This document shows, piece by piece, positions 1 through 41,918 of a DNA stretch of 41,918 nucleotides. Source of the DNA: an uncultured Opitutia bacterium (GTDB taxonomy: Bacteria; Verrucomicrobiota; Verrucomicrobiia; Opitutales; Opitutaceae); assembly GCA_903839035.1 (NCBI GenBank), contig CAIMAQ010000085.1:1-41918 (forward strand). The letters run 5' to 3'. Under the pieces are notes generated by a model. The model worked only from the letters and a program-made list of their open reading frames with translations. It was not told where the DNA came from and searched no databases. A program made the position numbers and the translations under genes. Numbering within the stretch: the stretch's first letter is position 1; each line of letters opens with the position of its first letter.

Positions 1-202
1 CAAACGAAAGCAGGAGCGCTCGGCCATTGTCGCGGTGGCGGGCGAGGGTGACCAATTCGTAGGATTTGATCATCATCGCGTAGACGCCGAGGATGCCCAT
101 GGTGAAAACCATCGTGGCGATCATGACTTCGACCAATGTGAAGGCCCGGCGCGCTTTTTGCTTCAGCCGGGCACCAACTCCGGAGGGGCGATTCGAGTTC
201 AT
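1..202 (-). CDS. Type IV pilin-like protein, N-terminal part (cut by window edge)
   Basis: The first 67 residues are visible; the rest lies beyond base 1. After a basic leader of about 19 residues comes the class III signal motif AFTLVEVMIATMVFTMGI: a cleavage site followed by FTLVE with Glu at mature position 5, then a hydrophobic helix. This is the N-terminus of type IV pilins and type II secretion pseudopilins. The residue before the cleavage site is Ala instead of the usual Gly, which prepilin peptidases tolerate. Such proteins are inserted in the inner membrane, cleaved and N-methylated, then assembled into a pilus or pseudopilus. Whether this is a major pilin, a minor pilin (PilV/PilW type) or a pseudopilin cannot be told from the fragment. 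The ATG at 200-202 is the only sensible start, and the AT-richer gap upstream probably holds its promoter. Confidence 0.85.
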   Translation of the reverse strand, partial: MNSNRPSGVGARLKQKARRAFTLVEVMIATMVFTMGILGVYAMMIKSYELVTLARHRDNGRALLLSF

Positions 203-539
203 CGGGTGTAGATAAAGCATGAAAATGCCGGGCGATTGATATGGTTCCGGCCGGTGAGGAAAAACATCGTCATCCAACTCGCGGAAGCTCAGGACGAAGC
301 AGCGACAATGGTCCGGGAATCGACGCGCGCGAATGGGGAAAGGGGACGAATCATAATTTAAGGGTGATAACGCCCAGAGAAAGTGTGCAATGTGGAAGAT
401 TCATACATTATTCACACATGGCGCTATAGGAATTATACATTCCTGCCTAGTGACAATTGAGGGAAAATCGGCCCTAGGTCGTCAGGGCTGATTGGCCCTA
501 ATCAGGCCAAAACACGCCCGATGGGCTCACTTCAGGCGG
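203..539. promoter_or_regulatory. 337-base gap: promoter region of the pilin-like gene and 3' flank of the response regulator
   Basis: No convincing gene is seen. The part from about 345 to 460 is clearly AT-richer than its surroundings. It contains a perfect inverted repeat AGGAAT-TATAC-ATTCCT (428-444) that embeds TATAAT on the minus strand (432-437), a possible -10 box for the leftward pilin-like gene, although no good -35 lies at 16-18 bases. A second hairpin CTGATT-GGCCCT-AATCAG (488-505) follows the response regulator gene on its strand, but with no T-tract it is only a weak terminator candidate. Confidence 0.35.
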
Positions 540-1196
540 TCAGGGGCGCGATTCACGCACGAACATGGCTGCGGCCTGGGCCCGGCGGGAAACGTGCAGC
601 TTTTCGAAAATATTACTGAGGTAGTTTTTGACGGTCTTTTCCGCAAGTCCCAGTCCGCTTGCGACTTCCTTGTTGGTCTGTCCCTCGGCGATCAGGGCGA
701 GGACCTTCCGCTCCTGGGGGGAGAGGACGGCAAGGGCGTCGCGGGAGGCATTGGTCCCGCCTTTGACGAGTTGGATCACCCGCGCGGTCACGGCGGGGTC
801 GAGGATCGACTTGCCCTCGGCGACATCAAACACGGCCTGCAGCAGCCCGCGGCCGTCAATTTCCTTCAGGAGATAACCGTGCGCACCGGCGCGGATGGCC
901 TCGTCCACAAGGGTTTCGTCGGCGACGGAGGTGAGCACCAACACCCGGGTGTCGGGCAGCTTGGCCAGGATTTGTCGGCAGGCATCGAAACCGGTGCCAT
1001 CGGGAAGGCGGATGTCGAGCAAAACGACCTCGGGCTTGAGCCGGGCGCAGGTTTCAACGGCGGTTGCGACGCTGCCGGCTTCGCCGACGATATCGACGCG
1101 GGGCTCGGTGCTGATGAGCGAGCGCAGGCCCATGCGGACCACCTGGCTGTCGTCGACGAGCACGAGACGGACGCGGTTTTTGACGGGGGATTTCAT
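540..1196 (-). CDS. LuxR/NarL-family two-component response regulator (DevR-like output domain)
   Basis: The 218 residues form a receiver domain (about 9-125) followed by a LuxR-type DNA-binding domain (about 157-211). The receiver shows the acidic pair D15-D16, the phospho-acceptor D61 in VVLLDIRLPDG, T89 and K111. The output domain has LSPQERKVLALIAEGQTNKE followed by LAEKTVKNYLSNIFEKLHV, close to the DevR/DosR recognition-helix pattern. It should bind DNA as a dimer after phosphorylation by the kinase encoded just upstream: the kinase stop and this ATG overlap by 4 bases (ATGA, 1193-1196), so the two are co-translated. The target genes are unknown. The adjacent pilin-like gene is a possible target by position only. 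Confidence 0.93.
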   Translation of the reverse strand: MKSPVKNRVRLVLVDDSQVVRMGLRSLISTEPRVDIVGEAGSVATAVETCARLKPEVVLLDIRLPDGTGFDACRQILAKLPDTRVLVLTSVADETLVDEAIRAGAHGYLLKEIDGRGLLQAVFDVAEGKSILDPAVTARVIQLVKGGTNASRDALAVLSPQERKVLALIAEGQTNKEVASGLGLAEKTVKNYLSNIFEKLHVSRRAQAAAMFVRESRP

Positions 1197-2455
1197 ACGG
1201 AGGGATGGAGCAGGGGCAGGGTGAGAATGACCCGCGTGCCGGACCCGGGCTGGCTCTCGATGCGCACGGTGGCGCCGACGCGCCCGGCGCGCTTTTGCAT
1301 GTTGCCGAGGCCGTGGCCCAGACTTTCCCGGCGCGACGCATCAAAGCCGATTCCGTTGTCCTGCACGAGCAGACCGATCTCCCGGTCGCTTTGATGCACC
1401 CGCACAGTCACGAACGACGCGCCGCCATGGCGCAGGCTGTTGCTGATGGCCTCGCGGGCGACCTGCAGGGCCTCGGTGCTCTGCTCGGGGGTGAGCCGGG
1501 CGATGGCCTCGTCGTCAAATTTCAGGTCAAAGCGCAGGTTCCGCCCTGCGCTGAGTTCCGTGATGTGCGACTCGATGGCCTGGGCAAACCCGGCCCGGCG
1601 CAGGGTTTCCGGGGCCAGGCCGGTGATGTAGTTCCGCACGTCCCGGATGGACGCATTGAGATTCTGGAGACACAGGGCGAGCTGCTGGTCCGCCGCCGCC
1701 AGGTCGGTCCGGGCGAGCGCGCGCGCGGTTTCGATCGTCAGGCCCGTCGCGTAGAGCGACTGGATGATGCCGTCGTGCAGGTCGTGGCCGAGGCGAATTT
1801 TACCCTCGAGTGACTGGTTCAACAGCTGCTGCTTGAGGAGAGCGTCCTGTTCGGCGAGCCGGCGGCCGTCGCGTTCCAGGTTGAGCTCGGCGCCCTGGGC
1901 CATGGACGTTTTGGCGAGGTGGGCGAGGCTGCCCATTTCGGCGCGGGTCGTGTCGCGGTAATCGGTTCGGGTGCTGCTATTCGAGTCCGCGCTGCGCCAG
2001 TTGAGCACGGCGAAAAAGGCGCCGGCCAGCAGCAGTGCGGTGCCAAAGAGGAGGAGGCCGACCGTCACCTGCTGATAGGTGGCCATCAGGCGCGCGGTGG
2101 GGGGCGCGGGAAACGCCACGCGGATGAGGCGCGGCGAAGAGCCGGTCGGGAGGATGCCCCGCTCGATGTAGAGCAACGCGGGATCCTTGGATGGCAGCAC
2201 GACATCGGCCCGCTGGATGCTCACGGTGCCGCCGATTATGTCGCCAAGCTGGCGTTGATACGACTCATCCCATTCGTCCACTGGGCGGTTCAGAATTTGG
2301 AGCACGGCATCGAATTGCATCCGGCGCGCCTCGATGGCCTCGGCGCGCAACCGCTGCGTCTGCTGCCGCAGCCAGCTCTGGGCGCCGAGGGTGGCCCCGA
2401 GGAACACCAGCAGCAGGAGCAGCGAATAGCCGATGAGGCGGGTGAGGGAGTTCAT
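1193..2455 (-). CDS. NarX/DesK-type sensor histidine kinase
   Basis: This is a membrane sensor kinase of the HisKA_3 class. Numbered from the chosen start, a first membrane segment (about 8-27) and a second (about 131-151) enclose a roughly 100-residue periplasmic sensor region with no recognised domain. A linker and coiled coil lead to the dimerisation helix with the phospho-acceptor His of GHDLHDGIIQSLY (H227). The ATPase domain shows the N box REAISNSLRHG (N339), DNGIGF (about 366) and GHGLGNM (about 380). It phosphorylates the response regulator encoded immediately downstream. An in-frame ATG at 2518 would add 21 residues that look like neither a signal peptide nor an anchor. I prefer 2455, which places the anchor helix at the N-terminus and leaves 98 bases before the divergent metG. 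The signal sensed is unknown. Confidence 0.9.
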   Translation of the reverse strand: MNSLTRLIGYSLLLLLVFLGATLGAQSWLRQQTQRLRAEAIEARRMQFDAVLQILNRPVDEWDESYQRQLGDIIGGTVSIQRADVVLPSKDPALLYIERGILPTGSSPRLIRVAFPAPPTARLMATYQQVTVGLLLFGTALLLAGAFFAVLNWRSADSNSSTRTDYRDTTRAEMGSLAHLAKTSMAQGAELNLERDGRRLAEQDALLKQQLLNQSLEGKIRLGHDLHDGIIQSLYATGLTIETARALARTDLAAADQQLALCLQNLNASIRDVRNYITGLAPETLRRAGFAQAIESHITELSAGRNLRFDLKFDDEAIARLTPEQSTEALQVAREAISNSLRHGGASFVTVRVHQSDREIGLLVQDNGIGFDASRRESLGHGLGNMQKRAGRVGATVRIESQPGSGTRVILTLPLLHPSV

Positions 2456-2553
2456 GCGGCCGGGAGCCCGGGCCGCGAACCTGTGGTGGCAATCGGCCCG
2501 CGTCAAAACTTTCGACATTTCACCCGGGGCGGCTTTTGTTGGCGGGCTCCCGC

Positions 2554-4095
2554 ATGAAGCCGTTCTACCTCACCACCGCCATCGACTACGTAAATGGGGC
2601 CCCGCACCTCGGCCACGCCTATGAAAAGGTGCTGACTGACGTCATTGCCCGGTTCCGCCGGATGATGGGCGACGAGGTGTATTTCCTCACGGGCGTGGAC
2701 GAGCACGGCCAGAAGGTTCAGATGGCCGCCCAGCAGCTCGGCATCCCGCCCCAGCAGTACGTCGACGAAACCAGCGCGGCCTTCCGCGCTCTGCTGCCGC
2801 AGCTCAGCATCTCCAACGACGATTTCATCCGCACGACCGAGCCGCGGCACAAGGCGGTCGTGAGCCGGCTGCTCCAGCAGCTGTACGACAAGGGCGAGAT
2901 CTACCAGGCCGAGTACAAGGGGTTCTATTCCACCCGGCAGGAGCAGTTCCTGCAGGAAAAGGACCGGCAGCCCGACGGCACCTGGCCGGAGATCTTCGGC
3001 GACGTGACCGAGATCACGGAGTCCAACTATTTCTTCAAGCTCGCGGGCTACCAAGCCTGGCTCGTGGATTTCCTGACGACGCACGAGGACTTCATCTTCC
3101 CGCGCTATCGCCAGAAGCAGGTGCTGGAGTTCCTCAAGGACCCGCTGAACGACCTCTGCATCTCGCGGCCGCGCGAGCGGCTGGAGTGGGGCATCCCGCT
3201 GCCCTTCGACCCGAACTACGTGACGTACGTCTGGTTCGACGCGCTCGTGAACTATTACTCGGCAGTGGCCGACACGGGGCAGTGGCCCGCGGACCTCCAT
3301 GTCATCGGCAAGGACATCCTCGTCCCGCCGCACGCGGTCTACTGGCCGATCATGCTGCACGCCCTCGGGCTGCCGCTGCCGAAGTCGCTGCTGGTGCACG
3401 GCTGGTGGTCGGTCAACGGCGTGAAGATGTCCAAGAGCACCGGCAACTTCATCGTGCCGGCGGACTACACCGGGGAGTTCGGCGTGGACGCGCTGCGCTA
3501 TTTCCTGATCCGCGAGATGAACGTCGGCCAGGACAGCGACTTCACCCGCGCGCAGTTTCTCGTCCGCTACAACAGCGAACTCGCAAACAACCTCGGCAAC
3601 CTCATCAACCGCACGCTCAACATGACCACGCGCTTCGGTGCGGGCCTGATCCCCGCGGCCGGGCCGGCGGAGGACGTGGAGAAGGAACTCCAGGCGCTGT
3701 GGGACAAGACCCGCACCGAGGTCATCCCGCTCTGCGAGGGTTTCCAGTTTCACGCCGCGCTTGACCGCACGTTTGCGTTCATCACCGCGACCAACGCCTA
3801 CATCGAGAAACGCGCGCCGTGGAAGCTCGGCAAGTCCACCACGGAGGCCGACCAGACCCTGCTGCGCACGGCGCTCGCCACGATGGCGGAGGCGCTGCGC
3901 CTGGGCGCCGCGTTGTTGCAGGCGGTGATGCCGACCACCACGGAAAAGATCAACGGAGTGCTCGGCTACACGCCGGGCGCGATCTGGCGGGACGAACTGG
4001 CCTGGGGCTCGCGGCTGACCGGCCGGAAGGTCGCGGAGGCCCTCGTGCTGTTTCCCCGGCCCCAGCCCGCGGACAAGGCGCCAGCCAAACCGTGA
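2554..4095 (+). CDS. metG: Methionyl-tRNA synthetase
   Basis: This enzyme charges tRNA-Met with methionine in the cytoplasm. The 513-residue protein has the class I signatures: the HIGH-type motif HLGH (18-21) in APHLGHAYEKV and KMSKS (291-295). The insertion near residues 125-145 (EYKGFYSTRQEQFL) lacks the paired CxxC zinc-knuckle cysteines, so this is a zinc-knuckle-free form. It ends after the anticodon-binding helical domain and has no C-terminal Trbp111/EMAP-like tRNA-binding domain, which explains its length relative to the roughly 670-residue E. coli protein. A TTG at 2536 would extend it by six residues, but MKPFYLTTAIDYVNG is the natural N-terminus. Its stop overlaps the GTG of menF, so the two are translationally coupled. 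Confidence 0.97.
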   Translation: MKPFYLTTAIDYVNGAPHLGHAYEKVLTDVIARFRRMMGDEVYFLTGVDEHGQKVQMAAQQLGIPPQQYVDETSAAFRALLPQLSISNDDFIRTTEPRHKAVVSRLLQQLYDKGEIYQAEYKGFYSTRQEQFLQEKDRQPDGTWPEIFGDVTEITESNYFFKLAGYQAWLVDFLTTHEDFIFPRYRQKQVLEFLKDPLNDLCISRPRERLEWGIPLPFDPNYVTYVWFDALVNYYSAVADTGQWPADLHVIGKDILVPPHAVYWPIMLHALGLPLPKSLLVHGWWSVNGVKMSKSTGNFIVPADYTGEFGVDALRYFLIREMNVGQDSDFTRAQFLVRYNSELANNLGNLINRTLNMTTRFGAGLIPAAGPAEDVEKELQALWDKTRTEVIPLCEGFQFHAALDRTFAFITATNAYIEKRAPWKLGKSTTEADQTLLRTALATMAEALRLGAALLQAVMPTTTEKINGVLGYTPGAIWRDELAWGSRLTGRKVAEALVLFPRPQPADKAPAKP

Positions 4096-5507
4096 CCATC
4101 CTCCCGCTCCATCCGGCGAACAACGCCTCGCCCGAGGCGCTCGAGGCGTTTCTCGCGCAGTGCCGCGCGGCGGCGGTGAAGGAGGGACACGCCAAGCTCG
4201 TGAGCATCTCCCTCGCGGTCGGCGCGCTTGATCCGCTGGCCGTGCTGGAGTCCATCTTCGAGCCGGGCGAACCGCATTTTTATGCGGAGCGCCCCAGCAT
4301 CGAGAGCGCGATCGCCGGCGCGGAGGTCGCGGTGGCCCACGAGGCCCACGGGCCCGGTCGCTTTGCGGAGATCCAGCGGTTTATCGATGAAACCCTCGCG
4401 CACACCATTGCGGTCGGTGACGTGGAGGCGCCGTTCGGCGGGCCGCATTTTTTCACGGCGTTCGCGTTCCACCACGAGACGGAGGCCGGCGGCGCGTTTC
4501 CGGCCGCCCGCGCCTTCGTGCCGCGCTGGCAGGTCGCGCGCGCGGGGGCGACCACGACCGCCGTCGCCAACCTGCTGGTCACGGCGGACGCCGACCTGGC
4601 GCTGCTCGCGTCGCGCGTGTGGCGGGCGCACGGGAAGTTTGCGCAGTTCCGCTACCGGGAATCGAATCACGCGGCGGCGGCCGCCGGACCGGATTTTTCC
4701 ACGCGCGAGGCCGGCGACTACCGGACGGCCGTGACCCGCGCGCTGACCCGCCTGGCGGCGGGCGAGTTTGAGAAAATCGTGCTGGCCCGGGCGATTGACC
4801 TGACGCTCCCGCAGCCGCTGCACCCGCTGCGCGTGCTCAACGGGCTGCGCCAGCTCTTTCCCGACTGTTATGCCTTCTCGCTGGCGAACGGGCGCGGCCA
4901 GAGCTTCATCGGGGCGAGCCCCGAACAGCTGGTCCGCGTGAGCAAGGGCACCCTTGAGACCGCGGCGCTGGCCGGCACGACTGGCCGCGGAGTGGGCGCG
5001 AGCGAGGACGCCACGCTCGGGGCGGCGCTGCTGCACAGCGAGAAGGACCTGCGGGAGCACCGGTTCGTGGTCGATACCATCACCGGGCGGCTGGCGCAGC
5101 TGGGCCTGAAGCTGGAGTTCTCGGCGCAACCGGGACTGCGCCGGCTGGCGAACGTGCAGCACCTGCACACGCCGATTCTAGCGGCGCTGCCGGAGAATGT
5201 GCGCCTGCTTCAGACCGTGGGCTGGTTGCATCCGACGCCGGCGGTCGGGGGGACGCCCATGGATGCGGCGCTGGCCTGGATCCCGGAACTTGAGGGGTTT
5301 CCCCGCGGGCTCTATGGCGGTGCCATCGGCTGGGTGAATGCGCGCGGCGGCGGCGAGTTTTTTGTCGGAATCCGTTCGGCGCTGGTGGACGGCGCCACGG
5401 CGCGGGTGTACGCGGGGGCGGGCATCGTGGCCGGCTCGACGCCCGAGAAGGAGTTTGCCGAAACGGAGCTAAAGTTTAAAGCCATGCTCGGCGCGCTTTG
5501 CGCCTGA
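4092..5507 (+). CDS. menF: Isochorismate synthase (menaquinone pathway)
   Basis: This enzyme converts chorismate to isochorismate, the entry step of the classical menaquinone pathway. The 471-residue protein has the chorismate-binding fold in its C-terminal two-thirds: EFEKIVLARA (catalytic Lys near 228), IGASPEQLVRV (about 273-283), GTTGRG, LLHSEKDLREH, VQHLHTPI, HPTPAVGGTP, FPRGLYGGAIGWVN and the Mg-binding end YAGAGIVAGSTPEKE. The N-terminal third is variable, as is usual. The start is a GTG at 4092 whose first bases overlap the metG TGA (GTGA); the reading frame is open further upstream, but that stretch lies inside metG. A salicylate-pathway isochorismate synthase would look similar, but menD follows 13 bases later, which supports menF. 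Confidence 0.93.
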   Translation: MTILPLHPANNASPEALEAFLAQCRAAAVKEGHAKLVSISLAVGALDPLAVLESIFEPGEPHFYAERPSIESAIAGAEVAVAHEAHGPGRFAEIQRFIDETLAHTIAVGDVEAPFGGPHFFTAFAFHHETEAGGAFPAARAFVPRWQVARAGATTTAVANLLVTADADLALLASRVWRAHGKFAQFRYRESNHAAAAAGPDFSTREAGDYRTAVTRALTRLAAGEFEKIVLARAIDLTLPQPLHPLRVLNGLRQLFPDCYAFSLANGRGQSFIGASPEQLVRVSKGTLETAALAGTTGRGVGASEDATLGAALLHSEKDLREHRFVVDTITGRLAQLGLKLEFSAQPGLRRLANVQHLHTPILAALPENVRLLQTVGWLHPTPAVGGTPMDAALAWIPELEGFPRGLYGGAIGWVNARGGGEFFVGIRSALVDGATARVYAGAGIVAGSTPEKEFAETELKFKAMLGALCA

Positions 5508-5520
5508 CCACCGCCCGACG

Positions 5521-7257
5521 ATGCTCGATTTCCGCAACACCAACAGTCTCTGGGGCAGCGTGCTGGTGGAAACCCTGCACCGCCTCGGCGTGACGCATGC
5601 GGTCATCTCCCCCGGCTCGCGTTCGACGCCGCTGACGATGGCCTTCGCGCGGCAGGCGGGGATCGAGTCCATCCCGGTGCTGGATGAGCGCTCCGCGGCA
5701 TTTTTCGCCCTGGGCCTGGCGAAGCGGCACCGCCGTCCGGTGGTCCTGCTTTGCACCAGCGGCACGGCCGGGGCGAATTATTATCCCGCGGTGATCGAGG
5801 CGCAGGAGAGCGGCGTGCCGCTGCTCATTCTCACCGCCGACCGGCCGCCGGAGATGCGCGAGTGCCGCTCGGGGCAGACGATCGACCAGCAGAAGCTCTA
5901 CGGCAGCCACGTGAACTTTTATCATGAGCTCGCCGTGCCGGTCGCGAGCCTGCCGATGCTGCGGTATTTGCGGCAGACGCTGGTGCACGCCGTGGAGCGC
6001 ACGCAGTTTCCCGTGTCCGGCCCGGTGCAGCTCAATGCGCCATTCCGCGATCCCTTGCCACCCATCGAGGATGGCAGCGCCGCCGCGCTCAAGGCGACCC
6101 TGGATGAGGCGGAGTTCTTCAGCGGTGTGCAGCCGCCGCTGCGGGCCAGCGCGCTCTTGGAGTCGCTCGATTTCCCCGGCGCCAGCCGCGGCATCATCGT
6201 CGTCGGACCGTGCGAGGAAGGCCTGTCGCCAGTGGACATCGGCGTCATCGCCGGTTTCGCGCGGGACACGGGCTGGCCCGTGCTGGCCGACACGCTGTCG
6301 GGCCTCCGCGGTGATGCCGGGCATTTTTCCAACCTGATCACGCGATATGACGCCATTGTGCGCAGCGCGGCGGGCGGCGCCAAACTGAAGCCAGATCTGG
6401 TGCTGTGCCTCGGGGGCTGGCCCACGAGCAAGCCGTTGCGCGCCTGGTTGGAGGCCTGCGCCCCCGAAATCTGGCTGGTGACGGCGCGGGCGCAGAATCT
6501 CGATGCGCTGCACCTGACCACCCATCACGTACGCGGCGGATTGCGGGCCTTTGTGGGCAGTGTGGTGGTGGAAGGGAAGGGCCCGGCGGATTATGCCGAG
6601 GCTTGGCGCCGGGCGGAGGCGGCAGCCGGGACGAGCCTCGCCCGCGCGCTGGCGAAGGCGCCGGAGAATTTTGAAGGCCAGACGACGGTGCGGCTGGCGC
6701 AGCACCTGCCCAAACTCACGCCGGTGTTTGTGGCGAATTCCATGCCGGCGAGGGATGTGGAGTATTTCTGGCCGGGTACGGACCGGGCGCCGCAGTTTTT
6801 CTTCAACCGCGGCGCGAACGGCATCGACGGCACGCTGTCGACGGCGCTCGGGGTCGCGCACGGGCACCGTCCGGCGGTGCTGCTGACGGGCGACCTGGCG
6901 CTGCTGCACGACGCGAACGGGTTCCTGCTCGGGCCGAAATTCAAGGGCAGCCTGACCATCGTGCTGATCAACAACAACGGCGGTGGAATTTTTGAACACC
7001 TCCCGGTGGCCTCATTCAACCCGCCGTTCGAGGAGTTTTTTGCCACGCCACAAACGGTCGATTTCAAGAAGCTCTGCGCGGCTCACGGGGTGGGCTACAC
7101 GCTCGTGCGCGACAGAGAGCACTTCACGGGGCTGATCGCCAAGCTCCCGAAGAGCGGGATTCGCGTGCTGGAGCTGCGGACCGACCGGAAGAAGGATGCC
7201 GCCTTGCGGAAGAAGATTTTCGCCGAGGCGGCGAAGGTGGCGGAGCGGGTGGTCTGA
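5521..7257 (+). CDS. menD: 2-succinyl-5-enolpyruvyl-6-hydroxy-3-cyclohexene-1-carboxylate synthase (SEPHCHC synthase)
   Basis: This thiamine diphosphate enzyme joins isochorismate and 2-oxoglutarate, with loss of CO2, to make SEPHCHC, the second step of menaquinone synthesis. The 578 residues match the family length. The N-terminal pyrimidine-binding domain has VISPGSRSTPLTMAF and the activating Glu in VLDERSAAFFALG (E56). The C-terminal domain has the ThDP/Mg motif beginning GDLALLHD (about 457) and ending in INNNGGGIFEHLP (about 483-495). ATG 5521 follows menF by 13 bases in the same operon. It converges on kup, whose stop lies 18 bases away, and I see no clear terminator in that gap. Confidence 0.97.
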   Translation: MLDFRNTNSLWGSVLVETLHRLGVTHAVISPGSRSTPLTMAFARQAGIESIPVLDERSAAFFALGLAKRHRRPVVLLCTSGTAGANYYPAVIEAQESGVPLLILTADRPPEMRECRSGQTIDQQKLYGSHVNFYHELAVPVASLPMLRYLRQTLVHAVERTQFPVSGPVQLNAPFRDPLPPIEDGSAAALKATLDEAEFFSGVQPPLRASALLESLDFPGASRGIIVVGPCEEGLSPVDIGVIAGFARDTGWPVLADTLSGLRGDAGHFSNLITRYDAIVRSAAGGAKLKPDLVLCLGGWPTSKPLRAWLEACAPEIWLVTARAQNLDALHLTTHHVRGGLRAFVGSVVVEGKGPADYAEAWRRAEAAAGTSLARALAKAPENFEGQTTVRLAQHLPKLTPVFVANSMPARDVEYFWPGTDRAPQFFFNRGANGIDGTLSTALGVAHGHRPAVLLTGDLALLHDANGFLLGPKFKGSLTIVLINNNGGGIFEHLPVASFNPPFEEFFATPQTVDFKKLCAAHGVGYTLVRDREHFTGLIAKLPKSGIRVLELRTDRKKDAALRKKIFAEAAKVAERVV

Positions 7258-7275
7258 GCAGGAGCCGCGGCGGCC

Positions 7276-9180
7276 CTACAGCTGCAGCGGCAGGCCGATC
7301 TCGATGATCTGCGACGGCGTGATCTGGTAATAATCCTTGGCGGGCCGGGCGTTGCGGCTGAGGAAGGCGTAGAGGCTCTTCTGCCACTCCCACATCTTGG
7401 CGTTGCCGCCGCTGATGATCATCTCGCGGTTGAAAAAATACGTCGTCGCCTGCGGGTTGATGGGGACGTGGAGCGCCTTGATCCGGTCCATGAGCTCGGC
7501 GACATTGGGCGACTGCATGTAGCCGTAGCGGCCCACGGCGCGCCAGATGCCCTCGCCGACCTCGGTCAGGGTGAGCTGCTCGGCGGAGGGAACCGTGGGC
7601 ACCTCCTCGGTCATGATGCTGAGCAGCACGACGGTCTGGTGCAGGGCGCGGTTGGACTTGACGTGGTGCAGCAGCGCGATGGGCGTGCCCTTCGGCGAGC
7701 CGACCATGAAGACGGCGCTGCCGCCGACGCGGGTGACGTGCTTGCTGCGGGCGATGGTGGTGAGCTCGGCCTCGGTGACATTGTTGCCGTAGACGCGCTG
7801 GAAGATCTCCGTGCGGCCGATCTTCCACGTGTACATGATGGCCAGGAGCACGGCGCCGATGGCGAGAGGCAGCCAGCCGCCGTCGGCGATCTTGTGGGCG
7901 TTGGAGAGGAAGAAGGCCAGGTCGATGAGGAGGAAGCCGCCGCAGAGCGGGCCGGTGAACCACAGCGGCCAGTTCCAGTTGCTGCGTGTCACAATGAAAA
8001 ACGCGATGGTCGTGATGGCCATGGTGCCGGTGACGGCGATGCCGTAGGCGGCCGCGAGGTGGCTGCTGGTGCCGAAGGCGATGACGGTGAAGATCGAGCC
8101 CAGGGCCAGCAGGGTGTTGACGAGCGGCACATAAATCTGCCCGGAATGCTCGGCATTGGTGTACTTGATCATCAGCCGGGGGAAATAGCCGAGCTGGATG
8201 GCCTGGCGGGTGAGGGAGTACGCGCCGGAGATGAGTGCCTGGCTGGCGATGACGGCCGCGGCGATCGAGAGACCGATCAGCGCGCCGCGGATCAGGCCCA
8301 CCGGGGCGAGGGCAAAGAAGGGGTTTTCGACCGAGAGTGGATGGGCGAGGATGTAGGCGCCCTGACCGAAATAATTCAGGATGAGGCCCGGAAACGCCGC
8401 GCCGTACCAGGCCAGCGTGATCGAGCCGCGGCCGAAGTGGCCGAGATCGGCGTAAAGCGCTTCTGCTCCCGTGACGGAGAGCACGACGGCGCCCAGCAGG
8501 GCGGAGACCACGAGCGGGCTGTGATCCAGCAGGGCGAGGCCGTAGCGGGGGTTGAGCGCACGCAGAACCTCGGGGTATTGGGCGATATGCCAGCCGCCGA
8601 GCACGGCGAGCACGGCGAACCAGACGAGCATGATCGGCCCGAAGACGCCGCCGATTTGCTTGGTGCCCCGGTGCTGGAACCAGAACAGCGCGGCCAGGAT
8701 CGCGCAGGCGATCCAGACGACGTAAGGCGTGAAGGAGGCACTCACGGCCTCGAAACCCTCGGCCGCGCCGAGCACCGAGATGGCGGGCGTGATGACGCCG
8801 TCGCCGTACAGCAGGGCGGCGCCGATGAGGATCAGCAGGACCGCGGCGGCGGAGGCCCGCTTTTTGCCGGAGGCGGCGTTGGTTTCCGAGCTGGAGTGGA
8901 TCAGCGCCAGCAGGGCAAAGATACCGCCCTCGCCATGGTTGTCGGCGCGCGTGACGTAATAGAGGTACTTCACGCTGACGATCAGGAAGAGGGACCAAAA
9001 GATGAGGGACAGGATGCCGAGGACGCCGTCGGCGCGGTCCACGTTCGGCATGTGCGCGAGGCACTCCTTCATCGTGTAGAGCGGGCTGGTGCCGATGTCA
9101 CCGAAGACCACGCCGAGGGCGCCAATGGTCAGCCCGATTCGGGCGCTAGTGCGCAATGGCAGGGAGGAGTGAGTCGACAT
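7276..9180 (-). CDS. kup: Kup-family potassium uptake protein
   Basis: This inner-membrane protein should import K+ with H+. It has the family signature near the N-terminus ([20 protein letters not shown], about 19-38), some twelve hydrophobic segments up to about residue 450, and a soluble C-terminal domain ending [18 protein letters not shown]. At 634 residues it is family-typical. The track of open frame reaches 9231, but [20 protein letters not shown] from ATG 9180 is the natural N-terminus. It is a single gene on the minus strand inserted between menD and menB, both on the plus strand, so it interrupts the menaquinone set. It diverges from menB across a 178-base region holding a palindrome that might act on either gene. 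Confidence 0.96.
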
Positions 9181-9265
9181 TCGATATGGTCGGGGACAGC
9201 GAAGCGGGCTTTGCGGGCGGTTTCCAGTCAAATGCCCTGTGCCGTCATGCCCGGCTAAGGCCCAG

Positions 9266-9284
9266 TGTAACCTATTGGGTTACA
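9266..9284. promoter_or_regulatory. Palindromic operator-like site between kup and menB
   Basis: TGTAACC-TATTG-GGTTACA is a perfect 7-bp inverted repeat with a 5-base spacer. It is AT-rich against a GC-rich background and sits about 75 bases before the menB ATG and 85 bases before the divergent kup ATG. The size and symmetry suit a dimeric repressor or activator site, though it could equally form the first stem of an RNA leader. No matching regulator is encoded next to it. Confidence 0.4.
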
Positions 9285-9285
9285 T

Positions 9286-9345
9286 AGCCGCCCGGTTCGC
9301 CTCGTGGGGTTGGCGTGACTCCCATCGACAACGGCGGCTTTTTTT
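9286..9345 (+). promoter_or_regulatory. Terminator-like stem in the menB leader (possible attenuator)
   Basis: AGCCGCC (9286-9292) can pair perfectly with GGCGGCT (9333-9339), and the right arm runs into a T-tract (9339-9345). The 40-base loop can fold further (CGCC with GGCG). This is intrinsic-terminator architecture on the plus strand, 13 bases before the menB ATG, yet no plus-strand gene lies just upstream to be terminated. That suggests attenuation of menB. The pairing is seen in the sequence; the function is inference. Confidence 0.35.
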
Positions 9346-9358
9346 CTACCGTGGAAGC

Positions 9359-10195
9359 ATGAGCCTGCCCAAATGGAAGGTCGCGAAGACCTACACTGAC
9401 ATCCTGTACCACAAGGCCGACGGCATCGCGAAGGTCACGATCAACCGCCCGGCGAAGCGCAATGCCTTCCGCCCGGAGACGGTTTCGCAGATGTACGAGG
9501 CCTTCTCGGATGCCCGGGAGGATCCGTCCATCGGCGTGATCCTGCTGACCGGGGCGGGGCCGCACACGGACGGCAAATATGCCTTCTGCGCCGGTGGCGA
9601 CCAGAGTGTGCGGGGCCATGCCGGTTATGTCGGCGGCGACGGCGTGCCGCGGCTCAACGTCCTCGACCTGCAGAAGCTCATCCGCTCGATTCCGAAGGTC
9701 GTGATCGCGCTCGTGGCGGGCTACGCCATTGGCGGCGGGCATGTGCTGCACCTCGTGTGCGACCTGACAATTGCGGCCGACAACGGGATCTTTGGCCAGG
9801 TGGGCCCGAAGATGGGCAGCTTTGATGGCGGCTTTGGCGCGAGCTACCTTGCCCGCATCGTCGGCCAAAAGAAGGCGCGCGAGATCTGGTTCCTCTGCCG
9901 GCAGTATGATGCGAAGCAGGCGCTGGAGATGGGGCTGGTCAACACCGTGGTCCCGGTGGTCGACCTCGAGGCCGAGGGGGTAAAGTGGGCGCAACAGATC
10001 CTCGAGCACAGCCCGCTCGCGATCCGGCTGCTCAAGAGCGGCTTCAACGCCGAACTCGACGGCCAGGCCGGCATCCAGGAACTTTCGGGCAACGCCACGC
10101 TGCTTTACTACATGAGCGAGGAGGCGAAGGAATTTCACGCAGCCCAGCGCGAGAAACGGAAGCCCGACGCCAAGAAATTTCCCTGGCGGCCGTGA
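9359..10195 (+). CDS. menB: 1,4-dihydroxy-2-naphthoyl-CoA synthase (type I, bicarbonate-dependent form)
   Basis: This crotonase-fold enzyme closes the second ring by converting o-succinylbenzoyl-CoA to dihydroxynaphthoyl-CoA. The 278-residue protein follows the E. coli MenB pattern closely: [17 protein letters not shown] (about 26-42), FCAGGDQ (76-82, oxyanion hole), [11 protein letters not shown] (121-131), [14 protein letters not shown] (145-158), then [20 protein letters not shown]. The context around FGQxGPK matches the Gly-bearing type I enzymes that use bound bicarbonate as the base, not the Asp-bearing type II. The open frame extends upstream to 9239, but [15 protein letters not shown] at ATG 9359 is the family start. 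Its TGA overlaps the GTG of the damaged acetyltransferase gene downstream. Confidence 0.97.
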
Positions 10196-10639
10196 GCGGT
10201 GGTTCGTCAGTTACAATTCGCGAGGCTCGGACGGCGGACATCCCTGCCGTGACTCACCTCAGTGGTGAACTCGGCTATGTCTCTACTGAAGAGCAGATGG
10301 CGCGGCGTTTCGCGCGGATCACGGAGGATCGTGACCATCGTGTTTTTGTGGCCGAGATTGCCCGAAGGCGAAGTGGTCGGGTGGGTCCAAGTCCATTTCA
10401 CCCGGTGGCTCGCGTCGGATGCGCGCGGTGAAGTGGTGGGCTTGGTCGTGGCATCTAAGATGCGGGGGCGCGGAATAGGACGCCAGCTGATGCAGATGGC
10501 CGAGGGCTGGACGAAAGAGCGGGGAGGTTCGTTGGTGGCGCTGCGTAGCAATATCCTCCGCAAGGAAACCCACATTTTCTACCAGCGCCTAGGGTACGAG
10601 GTGACCAAGACTTCGCTGTACTTCAAAAAGCCGCTCTGA
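10192..10639 (+). pseudogene. GNAT-family N-acetyltransferase, broken by a one-base frameshift
   Basis: The N-terminal half is read from GTG 10192 (VTIREARTADIPAVTHLS to DHRVFVAEIA, ending near 10362). The second half is in the next frame (EGEVVGWVQVHFTRWL, starting near 10364, to the TGA at 10637-10639). Deleting one C from the run at 10361-10363 joins them into a normal GNAT of about 148 residues, including the acetyl-CoA loop VVASKMRGRGIGRQLM and the C-terminal FYQRLGYE. Both halves keep good family sequence, so the break is recent or is a sequencing error; programmed frameshifting is possible but no slippery heptamer is evident. The GTG overlaps the menB TGA, so the intact gene would have been co-translated with menB. 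Substrate unknown. Confidence 0.8.
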
Positions 10640-10640
10640 A

Positions 10641-10711
10641 GGCAGCAGATTTGCCGCCGACTTCGCGGCTGGTGGCGTGCTGCCACGAAACGTTGCGCGC
10701 CAGCGCGCAAC
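10641..10711. repeat. Two intergenic hairpins downstream of the acetyltransferase gene
   Basis: The first is a long imperfect hairpin: GGCAGCA (10641-10647) pairs with TGCTGCC (10678-10684), with an inner GCCGCC/GGTGGC pairing. The second, GTTGCGCGC-CA-GCGCGCAAC (10692-10711), is a perfect 9-bp stem. Neither has a T-tract on either strand. They could be dispersed palindromic elements or mRNA 3'-end stabilisers for menB and the acetyltransferase gene. Confidence 0.45.
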
Positions 10712-10733
10712 CCACTCGCAAGCAACCCAGATG

Positions 10734-10759
10734 AAAAAGGCGGGGTCAGCGACCCCGCC
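10734..10759 (-). terminator. Rho-independent terminator of the aldolase gene
   Basis: On the minus strand a perfect 9-bp stem GGCGGGGTC-GCT-GACCCCGCC (10739-10759) is followed by five Ts (10738-10734). It begins about 40 bases after the aldolase stop codon. Confidence 0.85.
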
Positions 10760-10797
10760 CTGTATGCTGAATGCTGATCGCTGACTGCGCTGCTGCT

Positions 10798-11748
10798 TTA
10801 TTTCCCGAGGCTCTTGCGCAGGTCGGCCAGCTGGTTGGCGCTGCCGAGGAGGACGTTGCGGCTGGCGATGAACTTCGCGTATTCCTCGATGAAGATCTTG
10901 CCGGCCGGGCGGAAGTCGAAGTCGCCGGGATTGTCGCGGAAGTATTCGCGGTGCACGCGGGTCCAGACGAGGCGGCCGTCGGTGTCGATGTTGACCTTGG
11001 TCACGCCGAGCTGGGCGGCCGGGAGGTACTCGTTGGGATCCACGCCCATCGAGCCGGCGATCTTGCCGCCGGCGGCGTTGATGCGCGCGACCTCGTCCTG
11101 CGGGACGGAGGACGAGCCGTGCATGACGAGCGGGAAACCGGGGAGGAGGGCCTTGATCTTCTGCAGCACGTCGAAGTGCAGGGACTGCTTGCCCTTGAAC
11201 TTGAACGCGCCGTGGGAGGTGCCGATGGCGCAGGCAAGGGAGTCACAGCCGGTCTGGGCCACAAAATCCTTGGCCTCCTCGGGATTGGTGAGCATCGCGT
11301 GGCCCTCGTCCACCTTGATGTCCTCCTCGACGCCGCCGAGCATGCCGAGCTCGGCCTCGACGGAGATGCCCTTGGCGTGGGCTTTGTCCACGACGCGCTT
11401 GGTGATGGCGACGTTCTGGTCGAAGGACTCGTGGGAGGCGTCGATCATCACGGAACTGAAGAAGCCCGAGTCGATGCACTCGTAGCAGGTCTGCTCGTCA
11501 CCGTGGTCGAGGTGGACGGCGAAAATGGCGTCGGGAAAGATTTCCCCGGCGGCGCGGATGATGGCCTCCAGCACGCGTTTGTCGGTGTATTTGCGCGCGC
11601 CCTTCGAAATCTGGATGATGAACGGCGCCTGGGAGGTGATACAGCCCTTGAAGAGGCCCATCGCCTGCTCGGCGTTGTTGATGTTGTAGGCGCCCACGGC
11701 GTACTTGCCGTAGGCGTGTTTGAAGAGCTGGCCGGTGGTGACGATCAT
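10798..11748 (-). CDS. fba: Fructose-bisphosphate aldolase, class II
   Basis: This zinc-dependent aldolase interconverts fructose 1,6-bisphosphate with dihydroxyacetone phosphate and glyceraldehyde 3-phosphate in the cytoplasm. The 316-residue protein shows the class II features: AVGAYNINNAEQ near the start, FAVHLDHGDEQ with catalytic D81 and zinc ligand H82, VEAELG (E133 region), SHGAFKF (H179) and PLVMHGSSSVP (H210), then VTKVNIDTDGRLVWT for phosphate binding. It is transcribed alone, with a strong terminator after it. A weak promoter pair lies upstream (TTGTCG at 11805-11800, GATAGT at 11782-11777, spacer 17). Start ATG 11748 gives the family N-terminus. Confidence 0.96.
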   Translation of the reverse strand: MIVTTGQLFKHAYGKYAVGAYNINNAEQAMGLFKGCITSQAPFIIQISKGARKYTDKRVLEAIIRAAGEIFPDAIFAVHLDHGDEQTCYECIDSGFFSSVMIDASHESFDQNVAITKRVVDKAHAKGISVEAELGMLGGVEEDIKVDEGHAMLTNPEEAKDFVAQTGCDSLACAIGTSHGAFKFKGKQSLHFDVLQKIKALLPGFPLVMHGSSSVPQDEVARINAAGGKIAGSMGVDPNEYLPAAQLGVTKVNIDTDGRLVWTRVHREYFRDNPGDFDFRPAGKIFIEEYAKFIASRNVLLGSANQLADLRKSLGK

Positions 11749-11776
11749 AGGGCGGATTGATTAAACGATCCCCGCG

Positions 11777-11805
11777 ACTATCCCGCGCTCAAAACAGCGC
11801 GACAA
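11777..11805 (-). promoter_or_regulatory. Candidate sigma-70 promoter of the aldolase gene
   Basis: On the minus strand, TTGTCG (11805-11800) and GATAGT (11782-11777) are separated by 17 bases and each matches four of six consensus positions. Transcription would begin some 20 bases before the ATG. The -35 side overlaps a small hairpin GCGCT-CAAAAC-AGCGC that follows the upstream minus-strand gene. This is only a candidate. Confidence 0.25.
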
Positions 11806-11817
11806 GCGTTTTCGCTG

Positions 11818-12840
11818 TCATCCGCCGCCCGGGCCGTTCTTGGCTGGCGGAGGCGCTGAAGTCGCGGGCGCCAGGCCGCTGGCGGTGCCGGGATTGCGAA
11901 ACTGGTTACGCATGGCGGCCTGCAACTGGGCCTGGGCTTGTTGGGTGGCCTGCAGTTGCTGCAGGGCGGTCACCTGGGCGGGGGCGAGCACCGTGGCCGC
12001 CTGCGTGATGGCGTCGTTGGTGATGGGACTGGTCTGGCCGGGGCCGCCGATGCCGAAGGCCGTGGTGACCGTGGCGCGGATGTTGCCGGACGTGGAATTA
12101 GTGGAGGCGGGCGTGTTGGCGGCGAGAACCGAGACCATCTGCTCGGTCTGGTCGGCGGTGAGCGGCGTGTTGGTGTAGCTGAGCGATTGCGACAGCTGGT
12201 TCACCACATTGCGCTGCGGCAGGGTTTGCTGGTATTGCTGGTACTGCGCGTAGCCGGCGGCGCCGAGCGTGGTCTTGATGCTGTTGTCGGCCTCGGCCTG
12301 GGCATCAGTGATTAATTTCTGGAAATCCTCCGGGTCCGTGCGCGGGTTGATGCCCTGGGCCCGGGCGGCGGCCAAGGCGTCGGTCATCGCGGTTTGTTTT
12401 TCCACGAGGAGGTTCTTGAACTGCTCGAGCTGGGCCGGACTGAGGTTGAGGTTCTTGAAGAGGGCCGCGAAGCGCGCATCGAGCCCGGCGCGCTGCTGGA
12501 TGGCCATGAGCTTCTGGATCTCCGGCTTGTCCATCATGGCCATGAAATTGCCGGCCATGTTATTCCGGTTGCCGCCGCGACGGTCGCCGCCAGGGCCGCC
12601 CTCCGGGCCGTCGGCGGGATCGCCGTTGCCGGGGTCACGCTTGGCCGCGAGCGAGGCCTCGAGCTCGTGCTGGTGCTTTTCCGCCGCCCACAGGCGCTTC
12701 TGCAGGTCGGCGCGCTCGTCGTTGTTCAGGGCGGAGGCGCGCAGCGCAACCAGTTCCTGGTACTGGCGCCAGGCGAAGGTGCCGCAGCCGAGCGTGGTTA
12801 GGACCAGCAGCAGGATGAGGTAGTTTTTCGGGGTCTTCAC
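11818..12840 (-). CDS. Membrane-anchored or exported helical protein of unknown function
   Basis: The gene encodes 340 residues from a GTG start. A hydrophobic segment (about 7-23, YLILLLVLTTLGCGTFAW) is an uncleaved anchor or a poor lipoprotein signal; the Cys lacks a good lipobox. A coiled coil (about 28-65), a Gly/Asp/Asn-rich linker (about 67-95) and a helical region with repeated leucine/glutamine stretches (NLSPAQLEQFKNLL, PLTADQTEQMVSVL, VLAPAQVTALQQLQ) follow, ending in a Pro-rich tail. The LSPAQ/LTADQ pattern recalls the LTxxQ helices of periplasmic Spy/CpxP-like proteins, but I would not assign that family. It lies 54 bases downstream of the topoisomerase gene on the same strand and is probably periplasmic. 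No function is claimed. Confidence 0.75.
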   Translation of the reverse strand: MKTPKNYLILLLVLTTLGCGTFAWRQYQELVALRASALNNDERADLQKRLWAAEKHQHELEASLAAKRDPGNGDPADGPEGGPGGDRRGGNRNNMAGNFMAMMDKPEIQKLMAIQQRAGLDARFAALFKNLNLSPAQLEQFKNLLVEKQTAMTDALAAARAQGINPRTDPEDFQKLITDAQAEADNSIKTTLGAAGYAQYQQYQQTLPQRNVVNQLSQSLSYTNTPLTADQTEQMVSVLAANTPASTNSTSGNIRATVTTAFGIGGPGQTSPITNDAITQAATVLAPAQVTALQQLQATQQAQAQLQAAMRNQFRNPGTASGLAPATSAPPPAKNGPGGG

Positions 12841-12894
12841 GTGGAGGAAGAGACGCGGGTCCGGACCGGAAGTTACCGCCGCAGCCGTGCAGGC

Positions 12895-15690
12895 TCAGCG
12901 TGGCGGAAACTCGAAGTCGGCCTTGGCCTTGGTCTTCGAGAGGATCAGGAAGGCGCTGAACGGCTGCAGGCGCTTGGACATGAGTCCCTCGATGAGATTG
13001 GTGCGGCCGGTCTCCATCAGCTGCTTGACCTCCTCGACGGGGATCTCCTTGGCGCAGATGTGCCGCTTCATCGTGAAGACGATGCGGTTGTCCTGCTCAG
13101 GCTTGCGCACGTAATAGGAGTCGGCGGTCTGGACGAGCTCGCCGCCCTGGTGGGATTTGCTTGGGCCGATGAGGACGGCCTTGGACAGATCGGGGGGCGT
13201 GCGGGCCTTCCGGGCGATGGGGTTGCCGTCCTTGTCGAGCTTCGGGGCGCGCGGCGGGAATTCCCACGAGATCTTGGGGCCCTCGCGCTTGAGGAAGGCG
13301 CTGAACGGCCGGCCCTTTTTCGAGGTGAAATTCTCGATCAGGTCGGACTTTCCCTCGGAGACGATCTTGATGACCTGCTCCTGCGGGATCGGCTTCTGGC
13401 ACATCAGGCGGCCGATGCGGAAGGTCTGCTTCCAGGCGTCGTCTTCCTTCTCGCGCAGCACATATTGCGAGCCGACCTCGCACAGCTCGGCGCCGGTCTT
13501 CGGGTCGGTCCAGAACGGCGTGAGCGTGGCGACATCGAACTTGTCGCCGAAATCGTACTCGGTCTTCCATTTGCCCTTCTCCTCGTCCTTCACGAGCTTG
13601 AGGACGGCGTTGAAGCGGTTGCGGGTCTTGGCGGAAATGAAGCCGTCGAGCGGGCCGATGGAGCGGTTCGCGACGAGGGTGCGGATTTCCTCCTCCTCCA
13701 TTTTGCGTCCGCCGATGACCTTGTAGACCATGAACTCGCCGTCCTGGGACTTGTAGCCCCGGAGGGTCTCGCGGAGCGGCTTGCCGTCGGTGGGCGACGG
13801 GATGTCGGTGACGCGGGCGATGGAGTCGTCCTCCTCAAAGTTCTTCACGCGGTCGATGATGCCCCGGGTCTGCTCGATGACCTCGTCCATGAACTGGGTG
13901 CGGGAGAATTTGTCATGCTCCATCTGGCGGAGCTTGAACTCCCACTCCCCGGTCATGGCGGGCAGGGTGAGGGCGTCGGCCTTCACGGCGGAGAGGAACT
14001 GGAGCAGTTGCTCGGCCTTGGCGGTCGGCATCAGGTCGCGCTGGGCGCGGTCCATGTACTTCTGGTTGATGAGACCGTCGATCGTGTCGGCGCGCGTGGC
14101 CGGAGTGCCCAGGCCGCGCTCCTTCATCGCCTCGGCGAATTCCTCATCCTCGATGAGCTTGCCGGCGCCTTCCATGGCGGACAGCAGCGTGGCCTCGTTG
14201 TAGCGCGGCGGCGGCTTGGTGGTCTCGGAGTGAAGCTTGGACTCGGCCGCTTTCGCCTTGGCGGGCGCGCCGTCGGCGGCGGTGAGGGCGGGCAGGGCCT
14301 TGGAGTCGGTGGCGTCGTCGTCCACGGTGGTCTTGCCATAAACGGCGAGCCAGCCGGGAGCGGTGAGGACCTTGCCCTCGGTCTTGAACTCGTGTTGCGC
14401 GACCGTGCTGGTGCGCGTGGTGATGTCGAATTCCGCCGCCGGGTAGAACGCCGCGACGAAGCGCCGGGCGATCATGTCGAACACCTTGGCTTCCATCTCA
14501 TCGAGGTTCTTGGCCTCGTGCGCCGTCGGGATGATGGCGAAGTGGTCGGAGATCTGCGCATTATTAAAGATGCGCTTGTTGGGCCGCAGCCAGCCTTCGC
14601 TCAGAACCTTGTGCGCGTGCATGCCGAGCTCGCCGGGGAGATTGTTGAGGGTCTCGCGCACGGTGGGAATGTAATCCTCCGGCAGCGCCCGCGAGTCGGT
14701 GCGGGGGTAGGTGATCATCTTGTGGCGCTCGTAGAGGGCCTGGGCGATCTGGAGCGTCCGGCGGGCGGGCAGGCCGTAGCGGTTGTTGGCCTCGCGCTGG
14801 AGCGTGGTCAGGTCGTAAAGCCGCGGGGACGCCTGGGTGCTGCCCTTTTTCTCCTCGGTGACGCGGGCGAGGGGCTGGCCGGCGCAGGCGGCGGCGACGG
14901 CCTCGGCGAGGGACTTATCCCAGATGCGGTCGATGCGGTCGTGGTCGTCGTTTTCGGCGCGCTTGAAATTGGGGCGCTGATAGACGCCCTCATAGCTGCC
15001 CTTGGCGACCTCGAAGGTGGCGGTCACGCGCCAGAAGGCGCGGGGCTTGAAATTCCGGATTTCCAGCTCGCGGGCGTAAACGATGGCGAGGGTGGGCGTC
15101 TGGACGCGGCCGACGGAGGCGACATTGCCGGCGCGGGAGCCGAACATACGCTTGGTGAGCGCGCGGGTGCCGTTGATGCCGATGAGCCAGTCGCTTTCGC
15201 TGCGGCAGCGGGCGGCATCGGCGAGACCGGACATCTTCGCGCCATCCCGGAGACTCTTGAAGGCCTCCTGGATGCCGCCGGTCGTCATGGTCTGCATCCA
15301 CGCGCGCTTCACGGGGAGCTTGGATTTCGTGAGCTGGTAGAGATAGGCGAAGATGAGCTCGCCCTCGCGGCCGGCGTCACAGGCGTTGATGACCGTGCCG
15401 ATGTCCTTCCGGGCGAGGAGCTTTTTCAGCGCGTTGTAGCGGTCCTTCGACTGCTCAATAGGCTTGAGGCCGAATTTCTTCGGGATGATGGGCAGGGTCT
15501 CGAGCCGCCAGAAGCCGTACAGTTTCTTGTCGATGTCCTCCGGCATCTCGAGTTCCACGAGGTGGCCGAGGGCATAGGAAATGACCAAATCGTCGTTCTC
15601 GTAATGCTCCCCCTTCTTGGGGATTTTGCCGAGGGCCTTGGCCAGATCGGCCGCCACAGACGGCTTCTCGGCGATGATGAGTGACTTCAT
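12895..15690 (-). CDS. topB: DNA topoisomerase III-like type IA topoisomerase with C-terminal repeats
   Basis: This type IA enzyme cuts one DNA strand through a tyrosine and passes another strand through. The 931 residues start with the Toprim domain (MKSLIIAEKPSVAADLAK, Glu 8; CDAGREGE at 104-111). The catalytic tyrosine is Y328 in MITYPRTDSRAL, the TopB pattern. After the core (to about 640) come three copies of a repeat resembling the topoisomerase C-terminal repeat: GPLDGFISAKTRNRFNAVL, LIENFTSKKGRPFSAFLK and LIEGLMSKRLQPFSAFL. There are no zinc-finger cysteine clusters as in TopA. The frame is open to 15729, but ATG 15690 starts the Toprim motif exactly. It may be the main relaxing enzyme or an accessory decatenase; no second type IA gene is in the window. 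Confidence 0.92.
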   Translation of the reverse strand: MKSLIIAEKPSVAADLAKALGKIPKKGEHYENDDLVISYALGHLVELEMPEDIDKKLYGFWRLETLPIIPKKFGLKPIEQSKDRYNALKKLLARKDIGTVINACDAGREGELIFAYLYQLTKSKLPVKRAWMQTMTTGGIQEAFKSLRDGAKMSGLADAARCRSESDWLIGINGTRALTKRMFGSRAGNVASVGRVQTPTLAIVYARELEIRNFKPRAFWRVTATFEVAKGSYEGVYQRPNFKRAENDDHDRIDRIWDKSLAEAVAAACAGQPLARVTEEKKGSTQASPRLYDLTTLQREANNRYGLPARRTLQIAQALYERHKMITYPRTDSRALPEDYIPTVRETLNNLPGELGMHAHKVLSEGWLRPNKRIFNNAQISDHFAIIPTAHEAKNLDEMEAKVFDMIARRFVAAFYPAAEFDITTRTSTVAQHEFKTEGKVLTAPGWLAVYGKTTVDDDATDSKALPALTAADGAPAKAKAAESKLHSETTKPPPRYNEATLLSAMEGAGKLIEDEEFAEAMKERGLGTPATRADTIDGLINQKYMDRAQRDLMPTAKAEQLLQFLSAVKADALTLPAMTGEWEFKLRQMEHDKFSRTQFMDEVIEQTRGIIDRVKNFEEDDSIARVTDIPSPTDGKPLRETLRGYKSQDGEFMVYKVIGGRKMEEEEIRTLVANRSIGPLDGFISAKTRNRFNAVLKLVKDEEKGKWKTEYDFGDKFDVATLTPFWTDPKTGAELCEVGSQYVLREKEDDAWKQTFRIGRLMCQKPIPQEQVIKIVSEGKSDLIENFTSKKGRPFSAFLKREGPKISWEFPPRAPKLDKDGNPIARKARTPPDLSKAVLIGPSKSHQGGELVQTADSYYVRKPEQDNRIVFTMKRHICAKEIPVEEVKQLMETGRTNLIEGLMSKRLQPFSAFLILSKTKAKADFEFPPR

Positions 15691-15802
15691 GAGCCGCGAG
15701 CCGTTAGGCCCCGCACGCAGCGATTTCAAGGATTAGTTTTTCCGCGCGCCAAAACCGCGGCCGCAATTTTCTCGCAATCCCGGAGGAGAAACGCACCCGC
15801 GA

Positions 15803-16891
15803 TCAGGCCGGAAGTTTCGGCGTCTCGGCCAGGGCGGCGTCGAGCGAGGCGGTCAGTGCGGCGATGGTGGCGTCGGTTTCGTCGCCCATGTTCGAGATGC
15901 GGAACGTCTGGCCCTTGAGCTTGCCGTAGCCGCCGTCGATCACGAGGCCGTGCTTTGTCTTGAGGGTTTTGTTCAGCGCGGCGAGGTCGTAACCGAGGGT
16001 GTTCGCGAAGCAGTTCAGTGTGACCGAACCGGCGCCGTCCTGGGGGAAGAGTTTGAAGCCCTTCGCCAGGCCCCAACTGCGGACGGTCTGGTTGAGCCGC
16101 GCGTGGCGTGCATACCGGGCCGCCATGCCCTCGGCCTTGAAGTCCTCGAGCTTGGACTTGAGGGCGTAGATCAGCGGGATGATCGGCGTGCTCGGGGTCA
16201 TGCCATTCTCGTGGTTCTTCTGGAACTCGAGGTAATCGAAATAATACCCGCGGTCGGAGACCGTGGCGGCACGGGCGAGGGCCTTTTTCGAGACCGAGAG
16301 GAAGGACAGGCCCGGCGGCAGGGCGAAGGCCTTCTGCGAACCGCTCACGAGCACATCGATGCCGAGCTCATCCTTCGGGATCGGCATCGCGCTGAGTGAA
16401 CTGACGGTATCCACGATGGCGATGACGTCGGGGAATTCCCGGATCACCTTCATCAGCGCGGGCAGGTCGCTCATGCAGCCGCAGGAGGTTTCGTTGTGGA
16501 TGAGGGTGAGGGCATCGTAGACGCCGGTGGCGAGCTCGCGCCGGACGGCCTCGGGGTCCACGGGCTGGCCCCATTCGAACTTGAGCGCGGTGGCGGCCTT
16601 GCCGCAGCGCCGGGCGACGTCGTTCCACTTGTCGGAGAACGCGCCGTTCATGCAGTTGAGCACCTTCCTTTTGACGACGTTGCGGAGGGAGCCCTCCATC
16701 ACGCCCCAGGCGCTGCTGGTGGAGAGATAGACAGGGTCCTGGGTGGACGCGACGGCCTGCAGCTCCGGCTGGATGGAATTATAGAGCGCGACAAAGTCCG
16801 TGCTGCGGTGGCCGATCATGGGCTGGGCCATGGCGCGGAGCGTTTTTTCCGAAACGGCGACGGGACCCGGAATGTAAAGTTTGTAGCTCAT
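15803..16891 (-). CDS. Class V aminotransferase (alanine-glyoxylate / serine-pyruvate type)
   Basis: This PLP enzyme (362 residues) has family features YIPGPVAVSEKTLRAM and MIGHRSTDF at the N-terminus, HNETSCG (about 132-138), IVDTVSSLSAMPI with PLP-pairing D161, and the Schiff-base lysine K187 in VSGSQKAFALPPG. Relatives transfer the amino group of alanine or serine to glyoxylate, or act as phosphoserine/phosphohydroxypyruvate aminotransferase in organisms lacking classical SerC. Substrate cannot be decided from sequence. No serA is adjacent. It stands alone on the minus strand, diverging from lpxK across 145 bases. Confidence 0.9.
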   Translation of the reverse strand: MSYKLYIPGPVAVSEKTLRAMAQPMIGHRSTDFVALYNSIQPELQAVASTQDPVYLSTSSAWGVMEGSLRNVVKRKVLNCMNGAFSDKWNDVARRCGKAATALKFEWGQPVDPEAVRRELATGVYDALTLIHNETSCGCMSDLPALMKVIREFPDVIAIVDTVSSLSAMPIPKDELGIDVLVSGSQKAFALPPGLSFLSVSKKALARAATVSDRGYYFDYLEFQKNHENGMTPSTPIIPLIYALKSKLEDFKAEGMAARYARHARLNQTVRSWGLAKGFKLFPQDGAGSVTLNCFANTLGYDLAALNKTLKTKHGLVIDGGYGKLKGQTFRISNMGDETDATIAALTASLDAALAETPKLPA

Positions 16892-17036
16892 GAGGGGCGG
16901 GGAAAGGGGAAGTGGGAGGAGGGTTCAACTGCAGGCGCCCGTTCGACTGGCTCAGGGCTGTCGACTCGCGTTTGGCGCCAGTCGCCAGAAAACAGTTTGC
17001 GCGAGCGGCGGCGTCAACCTTCATTAGCGTCACCGC

Positions 17037-18248
17037 ATGTCGCAATCCTGGCTGCAGAAGAAACTCAACGCCCTCGAGCTCTACACGATTGACGTGATCC
17101 TGGGGCGGCGCGCGGACGCCAGCGCGGCGGTTTACGGGGCGTTCCTGCAGGCGCTGTCGTGGTTGTTTAACGCCATCGTGCAGGCCCGGCTCTGGCTGTA
17201 CGGGCACCGGATCCTGCATGACCAGCCACTGGGCTGCCTGGTGGTGGTGGTGGGCAACCTCACGGTCGGTGGCACGGGCAAGACCCCCGTGGTGGAAAAA
17301 TTCGCGCGGGCCCTGCAGGAGCGCGGGCGGAAGGTCGCGATCCTCAGCCGCGGCTACAAGAGCAAGTCGTCGCCGTTTTGGAAGAAATGGTGGTTTGCGC
17401 TGACCCACACCGAGGAACCGCCGCCGCGCATCGTGAGCGACGGCGAGCGCGTGCTGCTCGACAGCGAGCAGGCAGGCGACGAGCCCTTCATGCTCGCGCG
17501 CAACCTGCCCGGCGTGATCGTGCTCGTGGACAAGAACCGGGTGAAGGCGGGCGCCTATGCGATCAAACGCTTCGGCTGCGACACCCTCGTCCTCGACGAC
17601 GGGTTCCAGTACCTGCCGCTCAAGGGCCGGCTCAACCTGCTGCTGGTGGACAAGACCAATCCCTTCGGCAACGGGCATCTGCTGCCGCGCGGCATCCTGC
17701 GCGAGCCGGTGAAGCACCTGAAGCGGGCGAGCTACGTTTTCCTCACGAAGTCCAACGGCCAGCGCGACCTGGAACTCGAGGCGCTGATCGCGAAGCACAA
17801 TCCCGGGGCGGACATCATCGAGTGCGCGCACCGGCCGCAGTATTTGCAGCGGTTTGGCCTGCCGGCGGGGACACCGGGCGCGCGGGTGCCGCTGACGTTC
17901 CTCAAGGACAAGCGCGTCGCGGCGTTCAGCGGCATCGCCACGCCGGAAAGCTTTGAGAAGTTCCTGCGTGATCTCGGCGCGAAGCTGGTGGCGCGGGAAC
18001 GCTATCTCGACCACTACCGCTACACGGACGAGGACTTTGAGATGCTGTTTGACCTCGCGCGGCGGGAGGGCGCGGACTGCCTCGTGACCACGGAAAAGGA
18101 TGCGGTGCGCATTCCCGAGAACCGGGCCTGGCCGCTGCCGCTGTTTTACCTGCGGCTGGAGATCGACATCATCCGCGGCGCGGCGGATTTCGACGAGGCG
18201 GTGAGCCGCATCTGCTTTGCGCAAAGCGGACCGCGGATCGATCCCTGA
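17037..18248 (+). CDS. lpxK: Tetraacyldisaccharide 4'-kinase (lipid A synthesis)
   Basis: LpxK phosphorylates the 4' position of the lipid A disaccharide on the cytoplasmic face of the inner membrane. Its presence shows an organism that makes lipid A. The 403 residues include an N-terminal amphipathic/hydrophobic region (about 30-72), the P-loop [12 protein letters not shown] (73-84), ILSRGYKSK, the acidic Mg/catalytic region [13 protein letters not shown], and [24 protein letters not shown], a family hallmark. The C-terminal half ends with [11 protein letters not shown] and a short tail. ATG 17037 is the first suitable start. A perfect 22-bp inverted repeat begins two bases after its stop. 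Confidence 0.95.
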
Positions 18249-18249
18249 A

Positions 18250-18338
18250 TTTTATCGCTGAAGCGCGAAAGAGCGAAATGGGGAAATAATTCCATCGGTT
18301 TGGATCTGGTTCCGCCCTTTCGCGCTTCAGCGATAAAA
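18250..18338. repeat. Perfect 22-bp inverted repeat with 45-base spacer
   Basis: The left arm (18250-18271, beginning TTTTATCGCTGAAGC) and right arm (18317-18338, ending GCTTCAGCGATAAAA) are exact reverse complements over 22 bases. The spacer (18272-18316) encodes nothing visible. There is no T-tract after the stem on either strand, so it is not a classical terminator. The perfect arms suggest a young mobile or dispersed element (MITE- or REP-like) or a recombination site. It occupies most of the 152 bases between lpxK and the aminopeptidase gene. Confidence 0.7.
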
Positions 18339-18400
18339 CGATCTGGCTTCGTGAATAGCTTTCGCTTGCGCGATTGCGGGCGGGTGGGGTTAGCTGGGGC

Positions 18401-19525
18401 ATGATTATCGATCCCCGCATCACCCAGCTGGCCGAAGGTTTGATCGGCTTCTCCACCGACCTCAAGAAAGGCGAGCGCGTCCTGATCGACGCGTTTGACG
18501 TGCCGGACTCCGTCATCATCGCCCTGATCCGCTCCGCCCGGAAGCGCGGCGCCCATCCCTATGTGCAGAACCACCGGGCCCGCATCACCCGCGAGCTATC
18601 CCTGGGGGCCGAGGAGGCGCAGTTCGCGCCGCATGCGGATGTGGAGCTGGCCCGGATGCAGAAAATGGACGCGTACATCGCGCTCCGGGGCTCGGACAAT
18701 ATTTTTGAAGGCTCCGACATCCCGGCGGAAAAGGTGCAGCTGGTGAGCCGCCTGATGAAGCCCGTGCTGGATCATCGCGTCGGCAAGACGAAGTGGGTCG
18801 TGCTCCGCTGGCCGACCTCATCCATGGCCCAGCAGGCGGGCATGAGCACGGAGGCGTTCGAGGAATTCTACCTGCGGGTCTGCACGCTGGATTACAGCCT
18901 GCTTACGCCCGGCATGGCGGCGCTCAAGAAGCTGATGGATGCCACGGACCGCGTGCACATCAAGGGCCCGGGGACGGACCTGCGCTTCTCGATCAAGGGC
19001 ATCGGCTCCCAGCCCTGCGGCGGGCTGCGCAACATCCCGGACGGCGAGGTGTTTTCCTGCCCGGTCAAGGACAGCGTCGAAGGCTACGTCCAGTACAATG
19101 CCCCGACGGTCTACCTCGGCACCTCCTTCGATAGCATCCGCCTCGGTTTCAAGCAGGGCAAGATCGTGGAGGCGACGTCGAGCAACACCAAGCGCCTGAA
19201 CGAAATCTTGAACAGCGACGCGGGCGCCCGGTACATCGGCGAATTCGCGATCGGCTTCAACCCGTACATCCTCGAGCCGATGCGCGACATCCTGTTCGAC
19301 GAGAAGATCGCAGGCAGCTTCCACTTCACCCCGGGCCAGGCCTACGACGGCGTGGGCAACGGCAACAAGTCGCAGGTGCACTGGGACATGGTCTGCATCC
19401 AGCGGCCGGAATACGGCGGCGGAGAGATCTGGTTCGACGACGTGCTGATCCGCAAGGACGGCCTGTTTGTCCCGAAGTCGCTGCACAAGCTGAATCCGGC
19501 CTACCTGCTCAGCAAGGTGGCGTGA
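18401..19525 (+). CDS. M29-family aminopeptidase
   Basis: The protein is 374 residues, a metallo-aminopeptidase of the thermophilic aminopeptidase T/PepS family that trims N-terminal residues in the cytoplasm. Metal-site residues are visible in order: Glu in [12 protein letters not shown], Glu in [12 protein letters not shown], His in [20 protein letters not shown], and His/Asp in VHWDMV. The N-terminal domain begins [16 protein letters not shown] and carries [19 protein letters not shown] 18401 is preferred over an in-frame start at 18374 that would add nine non-conserved residues. Its TGA overlaps the ATG of the next gene by one base, so the two are probably co-translated. Confidence 0.92.
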
Positions 19526-20499
19526 TGCGGGCCTTCATCCAGGCGCTCCCGAAAACGGAGACACACCTCCATGTCGAGGGCGCGCTGCCGTACGAGCTGC
19601 TGACCGCGTGGCAGCCGGCGCGCTACCCGGCGAACCCGCCGTTCCGCCGCGCGGACTACCGCTACGAGACGTTTCCGGACTTCGAGCGGATCCTGCTCGA
19701 GAACGCGCTGCCATGGTTCACCACGCCGCAGCGCTACTATGAGGCGACCAAGGTGATGTTTACGAAGCACGTCGCCCAGAATGTCCGCTACGTGGAGACG
19801 AGCTTTCACCTGCCGGTCACAAAATTCATCAACACGCCCGGCCCGGAGATCATCGCGGCGATCCGCGCGGCGGTGCCGGCGGGCCTCGAGGTGAGGATTT
19901 TCACCGGCATGTTGCGCAGCGACATCGCGGGTGACCTGCGCCCGGTGATCAACCAGCTCCACACCTGGGACGGCCTTGCCGGCGTGGACCTGCACGGCTT
20001 CGAGCAAATGCCCACCGAACCCGCCACCGCGGCGGTGTGGGCGAAACTGCGGGCGGCGGGTAAGGTCACCAAGTGCCATGCAGGCGAGTTCGACGGGCCG
20101 GCCCGGGTGCGCGAGGCCATCGAGGTCCTGGGCGTCACGCGCATCCAGCACGGCGTCCGGGCGATCGAGGATCCGGCCGTGGTGCGGCTGGCGGCGGAGC
20201 GCGGCGTGACCTTTGACGTCTGCCCGATCAGCAACATCCGCCTGAAGGTTTTCCCGAGTTTTGCCGCGCACCCGATCCGGCGGCTCATGCAGGCCGGAGT
20301 GAACTGCACGGTGAGCACGGATGATCCGCTCTGTTTTGCGAACGCGCTAAACGACGAGTACGTCGCGCTGGCGGACGGATTGCAGTTTACGCGGGCCGAG
20401 CTCGCGCAGGCCGCCCGCAACGGCTGGGCCGTGGCGAATGTTTCGGCGGCCACCCGCAAAGCCGCGCTGGACGAAATCGCGCGGGTGGAGAAGCTGTAG
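19525..20499 (+). CDS. Adenosine/adenine deaminase-family amidohydrolase
   Basis: This 324-residue zinc hydrolase should remove the amino group of a purine. Conserved residues: H14 and H16 in [12 protein letters not shown]185 and E188 in KCHAGEFD, H209 in IQHGVRAI, and the acid pair D266-D267 in [19 protein letters not shown] (about 233-243) is closer to the CPLSNxKL of adenine deaminases than to the corresponding stretch of classical adenosine deaminases, so adenine is a real possibility. Aminodeoxyfutalosine deaminase is also in this superfamily, but the window carries the classical menaquinone route. A GTG at 19522 is in frame, but ATG 19525 overlapping the aminopeptidase stop is the natural start. 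Confidence 0.88.
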
Positions 20500-20524
20500 G
20501 CGGCTCCGCCTGGGGCCGTTCCTC

Positions 20525-21556
20525 TTGAATACACTTTACACCGTTCCCGACGGCATCCGCCAGCTGCGGGCCGACAAGGCGCTTTCCCTGTCGCACCGCG
20601 ACCACAGCCGCGTGGCGTTTCGCCGCGCCTTTGACGCCGGCCTGGTGACGCGCCGAGGTCAGGTCCTCGTGCCCGACTCGCCCGTGGTGGGCGGTGATGT
20701 GCTGGAATTTTCCTTTCCCGACCTGAAGCCGGCCGACCTCAAGGCGGTGGACATCCCGCTCGATGTGATTTTCGAGGACAAGCAGCTGCTCGCGGTGAAC
20801 AAGACCGCGGGCATGATCGTGCACCCGGGTGCGGGGACGGGAGAGGACACGCTGGTGCACGCGCTGCTGGCGCATTGCAAAGGCGGGCTCAGCGGCATTG
20901 GCGGGGTGGAGCGCCCGGGAATTGTGCACCGCCTCGACCGCGAGACATCGGGCATCATCCTCGTGGCCAAGACCGACAAGGCCCATCGCGGGCTGGCGGA
21001 GCAGTTCTCCGAGCGGGCGCTGCAGAAGGAATATCTCGCCCTGGTCACGGGTGCCACCGCGCTGATGAGCGGCTCGATCCGGAAGGCGATCGGGCGCAAC
21101 AAGCAGCACCGGCACAAGATGGCGCCGGTGGAGGCCGAGCAGGGGGGGCGCGATGCGCACACGGATTGGGAAGTGGTCGAGCGTTTCGGCCCGGTGGCCA
21201 CGCTCGTGCGCTGCACCATCCACACCGGCCGCACCCACCAGATCCGGGTGCACCTGAAATCGCTTGGACATATTTTACTCGGCGACGAGGTTTATGGCTG
21301 GAAACCCGATCCCCGCCTGCCGAAGCAGCCGGAGCGCGTGATGCTCCACGCGGAGCACCTCGTGTTTGAGCATCCCCTCACGCACAAGACGATTGACCTG
21401 CGCGCGCCGCTCCCGCCGGACATGGCGGCGATGCTGAAGCAGCTGCGCAAGGTGGCGGCCGCCGGGGCCAAGGCCCGGAAGCTGATCGCCCAGCCCGTCA
21501 AACCGCGCGGCAAGACCAAGCCGCCGCCGTTTCACCCGCACGAGTCGCGGCTCTGA
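20525..21556 (+). CDS. RluA/RluD-family 23S rRNA pseudouridine synthase
   Basis: The enzyme converts specific uridines in large-subunit rRNA (or tRNA) to pseudouridine. The 343 residues start with an S4-like RNA-binding region (about 10-65), followed by the catalytic domain: ILAV-type segment LLAVNKTAGMIVHPG, catalytic Asp in RPGIVHRLDRETSGI, LQKEYLALV and the C-terminal TIHTGRTHQIRVHL. The tail is basic and Pro/Lys-rich. There is no good ATG; TTG 20525 gives MNTLYTVPDGIRQL, a plausible N-terminus, and the longer frame from 20438 overlaps the deaminase gene. Paralogue identity (RluC or RluD) is not settled. Confidence 0.9.
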   Translation: MNTLYTVPDGIRQLRADKALSLSHRDHSRVAFRRAFDAGLVTRRGQVLVPDSPVVGGDVLEFSFPDLKPADLKAVDIPLDVIFEDKQLLAVNKTAGMIVHPGAGTGEDTLVHALLAHCKGGLSGIGGVERPGIVHRLDRETSGIILVAKTDKAHRGLAEQFSERALQKEYLALVTGATALMSGSIRKAIGRNKQHRHKMAPVEAEQGGRDAHTDWEVVERFGPVATLVRCTIHTGRTHQIRVHLKSLGHILLGDEVYGWKPDPRLPKQPERVMLHAEHLVFEHPLTHKTIDLRAPLPPDMAAMLKQLRKVAAAGAKARKLIAQPVKPRGKTKPPPFHPHESRL

Positions 21557-21569
21557 GCCCGTTCCGATC

Positions 21570-23240
21570 ATGGATCCACTTCGCCAGACGACGAGCGATC
21601 TGACCAATGAGTGGGCGCGGCTGCTGGCGCCGCATTTTGGACCGAACGGCAGCATGGATCTCGATCTGATCGACTGGCCGCAGGCGGAAGGCCCGTCGTA
21701 TTACAACCAGTTCAGCCATTTTGCCTTCTTGCAGCTCGCCACGGGCGAGGTGCCCGGGGCGGCGGCGGCGGAGCGGGCGCACTACCTGACGCTCGCGCTG
21801 CACAACCTCGAGTACGCGCTGGGCATCACGGCGGCGGATTTTCACACGCCGCATTTTTCCCGGGGGCGGGAGTGGGGCCGGCACATCGGGGAGTGGCTCA
21901 ACTATTACCTGCTGTGTTCCCTGGAGGTGATGGAACGCCACCAGCTCGGCAGCGCGGAACTGCGCTCGCGGCTGGCCGCGGCGGTGGTGGGCGCGGTGGG
22001 TGCCTTGCACACGAAATTTGTGGCCAAATATGCCGCGACGCCGGCGGAGTTTGTCGGCAACCACGACACCTGGCACGGGCTGCTGTTCTACCGGGCGGGC
22101 CGGCACTTCCAGCGCGCCGAGTGGCGAGACTATGCCCGGGATTTTTTTGCGCGCTGCGTGCTGCCATTTCAGACGGCGGACGGGTACTGGCCCGAGGGCC
22201 ACGGCATCGTGGTGGGTTACGCGCTGGTGACCGCGCAGGCGGTTTCACTCTATGCCGAACTGTCGGGCGACGAGGCGGCACATGCGGCCATCGGGCGGTT
22301 CTTCGGCTTCCATGAATTCTTCAGCCTGCCCGATGGCACGACGGCGGTCGCAGTGGATGTGCGGATGCGCGCCACCCGCATGCCCTTCCTGTTCCTGCCG
22401 CCGGGGTTTGTCGGCTGTGACGAGGGGCGGGAACTGGTGCGGGCTCGGCTGGAGTCAGCGCGGGTTTATTTCCGGGACGCTGGCGTGCACGACAACGGCG
22501 CCCAGAGCTTCGCCTTCTTCGCTTCGTTTGCGGAATATGTGTTCAACCCGGATGTCCGGCCGCGGGAAATCAAGGTCGACCGGCCGGCGACCTTGCCCGT
22601 GGCACGCCTTTCCCGGGGTGACTGGCGGGCCTATCTCGGCTGGCAGCTGGTCCCGGAGCATCCGAGCCGCTTCGTACTGGACAGCCAGAATTTCATCGAG
22701 CTCTGGCACCGGCGGGCCGGCTATCTGGTCGGGACGGGCGGGAGCAAGTTCATGCCGCGTTTTTCCACGCTCCGCCGCACCGATCAGGGCCGGGCTTACA
22801 TTCCGGAACGGGCGGCCAGCGTCAAAGTCAGCCCGGAGGCGGCGGATGTGACCTTTGGTTTCGGTCCGGACGATATCGTTGTTGGCCTGGAACTGGCCGG
22901 TGAAACTTGCCGACTCACCGTTCGACTGGCCCGCCCGACTCAGGCGGGGTATGACGCCGCGCTGTTGGTTGCGTTCCGTCCGGGGGAAATCCTGCGGCTG
23001 GACGGAGTGAGCCAAACCCTCGAGCCGACCACCCTGGTGCATTTCAATGGGGGCGGAAAACCCGTACGAGAAATGCGCTGGCGCGGGCTGACCTGGCGGC
23101 TACCGGAGGGGACCGTGCTGGATTATCCCATCGTGCCGCACAATTCGTATACGCAAGACGGCCTGCCCAAACCGGAGGATTATGTGGGGCGAATCAGTTT
23201 TCCCGTGTCGGTGACCGGGCAGGTGGTGGAGATCGCTTGA
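21570..23240 (+). CDS. Uncharacterised 556-residue protein with lyase-like two-domain layout
   Basis: I do not recognise this gene. Residues 1-280 are helix-rich, with aromatic and charged clusters typical of an alpha/alpha toroid (FVGNHDTWHGLLFYRAG at about 161-177, DGYWPEGHGIVVGYALVTAQ at about 204-223). From about 345 on it looks all-beta (DWRAYLGWQLV, RLTVRLARPT, TTLVHFNGGGKPV). This layout, and N164/H165, H211 and Y217, recall polysaccharide lyases of the heparinase/hyaluronate lyase type. There is no signal peptide, so it appears cytoplasmic, which suits oligosaccharide breakdown or another role entirely. It starts 13 bases after the pseudouridine synthase gene and is likely co-transcribed with it. 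The lyase idea is an inference from layout only. Confidence 0.75.
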   Translation: MDPLRQTTSDLTNEWARLLAPHFGPNGSMDLDLIDWPQAEGPSYYNQFSHFAFLQLATGEVPGAAAAERAHYLTLALHNLEYALGITAADFHTPHFSRGREWGRHIGEWLNYYLLCSLEVMERHQLGSAELRSRLAAAVVGAVGALHTKFVAKYAATPAEFVGNHDTWHGLLFYRAGRHFQRAEWRDYARDFFARCVLPFQTADGYWPEGHGIVVGYALVTAQAVSLYAELSGDEAAHAAIGRFFGFHEFFSLPDGTTAVAVDVRMRATRMPFLFLPPGFVGCDEGRELVRARLESARVYFRDAGVHDNGAQSFAFFASFAEYVFNPDVRPREIKVDRPATLPVARLSRGDWRAYLGWQLVPEHPSRFVLDSQNFIELWHRRAGYLVGTGGSKFMPRFSTLRRTDQGRAYIPERAASVKVSPEAADVTFGFGPDDIVVGLELAGETCRLTVRLARPTQAGYDAALLVAFRPGEILRLDGVSQTLEPTTLVHFNGGGKPVREMRWRGLTWRLPEGTVLDYPIVPHNSYTQDGLPKPEDYVGRISFPVSVTGQVVEIA

Positions 23241-23248
23241 GCGTGGTG

Positions 23249-23300
23249 GTCGCCGATGTCCCGATCGGCGACAGCGTCGTGGTGGGAAACGACGCCCACC
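23249..23300. terminator. Two hairpins between converging genes
   Basis: GTCGCCGAT-GTCCCG-ATCGGCGAC (23249-23272) is a perfect 9-bp stem, and GGTGGG-AAACGACG-CCCACC (23281-23300) a perfect 6-bp stem ending one base before the minus-strand phosphatase stop. Position between convergent genes suggests a bidirectional transcription barrier, but neither strand has a T-tract. Confidence 0.4.
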
Positions 23301-24239
23301 TTACAATGTGTCCAGGGCTTCCGCGACGAGGCCGTAGCGGAGATTGAAGAGCGAGTGACGGAAACTCGTAAACCGACCGCGCTCGGCCAGGGCAATGAGC
23401 GTGGCAAGGGCTGTCGGAAACACGTCGGCGCGCGCGGCCGGCAGTCCCGGCACTTGGCGGCGGGCCGCGAGCGGCAACGCGCCGAGCTCATGCAACAGGG
23501 AGCGCAGCGTGGCCAAGTCCACATCGGAGGCCGTGGCTTCCAGGCCCACTCCGCGCCGGGCAGCCAGAATGGTGCGAACCGTGGTGACCGTTCCACCGGT
23601 GCCGACGGCGACGGAGCCGGGCGGCAGGTTGAATTCAAAGCCGGATCGGGCGAGCGCGTCAGCGCAATGAGCGGTAATGCGCTGGGCGGATTCCGTGGAG
23701 AAGGTCGCGGCCGGATCGGGAATAAATTTTTCGGTGAGGCGCACGCAGCCCAGCTGCAGGCTGACGGTCTGGGTTACCTGGCGGTCGCGAAACGTCAGGC
23801 ACTCGAGGCTGCCGCCACCGAGGTCGAAGACATAGAAATCCCGGAGGGTCGCGAGCGCGGGGTCGCACGTGAGGCCGCGGCCGATGAGATTGGCCTCCTC
23901 GTCACCGGTCAGGATCCGGATGGTCTGGCCGGTGGCGGCGCGCACGCGTTCGCGGAATTCCGGGCCATTCGCCGCGTCGCGCACAGCGCTGGTGGCCACG
24001 AGCACGGTCCGGGTCGGGCTAAAGGGCGCGGCGTCAGCGAGCAGCGCGCGGATGGCCTCGAGGCCGCCGGTCATTCCGTCCTCGGACAGGCGCGGGGTGG
24101 CGGAGCTGATGCCGGCGCTGATGCGGGTGTCGATTGTGCGGTATTTCAGGACTTCGACGCCGTCATTCGCCGCGCGCTGGGCCACGAGAATCTTGATCGA
24201 GTTGCTGCCGATATCGATGACGGCGACGGAGGGATTCAT
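23301..24239 (-). CDS. Ppx/GppA-family exopolyphosphatase / guanosine pentaphosphatase
   Basis: The protein is 312 residues of the ASKHA fold and should hydrolyse terminal phosphates of polyphosphate or pppGpp. It has the phosphate-1 motif VAVIDIGSNSIKILV (5-19), ATSAVRDA, the catalytic Glu region LTGDEEANLIGRG, phosphate-2 FDLGGGSLECL, and GTGGTVTTVRT. It is the short, two-domain form without the C-terminal HD-like domain of the roughly 500-residue E. coli Ppx. Polyphosphatase versus pentaphosphatase cannot be decided. It has an AGGAG upstream, but only one base from the ATG. It lies downstream of rsmI on the same strand, separated by a repeat-containing gap. Confidence 0.92.
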   Translation of the reverse strand: MNPSVAVIDIGSNSIKILVAQRAANDGVEVLKYRTIDTRISAGISSATPRLSEDGMTGGLEAIRALLADAAPFSPTRTVLVATSAVRDAANGPEFRERVRAATGQTIRILTGDEEANLIGRGLTCDPALATLRDFYVFDLGGGSLECLTFRDRQVTQTVSLQLGCVRLTEKFIPDPAATFSTESAQRITAHCADALARSGFEFNLPPGSVAVGTGGTVTTVRTILAARRGVGLEATASDVDLATLRSLLHELGALPLAARRQVPGLPAARADVFPTALATLIALAERGRFTSFRHSLFNLRYGLVAEALDTL

Positions 24240-24253
24240 GCTCCTGCGATTCT

Positions 24254-24338
24254 GCCCACGGAATACACGGAATACACGGAAAACTGACGGCGTGGGACGA
24301 ACCCGTATGAGTTTCGTGTCATCCGTGGCTACCGTGGG
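24254..24338. repeat. Imperfect inverted repeat with three tandem 9-base units
   Basis: The left side is three 9-base units based on CACGGAATA (24257-24283, the last ending AAAA). The right side (about 24312-24338, containing TTTCGTGTC, ATCCGTGG and ACCGTGGG) is an imperfect reverse complement of it. It fills the gap between rsmI and the phosphatase gene. Similar cacgg-type tandem palindromes are, from memory, common between genes in Verrucomicrobiota and Planctomycetota. Confidence 0.6.
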
Positions 24339-25064
24339 CTACAAAACGAAATCAGCGGGGGCGATCAGGAGGACGAATTCGCCCTTCAGGCTGGTCTTGG
24401 CGAGGCGGGCTTGGACGTCGGCGGCCGGGCCGACGAGGAAAGTCTCGTGGAGCTTGGTGACCTCCTTGGCGACGCAGATGACGCGGGTCGGGCCGAGGGT
24501 GGCGACAATTTCGTCCACGGCCTTGTCAATGCGGTGGCAGCTCTCGAACAGGGCGAGGGTGTAGTCGAAGGCCCGGTGTTTTTCCAAAAACGCGATGCGC
24601 GCGGCGCTCTTGGGTGGAAGGAAGCCCACGTAGAGGAATCCATTGGTGGGCAGTCCGCTGGCGCTCAGGACGGCGGTGAGGGCGCTGGGACCGGGCACGG
24701 GCACAACGGGCAGGCCGCGGCGGCGGCAGGCCCGCACGAGGCGGAAACCGGGGTCGCTGAGGGCGGGGGTGCCGGCGTCGCTGACGACGGCGATGGATTT
24801 GCCCGCGGCCAGCGCGGTGGCGAGTTTCTCGGCCATCTCGGTCTCGTTGTGCTCGTGGTAGGCGACGAGGGGACGGTGCAGGCCGAAACGCGAGAGCATG
24901 GCACCGGTGGTACGCGTGTCTTCGCAGGCGACCAGATCAACCGATCCCAGGATGGCCCGGGCCCGCTCGGTGAGGTCCGCCAGGTTGCCGATGGGCGTGG
25001 CCACCACGTAGAGGTGGCCGGGTTGCGGGGTGAGCGAGGCGTTGGCTGCGGGGGATTCGGTCAT
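24339..25064 (-). CDS. rsmI: 16S rRNA (cytidine1402-2'-O)-methyltransferase
   Basis: RsmI methylates the ribose of C1402 in the ribosomal P site using S-adenosylmethionine. The 241 residues carry the tetrapyrrole-methylase-fold signatures: HLYVVATPIGNLADLTERA, ACEDTRTTGAMLSRF, VSDAGTPALSDPG, VPVPGPSALTAVLSASGLP and LYVGFLPPKS, with a short C-terminal domain ending GEFVLLIAPADFVL. Open frame continues upstream to 25223, but the conserved protein starts at ATG 25064. That ATG directly follows the T-tract of a terminator hairpin, leaving no room for a ribosome-binding site within an mRNA that ended there. Expression must come from read-through or a start inside or before that hairpin. Confidence 0.95.
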   Translation of the reverse strand: MTESPAANASLTPQPGHLYVVATPIGNLADLTERARAILGSVDLVACEDTRTTGAMLSRFGLHRPLVAYHEHNETEMAEKLATALAAGKSIAVVSDAGTPALSDPGFRLVRACRRRGLPVVPVPGPSALTAVLSASGLPTNGFLYVGFLPPKSAARIAFLEKHRAFDYTLALFESCHRIDKAVDEIVATLGPTRVICVAKEVTKLHETFLVGPAADVQARLAKTSLKGEFVLLIAPADFVL

Positions 25065-25092
25065 AAAAAAATCCGGCGCAAGGCCGGATTTT
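25065..25092 (-). terminator. Rho-independent terminator abutting the rsmI start codon
   Basis: On the minus strand a 10-bp perfect stem (25092-25083 with 25077-25068, loop CTTGC) is followed by further Ts to 25065, making a run of seven. It lies 21 bases after the stop of the small lipoprotein gene, which it probably terminates, and touches the rsmI ATG. Confidence 0.8.
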
Positions 25093-25113
25093 AAAGCGGG
25101 GCAGACGACGGGA

Positions 25114-25272
25114 TCAATGTCCCGAGCCCATGCCGGGCATCTGGCCTTCCCAGTCGGCGGGACGGCTCCACGGGATGGAGGTATCCCGGGCAGTTTTGTT
25201 CGTGCAGCCGCCCAGGATCGCACCCAACGCGAGGAGGATCAGGGCCAGAACGGATTTCTTGAGCGTATTCAT
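25114..25272 (-). CDS. Small predicted lipoprotein (52 residues)
   Basis: The start is MNTLKKSVLALILLALGA, then a lipobox-like ILGGC with Cys 23, giving a mature lipoprotein of about 30 residues: TNKTARDTSIPWSRPADW followed by a Gly/Met-rich end. The Lys-Lys n-region, hydrophobic core and Cys make export and lipidation likely. The mature part is too short for a catalytic domain; the motif IPWSRPADWEGQ is distinctive, and I recall similar small proteins in related genomes. It lies between pgi and rsmI, has its own terminator downstream and no Shine-Dalgarno. Function unknown. Confidence 0.75.
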   Translation of the reverse strand: MNTLKKSVLALILLALGAILGGCTNKTARDTSIPWSRPADWEGQMPGMGSGH

Positions 25273-25363
25273 GTCAGAAGGTTATTATGAGTGAATCGAG
25301 GTTGTGCAAGGCGCCATGCGCAAGGGGTGAGAAATGGGCGGAAGGAAGGTGTTCCGTCGGATC

Positions 25364-25385
25364 GAGGTGGAACGCGTTCCACCTC
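25364..25385. repeat. Perfect 22-bp palindrome overlapping the pgi stop codon
   Basis: GAGGTGGAACG followed directly by CGTTCCACCTC forms an 11+11-base perfect palindrome without spacer. It overlaps two bases of the pgi stop codon. There is no T-tract on the minus strand, so intrinsic termination is doubtful. It may be a dispersed element or an mRNA 3'-end stabiliser. Confidence 0.6.
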
Positions 25386-26967
25386 AAGCCTTGGCGGAGT
25401 AGCGGGATAGGTGCCAGGGTGTCCGGGCACGCTTTTTGACCCCGCTGCACTTGTTGGCGGCGAGGTGCTCGAGAATCTTGAAGACGAGCTCGGCCCGGTC
25501 GGGCGAACCCAGTTCGGCGGCCAGCTGCTCGGCGGTGAAGGCCTGGCCGGGAGCGGCTTTGAGGGCAGCGGCGATCTGGAGCTTGAGGGCGATGACCCCA
25601 CCGGCGGCCTTTTTACCCGCCTCGACGCCAGGCTGGTGGTAGGCGTTGATGCCGATCAGCGAGGCATACAGGCCGACCACGCGCTCGTAGAGGGCGATCA
25701 GCATGCCGATGGTGCGGGACGAGACGTCGGGGAGCGTGATGGTGACGGAGTGGCGGTCCTTCTCGCTCAAGGCGTCGCGCGTGCCGAGGTAGAAGCCCTG
25801 GAGGTAGTCGCCGGCGGTGATACCGGGCTCGACCTCGAGGGCGGTCTTGGCCTCGCGATCCTTCAGGACCTCGATGAAGGTGATGAAGAAGTTGTTCACG
25901 CCATCGCGGAGCTGCTGCACGTAGGCGTGCTGGTCGGTCGAGCCCTTGTTGCCGTAAACGGCGATGCCCTGGTTAACCACGTTGCCCTTGAGATCGAGCT
26001 CCTTGCCGAGGGACTCCATCACGAGCTGCTGCAGGTAACGCGAGAAGAGGAGCAGCCGGTCCTTGTACGGGAGCACGACCATGTCCTTGGCGCCGCGTCC
26101 GTCGGTGGCGAAATACCACATCAGTGCGAGGAGGGCGGCGGGATTCTGGGCGACCGCGGTGTTGCGGGTGACGACGTCCATCGCGGCGGCTCCGGCGAGC
26201 ATCGCCTGGATGTCGAGGCCCTGGAGGGCGGCGGGCAGCAGGCCGACGGCGCAAAGTTCGGAGGTGCGGCCGCCGACCCAGTCCCACATCGGGAAACGGG
26301 CGAGCCAGCCTTCCTTCACCGCGGTGACGGCGAGCGTGGAGTCGGCGCCGGTGACGGCGACGAAGTGCTTCGCGTGGTCGAGCTTGGCGGCCGAGAACGC
26401 GGCGATGGCCTCGAGCATGCCGTTGCGGGTTTCCGCCGTGCCGCCGGATTTCGAGATGACGACGACGAGGGTCTTGGCAAGCTGCCCGCGCAGGCCATCG
26501 AGCACGTAGTCGATGCCGTCGGGGTCGGTGTTGTCGAAGAAGTGTACCGCGAGCTTGTCCTTGCGCGGCGAGCCGAGCGCATGGCTGACGAACTGCGGGC
26601 CGAGGGCGGAGCCGCCGATGCCGATGACGAGGAGGTGCTTGAACTTGCCCTTGGGGCCGGAAATGGCGCCGGTGTGAATCCGGGTGGCAAAGTCCTTGAT
26701 GGCGGAGAGCGTGGCATTGATCTCGGAGGTGAGGGCGGGGGTGGGCGCCAGCTCCGGGGCGCGCAGCCAGTAGTGGCCGACCATGCGCTTCTCATCCGGA
26801 TTCGCGATGGCGCCCTTCTCGAGCGCGGCCATGTCGGCGAACGCCTGCTCCATCCGCGGTGCCATCGCCACAAGGAAATCATCGGGAAAAGGAATCCGGC
26901 TGACGTCGAGGGAGACGCCGAGTTCCTCGACGTGGCAGAAGTGCGTTTTAAAGCGGGACCAGATCAT
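25384..26967 (-). CDS. pgi: Glucose-6-phosphate isomerase, cyanobacterial type
   Basis: The enzyme interconverts glucose 6-phosphate and fructose 6-phosphate. The 527 residues show two sugar isomerase domains: [16 protein letters not shown] (about 113-128), [28 protein letters not shown], and [16 protein letters not shown] (active-site His region). The sequence and length follow the roughly 528-residue cyanobacterial form, including a C-terminal extension of about 70 residues (from [16 protein letters not shown]) predicted to be a small winged-helix-like module ([33 protein letters not shown]). It starts 10 bases after ilvD and is surely in the same transcript. Confidence 0.96.
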
Positions 26968-26977
26968 GGGGCAGGGC

Positions 26978-28696
26978 TCAGAGGTACTTGTCGGTCACCG
27001 CGCCCTCGGACGCGCTGGTGACGAGTTTGGCGTATTTGGCGAGAACGCCGCGGGTTTCACGCGGAGGGCGGGGCTGGAAGGCCTTCATCCGGGCGGCGTA
27101 CTCGGCGTCGGGGATCAGGAGGCTGATGGTGTTTTTGACGGCATCGATCTCGATGATGTCGCCGTGCTTCACGATGCCGATGGGACCGCCCTTGGCGGCC
27201 TCGGGAGCGATGTGACCGACGTCGAAGCCGTGGCTGCCGCCGGAGAAACGGCCGTCCGTGATGAGCGCGACATCCTTGATCAGGCCGCGGCCGGCGCAGG
27301 CGCTGGTGGGCGAGAGCATTTCGCGCATGCCGGGGCCGCCAACGGGGCCCTCGTTGCGGATGACGACCACGTCACCCTTCACCACGTCGCCGCGGAGAAT
27401 GGACTTGAGGGCGTCTTCCTCGCCCTCGTAAACCTTGGCGGTGCCCTTGAAATAGAGGCCTTCCTTGCCGGTGATTTTGCCGACGGCACCCTCGGGGGCG
27501 AGGTTGCCGTGGAGGACGCGGAGGTGGGTTTCCTTTTTGATCGGCTGGTCCCAGGGGCGAATGATGTCCTGCTCGGCGGGATAGGCGCCGTAGGGCTTCA
27601 CGTTCTTGAGCGACTCGGCCATGGTCTCGCCGGAGACGGTGAGGCACTCCCCATGGAGCAGGCCGCGGTCGAGCAGCAGCTTCATCATCGGGCGGATGCC
27701 GCCGATGCGGATGAGGTGGCTCATGCCGTACTTGCCGAAAGGTTTCACATCGGCGAGCAGGGGGATTTTTTCGCCGATGACCTTGAAATCCTGCAGCGTC
27801 AGTGGGACCTCGGCGGAGTGGGCGATCGCGAGCAGGTGGAGGATAAGGTTGGTCGAGCCGCCGAGGGCGAGGCAGACCATGATGGCGTTCTCGAAGGCGT
27901 GACGCGTGAGGATGTCGCGGGGTTTGACGTCCTTTTTGAGCATGGCCATGACGGCGGCTCCGGCGCGGACGCAGTCCTCGCGTTTCTCCGCGCCGATGGC
28001 GAGTTGCGCGCTGCTGTTGGGCAGGCTCATGCCGAGGGCCTCGATGGCGGTGGCCAGGGTGTTGGCGGTGTACATGCCCCCGCAGGAGCCGGGGCCGGGG
28101 ATGGCCGACATTTCGACGTCCCGCAGCTGCACATCGGTCAACTCGCCCTTGGCGTGCTTGCCGACGGCCTCGAAGACGGAGACGATATCGAGGGGTTTCT
28201 GGTGGTCGCAGTCGCCGGGCGTGAAGCCCGGAAGGATGGTGCCACCGTAGACAAAGACGGCGGGACGGTTGAGCCGGGCGATGGCGATCATGGCGCCGGG
28301 CATGTTCTTGTCGCAGCCCCCGATGGCGACGAGGCCGTCGAAGCCCTCAGCGGCGACCGCGGTCTCAATGGAGTCGGCGATCACTTCGCGGGAGACCAGG
28401 CTGTAGCGCATGCCCAGCGTGCCCATGCTGATGCCGTCGGTGACCGTGATCGTGTTAAAATAGATCGGCTTGCCCCCGGCGGCGGCGATGCCCTTGCGGG
28501 CATGCTCGCTGAGTTCTCCCAGGTGAACATTGCAGGGCGTCATGTCACTCGGGGCGGAGGCGACGGCGATCTGGGGCTTCTTGAAGTCCTCGTCGGTAAA
28601 GCCGACGGCCCGCAGCATGGACCGGGCGGGCGCGCGGTCGGCGCCGTCGACGACGATGGAGGAGAAGGTGCGGGTGGGATCGGGTGAGGAACTCAT
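26978..28696 (-). CDS. ilvD: Dihydroxy-acid dehydratase
   Basis: IlvD dehydrates 2,3-dihydroxy-3-methylvalerate and 2,3-dihydroxyisovalerate in isoleucine and valine synthesis. The 572 residues have the three cluster cysteines in [19 protein letters not shown] and [14 protein letters not shown], plus [18 protein letters not shown] and the C-terminal [10 protein letters not shown]. The spacing fits an [2Fe-2S] or [4Fe-4S] IlvD/Edd enzyme; the IlvD-like substrate pocket favours IlvD over 6-phosphogluconate dehydratase. The frame is open to 28717, but [18 protein letters not shown] from ATG 28696 is preferred. It leads the ilvD-pgi operon and diverges from scpB. Confidence 0.95.
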
Positions 28697-28764
28697 GAGC
28701 TGGGGGCAGCGAACCAAAGGGCGCGGGTGCGAGCAAGCCGGGTTTTGGGAAAGAGCGGGTCACG

Positions 28765-28820
28765 CGGAGGCGCAGCGAGGCGGGGACCGGGTAGAAATTC
28801 CCTGCGTCTCTGCGCCTCCG
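28765..28820. repeat. Intergenic inverted repeat between ilvD and scpB
   Basis: CGGAGGCGCAG (28765-28775) and CTGCGCCTCCG (28810-28820) are perfect 11-base arms. The 34-base spacer pairs further but imperfectly. It sits in the 205-base divergent region and resembles the cgcggagacgcagag-type palindromes I recall as dispersed between genes in Verrucomicrobiota. It may overlap promoters for either gene. Confidence 0.5.
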
Positions 28821-28901
28821 AGCGACCTCCGGTCGTACGTGCTGCGTTTCGGGATTGCTTCACCTCCGGCGCGCCGCAATCACTGATCCTGACTTTACCG
28901 C

Positions 28902-29738
28902 ATGGCCTTCAACCTGAAAAAGGTGCTCAAAGCACTGCTCCTCTCCTCCAGCCAGCCGCTCGCGATCAAGGACATCCAGGCGGTGTTCACCCGCTTTCAC
29001 GAGCAGAGCACGCTGCCGCTGACCGACGGCGACGCGCCGGTCTCCGGACCGGATGAGGCGAAGTTGACGGATGGCGTGGTGCCGGCGGCACCCGCCGCGA
29101 CGACGGACGTGGCGGAGGCCGCGGAGGTGATTGCGGAGGCGCCGGAGGATCCGGAACTTTACCACGAGGTGCCGTCGCTTATCACGGCGACCCAGATCCG
29201 GGAGGCGACGGATGCGATCGCCGAGGAACTGCGGGCGGCGGACGACGGCCTGCTGCTCATCGAGGGCACGAACGGCTACCGGATCGTGACGCATCCGCGT
29301 TTTGCCCGCTGGGTGCGCATCCTGCGCGCCGAGCCGCCGCCCTTGAAGCTGAGCCAGTCGTCGGTTGAGACCATGGCGATCGTCGCCTATCGCCAGCCGG
29401 TGACCCGTGCGGAGATCGAGACGATTCGCGGCGTTTCGGCCGAGGCGGGCGTCAACAAGCTCCTGGAGCGCGAGCTGATCTACGTGGTGGGCCGGGCGGA
29501 CCTGCCGGGCCGGCCGATCCAATACGGGACGACGGACAAGTTTCTGGAGTTTGTGGGCGTGAAATCGCTCGACGAGCTGCCGGCCTCGGACGTGCTGTCT
29601 TCGCGCCAGATTGACGAATGGCTGAGCAACGCGATGAACCCCGCCAAGCTCAGTGACACGGACATGGGTCTGTCCGACGAGCAACTGCCGCTGGAGACCG
29701 CCGCGGCACCGTCCGGGGACACCCCAGCACAGGCCTGA
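28902..29738 (+). CDS. scpB: Segregation and condensation protein B
   Basis: ScpB binds ScpA as a dimer and helps SMC organise the chromosome. At 278 residues it is longer than the usual 190 or so. The N-terminal winged helix begins MAFNLKKVLKALLLSSSQPL; then an acidic, Ala/Pro-rich stretch (about 45-90) is inserted before the helix resumes at LITATQIREATDAIAEEL. The second winged helix has the family core KLSQSSVETMAIVAYRQPVTRAEIE (in part) with IRGVSAEAGVNKLLER and IQYGTTDKFLEFVG. The C-terminal 40 residues are acidic and likely disordered. No scpA is in the window. The pheA start follows after one base. Confidence 0.92.
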   Translation: MAFNLKKVLKALLLSSSQPLAIKDIQAVFTRFHEQSTLPLTDGDAPVSGPDEAKLTDGVVPAAPAATTDVAEAAEVIAEAPEDPELYHEVPSLITATQIREATDAIAEELRAADDGLLLIEGTNGYRIVTHPRFARWVRILRAEPPPLKLSQSSVETMAIVAYRQPVTRAEIETIRGVSAEAGVNKLLERELIYVVGRADLPGRPIQYGTTDKFLEFVGVKSLDELPASDVLSSRQIDEWLSNAMNPAKLSDTDMGLSDEQLPLETAAAPSGDTPAQA

Positions 29739-29739
29739 C

Positions 29740-30819
29740 ATGGACCTCGGACCAATTCGCGACCAGATTGACAAGCTCGACCGCCAGCTGGTCGAGGTGC
29801 TGAATGCTCGCCTGAAACTGGCGGCTGAGATCGGCAAGTTGAAGCGCAGCCAGGGCGGACAGATTTACGTGGCGGAGCGCGAAGAGGCGGTGCTGCAGAA
29901 GGTCTCCGGCCAGAACCAGGGCCCGATCAAGAACGAGGCGCTGCGCGCGATTTACCGCGAGATCATGTCGGCGGCCATCGCACTGGAAAAGCCGCTGCTG
30001 ATCGCCTATCTCGGGCCCGAGGCGACCAACACGCACCTCGCGGCGATGAAGAAATTCGGCGCGAGCGTGGATTACCACGCGATGGCGACCATCGGGGATA
30101 TTTTCACGGCGGTGGAGAAGGGGGAGGCGGATTACGCCGTCATCCCGATCGAGAATTCGACCGAGGGGTCGGTGCGCGATGCGCTCGACCAGTTCGTTGA
30201 GTCGGACCTGAAGATTGTGGCGCAGATTTACCTCGAGATCACGCACGCGCTGATTTCGAGGTCGCCGCTGGAGAAGATCGAGCGCGTCTACTCGAAGGAC
30301 CAGGCGCTGGCCCAGTGCCGGAACTGGCTGCAGCGGCACCTGCCGCACGCGCAATTGATTGATGCGCCCAGCACGTCCCGGGCGGTGCAGATCGCCAAGG
30401 ACGAGCCGGGTTCCGCTGCGGTGGCGAGCGAGCTGGCGGCGGCGACGCACGGGGTGCCGATCGTCGTGAAGAACATCCAGGACAAGGCGGACAACACCAC
30501 GCGTTTTTTTGTCCTCGGCAAGAAGGCCTCCGGGGCGGTTGGCAGCGGCAAGGATGTCACAAGTTTCGCGATCTCGCTGGGCGACGCGGCGGCCTCCCAT
30601 TCGGGCTCACTGCTCCGGATGCTAATGCCGCTGGCGGAGCGGGGCATCAACCTGTCCAAGATTGAGTCGCGCCCGAGCAAGAAGCGCCCGTGGGACTACT
30701 ATTTCTTTATCGATGTGTCGGGTCACTATGATGACCCGAAGATGAAGGAGGCCCTGGCCGAACTGCAGAAATTTTGCCCGTTCGTGAAGTGGCTGGGCAG
30801 TTACCCGGCCGCGAGCTGA
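29740..30819 (+). CDS. pheA: Bifunctional chorismate mutase / prephenate dehydratase
   Basis: PheA makes phenylpyruvate from chorismate. The 359 residues divide into an AroQ chorismate mutase domain (about 1-85: IRDQIDKLDRQLVEVLNARL, AEIGKLKRSQG, AIYREIMSAAIALE), a prephenate dehydratase domain (about 87-270: IAYLGPEATNTHLAA, IPIENSTEGSV, DKADNTTRFFVLG) and an ACT regulatory domain (about 280-359: SGSLLRMLMPLAERGINL, KIESRPSKKRPWDYYFF). GINL and ESRP are the phenylalanine-binding motifs, so feedback inhibition by phenylalanine is expected. ATG 29740 begins one base after the scpB stop and is the natural N-terminus; an in-frame start at 29653 lies inside scpB. Confidence 0.96.
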   Translation: MDLGPIRDQIDKLDRQLVEVLNARLKLAAEIGKLKRSQGGQIYVAEREEAVLQKVSGQNQGPIKNEALRAIYREIMSAAIALEKPLLIAYLGPEATNTHLAAMKKFGASVDYHAMATIGDIFTAVEKGEADYAVIPIENSTEGSVRDALDQFVESDLKIVAQIYLEITHALISRSPLEKIERVYSKDQALAQCRNWLQRHLPHAQLIDAPSTSRAVQIAKDEPGSAAVASELAAATHGVPIVVKNIQDKADNTTRFFVLGKKASGAVGSGKDVTSFAISLGDAAASHSGSLLRMLMPLAERGINLSKIESRPSKKRPWDYYFFIDVSGHYDDPKMKEALAELQKFCPFVKWLGSYPAAS

Positions 30820-30915
30820 GGCGCTGCCTGCTCTCGGGCACGCCCGGGCTGGCGTGAATGGAATGGAGCCGCATCCCCAATAAATCCCATGCAGGCACGG
30901 GACAGACCCGCCCAC

Positions 30916-31386
30916 CTACTTCTTGGGCGGGGTGGCCGGCGCCGGTGCGGCGGGCTTGACCGGGGCGGGTTTCTGGCCGCCCGGGTAAACCATGGTCGGA
31001 GTCGGGCCGGACTTGTCGGGGACGAACAGCACGGGGCGGTCGCGGTAGCCGACAAAATAGATCACGCCGCAAATGAGGGCCATGACGATCAGGGCGATTG
31101 CGGCGTACATGATGCAGCCGCGGCGCGTGTCGCCGTGCACGTTATCCGGGTCGACTTGAAAGTCTGCGAGTTCGGGGATGGGCAGGCCGGCGACCGGTCC
31201 AGCGGCAGGGGGCACGGCCGGGCTGGTGGCGGTGGGGGCAACCGGCGGGCGGGTGCCGGAGCGCATGGCGAAGGGCGGCAGGGTCAGCCGCGTGACGGTC
31301 ATGGCGGCGATCTCGTGATCGAGCCAGGTCAGGTGCTGTTGAACGAGGGCGCGTTGCTTGCGGAGTTCTTCGAGACGGTCGGCCAT
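30916..31386 (-). CDS. Small single-pass membrane protein of unknown function
   Basis: The protein is 156 residues. A short N-terminal coiled coil (MADRLEELRKQRALVQQHL) is followed by a Pro/Ala-rich linker (about 38-68), a single membrane helix (about 92-114: MYAAIALIVMALICGVIYFV) and a Pro-rich tail ending PPKK. It has the look of a structural or scaffolding membrane protein, but I cannot assign it. It starts downstream of the rpmA terminator, so it must have its own promoter or depend on read-through. It converges on pheA across 96 bases with no clear terminator. Confidence 0.7.
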   Translation of the reverse strand: MADRLEELRKQRALVQQHLTWLDHEIAAMTVTRLTLPPFAMRSGTRPPVAPTATSPAVPPAAGPVAGLPIPELADFQVDPDNVHGDTRRGCIMYAAIALIVMALICGVIYFVGYRDRPVLFVPDKSGPTPTMVYPGGQKPAPVKPAAPAPATPPKK

Positions 31387-31433
31387 GGTGGTGGGGGGTG
31401 CACTGGTCCGCTAAAGCCGGCCGGGGCCGGACA

Positions 31434-31464
31434 TGAAAAACGCAGCCCGGTTTGGGCTGCGTTT
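31434..31464 (-). terminator. Rho-independent terminator of rplU-rpmA
   Basis: On the minus strand AAACGCAGCCC-AAACC-GGGCTGCGTTT (31464-31438) forms a perfect 11-bp stem ending in a T-run of five (31440-31436). It lies about 30 bases after the rpmA stop codon. Confidence 0.88.
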
Positions 31465-31494
31465 GGAAGCTAAAAATGTACGGCAGGGCCGAGT

Positions 31495-31740
31495 TTAGCT
31501 CGTGACAATCGCGACCTTGCGGTGGGCCTTGTCGTACTTGACGGTGCCGTCCTTGAGCGCGAAGAGCGTCCAATCGCGGCCGATGCCGATATTTTTGCCG
31601 GCGTGCAGCTTGCTGCCGCGCTGGCGGACGATAATGGTGCCCGCGAGGACGGTCTCGCCGCCAAAGCGTTTGATGCCGAGCATCTTTGGCTGGCTGTCGC
31701 GACCGTTGCTGGATGTTCCCTGACCTTTCTTGTGCGCCAT
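31495..31740 (-). CDS. rpmA: 50S ribosomal protein L27
   Basis: The 81-residue protein starts [20 protein letters not shown], the conserved L27 N-terminus that reaches the peptidyl-transferase centre, and continues [40 protein letters not shown]. It has no cleaved N-terminal extension of the Firmicutes type. It follows rplU by 17 bases, the usual bacterial pair, and is followed by a strong terminator. No obgE follows, unlike in many bacteria. Confidence 0.98.
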
Positions 31741-31757
31741 GACGGGTAGTGGTTAAA

Positions 31758-32072
31758 TTAAGCGTTGATGGATTCGATCTTGATGACGGAGAGCTCCTGG
31801 CGGTGGCCGCGTTTACGCTCCATGCCCTTGCGCTTCTTCTTCTTGAAAACGATGACCTTGTCGCCGCGCTTGTTCTCGAGGATCTTGGCCGAAACGGTGG
31901 CGCCGGCGAGCGTGGGGGTGCCGACCTTGAAATCCGCGCCCTCGCCGGTGGCGAGAACGTCCTTAATCTCAACGGTGGCACCGGCTTCCGTGTTTGGGTA
32001 ACGGTTGACGATGAGAATGTCGCCCTCGGTGACAGTGAACTGCTGTCCCTGGGTTTTGATAGTGGCTTTCAT
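31758..32072 (-). CDS. rplU: 50S ribosomal protein L21
   Basis: The 104 residues begin [20 protein letters not shown] and contain [20 protein letters not shown], the basic L21 signature near the C-terminus. It binds 23S rRNA and lies upstream of rpmA in the standard order. An open frame runs upstream to 32111, but ATG 32072 is the family start. The leader just upstream is AT-rich (GGTTTATTTTT before the ATG) with a small hairpin and no Shine-Dalgarno. Confidence 0.97.
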
Positions 32073-32078
32073 AAAAAT

Positions 32079-32099
32079 AAACCGCGGATAAAGCGGTTT
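32079..32099 (-). terminator. Hairpin before rplU: terminator of the upstream gene or rplU leader
   Basis: On the minus strand AAACCGC-TTTATCC-GCGGTTT (32099-32079) is a perfect 7-bp stem followed by ATTTTT and then the rplU ATG. It lies about 50 bases after the coiled-coil gene stop, so it may terminate it, or form a leader that controls ribosomal protein synthesis. Confidence 0.4.
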
Positions 32100-32149
32100 T
32101 GCCACCGGCAACGCAAGGATTAATTTGCCCGGAAGCGCCCGAAATTGCG

Positions 32150-32806
32150 CTATTTGGACGGCGGGGCCTTGGCCGGGGTGGCCGGAGCCCCCGGCGGCGG
32201 CTCCGGCTTCAGGATATAGAGCGATTTGACGTCCCGAACCAGATAGCCGCCTACGGTGAACTTTTTACGGTCCTCCTCGGCGGCCAGCCGGGCGGCCTCG
32301 GCCTCCCAGGCCTCCTGACGTTTGAGGGCAGCGAGGCGGGCGGCGGCACGGTCGGCGATCTGGCGCTTTTCCATGTCGAGGTCCTGCAATTTTTTCAAGG
32401 CGGCCAGGCGGGCCGACTCGGCCTCGGCGGCGGCGCGCTCGCGCTCGGCCGCGAGGCGGGCGGCCTCGGCGCCGGTGCCGTTCTTCCCGGCCAGCAAGGC
32501 GGCGAGGCGGGCCTGCTCGGCCTCGGCGGCGGCGAGGGCGGCCTGCACCTCGGCCTGTTCGGCGCGGATCTTTTCCAACCGCGCCATTTCCTCCTGCGCG
32601 CGCAGCTCGGCCATCCGGCGGGCTTCAAGGATGGCGGCGGACCGGCGGGCCTGCTCGGCCTGACGCTGCCGGGCCAGCTCAAGCTCGGCCTCGGCGCGCT
32701 GTTGCGCCAGATCATGCTCGGCCGACAGTCGGTAGGTCCGGTAGCCAAAAAACAGGGCGGCGGCGGCGACGAGGGTGAGGAGCGTGATGATTAGGTTTCG
32801 GTTCAT
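32150..32806 (-). CDS. Membrane-anchored TolA-like coiled-coil protein
   Basis: The protein is 218 residues. [20 protein letters not shown] is a signal anchor (about 4-22). Residues 27-180 are a nearly continuous Ala/Glu/Arg/Leu-rich coiled coil with repeated AARLAA and [10 protein letters not shown] segments, similar in composition to the middle domain of TolA. It ends with a short beta-like part ([18 protein letters not shown]) and a Pro-rich tail. The coiled coil should project into the periplasm. The low-complexity helix makes homology calls unreliable, so TolA-like is descriptive only. The frame is open to 32890, but the anchor at ATG 32806 fixes the start. No tol or pal genes are next to it. 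Confidence 0.75.
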
Positions 32807-32868
32807 GAAGGGATGGGCATCGACCACACACGGGAGGAAATGTTCAATTTCCCGGTGGAAACACACTA

Positions 32869-32885
32869 GCCGGGGCAACCCCGGC
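32869..32885. other. Small GC-rich hairpin downstream of the PfkB kinase gene
   Basis: GCCGGGG-CAA-CCCCGGC is a perfect 7-bp stem with a three-base loop, 12 bases after the PfkB-family gene stop on its strand. It has no T-tract, so termination is uncertain. Confidence 0.4.
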
Positions 32886-32896
32886 GGCAAGCCCGC

Positions 32897-33805
32897 TCAA
32901 GGCAGGGGGAAATCGGCCACCCCGGCATGCGCGGCGTTGGCCGCGGCGTAGGGCAGGGCCTGAACCACGGCTTCGGCGAGCGTCGCGTGGCGGCGGAAGA
33001 GCGCGTCAAGGACGCAGGCGAAAAGCACGTCACCCGAGCCGGTAGGGGAGACTTCCTGCACGCGCGGAGGGGTCAGACTCGCGGGTTCACCGGCGCCTTC
33101 CTGGAACCAGACGGGGCTGGCGCCATCGGTCACGACCCACCGTGGGACGGGACCGCGGGCAGCGGCACTTCGAATCAGGGTGGAAACAGAGGCCGCAGGC
33201 GGTTCGGAGGGAGACAGCGTGCGCAGCTCGGTGGCGTTGATTTTGACGAGGGCGAATGGCTGGCTCGCGCACCAGGCGAGGGGCGGCCCATAGGTGTCGG
33301 CGGCAACCGGGCCATGCCTGAGCCAGCGGCCCAGCGCGGCGCGCAAAGGATCAAACTCCGGCGTGGTCCACCCGGGAAAACTCCCGCAGAGCGCAAGCAC
33401 CTGACCGCGGGGCCGGGCATCGAGGTAATCGGCACAGGCGCGAATCGCCGTGGCGTCAGGCGCGGCATCAGGGCCGAGGAAAGTGGTCTCGGGCTGGGAT
33501 CCGCCGCGGACGACGAGGCCGGTGCGGGTGGGCAGCCCCGTGGGAAAAAGCTGCGACGTAAATTTCTGCCGGGCGAGCCACGCCGCGCATTCCGCGCCAG
33601 TCGCGCCCCCGGTGAAACCGAGGGCCGTGGTGGGCGTGCCGAGGCGGTGCAGCATCTTGGAAACATTGATGCCCTTGCCGCCGACCTGGAACGTCTCCCG
33701 CAGGGCACGCTGCGTCTGACCCGCGGACCACGCGGAGAACTCCAGCGTACGCTCGGCCAGCAGATTGCCCGTCAGGGTATAAATTGCAGGCGGCGAATGG
33801 TTCAT
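32897..33805 (-). CDS. PfkB-family sugar kinase (1-phosphofructokinase-like)
   Basis: This 302-residue kinase of the ribokinase superfamily has the first signature VGGKGINVSKMLHRLG (about 42-57) and the catalytic second signature SPTGSGDVLFACVLDAL near residues 260-276, with the base Asp in GSGD. The GGKGINV form is typical of FruK/LacC-type phosphosugar kinases. It probably phosphorylates fructose 1-phosphate, tagatose 6-phosphate or another sugar; substrate unproven. Its ATG overlaps the TGA of the MFS transporter gene by four bases (ATGA), so the transporter and kinase are co-translated. This suggests uptake of a sugar followed by phosphorylation. Confidence 0.88.
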   Translation of the reverse strand: MNHSPPAIYTLTGNLLAERTLEFSAWSAGQTQRALRETFQVGGKGINVSKMLHRLGTPTTALGFTGGATGAECAAWLARQKFTSQLFPTGLPTRTGLVVRGGSQPETTFLGPDAAPDATAIRACADYLDARPRGQVLALCGSFPGWTTPEFDPLRAALGRWLRHGPVAADTYGPPLAWCASQPFALVKINATELRTLSPSEPPAASVSTLIRSAAARGPVPRWVVTDGASPVWFQEGAGEPASLTPPRVQEVSPTGSGDVLFACVLDALFRRHATLAEAVVQALPYAAANAAHAGVADFPLP

Positions 33806-35250
33806 GGTGCAGGCGGCGGGTTCGAACGGATACCCGGACGATAAAAGACCCGGTTGACGAAGAAGGTCAGCCCGAAGAGCGAGGCCACGGTGCGGACATT
33901 GCGCATCGCGTCGACGACGTCGGTGACCGAGGCGGAATTTTCCTCCCGGATCCGGCGCAACAGCAGGCAGCAGAGGGTCATAAGTACCGGAGTGATCAGG
34001 AAGGCCGCATGATAGGCGTCCAGCGCGGGAATGCCGCGGGTCTGGGCGGTCGAAAGCAACCAGCCGCCGGTGATCGGACCGAGGGCCGCGGTCAGGGAGG
34101 AGATGGAGACGAACACCGCCATGCCCATGGTGCGGGCACCGGGCGGGCTGAGCTTGAGGAGGAGGCCGAACAGCCCGATGCCGTAACCGGCGCTGAAGAT
34201 GCCGCCGGCGACATTGATCACGTAGAGCAGCCAGAGGTGATCAGGGCCGATGAAGCAATAGAGGGCGTTGAAGATCTGCCAGAGGATCATGGAGACGATC
34301 ATGATCGGCACGTTGCCGTGGCGATCGAGCAGCCGGCCCCACGCGGGAAAGGAAATGGCCGCGGCGAGCACGCCGGTCAGCAGGATCAGGTTGATGATGG
34401 CGGCGCTGAGATGCAGCTCCTCCAGCATGAAGACGGGATAGAACGGACCGAAGAGGGTCGAGGCGAAGCCCATGGCCGAAGCGAACAGCACGAAGCGCAT
34501 GAACATGACGTTGGTGCGCACCCGGGCCAGCTGGTCCCGCCAGGGCGGTTCGGGCACGGCGGGGCGGTTGTCGGTGGAAGTCTGCATGCTCCGCTGGCAC
34601 AGCACGGAGACGATGCGCAGGGCGAGGGCACCGGCAAAGAGCAGCTGGAAGGCAAGGAGGGCGCCGTTGAGCCAGGCGAGGAGACCGGAGACCGCCAGCA
34701 TGAACCCGACGAGGGACAGGTAGAGCAGCCGGTTGCGCACGCCGAAATATTTGCCCCGCAGCCGGACCGGGATGCATTCCTGCATCCAGGCATTCCACGC
34801 CACGCCATTGATGGCGGACGACAGGGCCACGAGGGAAAAGGTGACGACGAAAACTGCGACGGTCACAAAGCTTTCGCTGCGGGGCAGGAACGGCAGGGCG
34901 ATCAGCAGCGCGAGCCAGGCGGTGCAATGCATGCACGCGCTGAGGATGGTCATCGTGCGCGCATGCAGGCGCTGGGCAAGCAGGGGCGTGAGCAGCAGCT
35001 GCAGGAAATTGAACCAGAACGGCAGCGAGGTGATCAGACCGTAGGTGCGGGTGGAAAACGCGAAGGTGCCCGTGAGCAGGGCTGCCAGCACGAAATTGCC
35101 CGGCTGACTCAGGTTGACCAGGGACATCGCCGACACGCCGTCCAACAGGCCCAGCCGGACGTTGCGGCGGAGTGGAGTGGTTTTTTTGCGGTGGGCCGGG
35201 AGTGCGTGCACTGGGATGCAGCCTAAAACACCCTGCTCCCGCAAAGTCAT
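33802..35250 (-). CDS. Major facilitator superfamily transporter
   Basis: The protein is 482 residues with about twelve hydrophobic segments, beginning after a basic cytoplasmic leader of about 30 residues. The loop RLRGKYFGVRNRLLY between segments is the MFS-type A-like motif, and GRLLDRHGNVPIM is the equivalent in the second half. A cytoplasmic loop near 235-255 (STDNRPAVPEPPWRDQLA) divides the two six-helix bundles. The substrate cannot be read from sequence, but translational coupling to the PfkB kinase suggests a sugar or sugar derivative. ATG 35250 is the only full-length start seen. Confidence 0.9.
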   Translation of the reverse strand: MTLREQGVLGCIPVHALPAHRKKTTPLRRNVRLGLLDGVSAMSLVNLSQPGNFVLAALLTGTFAFSTRTYGLITSLPFWFNFLQLLLTPLLAQRLHARTMTILSACMHCTAWLALLIALPFLPRSESFVTVAVFVVTFSLVALSSAINGVAWNAWMQECIPVRLRGKYFGVRNRLLYLSLVGFMLAVSGLLAWLNGALLAFQLLFAGALALRIVSVLCQRSMQTSTDNRPAVPEPPWRDQLARVRTNVMFMRFVLFASAMGFASTLFGPFYPVFMLEELHLSAAIINLILLTGVLAAAISFPAWGRLLDRHGNVPIMIVSMILWQIFNALYCFIGPDHLWLLYVINVAGGIFSAGYGIGLFGLLLKLSPPGARTMGMAVFVSISSLTAALGPITGGWLLSTAQTRGIPALDAYHAAFLITPVLMTLCCLLLRRIREENSASVTDVVDAMRNVRTVASLFGLTFFVNRVFYRPGIRSNPPPAP

Positions 35251-35395
35251 GCCTCAAATCATCCCGCCCCAAGATTGGCCGCGCCGCGCCGTCCTGGGAT
35301 ATGCGCAGAAATTGCTGGGAAATACCTGGTGCGCCCAGATGGCCGGGGTGGTTGATCCCCCGGGTTGAGGCCTACGCCGGTGCGCGACGGGTCGC

Positions 35396-36151
35396 TTAAT
35401 TGGGCGCCAAGGGCGGCTGATATTTGACGAGGGTCGCAACGCCGGAGCCGAACTTAAACTCGACCTCGAATTTCACCGGCAGGTGGCTTTCGTCCTGCGA
35501 GATCCAGACCCGGACCGTGGAGCCACGCTTGAACATGCCCTTTGGGGCGGTTTTTTCCATGCGCGGCACGAGGACCAGGGTGTCAAATGTGCCGAGCGAG
35601 GTTTTGATTTTTTCGTAACCTTCGGCGTGGAACGTGAGTTCGTAGGGCTCCTCCTCGAACATCACCAGGGCATCCACCTGTTCGCCGGGCTTCAGGTTCC
35701 AGGCCCGGGCTTGCACGAGGGTGCTGATGAGATCCATCGGGTCACCCGCGGGGAGCGGGACGACCTGGCTTTTCTCCGGGTGCACCAGGTTGCGGTAATC
35801 GGCGGTGCGCTTGTCGTAGTCAAACGTGAGCATGGTGTCGGTCGGTTTCTTGCCGTTGCTGCGCTCGGTGTGGGCGAGCATGTGCCCGGTGCGCAGGTTG
35901 TAGACCGACTCGGCGCGGGCATCGAAGGGATAGAAGCTGCGCACAAATCCGCGCGTGGAGGTGGTCGTCACCGCCAGGATGCAGGGCTGCTTGTCGTCGG
36001 TTTCGGGCACGGCCGTGATCCTGATTTCACCGGCATTCGAAAAAATACTGAACCCGACGCGATAGGTGAACGACTCCCCGACGCCGAGGGCCAGGCGCAG
36101 GTCGGCAAAGGCGGGCGTGGCGCAGAGCAGGCAGAGGAGGAGCAGTCGCAT
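35396..36151 (-). CDS. Exported DUF3108-family protein
   Basis: A signal peptide (MRLLLLCLLCATPAFA, cut after about residue 16) precedes a beta-rich domain of about 235 residues. The pattern GESFTYRVGFSIFSNAGEI, then MLTFDYDKRTADYR, DLISTLVQARAWNLKPGE, and at the end RVWISQDESHLPVKFEVEF, matches DUF3108, periplasmic proteins proposed to bind lipophilic ligands or aid envelope assembly. Function unproven. It is the last gene of the minus-strand run, 17 bases after the nuclease gene. The 145 bases between it and the MFS gene hold no convincing gene or terminator. Confidence 0.88.
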   Translation of the reverse strand: MRLLLLCLLCATPAFADLRLALGVGESFTYRVGFSIFSNAGEIRITAVPETDDKQPCILAVTTTSTRGFVRSFYPFDARAESVYNLRTGHMLAHTERSNGKKPTDTMLTFDYDKRTADYRNLVHPEKSQVVPLPAGDPMDLISTLVQARAWNLKPGEQVDALVMFEEEPYELTFHAEGYEKIKTSLGTFDTLVLVPRMEKTAPKGMFKRGSTVRVWISQDESHLPVKFEVEFKFGSGVATLVKYQPPLAPN

Positions 36152-36168
36152 GGTGGGTAAGGTGGAAC

Positions 36169-37152
36169 TCAGCCTGACAGCTTGAATTCAAGTTGGTTGC
36201 CCTGGCCAATGGCAAGGGCGTCCCAGCCCCGCTCACGGAGCGTCTGGGCGAATTCCCGGGCGAACCCGTGCAGGGTGAGGATGCGCTTGGGCTGCACGCG
36301 CTCGACAAAGGTGATGAGGTCGTCGAATCCCGCGTGGTCGGAGAGCGGAAAGGCGGCGTCACAGCGCGAGCGGTAGATCGTGCCGGAGTCGAGCGCCCAG
36401 CCGGTGATGACGGCGGTGCGCCGGGCGGGCAGGCGACTAAGCAGACCCTGGCCGTGCGGCGGGCACAAGACGACATGGCCGCCGGCCTCGTCGGCGTCGA
36501 ATTCACGGTAGGGCGGGAATTTCAGCCCGAGTTGCTCGCAGATGCGCGTGAGCCGGAGCGTGTCGGCGTGCAGCATCACCGGCAGCTTGGCCGGGGCGAG
36601 GGCGCGCAGGACCTCCTGGCTCTTGCCGAGGCTGTAGCAGAGCAGGACCGGCGTGGCGCCGTCGGCGAGGGCGCGCTGGCAGAATTCGATGATCCCGGCG
36701 ATGACCTCCGCCTCGGGCGGGAAGACATACCGCGGGAGGCCGAAGGTGGACTCCATGATGAGCACATCGGCGCGCGGGGTGGTGCACGCCTCGGCAGCGA
36801 GACCGGGCCGGAGCTTGAAGTCCCCCGTGTAAAGCAGCGAGCCGTGCTCGGCGCTCTCGAGCAGGATCTGGCTCGAGCCGAGGATGTGGCCGGCGGGATG
36901 CAGCGTGGCAGTGACGCCGAATTCCACCCCGTGCGGCCGGCCGTACGGCAGGGTGGTTTCCTCGCGTTTGCCGGGCATCCGGGCGTGCATCAAGCGGGCG
37001 GTGGCGGCCGTGCAGAGGATCTCGCGGTGCCGGGCGATGTGGTCGCCATGGGCGTGGGAGACAAAGGAGCGGGGCGTGCGCATCTGGGCGTCGAGCCACC
37101 AGCCGATCTGCGGCAGCCAGACCCCCTTGCGATGATGAACCTCCCAGGCCAT
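36169..37152 (-). CDS. Metallo-beta-lactamase/beta-CASP nuclease (exonuclease-like)
   Basis: The protein is 327 residues. The zinc motif is SHAHGDHIARH (H33, H35, D37, H38), then LHPAGHILGSS (H89) and LLYTGDFKL (D111), followed by a beta-CASP-like insertion (VLLCYSLGKSQEVLRAL, VMLHADTLRLTRICEQLG), VITGWALD and the final FPLSDHAGFDDLITFV. This is the SNM1/CPSF-like set found in bacterial DNA exonucleases, including ligase-associated ones. DNA or RNA as substrate is not decided. Open frame continues to 37914 inside the AI-2E-family gene; ATG 37152 gives the family N-terminus MAWEVHHRKGVWLPQIG. It begins 17 bases after the permease gene. Confidence 0.88.
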   Translation of the reverse strand: MAWEVHHRKGVWLPQIGWWLDAQMRTPRSFVSHAHGDHIARHREILCTAATARLMHARMPGKREETTLPYGRPHGVEFGVTATLHPAGHILGSSQILLESAEHGSLLYTGDFKLRPGLAAEACTTPRADVLIMESTFGLPRYVFPPEAEVIAGIIEFCQRALADGATPVLLCYSLGKSQEVLRALAPAKLPVMLHADTLRLTRICEQLGLKFPPYREFDADEAGGHVVLCPPHGQGLLSRLPARRTAVITGWALDSGTIYRSRCDAAFPLSDHAGFDDLITFVERVQPKRILTLHGFAREFAQTLRERGWDALAIGQGNQLEFKLSG

Positions 37153-37169
37153 GGCGCGGAAACGCCGGC

Positions 37170-38315
37170 TCAGGCGGGGGCGTGGAAATATTTCCGCTTG
37201 GCCAGGCGCCAGACCGTCACGAAAAAGGCGGTGAGCGGAATCGCGAGCAACATGCCGAGCACACCGTGAAAGGCGGTACCCCAGAAGAAGATGGCGACGA
37301 TGATTGCGACCGGGTGCAGGCCGGTCTGCTTGCCCATGATCCGGGGCGTGAGCACCCAGGCCTCGACCGCCTGGACGAGCAGATAGACCAGCAACACCAG
37401 GCCCATCAGCCGCCAGCCACCGTCCGGCTGGAAAAAGGCCAGAGGCAGGGTGATGGCGAGGCCGAGGATGGTGCCGAGGTAGGGCACGATATTGAGGATC
37501 CCGATGACGAAACCCAGAATGAGCCCAAACTTCAGGCCGATGAGGGAGAATCCGAGGGCGAGCAGCCCCCCCATGATCAGGCAGATAATCAGCTGGCCGC
37601 GAAAGAAGGCGGCCACGATGCTGATGAACTCGCGCACCAGGAAGACCACGTCTTCGCGTACACCCGGGGAGAGAAAGGGCAGGTTGGGATGAATTTTTTC
37701 CTCCGCCTGGCCCTTGGCGAGGAGGAAGAAAAACAGGTACACGGGGATGATCGCGACATGCGCAACGAAGGCGCCCAGCCCGATGATGCCGCCACCCGCG
37801 GCGCGCAAGGACGGGAAGGCCTGCTCGAGCATCGTCTTGCCCTCGGCCAGAAGGGTGTCGGCGATCTGCCGCACGGTGGGATTCGCGAGCTGGCGTTGCA
37901 GCAGGGCGACCCATTGCGGATAATGCTGTTCCAGGTAACCGACACCGCTGGCCCAGAGCGAGGGCGCGTAGTCAATGAAGTCCAGAAGCTGGTCAAACAG
38001 GGGCGGGAGCAGGAGAAAGAAAGCGGCCGCTCCCAGCAGGACAAAAACCCCGTAAAGCAGCACGGCGGCGGCGGAGCGCTGCAGGCGGAGGCGGCGCTCG
38101 AGGACAAAGATCAGGGGGCGCAGGATCAACGCCAGCACGGCCGCCACGGCGAGCGGCCAGAGCACGCTGGAGAAATACCCGACAAACCGGCCGAGGACGC
38201 CGATGGCCAGGATCACGAGGGAGACAGTCGCACCGACCGCGAGCAGCATCAGGGCGGTGCTGATGACGCGCCACTGGGTGGCGGTGAAATAAGGAGGCGT
38301 GGTTCCAGCGGCCAT
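37170..38315 (-). CDS. AI-2E/PerM-family inner-membrane permease
   Basis: The protein is 381 residues with about eight hydrophobic segments in the AI-2E arrangement: two near the N-terminus (about 19-65), one near 84-105, then the amphipathic soluble region (about 110-185) and a C-terminal bundle. The signature VIGILNIVPYLGTILGLAITLP and VEAWVLTPRIMGKQTGLHPVAII are diagnostic. Members export autoinducer-2 (TqsA) or act as ion antiporters; no family-wide role is settled. It is 46 bases after the RND gene, in the minus-strand run. Confidence 0.93.
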   Translation of the reverse strand: MAAGTTPPYFTATQWRVISTALMLLAVGATVSLVILAIGVLGRFVGYFSSVLWPLAVAAVLALILRPLIFVLERRLRLQRSAAAVLLYGVFVLLGAAAFFLLLPPLFDQLLDFIDYAPSLWASGVGYLEQHYPQWVALLQRQLANPTVRQIADTLLAEGKTMLEQAFPSLRAAGGGIIGLGAFVAHVAIIPVYLFFFLLAKGQAEEKIHPNLPFLSPGVREDVVFLVREFISIVAAFFRGQLIICLIMGGLLALGFSLIGLKFGLILGFVIGILNIVPYLGTILGLAITLPLAFFQPDGGWRLMGLVLLVYLLVQAVEAWVLTPRIMGKQTGLHPVAIIVAIFFWGTAFHGVLGMLLAIPLTAFFVTVWRLAKRKYFHAPA

Positions 38316-38361
38316 GGGGCGTGACGATCAGGCAAAGGTCCGCCGAGGCCAAGGAAAACCC

Positions 38362-40692
38362 TCAGTCCTTCCGGCAGTGGTGGTGGAAGAGCCAACGGGC
38401 CATCGCGGGTAGCAGTACGATGGCGCCCAGCATATTGACCAGGAACATGAAGGTGAGCAGCAGGCCCATGTCGGCCTGGAATTTCAGGTCGGAAAAAATC
38501 CACATGCTGACGCCGGCCCCGAGGGTGAGCCCGGTGAAGACGATGGCGGCACCGGTGTCCTTGAACGCCTGGAACATCGCGTCCTCGAGGAACTCACCCC
38601 GCTTCAGCGACGACTGCAGGCTGGCGAACAGGTAGATGCCGTAGTCCACGCCGACGCCGACACCCAGCGCGACGACCGGGAGGGTCGAGATCTTGAGGCC
38701 GATGCCGAGGTAAACCATCAGCGCGTAGGCTAGCCAGCTGACGATCACGAGCGGGACGACGATGCAGAGGGTGGCGCGGAGGGAGCGGAAGGTGATCAGG
38801 CAGAGCGCAATGACCGCGCCGAACACCCACAGCAGGATGGGCCGCTGCGCGGCGGCCACGACCTCGTTGGTCGCGGCCATCACGCCGGCGTTGTCGCTGG
38901 CGAGGAGGAAACGGGCCTGCGGTGACGGATGCGACGCGGCGAAGGCCTTGACGGCGTCGGTGACGCCGCGGAGCGTCTCGGCCTTGTGATCGGTGAGGAA
39001 GATCATGATCGGCATCACGCTGGCATCGCCGTTGAGGAGGCCGGTGGCGGTCTCGATCGGCGAAACGGCCTGCGCGAGCGCGGACGGGTTGCGCAGGAGG
39101 ATACGCCACTTGAGGGAGCCCTCGCTGTAGCCCGCGTTGACCAGCTTGGCCATGGACGGGAGGGAGATGACCGACTGCACACCGGGCACGGTGCGGATGG
39201 CGCCTTCGAACTGGTCCATCAGCGTGACGACGTCATAGTTCACGCAGCCGTTGGGGACGGTCTCGACGATCACCGAGAGGATGTCGACGCCGATGCTGAA
39301 CTTGGACGTGATGATGCGCGTGTCCCGGTTGTAGCGGGAGTTGGGGCGCAGCTCCGGCACGCCGGCCTGGGTGTCACCGATGCGCACCTGCTCGGCCTTC
39401 CAATAGCCCCAGGCGCCAAGGGCGAAGCAGACGAGCATGATGACCATCGACGGCCGCGGGCGCATGCCCTTGGCGAGGCGCGCCCAGTAGCCGTCCATCC
39501 GGGCGCGGCGCTTGGCGACCCAGGCGCCATACGAGGGCGGCAGCCGCAGGTAGGAGAGCATGATTGGCAGCAGTAGAAAGTTAGTCACGACGATCACGCT
39601 CACGCCGAGGCTGGCGATGAGGGCGAGTTCGCGGATGACCTGGATCTTGATCACGAACATCGTGATGAAGCCGACGGTATCCGTCATCAGTGCGACAACG
39701 CCCGGCACGATGAGCTGCATGAAGGCCGAGCGCGCGGCGGTCGGGCCGTCGTGGCCCTTGAACATCTCGTTGCGGAACATCGAGATTTTCTGGACGCCGT
39801 GGCTGACGCCGATGGCGAACACGAGGAACGGCACCAGGATCGAGAAGGGATCCACGCTGTAGCCGAGGGCGGTGAGCCCGCCGAGCTGCCAGACGACGGC
39901 GACGAGCGAGCACACCACGGGGGCCGCGGCGAGCTTCCAGCGGCCGGCGTAATTCCAGACGAGGAGCGCCGTGATGCAGATCGACACGCCGAAGAGCACC
40001 AGTACGCCGCGGGCGCCGTCGCTGATGTCGCCGATGACCTTGGCAAAGCCGATGATGTGGACGGTGATGGCACCCTTGCTCTCCTGCCCGACCTGCTGGC
40101 GGATCGCCTCGAGTCCGGCGGCAACGCGGGCGTAGTCGATTTTCCGGCCGGTCGCCGGGTCGATCTCGAGCAGCTGGGCGCTGACGATGGCGCCGGAGAA
40201 ATCGTTGGCGACGAGCTGGCCGAGCTTGCCGGACTTGAGGATGTTCTCGCGGACCCGGGCGAAGTTGGCGGCATTCGGCGTGAAATCAGCGGGGATGACA
40301 TTGCCGCCGGTGAAACCGTCCTCGATGACCTCGATGTAGCGGACGTTGGGGGTGAACAGCGACTGCACCTGCGCGCGATCGACGGCTGGCAGGAAGGATG
40401 TCTCGTCCGTCACCTTCCGCAGCTGCTTAAAAAAATCCGGGGTGAAGATGTCGCCGTTTTTCGCCATCAGCGCGATGAGCACCCGGTTGGCGCCGCCGAA
40501 CTCAGACTGGTATTTGGTGAAGGTGCGGATGTACGGGTGGTCGAGCGGCAGGGACTTGTTGAAGCTCGCATCGACGCGCAGCCGGCTGGCGAAGACGGCC
40601 ATGATGACGGTTACGACCACGAAGAAACCGACCAGCGGCAGCCGGTGGCGAAAGATCCAGGTGGAAACCCGTTCGAGCATGGGAGGGGTCAC
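38362..40692 (-). CDS. RND/MMPL-family exporter
   Basis: The protein is 776 residues in two repeats, each with one membrane helix, a large periplasmic domain and five more helices. The sterol-sensing-like segment VPFLVFAIGVSHGVQKI and VVALGVGVGVDYGIYLFASL are typical of the MMPL/HpnN branch, which exports or moves lipids and other hydrophobic compounds; no AcrB-type drug-efflux partner genes are nearby. GTG 40692 overlaps the stop of the YCF48-like gene (GTGA); ATG 40680 (MLERVSTWIFRHRL) is an equally plausible start. Context with YCF48-like and DUF1329 proteins defines a recurrent envelope module of unknown substrate. Confidence 0.93.
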   Translation of the reverse strand: MTPPMLERVSTWIFRHRLPLVGFFVVVTVIMAVFASRLRVDASFNKSLPLDHPYIRTFTKYQSEFGGANRVLIALMAKNGDIFTPDFFKQLRKVTDETSFLPAVDRAQVQSLFTPNVRYIEVIEDGFTGGNVIPADFTPNAANFARVRENILKSGKLGQLVANDFSGAIVSAQLLEIDPATGRKIDYARVAAGLEAIRQQVGQESKGAITVHIIGFAKVIGDISDGARGVLVLFGVSICITALLVWNYAGRWKLAAAPVVCSLVAVVWQLGGLTALGYSVDPFSILVPFLVFAIGVSHGVQKISMFRNEMFKGHDGPTAARSAFMQLIVPGVVALMTDTVGFITMFVIKIQVIRELALIASLGVSVIVVTNFLLLPIMLSYLRLPPSYGAWVAKRRARMDGYWARLAKGMRPRPSMVIMLVCFALGAWGYWKAEQVRIGDTQAGVPELRPNSRYNRDTRIITSKFSIGVDILSVIVETVPNGCVNYDVVTLMDQFEGAIRTVPGVQSVISLPSMAKLVNAGYSEGSLKWRILLRNPSALAQAVSPIETATGLLNGDASVMPIMIFLTDHKAETLRGVTDAVKAFAASHPSPQARFLLASDNAGVMAATNEVVAAAQRPILLWVFGAVIALCLITFRSLRATLCIVVPLVIVSWLAYALMVYLGIGLKISTLPVVALGVGVGVDYGIYLFASLQSSLKRGEFLEDAMFQAFKDTGAAIVFTGLTLGAGVSMWIFSDLKFQADMGLLLTFMFLVNMLGAIVLLPAMARWLFHHHCRKD

Positions 40693-41606
40693 GGTTTGGG
40701 CAGGAGCACGGCGCCGGCCTCGCCCAGGGCGAGGATGGAACCATCGGGCAGGGCGAGCAATTGGGCCACGGCGGTGGCAAAGGGAGCAGGCCAGGGGCTG
40801 ACGGACTTGGCGTCGCCCCGGCCGATAAACCAGGCGCGCGACTGACCTGCAAAGAGCACCGCACCGTCCGGCAGTTTAACCGCGGTGGCAATGAGAGCGT
40901 GTTGCTCGTTTGGAACGAGGATCCAGGTGCTGCCGTCGTTTACGGAGGTGTAAATCCGGCCGCGCAGGCCGTGGGCGACCAACGTATGGGCGTCGAGCGG
41001 CAGGATGCCGTAAAACGAGCCGTCGTAGGGTGAATCGATGCGCTGCCAGATTGCCCCCAGGTCGGTTGAACGCAGGAGGGTGCCGTGTTCTCCCGCGAGA
41101 TAGAGGTGACCCGAGGGTCCCTGGCTAAGGCGGTTGAGATGGTAATCTTCCTCGAGCACCTTCCGGCGCACCCAGGTTTTGCCGCCATCATCCGTCGCCA
41201 CGAAAAGTCCGTAGGCGCCAACTGCCAGCACGTGACGGGCATCGAGGGCCAGGACCGAGAGGAAGGAATCCGTCAGGTTCGCCCCTTGCCATTGTTTCTG
41301 CCACGTGAGGCCCGCGTCGTGGGTGACGAGGATAAGCGCGTCATGCCCCACGGCCCAGCCCTGGGTGCTGCCATGGGCGAAGCTCACCGCGGTCAGCGTG
41401 GAGGCGGCGGGTACGGTCGCGGCTTGCCAGCTGTGCGCGTCGTCGGTGGAGCGCAGGATGGTGCCGCGTTCGCCCACGACGATGAGATTTCGGCCGACGA
41501 CGGCGCCGTCGAGCAGGAGCATCCGCGGAGCCACCAGACCGGCCTGCACGGCGCTGGCGGTGAGCAGCGCGAGCAGGGCCGGGCGGACGTGGGCGGACAA
41601 ATTCAT
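40689..41606 (-). CDS. Exported YCF48-like beta-propeller (BNR/Asp-box) protein
   Basis: A signal peptide (about 1-22, ending SAVQA) precedes a roughly 280-residue beta-propeller with at least five Asp-box-like repeats: STDDAHSWQ, THDAGLTWQK, TDDGGKTWV, STDLGAIWQR and SVNDGSTWI. Related YCF48/HCF136 proteins assist photosystem II assembly, but no photosynthesis gene is present and bacterial homologues occur beside RND exporters and DUF1329 genes. It is probably a periplasmic scaffold for the exporter. Its ATG lies three bases after the T-tract of a terminator, and its stop overlaps the RND start. Confidence 0.88.
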   Translation of the reverse strand: MNLSAHVRPALLALLTASAVQAGLVAPRMLLLDGAVVGRNLIVVGERGTILRSTDDAHSWQAATVPAASTLTAVSFAHGSTQGWAVGHDALILVTHDAGLTWQKQWQGANLTDSFLSVLALDARHVLAVGAYGLFVATDDGGKTWVRRKVLEEDYHLNRLSQGPSGHLYLAGEHGTLLRSTDLGAIWQRIDSPYDGSFYGILPLDAHTLVAHGLRGRIYTSVNDGSTWILVPNEQHALIATAVKLPDGAVLFAGQSRAWFIGRGDAKSVSPWPAPFATAVAQLLALPDGSILALGEAGAVLLPKP

Positions 41607-41609
41607 CGC

Positions 41610-41639
41610 AAAAAAGAAGGCGGGTATCGGCCCGCCTTC
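41610..41639 (-). terminator. Rho-independent terminator between the DUF1329 and YCF48-like genes
   Basis: On the minus strand a perfect 9-bp stem GAAGGCGGG-CCGATA-CCCGCCTTC (41639-41616) is followed by Ts from 41615 to 41610. It lies 21 bases after the DUF1329 stop and three bases before the YCF48-like ATG. It should reduce read-through, lowering downstream genes relative to DUF1329. Confidence 0.8.
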
Positions 41640-41660
41640 GTCAGTGGCATCAGCGGTGCA

Positions 41661-41918
41661 TTACCGCACGCCATCGCGTCGCAGCGAATCAGGGCCATAG
41701 TCGGCCGGGCTGCGCTTGAGGCTGAAGTCGTACATCTTGCCCTCGTTATCGAGGCCGATGGCGAGATAGCGGCCGTTCTGGAGGTCGGTGTGCACCTCGA
41801 GGGTGCTCCAGAATGTGAGGGCGTCATAGTAGTTGATGCAATGCGCCTCGGAGACGCGCCAGAGGACGCCCCGTGAATCGTACTGGTCCACGGCGAGAAC
41901 CTGCCAGCTGTCCTCGTC
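41661..41918 (-). CDS. DUF1329-family outer-membrane-associated protein, C-terminal part (cut by window edge)
   Basis: The last 85 residues are visible; the 5' part lies beyond base 41918. The pattern DQYDSRGVLWRVSEAH, INYYDALTFWSTLEV, DLQNGRYLAIGLDNEG, then SLKRSPADYGPDSLRRDG, is the typical DUF1329 C-terminus. Members are exported proteins with a LolA/LolB-like fold and usually neighbour DUF1302 and RND genes. The order DUF1329, YCF48-like, RND fits that module; a DUF1302 gene may lie beyond the edge. Confidence 0.88.
   Translation of the reverse strand, partial: DEDSWQVLAVDQYDSRGVLWRVSEAHCINYYDALTFWSTLEVHTDLQNGRYLAIGLDNEGKMYDFSLKRSPADYGPDSLRRDGVR

Follow-up and report, generated by a model that had tools for sequence, protein, structure and literature searches.

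A conserved Opitutaceae protein with a predicted lyase-type toroid and sandwich fold and an arginine at the apparent position of the sandwich histidine

The window analysed here, a stretch of 41,918 nucleotides from an uncultured Opitutia bacterium, carries on its forward strand an open reading frame that starts with ATG and encodes a protein of 556 residues, with the same boundaries as in a preliminary description made from the sequence alone. The frame is genuine and conserved, and its codon-position composition is coding-like (GC1/2/3 = 0.69/0.48/0.79). It stands in a run of same-strand genes that includes an LpxK-family gene (PF02606), an M29 peptidase gene (PF02073), an adenosine-deaminase family gene (PF00962) and a pseudouridine synthase ORF (PF00849), the last ending 13 bases upstream of the target, which agrees with the position after a pseudouridine synthase described earlier. 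No uronate gene was found among the seven window neighbours scanned. The first ATG of the pseudouridine synthase ORF falls within the deaminase gene, and its true start probably lies later than position 20438.

Table 1. Features of the locus, in window coordinates
Feature	Position	Strand	Basis
Whole gene; predicted lyase-fold protein, clade 1 of the new family	21570..23240	+	ORF, homologs, AlphaFold model
Predicted helical toroid domain, residues 1-330	21570..22559	+	DSSP of model; VIA over 1-330; hhalign to PL17-type lyases, residues 115-320
Predicted β-sandwich domain, residues 336-556	22575..23237	+	Folded alone; VIA rows
N164-H165, putative carboxylate neutraliser / NH motif	22059..22064	+	Conservation; alignment to NH of PL17-type lyases
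E209 of the W-x-E motif preceding Y217	22194..22196	+	62/65; meets Glu in PL17-type and L147/L149 profiles
H211, named in the preliminary description, not conserved	22200..22202	+	His in 8/25 clade-1 rows
Y217, putative catalytic acid/base	22218..22220	+	Conservation; 53 residues past N164; register uncertain
R367, apparent position of the lyases' sandwich His	22668..22670	+	Arg in 64/65; motif alignment by eye
H380, conserved sandwich His, 13 residues past R367	22707..22709	+	63/65
K393, basic residue 26 past R367	22746..22748	+	Lys 60/65, Arg 5/65; equivalence to PL33 Y470 by spacing only
Pseudouridine synthase (RluD type), upstream neighbour	20438..21556	+	PF00849
Adenosine-deaminase family gene	19522..20499	+	PF00962
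M29 peptidase family gene	18374..19525	+	PF02073
Ppx/GppA phosphatase family gene, downstream, convergent	23301..24239	-	PF02541

The locus is conserved across Opitutaceae. Comparison of 18 loci (17 from the homolog search, plus L203) placed RluD upstream of the target in 16 and Ppx/GppA downstream in 17; L047 ends at a contig edge upstream, and only L055 has a different neighbourhood. Upstream of the target the frame stays open for 28 codons that contain no ATG, GTG or TTG, and so no leader-bearing longer form is concealed there. The N-terminus shows no hydrophobic character (0.01 on a crude hydrophobicity score), and the protein is apparently leaderless and cytoplasmic; the earlier view that it has no signal peptide is thus upheld as far as tested.

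Searches with the Pfam and NCBIfam models gave no match to the 556-residue protein at E<=10. The same threshold returned no match to Hepar_II_III_C (PF07940), Hepar_II_III_N (PF16889) or Alginate_lyase (PF05426) when the window protein and 15 further members were scanned with Pfam; a member at the L084 locus has two sub-threshold matches of non-lyase kinds, both in a C-terminal extension. Searching the PDB by sequence turned up nothing beyond chance matches, the best being a magnetosome protein at E 0.013, and the literature titles and abstract openings contained no mention of the family. As far as tested against these libraries and texts the family appears to be new, in keeping with the suggestion that the gene was a candidate for a new enzyme family. 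The 3.4 Mb window genome contains 12 matches to Hepar_II_III_C (on G000:C46, C2, C79, C91 and others) and none to GH88; it is lyase-rich and lacks the usual unsaturated-uronyl hydrolase.

The closest named record comes from an uncultured Opitutae bacterium, whose protein is 94% identical. Counting the window genome itself each time, a full-length ortholog is present in 9 of 57 genomes (eight among the genus's 12, and one elsewhere), in 19 of 200 Opitutaceae genomes and in 3 of 288 in a phylum-wide sample, all three Opitutaceae. Proteins 45-49% identical (L060-L064) were found in metagenome-assembled genomes (MAGs) labelled Latescibacterota, Gemmatimonadaceae, Lentisphaeria, Lentisphaerae and Verrucomicrobia. 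One in-frame TAG interrupts an otherwise full-length ortholog (L031, in G127:C34; L059).

Judged from the 65 sequences compared, the family seems to comprise three clades. Clade 1 holds the window protein and its orthologs (25 rows); clade 2 (25 rows) consists of paralogs that share about 25-32% identity with the window protein; the 15 proteins of clade 3 come from the group that was searched around the Gemmatimonad genome. The label "orphan" given to the gene earlier does not hold, as the window genome carries a second paralog, about 30% identical (G000:C42). In a quick tree of the 65 rows clade 1 lies on one side of a branch with SH-aLRT 100; the split between clades 2 and 3 is not clean, and L196 is a long-branch outlier. 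Of 23 loci from the homolog search, L059 (in-frame stop) and L066 (fragment) were excluded. Clade 3 was assembled from 16 hand-chosen loci minus L201, whose frame is broken, with the outlier L196 retained and the starts trimmed by pattern in several rows.

The AlphaFold model of the window protein (22 aligned sequences; pLDDT 89.4, pTM 0.91) is mostly helical up to residue 325 and has strands from residue 344, as assigned by DSSP. Foldseek against the PDB gave 84 matches at E<=0.001, of which a PL33 lyase was the best (E 5e-11), followed by PL35, PL15 and PL17; PL8 is also among the top ranks, PL12 and the dermatan sulfate (DS) epimerase appear by rank 15, and lower matches include glycosidases such as GH146 and GH9. 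The leading lyases have TM-scores of 0.40-0.55, with an rmsd of 8-13 Å over the full length. Among the 50 VIA matches listed, the top ones are proteins that match the toroid alone, led by the cellobiose 2-epimerase 9l8i (Z 23.0, 309 residues, 3.4 Å, over residues 1-330). AGE-type sugar 2-epimerases consist of a single toroid domain with catalytic residues of their own, whereas the window protein has a second domain. Only two of the 50 span both domains: human DS-epimerase 1 (6hzn; Z 19.8, 459 residues, 3.8 Å) and a PL35 chondroitinase (9o3q; Z 19.1, 451 residues, 5.3 Å).

Folded alone, the β-sandwich reached a pLDDT of 80.2, and its top VIA match was the PL17 structure 9irq (Z 13.6, 193 residues, 3.4 Å). 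By eye, PL8-superfamily lyases and DS-epimerase account for 38 of the 50 matches listed for the sandwich (Z 12.0-13.6). Mutarotase-like domains are level with them to within one Z unit and are the best sandwich matches in Foldseek; the predicted sandwich is therefore of the mutarotase-like kind common to these lyases. It is close to certain, on the strength of these models, that the protein is built of a helical toroid and an antiparallel β-sandwich, the fold of the lyase/epimerase superfamily (PL8/12/15/17/21/33/35/39). The lyase-like architecture proposed in the preliminary description is borne out by the predicted fold, which is closest to PL33, PL35, PL15, PL17 and PL12 lyases and to DS-epimerase.

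A link to the lyases can also be detected between profiles. Clades 1 and 2 were combined into a profile of 50 rows, with matches below 450 residues and near-duplicates excluded, and we aligned it with eight profiles of lyase-type proteins taken from genomes of the same family. A PL17-type set of six proteins aligned by hhalign at P 7.7e-5 to 8.9e-5, the only lyase set below 1e-4, and placed N164-H165 on the NH of 'ihNHgTW'. Its score of 46.9 compares with a maximum of 29.8 among 100 block-shuffled decoys, and with 21.8 for a reversed profile, 18.4 for GH88 and 20.5 for a PL5-like set. The L149/L150 profile followed at P 1.1e-3; with the remaining six, no alignment reached significance (P 0.024-0.23). 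The PL5-like profile (P 0.096) was not significantly detected, and its alignment does not lie over the NH motif. A global hhalign against PL17 gave nothing, and with the sandwich alone only the strand at W352 was aligned (best P 0.0041). AlgL17 gave a sub-threshold hmmsearch match (E 0.72), again with the NH motif aligned.

The alignments agree on N164 and E209 but differ at Y217. With L149, and with L147 (P 0.059, not significant), N164 falls on an Asn, and E209 and Y217 fall on the Glu and Tyr of 'EQS.(D/G)YN'. The PL17 alignment concurs for N164, H165 and E209, but sets Y217 opposite a Pro; G212 and I213 stand opposite the two Tyr that come after the Glu in PL17. The placement of Y217 may therefore be off by roughly one helical turn: Y217 lies eight residues past E209, two of the hhalign alignments insert three residues here, and the 'EGxSYW' motif of L088 and GAGase II has its Tyr, inferred from numbering to be catalytic, four residues past the Glu. 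The spacing of 53 between N164 and Y217 lies at the lower end of the 53-63 that published residue numbers give for the superfamily from the toroid Asn (or His/Asp) to the Tyr; in PL33 (BtPL33HA), the best Foldseek match, N238 and Y291 are also 53 apart, and in PL35 and PL12 the spacing is 54.

Conservation favours these toroid residues. N164 is present in 25/25, 20/25 and 15/15 rows of clades 1, 2 and 3 (60/65 overall), E209 in 25/25, 22/25 and 15/15 (62/65), and Y217 in 25/25, 20/25 and 15/15 (60/65). H165 is confined almost wholly to clade 1 (25/25, against 1/25 and 0/15); Ile stands there in 20/25 clade-2 and 14/15 clade-3 rows, and in these two clades a His comes directly ahead of the Asn in 15/25 and 15/15 rows. 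N164, H165 and Y217, all named as candidates in the preliminary description, are thus invariant in clade 1. The fourth, H211, is His in just 8/25, 2/25 and 0/15 rows, and we rejected it as a catalytic residue.

On the sandwich side the pattern is different from that of the lyases. Residue data for the known enzymes come from published accounts (PMC11848413, PMC12088678, PMC8006597, PMC8511899). The sandwich His is essential by mutation in PL33 (H444) and PL35 (H401), and the PL39 counterpart is H405. The lyase-type pattern 'His, +4 acidic, +7 Asn/Ser', found in L149, L147 and L140, reads by eye as R367, D371 and N374 in the window protein, so that R367 appears to occupy the position of the lyases' sandwich His. 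R367 is conserved in 25/25, 24/25 and 15/15 rows (64/65), D371 in 25/25, 23/25 and 15/15, and H380 in 25/25, 23/25 and 15/15 (63/65). Published tables give an Asn-to-His distance of 184-220 in families with a sandwich His; H380 (216) and R367 (203) both fit, and H380 was set aside as the direct stand-in because the pattern read by eye puts R367 there. The second His of the HxH motif is never His (Val, Ile, Leu or Gly in 58/65). Position 393 is Lys in 60/65 and Arg in 5/65. No conserved Tyr, judged by motif, stands at the distance of PL17 Tyr450 (position 404); Y410 and Y385 were rejected as a second Tyr, being invariant in clade 1 only. From the alignments, then, the toroid Asn, Glu and Tyr look to be kept and the sandwich side rewritten toward positive charge.

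Each known system resembles the window protein in part. PL17 (Alg17c, AlgL17) shares the toroid and sandwich and the N-H motif followed by T-W, and is the top VIA match when the sandwich is compared by itself; however, its Tyr258 is not met by Y217 in the profile alignment, its His413 (PMC12088678) and Tyr450 (PMC11848413) are not seen by motif, with R367 present instead, and the window protein matches neither PF05426 nor PF07940. In PL33, H444 reads Arg here, and the H444-Y470 distance (26) lands on K393, by spacing only. PL39 (6JP4) has the same Asn-His order (N186-H187) and, following Table 4 of PMC12088678, 53 residues to Y239, numbered Y259 in PMC11848413; its H405, too, reads Arg in the window protein. 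The order is reversed in GAGase III of PL35 (H188-N189), whose His is needed for alginate cleavage according to PMC12088678. The PL5 enzyme Smlt1473 works with N167-H168, Y222 and R215, R215 assisting N167 in carboxylate neutralisation and the Tyr serving as both base and acid (PMC8511899). These are the residue types proposed for the window protein, but R215 of Smlt1473 sits on helix α-7, whereas the Arg here comes from the sandwich.

From the computed fold, conservation, family structure, conserved locus and missing leader we infer an activity and a substrate: the window protein would be a cytoplasmic uronide β-eliminase, with Y217 as acid/base and N164, perhaps with R367, neutralising the carboxylate. 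We give this reading a probability of roughly 0.5. In Smlt1473, Asn, His, Tyr and Arg suffice for β-elimination, and a Tyr-driven β-elimination on a uronide is therefore the most likely reaction. A uronic-acid-containing oligosaccharide would bind in the cleft between toroid and sandwich; its C6 carboxylate would be neutralised by N164 with the help of R367, much as R215 helps N167 in Smlt1473; and Y217 would abstract the C5 proton and hand it to the leaving O4 in a syn β-elimination, H165 being a possible base for the opposite C5 configuration. Such an oligo-uronide lyase would carry R367 and K393 where PL33 has His and Tyr, and would do without the usual HxH motif. Because the Asn-His order is that of Smlt1473 and PL39, which are mannuronate/alginate enzymes, a mannuronate-like substrate is our first guess by analogy.

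Several findings count against a β-eliminase. The essential sandwich His reads Arg, Y217 faces Pro in the best-scoring (PL17) alignment, and most lyase-type profiles are non-significant; the toroid alone is closest to sugar 2-epimerases, and the best sandwich matches in Foldseek are mutarotases. The genomic context adds neither a uronate gene among the window neighbours nor a coupling to GH88, which occurs in 2/8 genomes of the genus with the target gene vs 4/4 without it (Fisher p 0.06); within the genus, unsaturated-uronyl hydrolases were accordingly rejected as partners. Of the proposal that the protein is a lyase or a novel enzyme on oligosaccharides, the fold and the placement of N164-H165 on the PL17 NH stand, while the apparent replacement of the sandwich His by R367 leaves both options in play.

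Ranked by likelihood, β-elimination comes first, other chemistry or binding second and epimerisation third. The second, a possibility we entertain tentatively, is that the fold has been kept for another oligosaccharide reaction (hydrolysis, isomerisation) or for mere binding, with R367, H380 and K393 marking a changed active site. It draws on the near-invariant Arg in place of the key His, on H380 and on the Lys or Arg at position 393 in 65/65 rows, as well as on the toroid-only matches to AGE-type epimerases and glycosidases and the sandwich matches to mutarotases. The toroid Asn, Glu and Tyr, kept in three clades (60, 62 and 60 of 65), are not obviously needed by a binder. A further-reaching proposal, which we consider doubtful, is that the three-clade family has swapped the sandwich His, second Tyr and HxH for R367, K393 and H380 and catalyses a reaction new to the fold, clade 1 acting in envelope biosynthesis on an acidic glycan that is cytoplasmic and perhaps attached to a lipid or nucleotide. 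The envelope-glycan element is suggested because an LpxK-family gene lies in the gene run of the window and because a Gemmatimonadota member lies in a glycosyltransferase/carbamoyltransferase cluster.

That cluster also bears on the third reading, which we think improbable: a uronyl C5-epimerase like the human DS-epimerase, returning the C5 proton on the other face of an uncut glycan that is being assembled on the cytoplasmic side. The Gemmatimonad gene (L061) has a glycosyltransferase on one side and a carbamoyltransferase on the other; Wzy_C and a PGM/PMM-family enzyme belong to the same cluster, whose make-up suits biosynthesis. A second genome of the Gemmatimonad's group (L201, G546:C88, ~5019-6172) has the same Wzy_C/glycosyltransferase/carbamoyltransferase cluster, its clade-1 gene being in pieces in several frames through either sequencing error or decay. 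DS-epimerase 1 is also the better of the two both-domain VIA matches, and the lack of positive GH88 coupling suits an enzyme of this kind. However, of the residues published for DS-epimerase 1 (His205, Tyr261, Tyr473 and His450, with Mn ligands His452, Glu470 and Asn481), H205, Y473, H450 and the Mn ligands have no clear counterparts by motif, the invariance of Y410 is limited to clade 1, the human protein is a Golgi enzyme, and the other neighbourhoods examined are not obviously biosynthesis clusters. It is very unlikely that the window protein simply belongs to a known PL family and was overlooked by the libraries: it has the same fold and the sub-threshold AlgL17 match, but no Pfam lyase model matched 16 members while Hepar_II_III_C matched 12 times in the same genome, and the sandwich His is apparently not conserved.

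If the protein is a lyase, β-elimination would proceed in a superfamily branch without the hallmark sandwich His, and the family would test how far Tyr alone supports the reaction; if it is not, the fold would have acquired a new reaction. Either way the family extends over Opitutaceae and MAGs labelled Lentisphaerae, Latescibacterota and Gemmatimonadaceae, where the Pfam lyase models miss all 16 members scanned.

The neighbourhoods of clade 3, within about 8 kb, include sulfatases (L189, L194), DHDPS-family aldolases (L187 and L197, which are mutually syntenic), enolase-superfamily enzymes (L195, L200) and an Ldh_2 gene (L195), a set that would suit sugar-acid breakdown; the neighbours of L191, PrmA and a spermine-synthase-like gene, are not of that type.

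Export seems to vary across the family. Leader-like starts by the crude hydrophobicity score occur in 18 of 25 clade-2 rows (five low, two unscored), and no leader is apparent by eye in clade 3, where the starts are uncertain. These starts, the three clades and the apparent replacement of His by R367 had escaped the preliminary description. In clade 1, four of the 24 scored rows reach 1.4 (L025, L026, L063, L064), and the start of L025 looks like a TAT leader. The TAT model TIGR01409 scored L012 above its cut-off, L014 just below and L010 weakly, and did not match L016. L203 (G142:C22, 7986-9830, minus strand), a clade-1 ortholog at the same locus in another Opitutaceae genome, has an in-frame, TAT-like SRRAFLRR ahead of the conserved start, with a TAT model score of 13.9 against a cut-off of 16.7; export may have been lost or gained inside clade 1. 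At L084 (G375:C5:18000-35115), four clade-2 paralogs in tandem all have leader-like starts, as do several similar proteins that flank them, and the arrangement looks like a degradation or surface locus.
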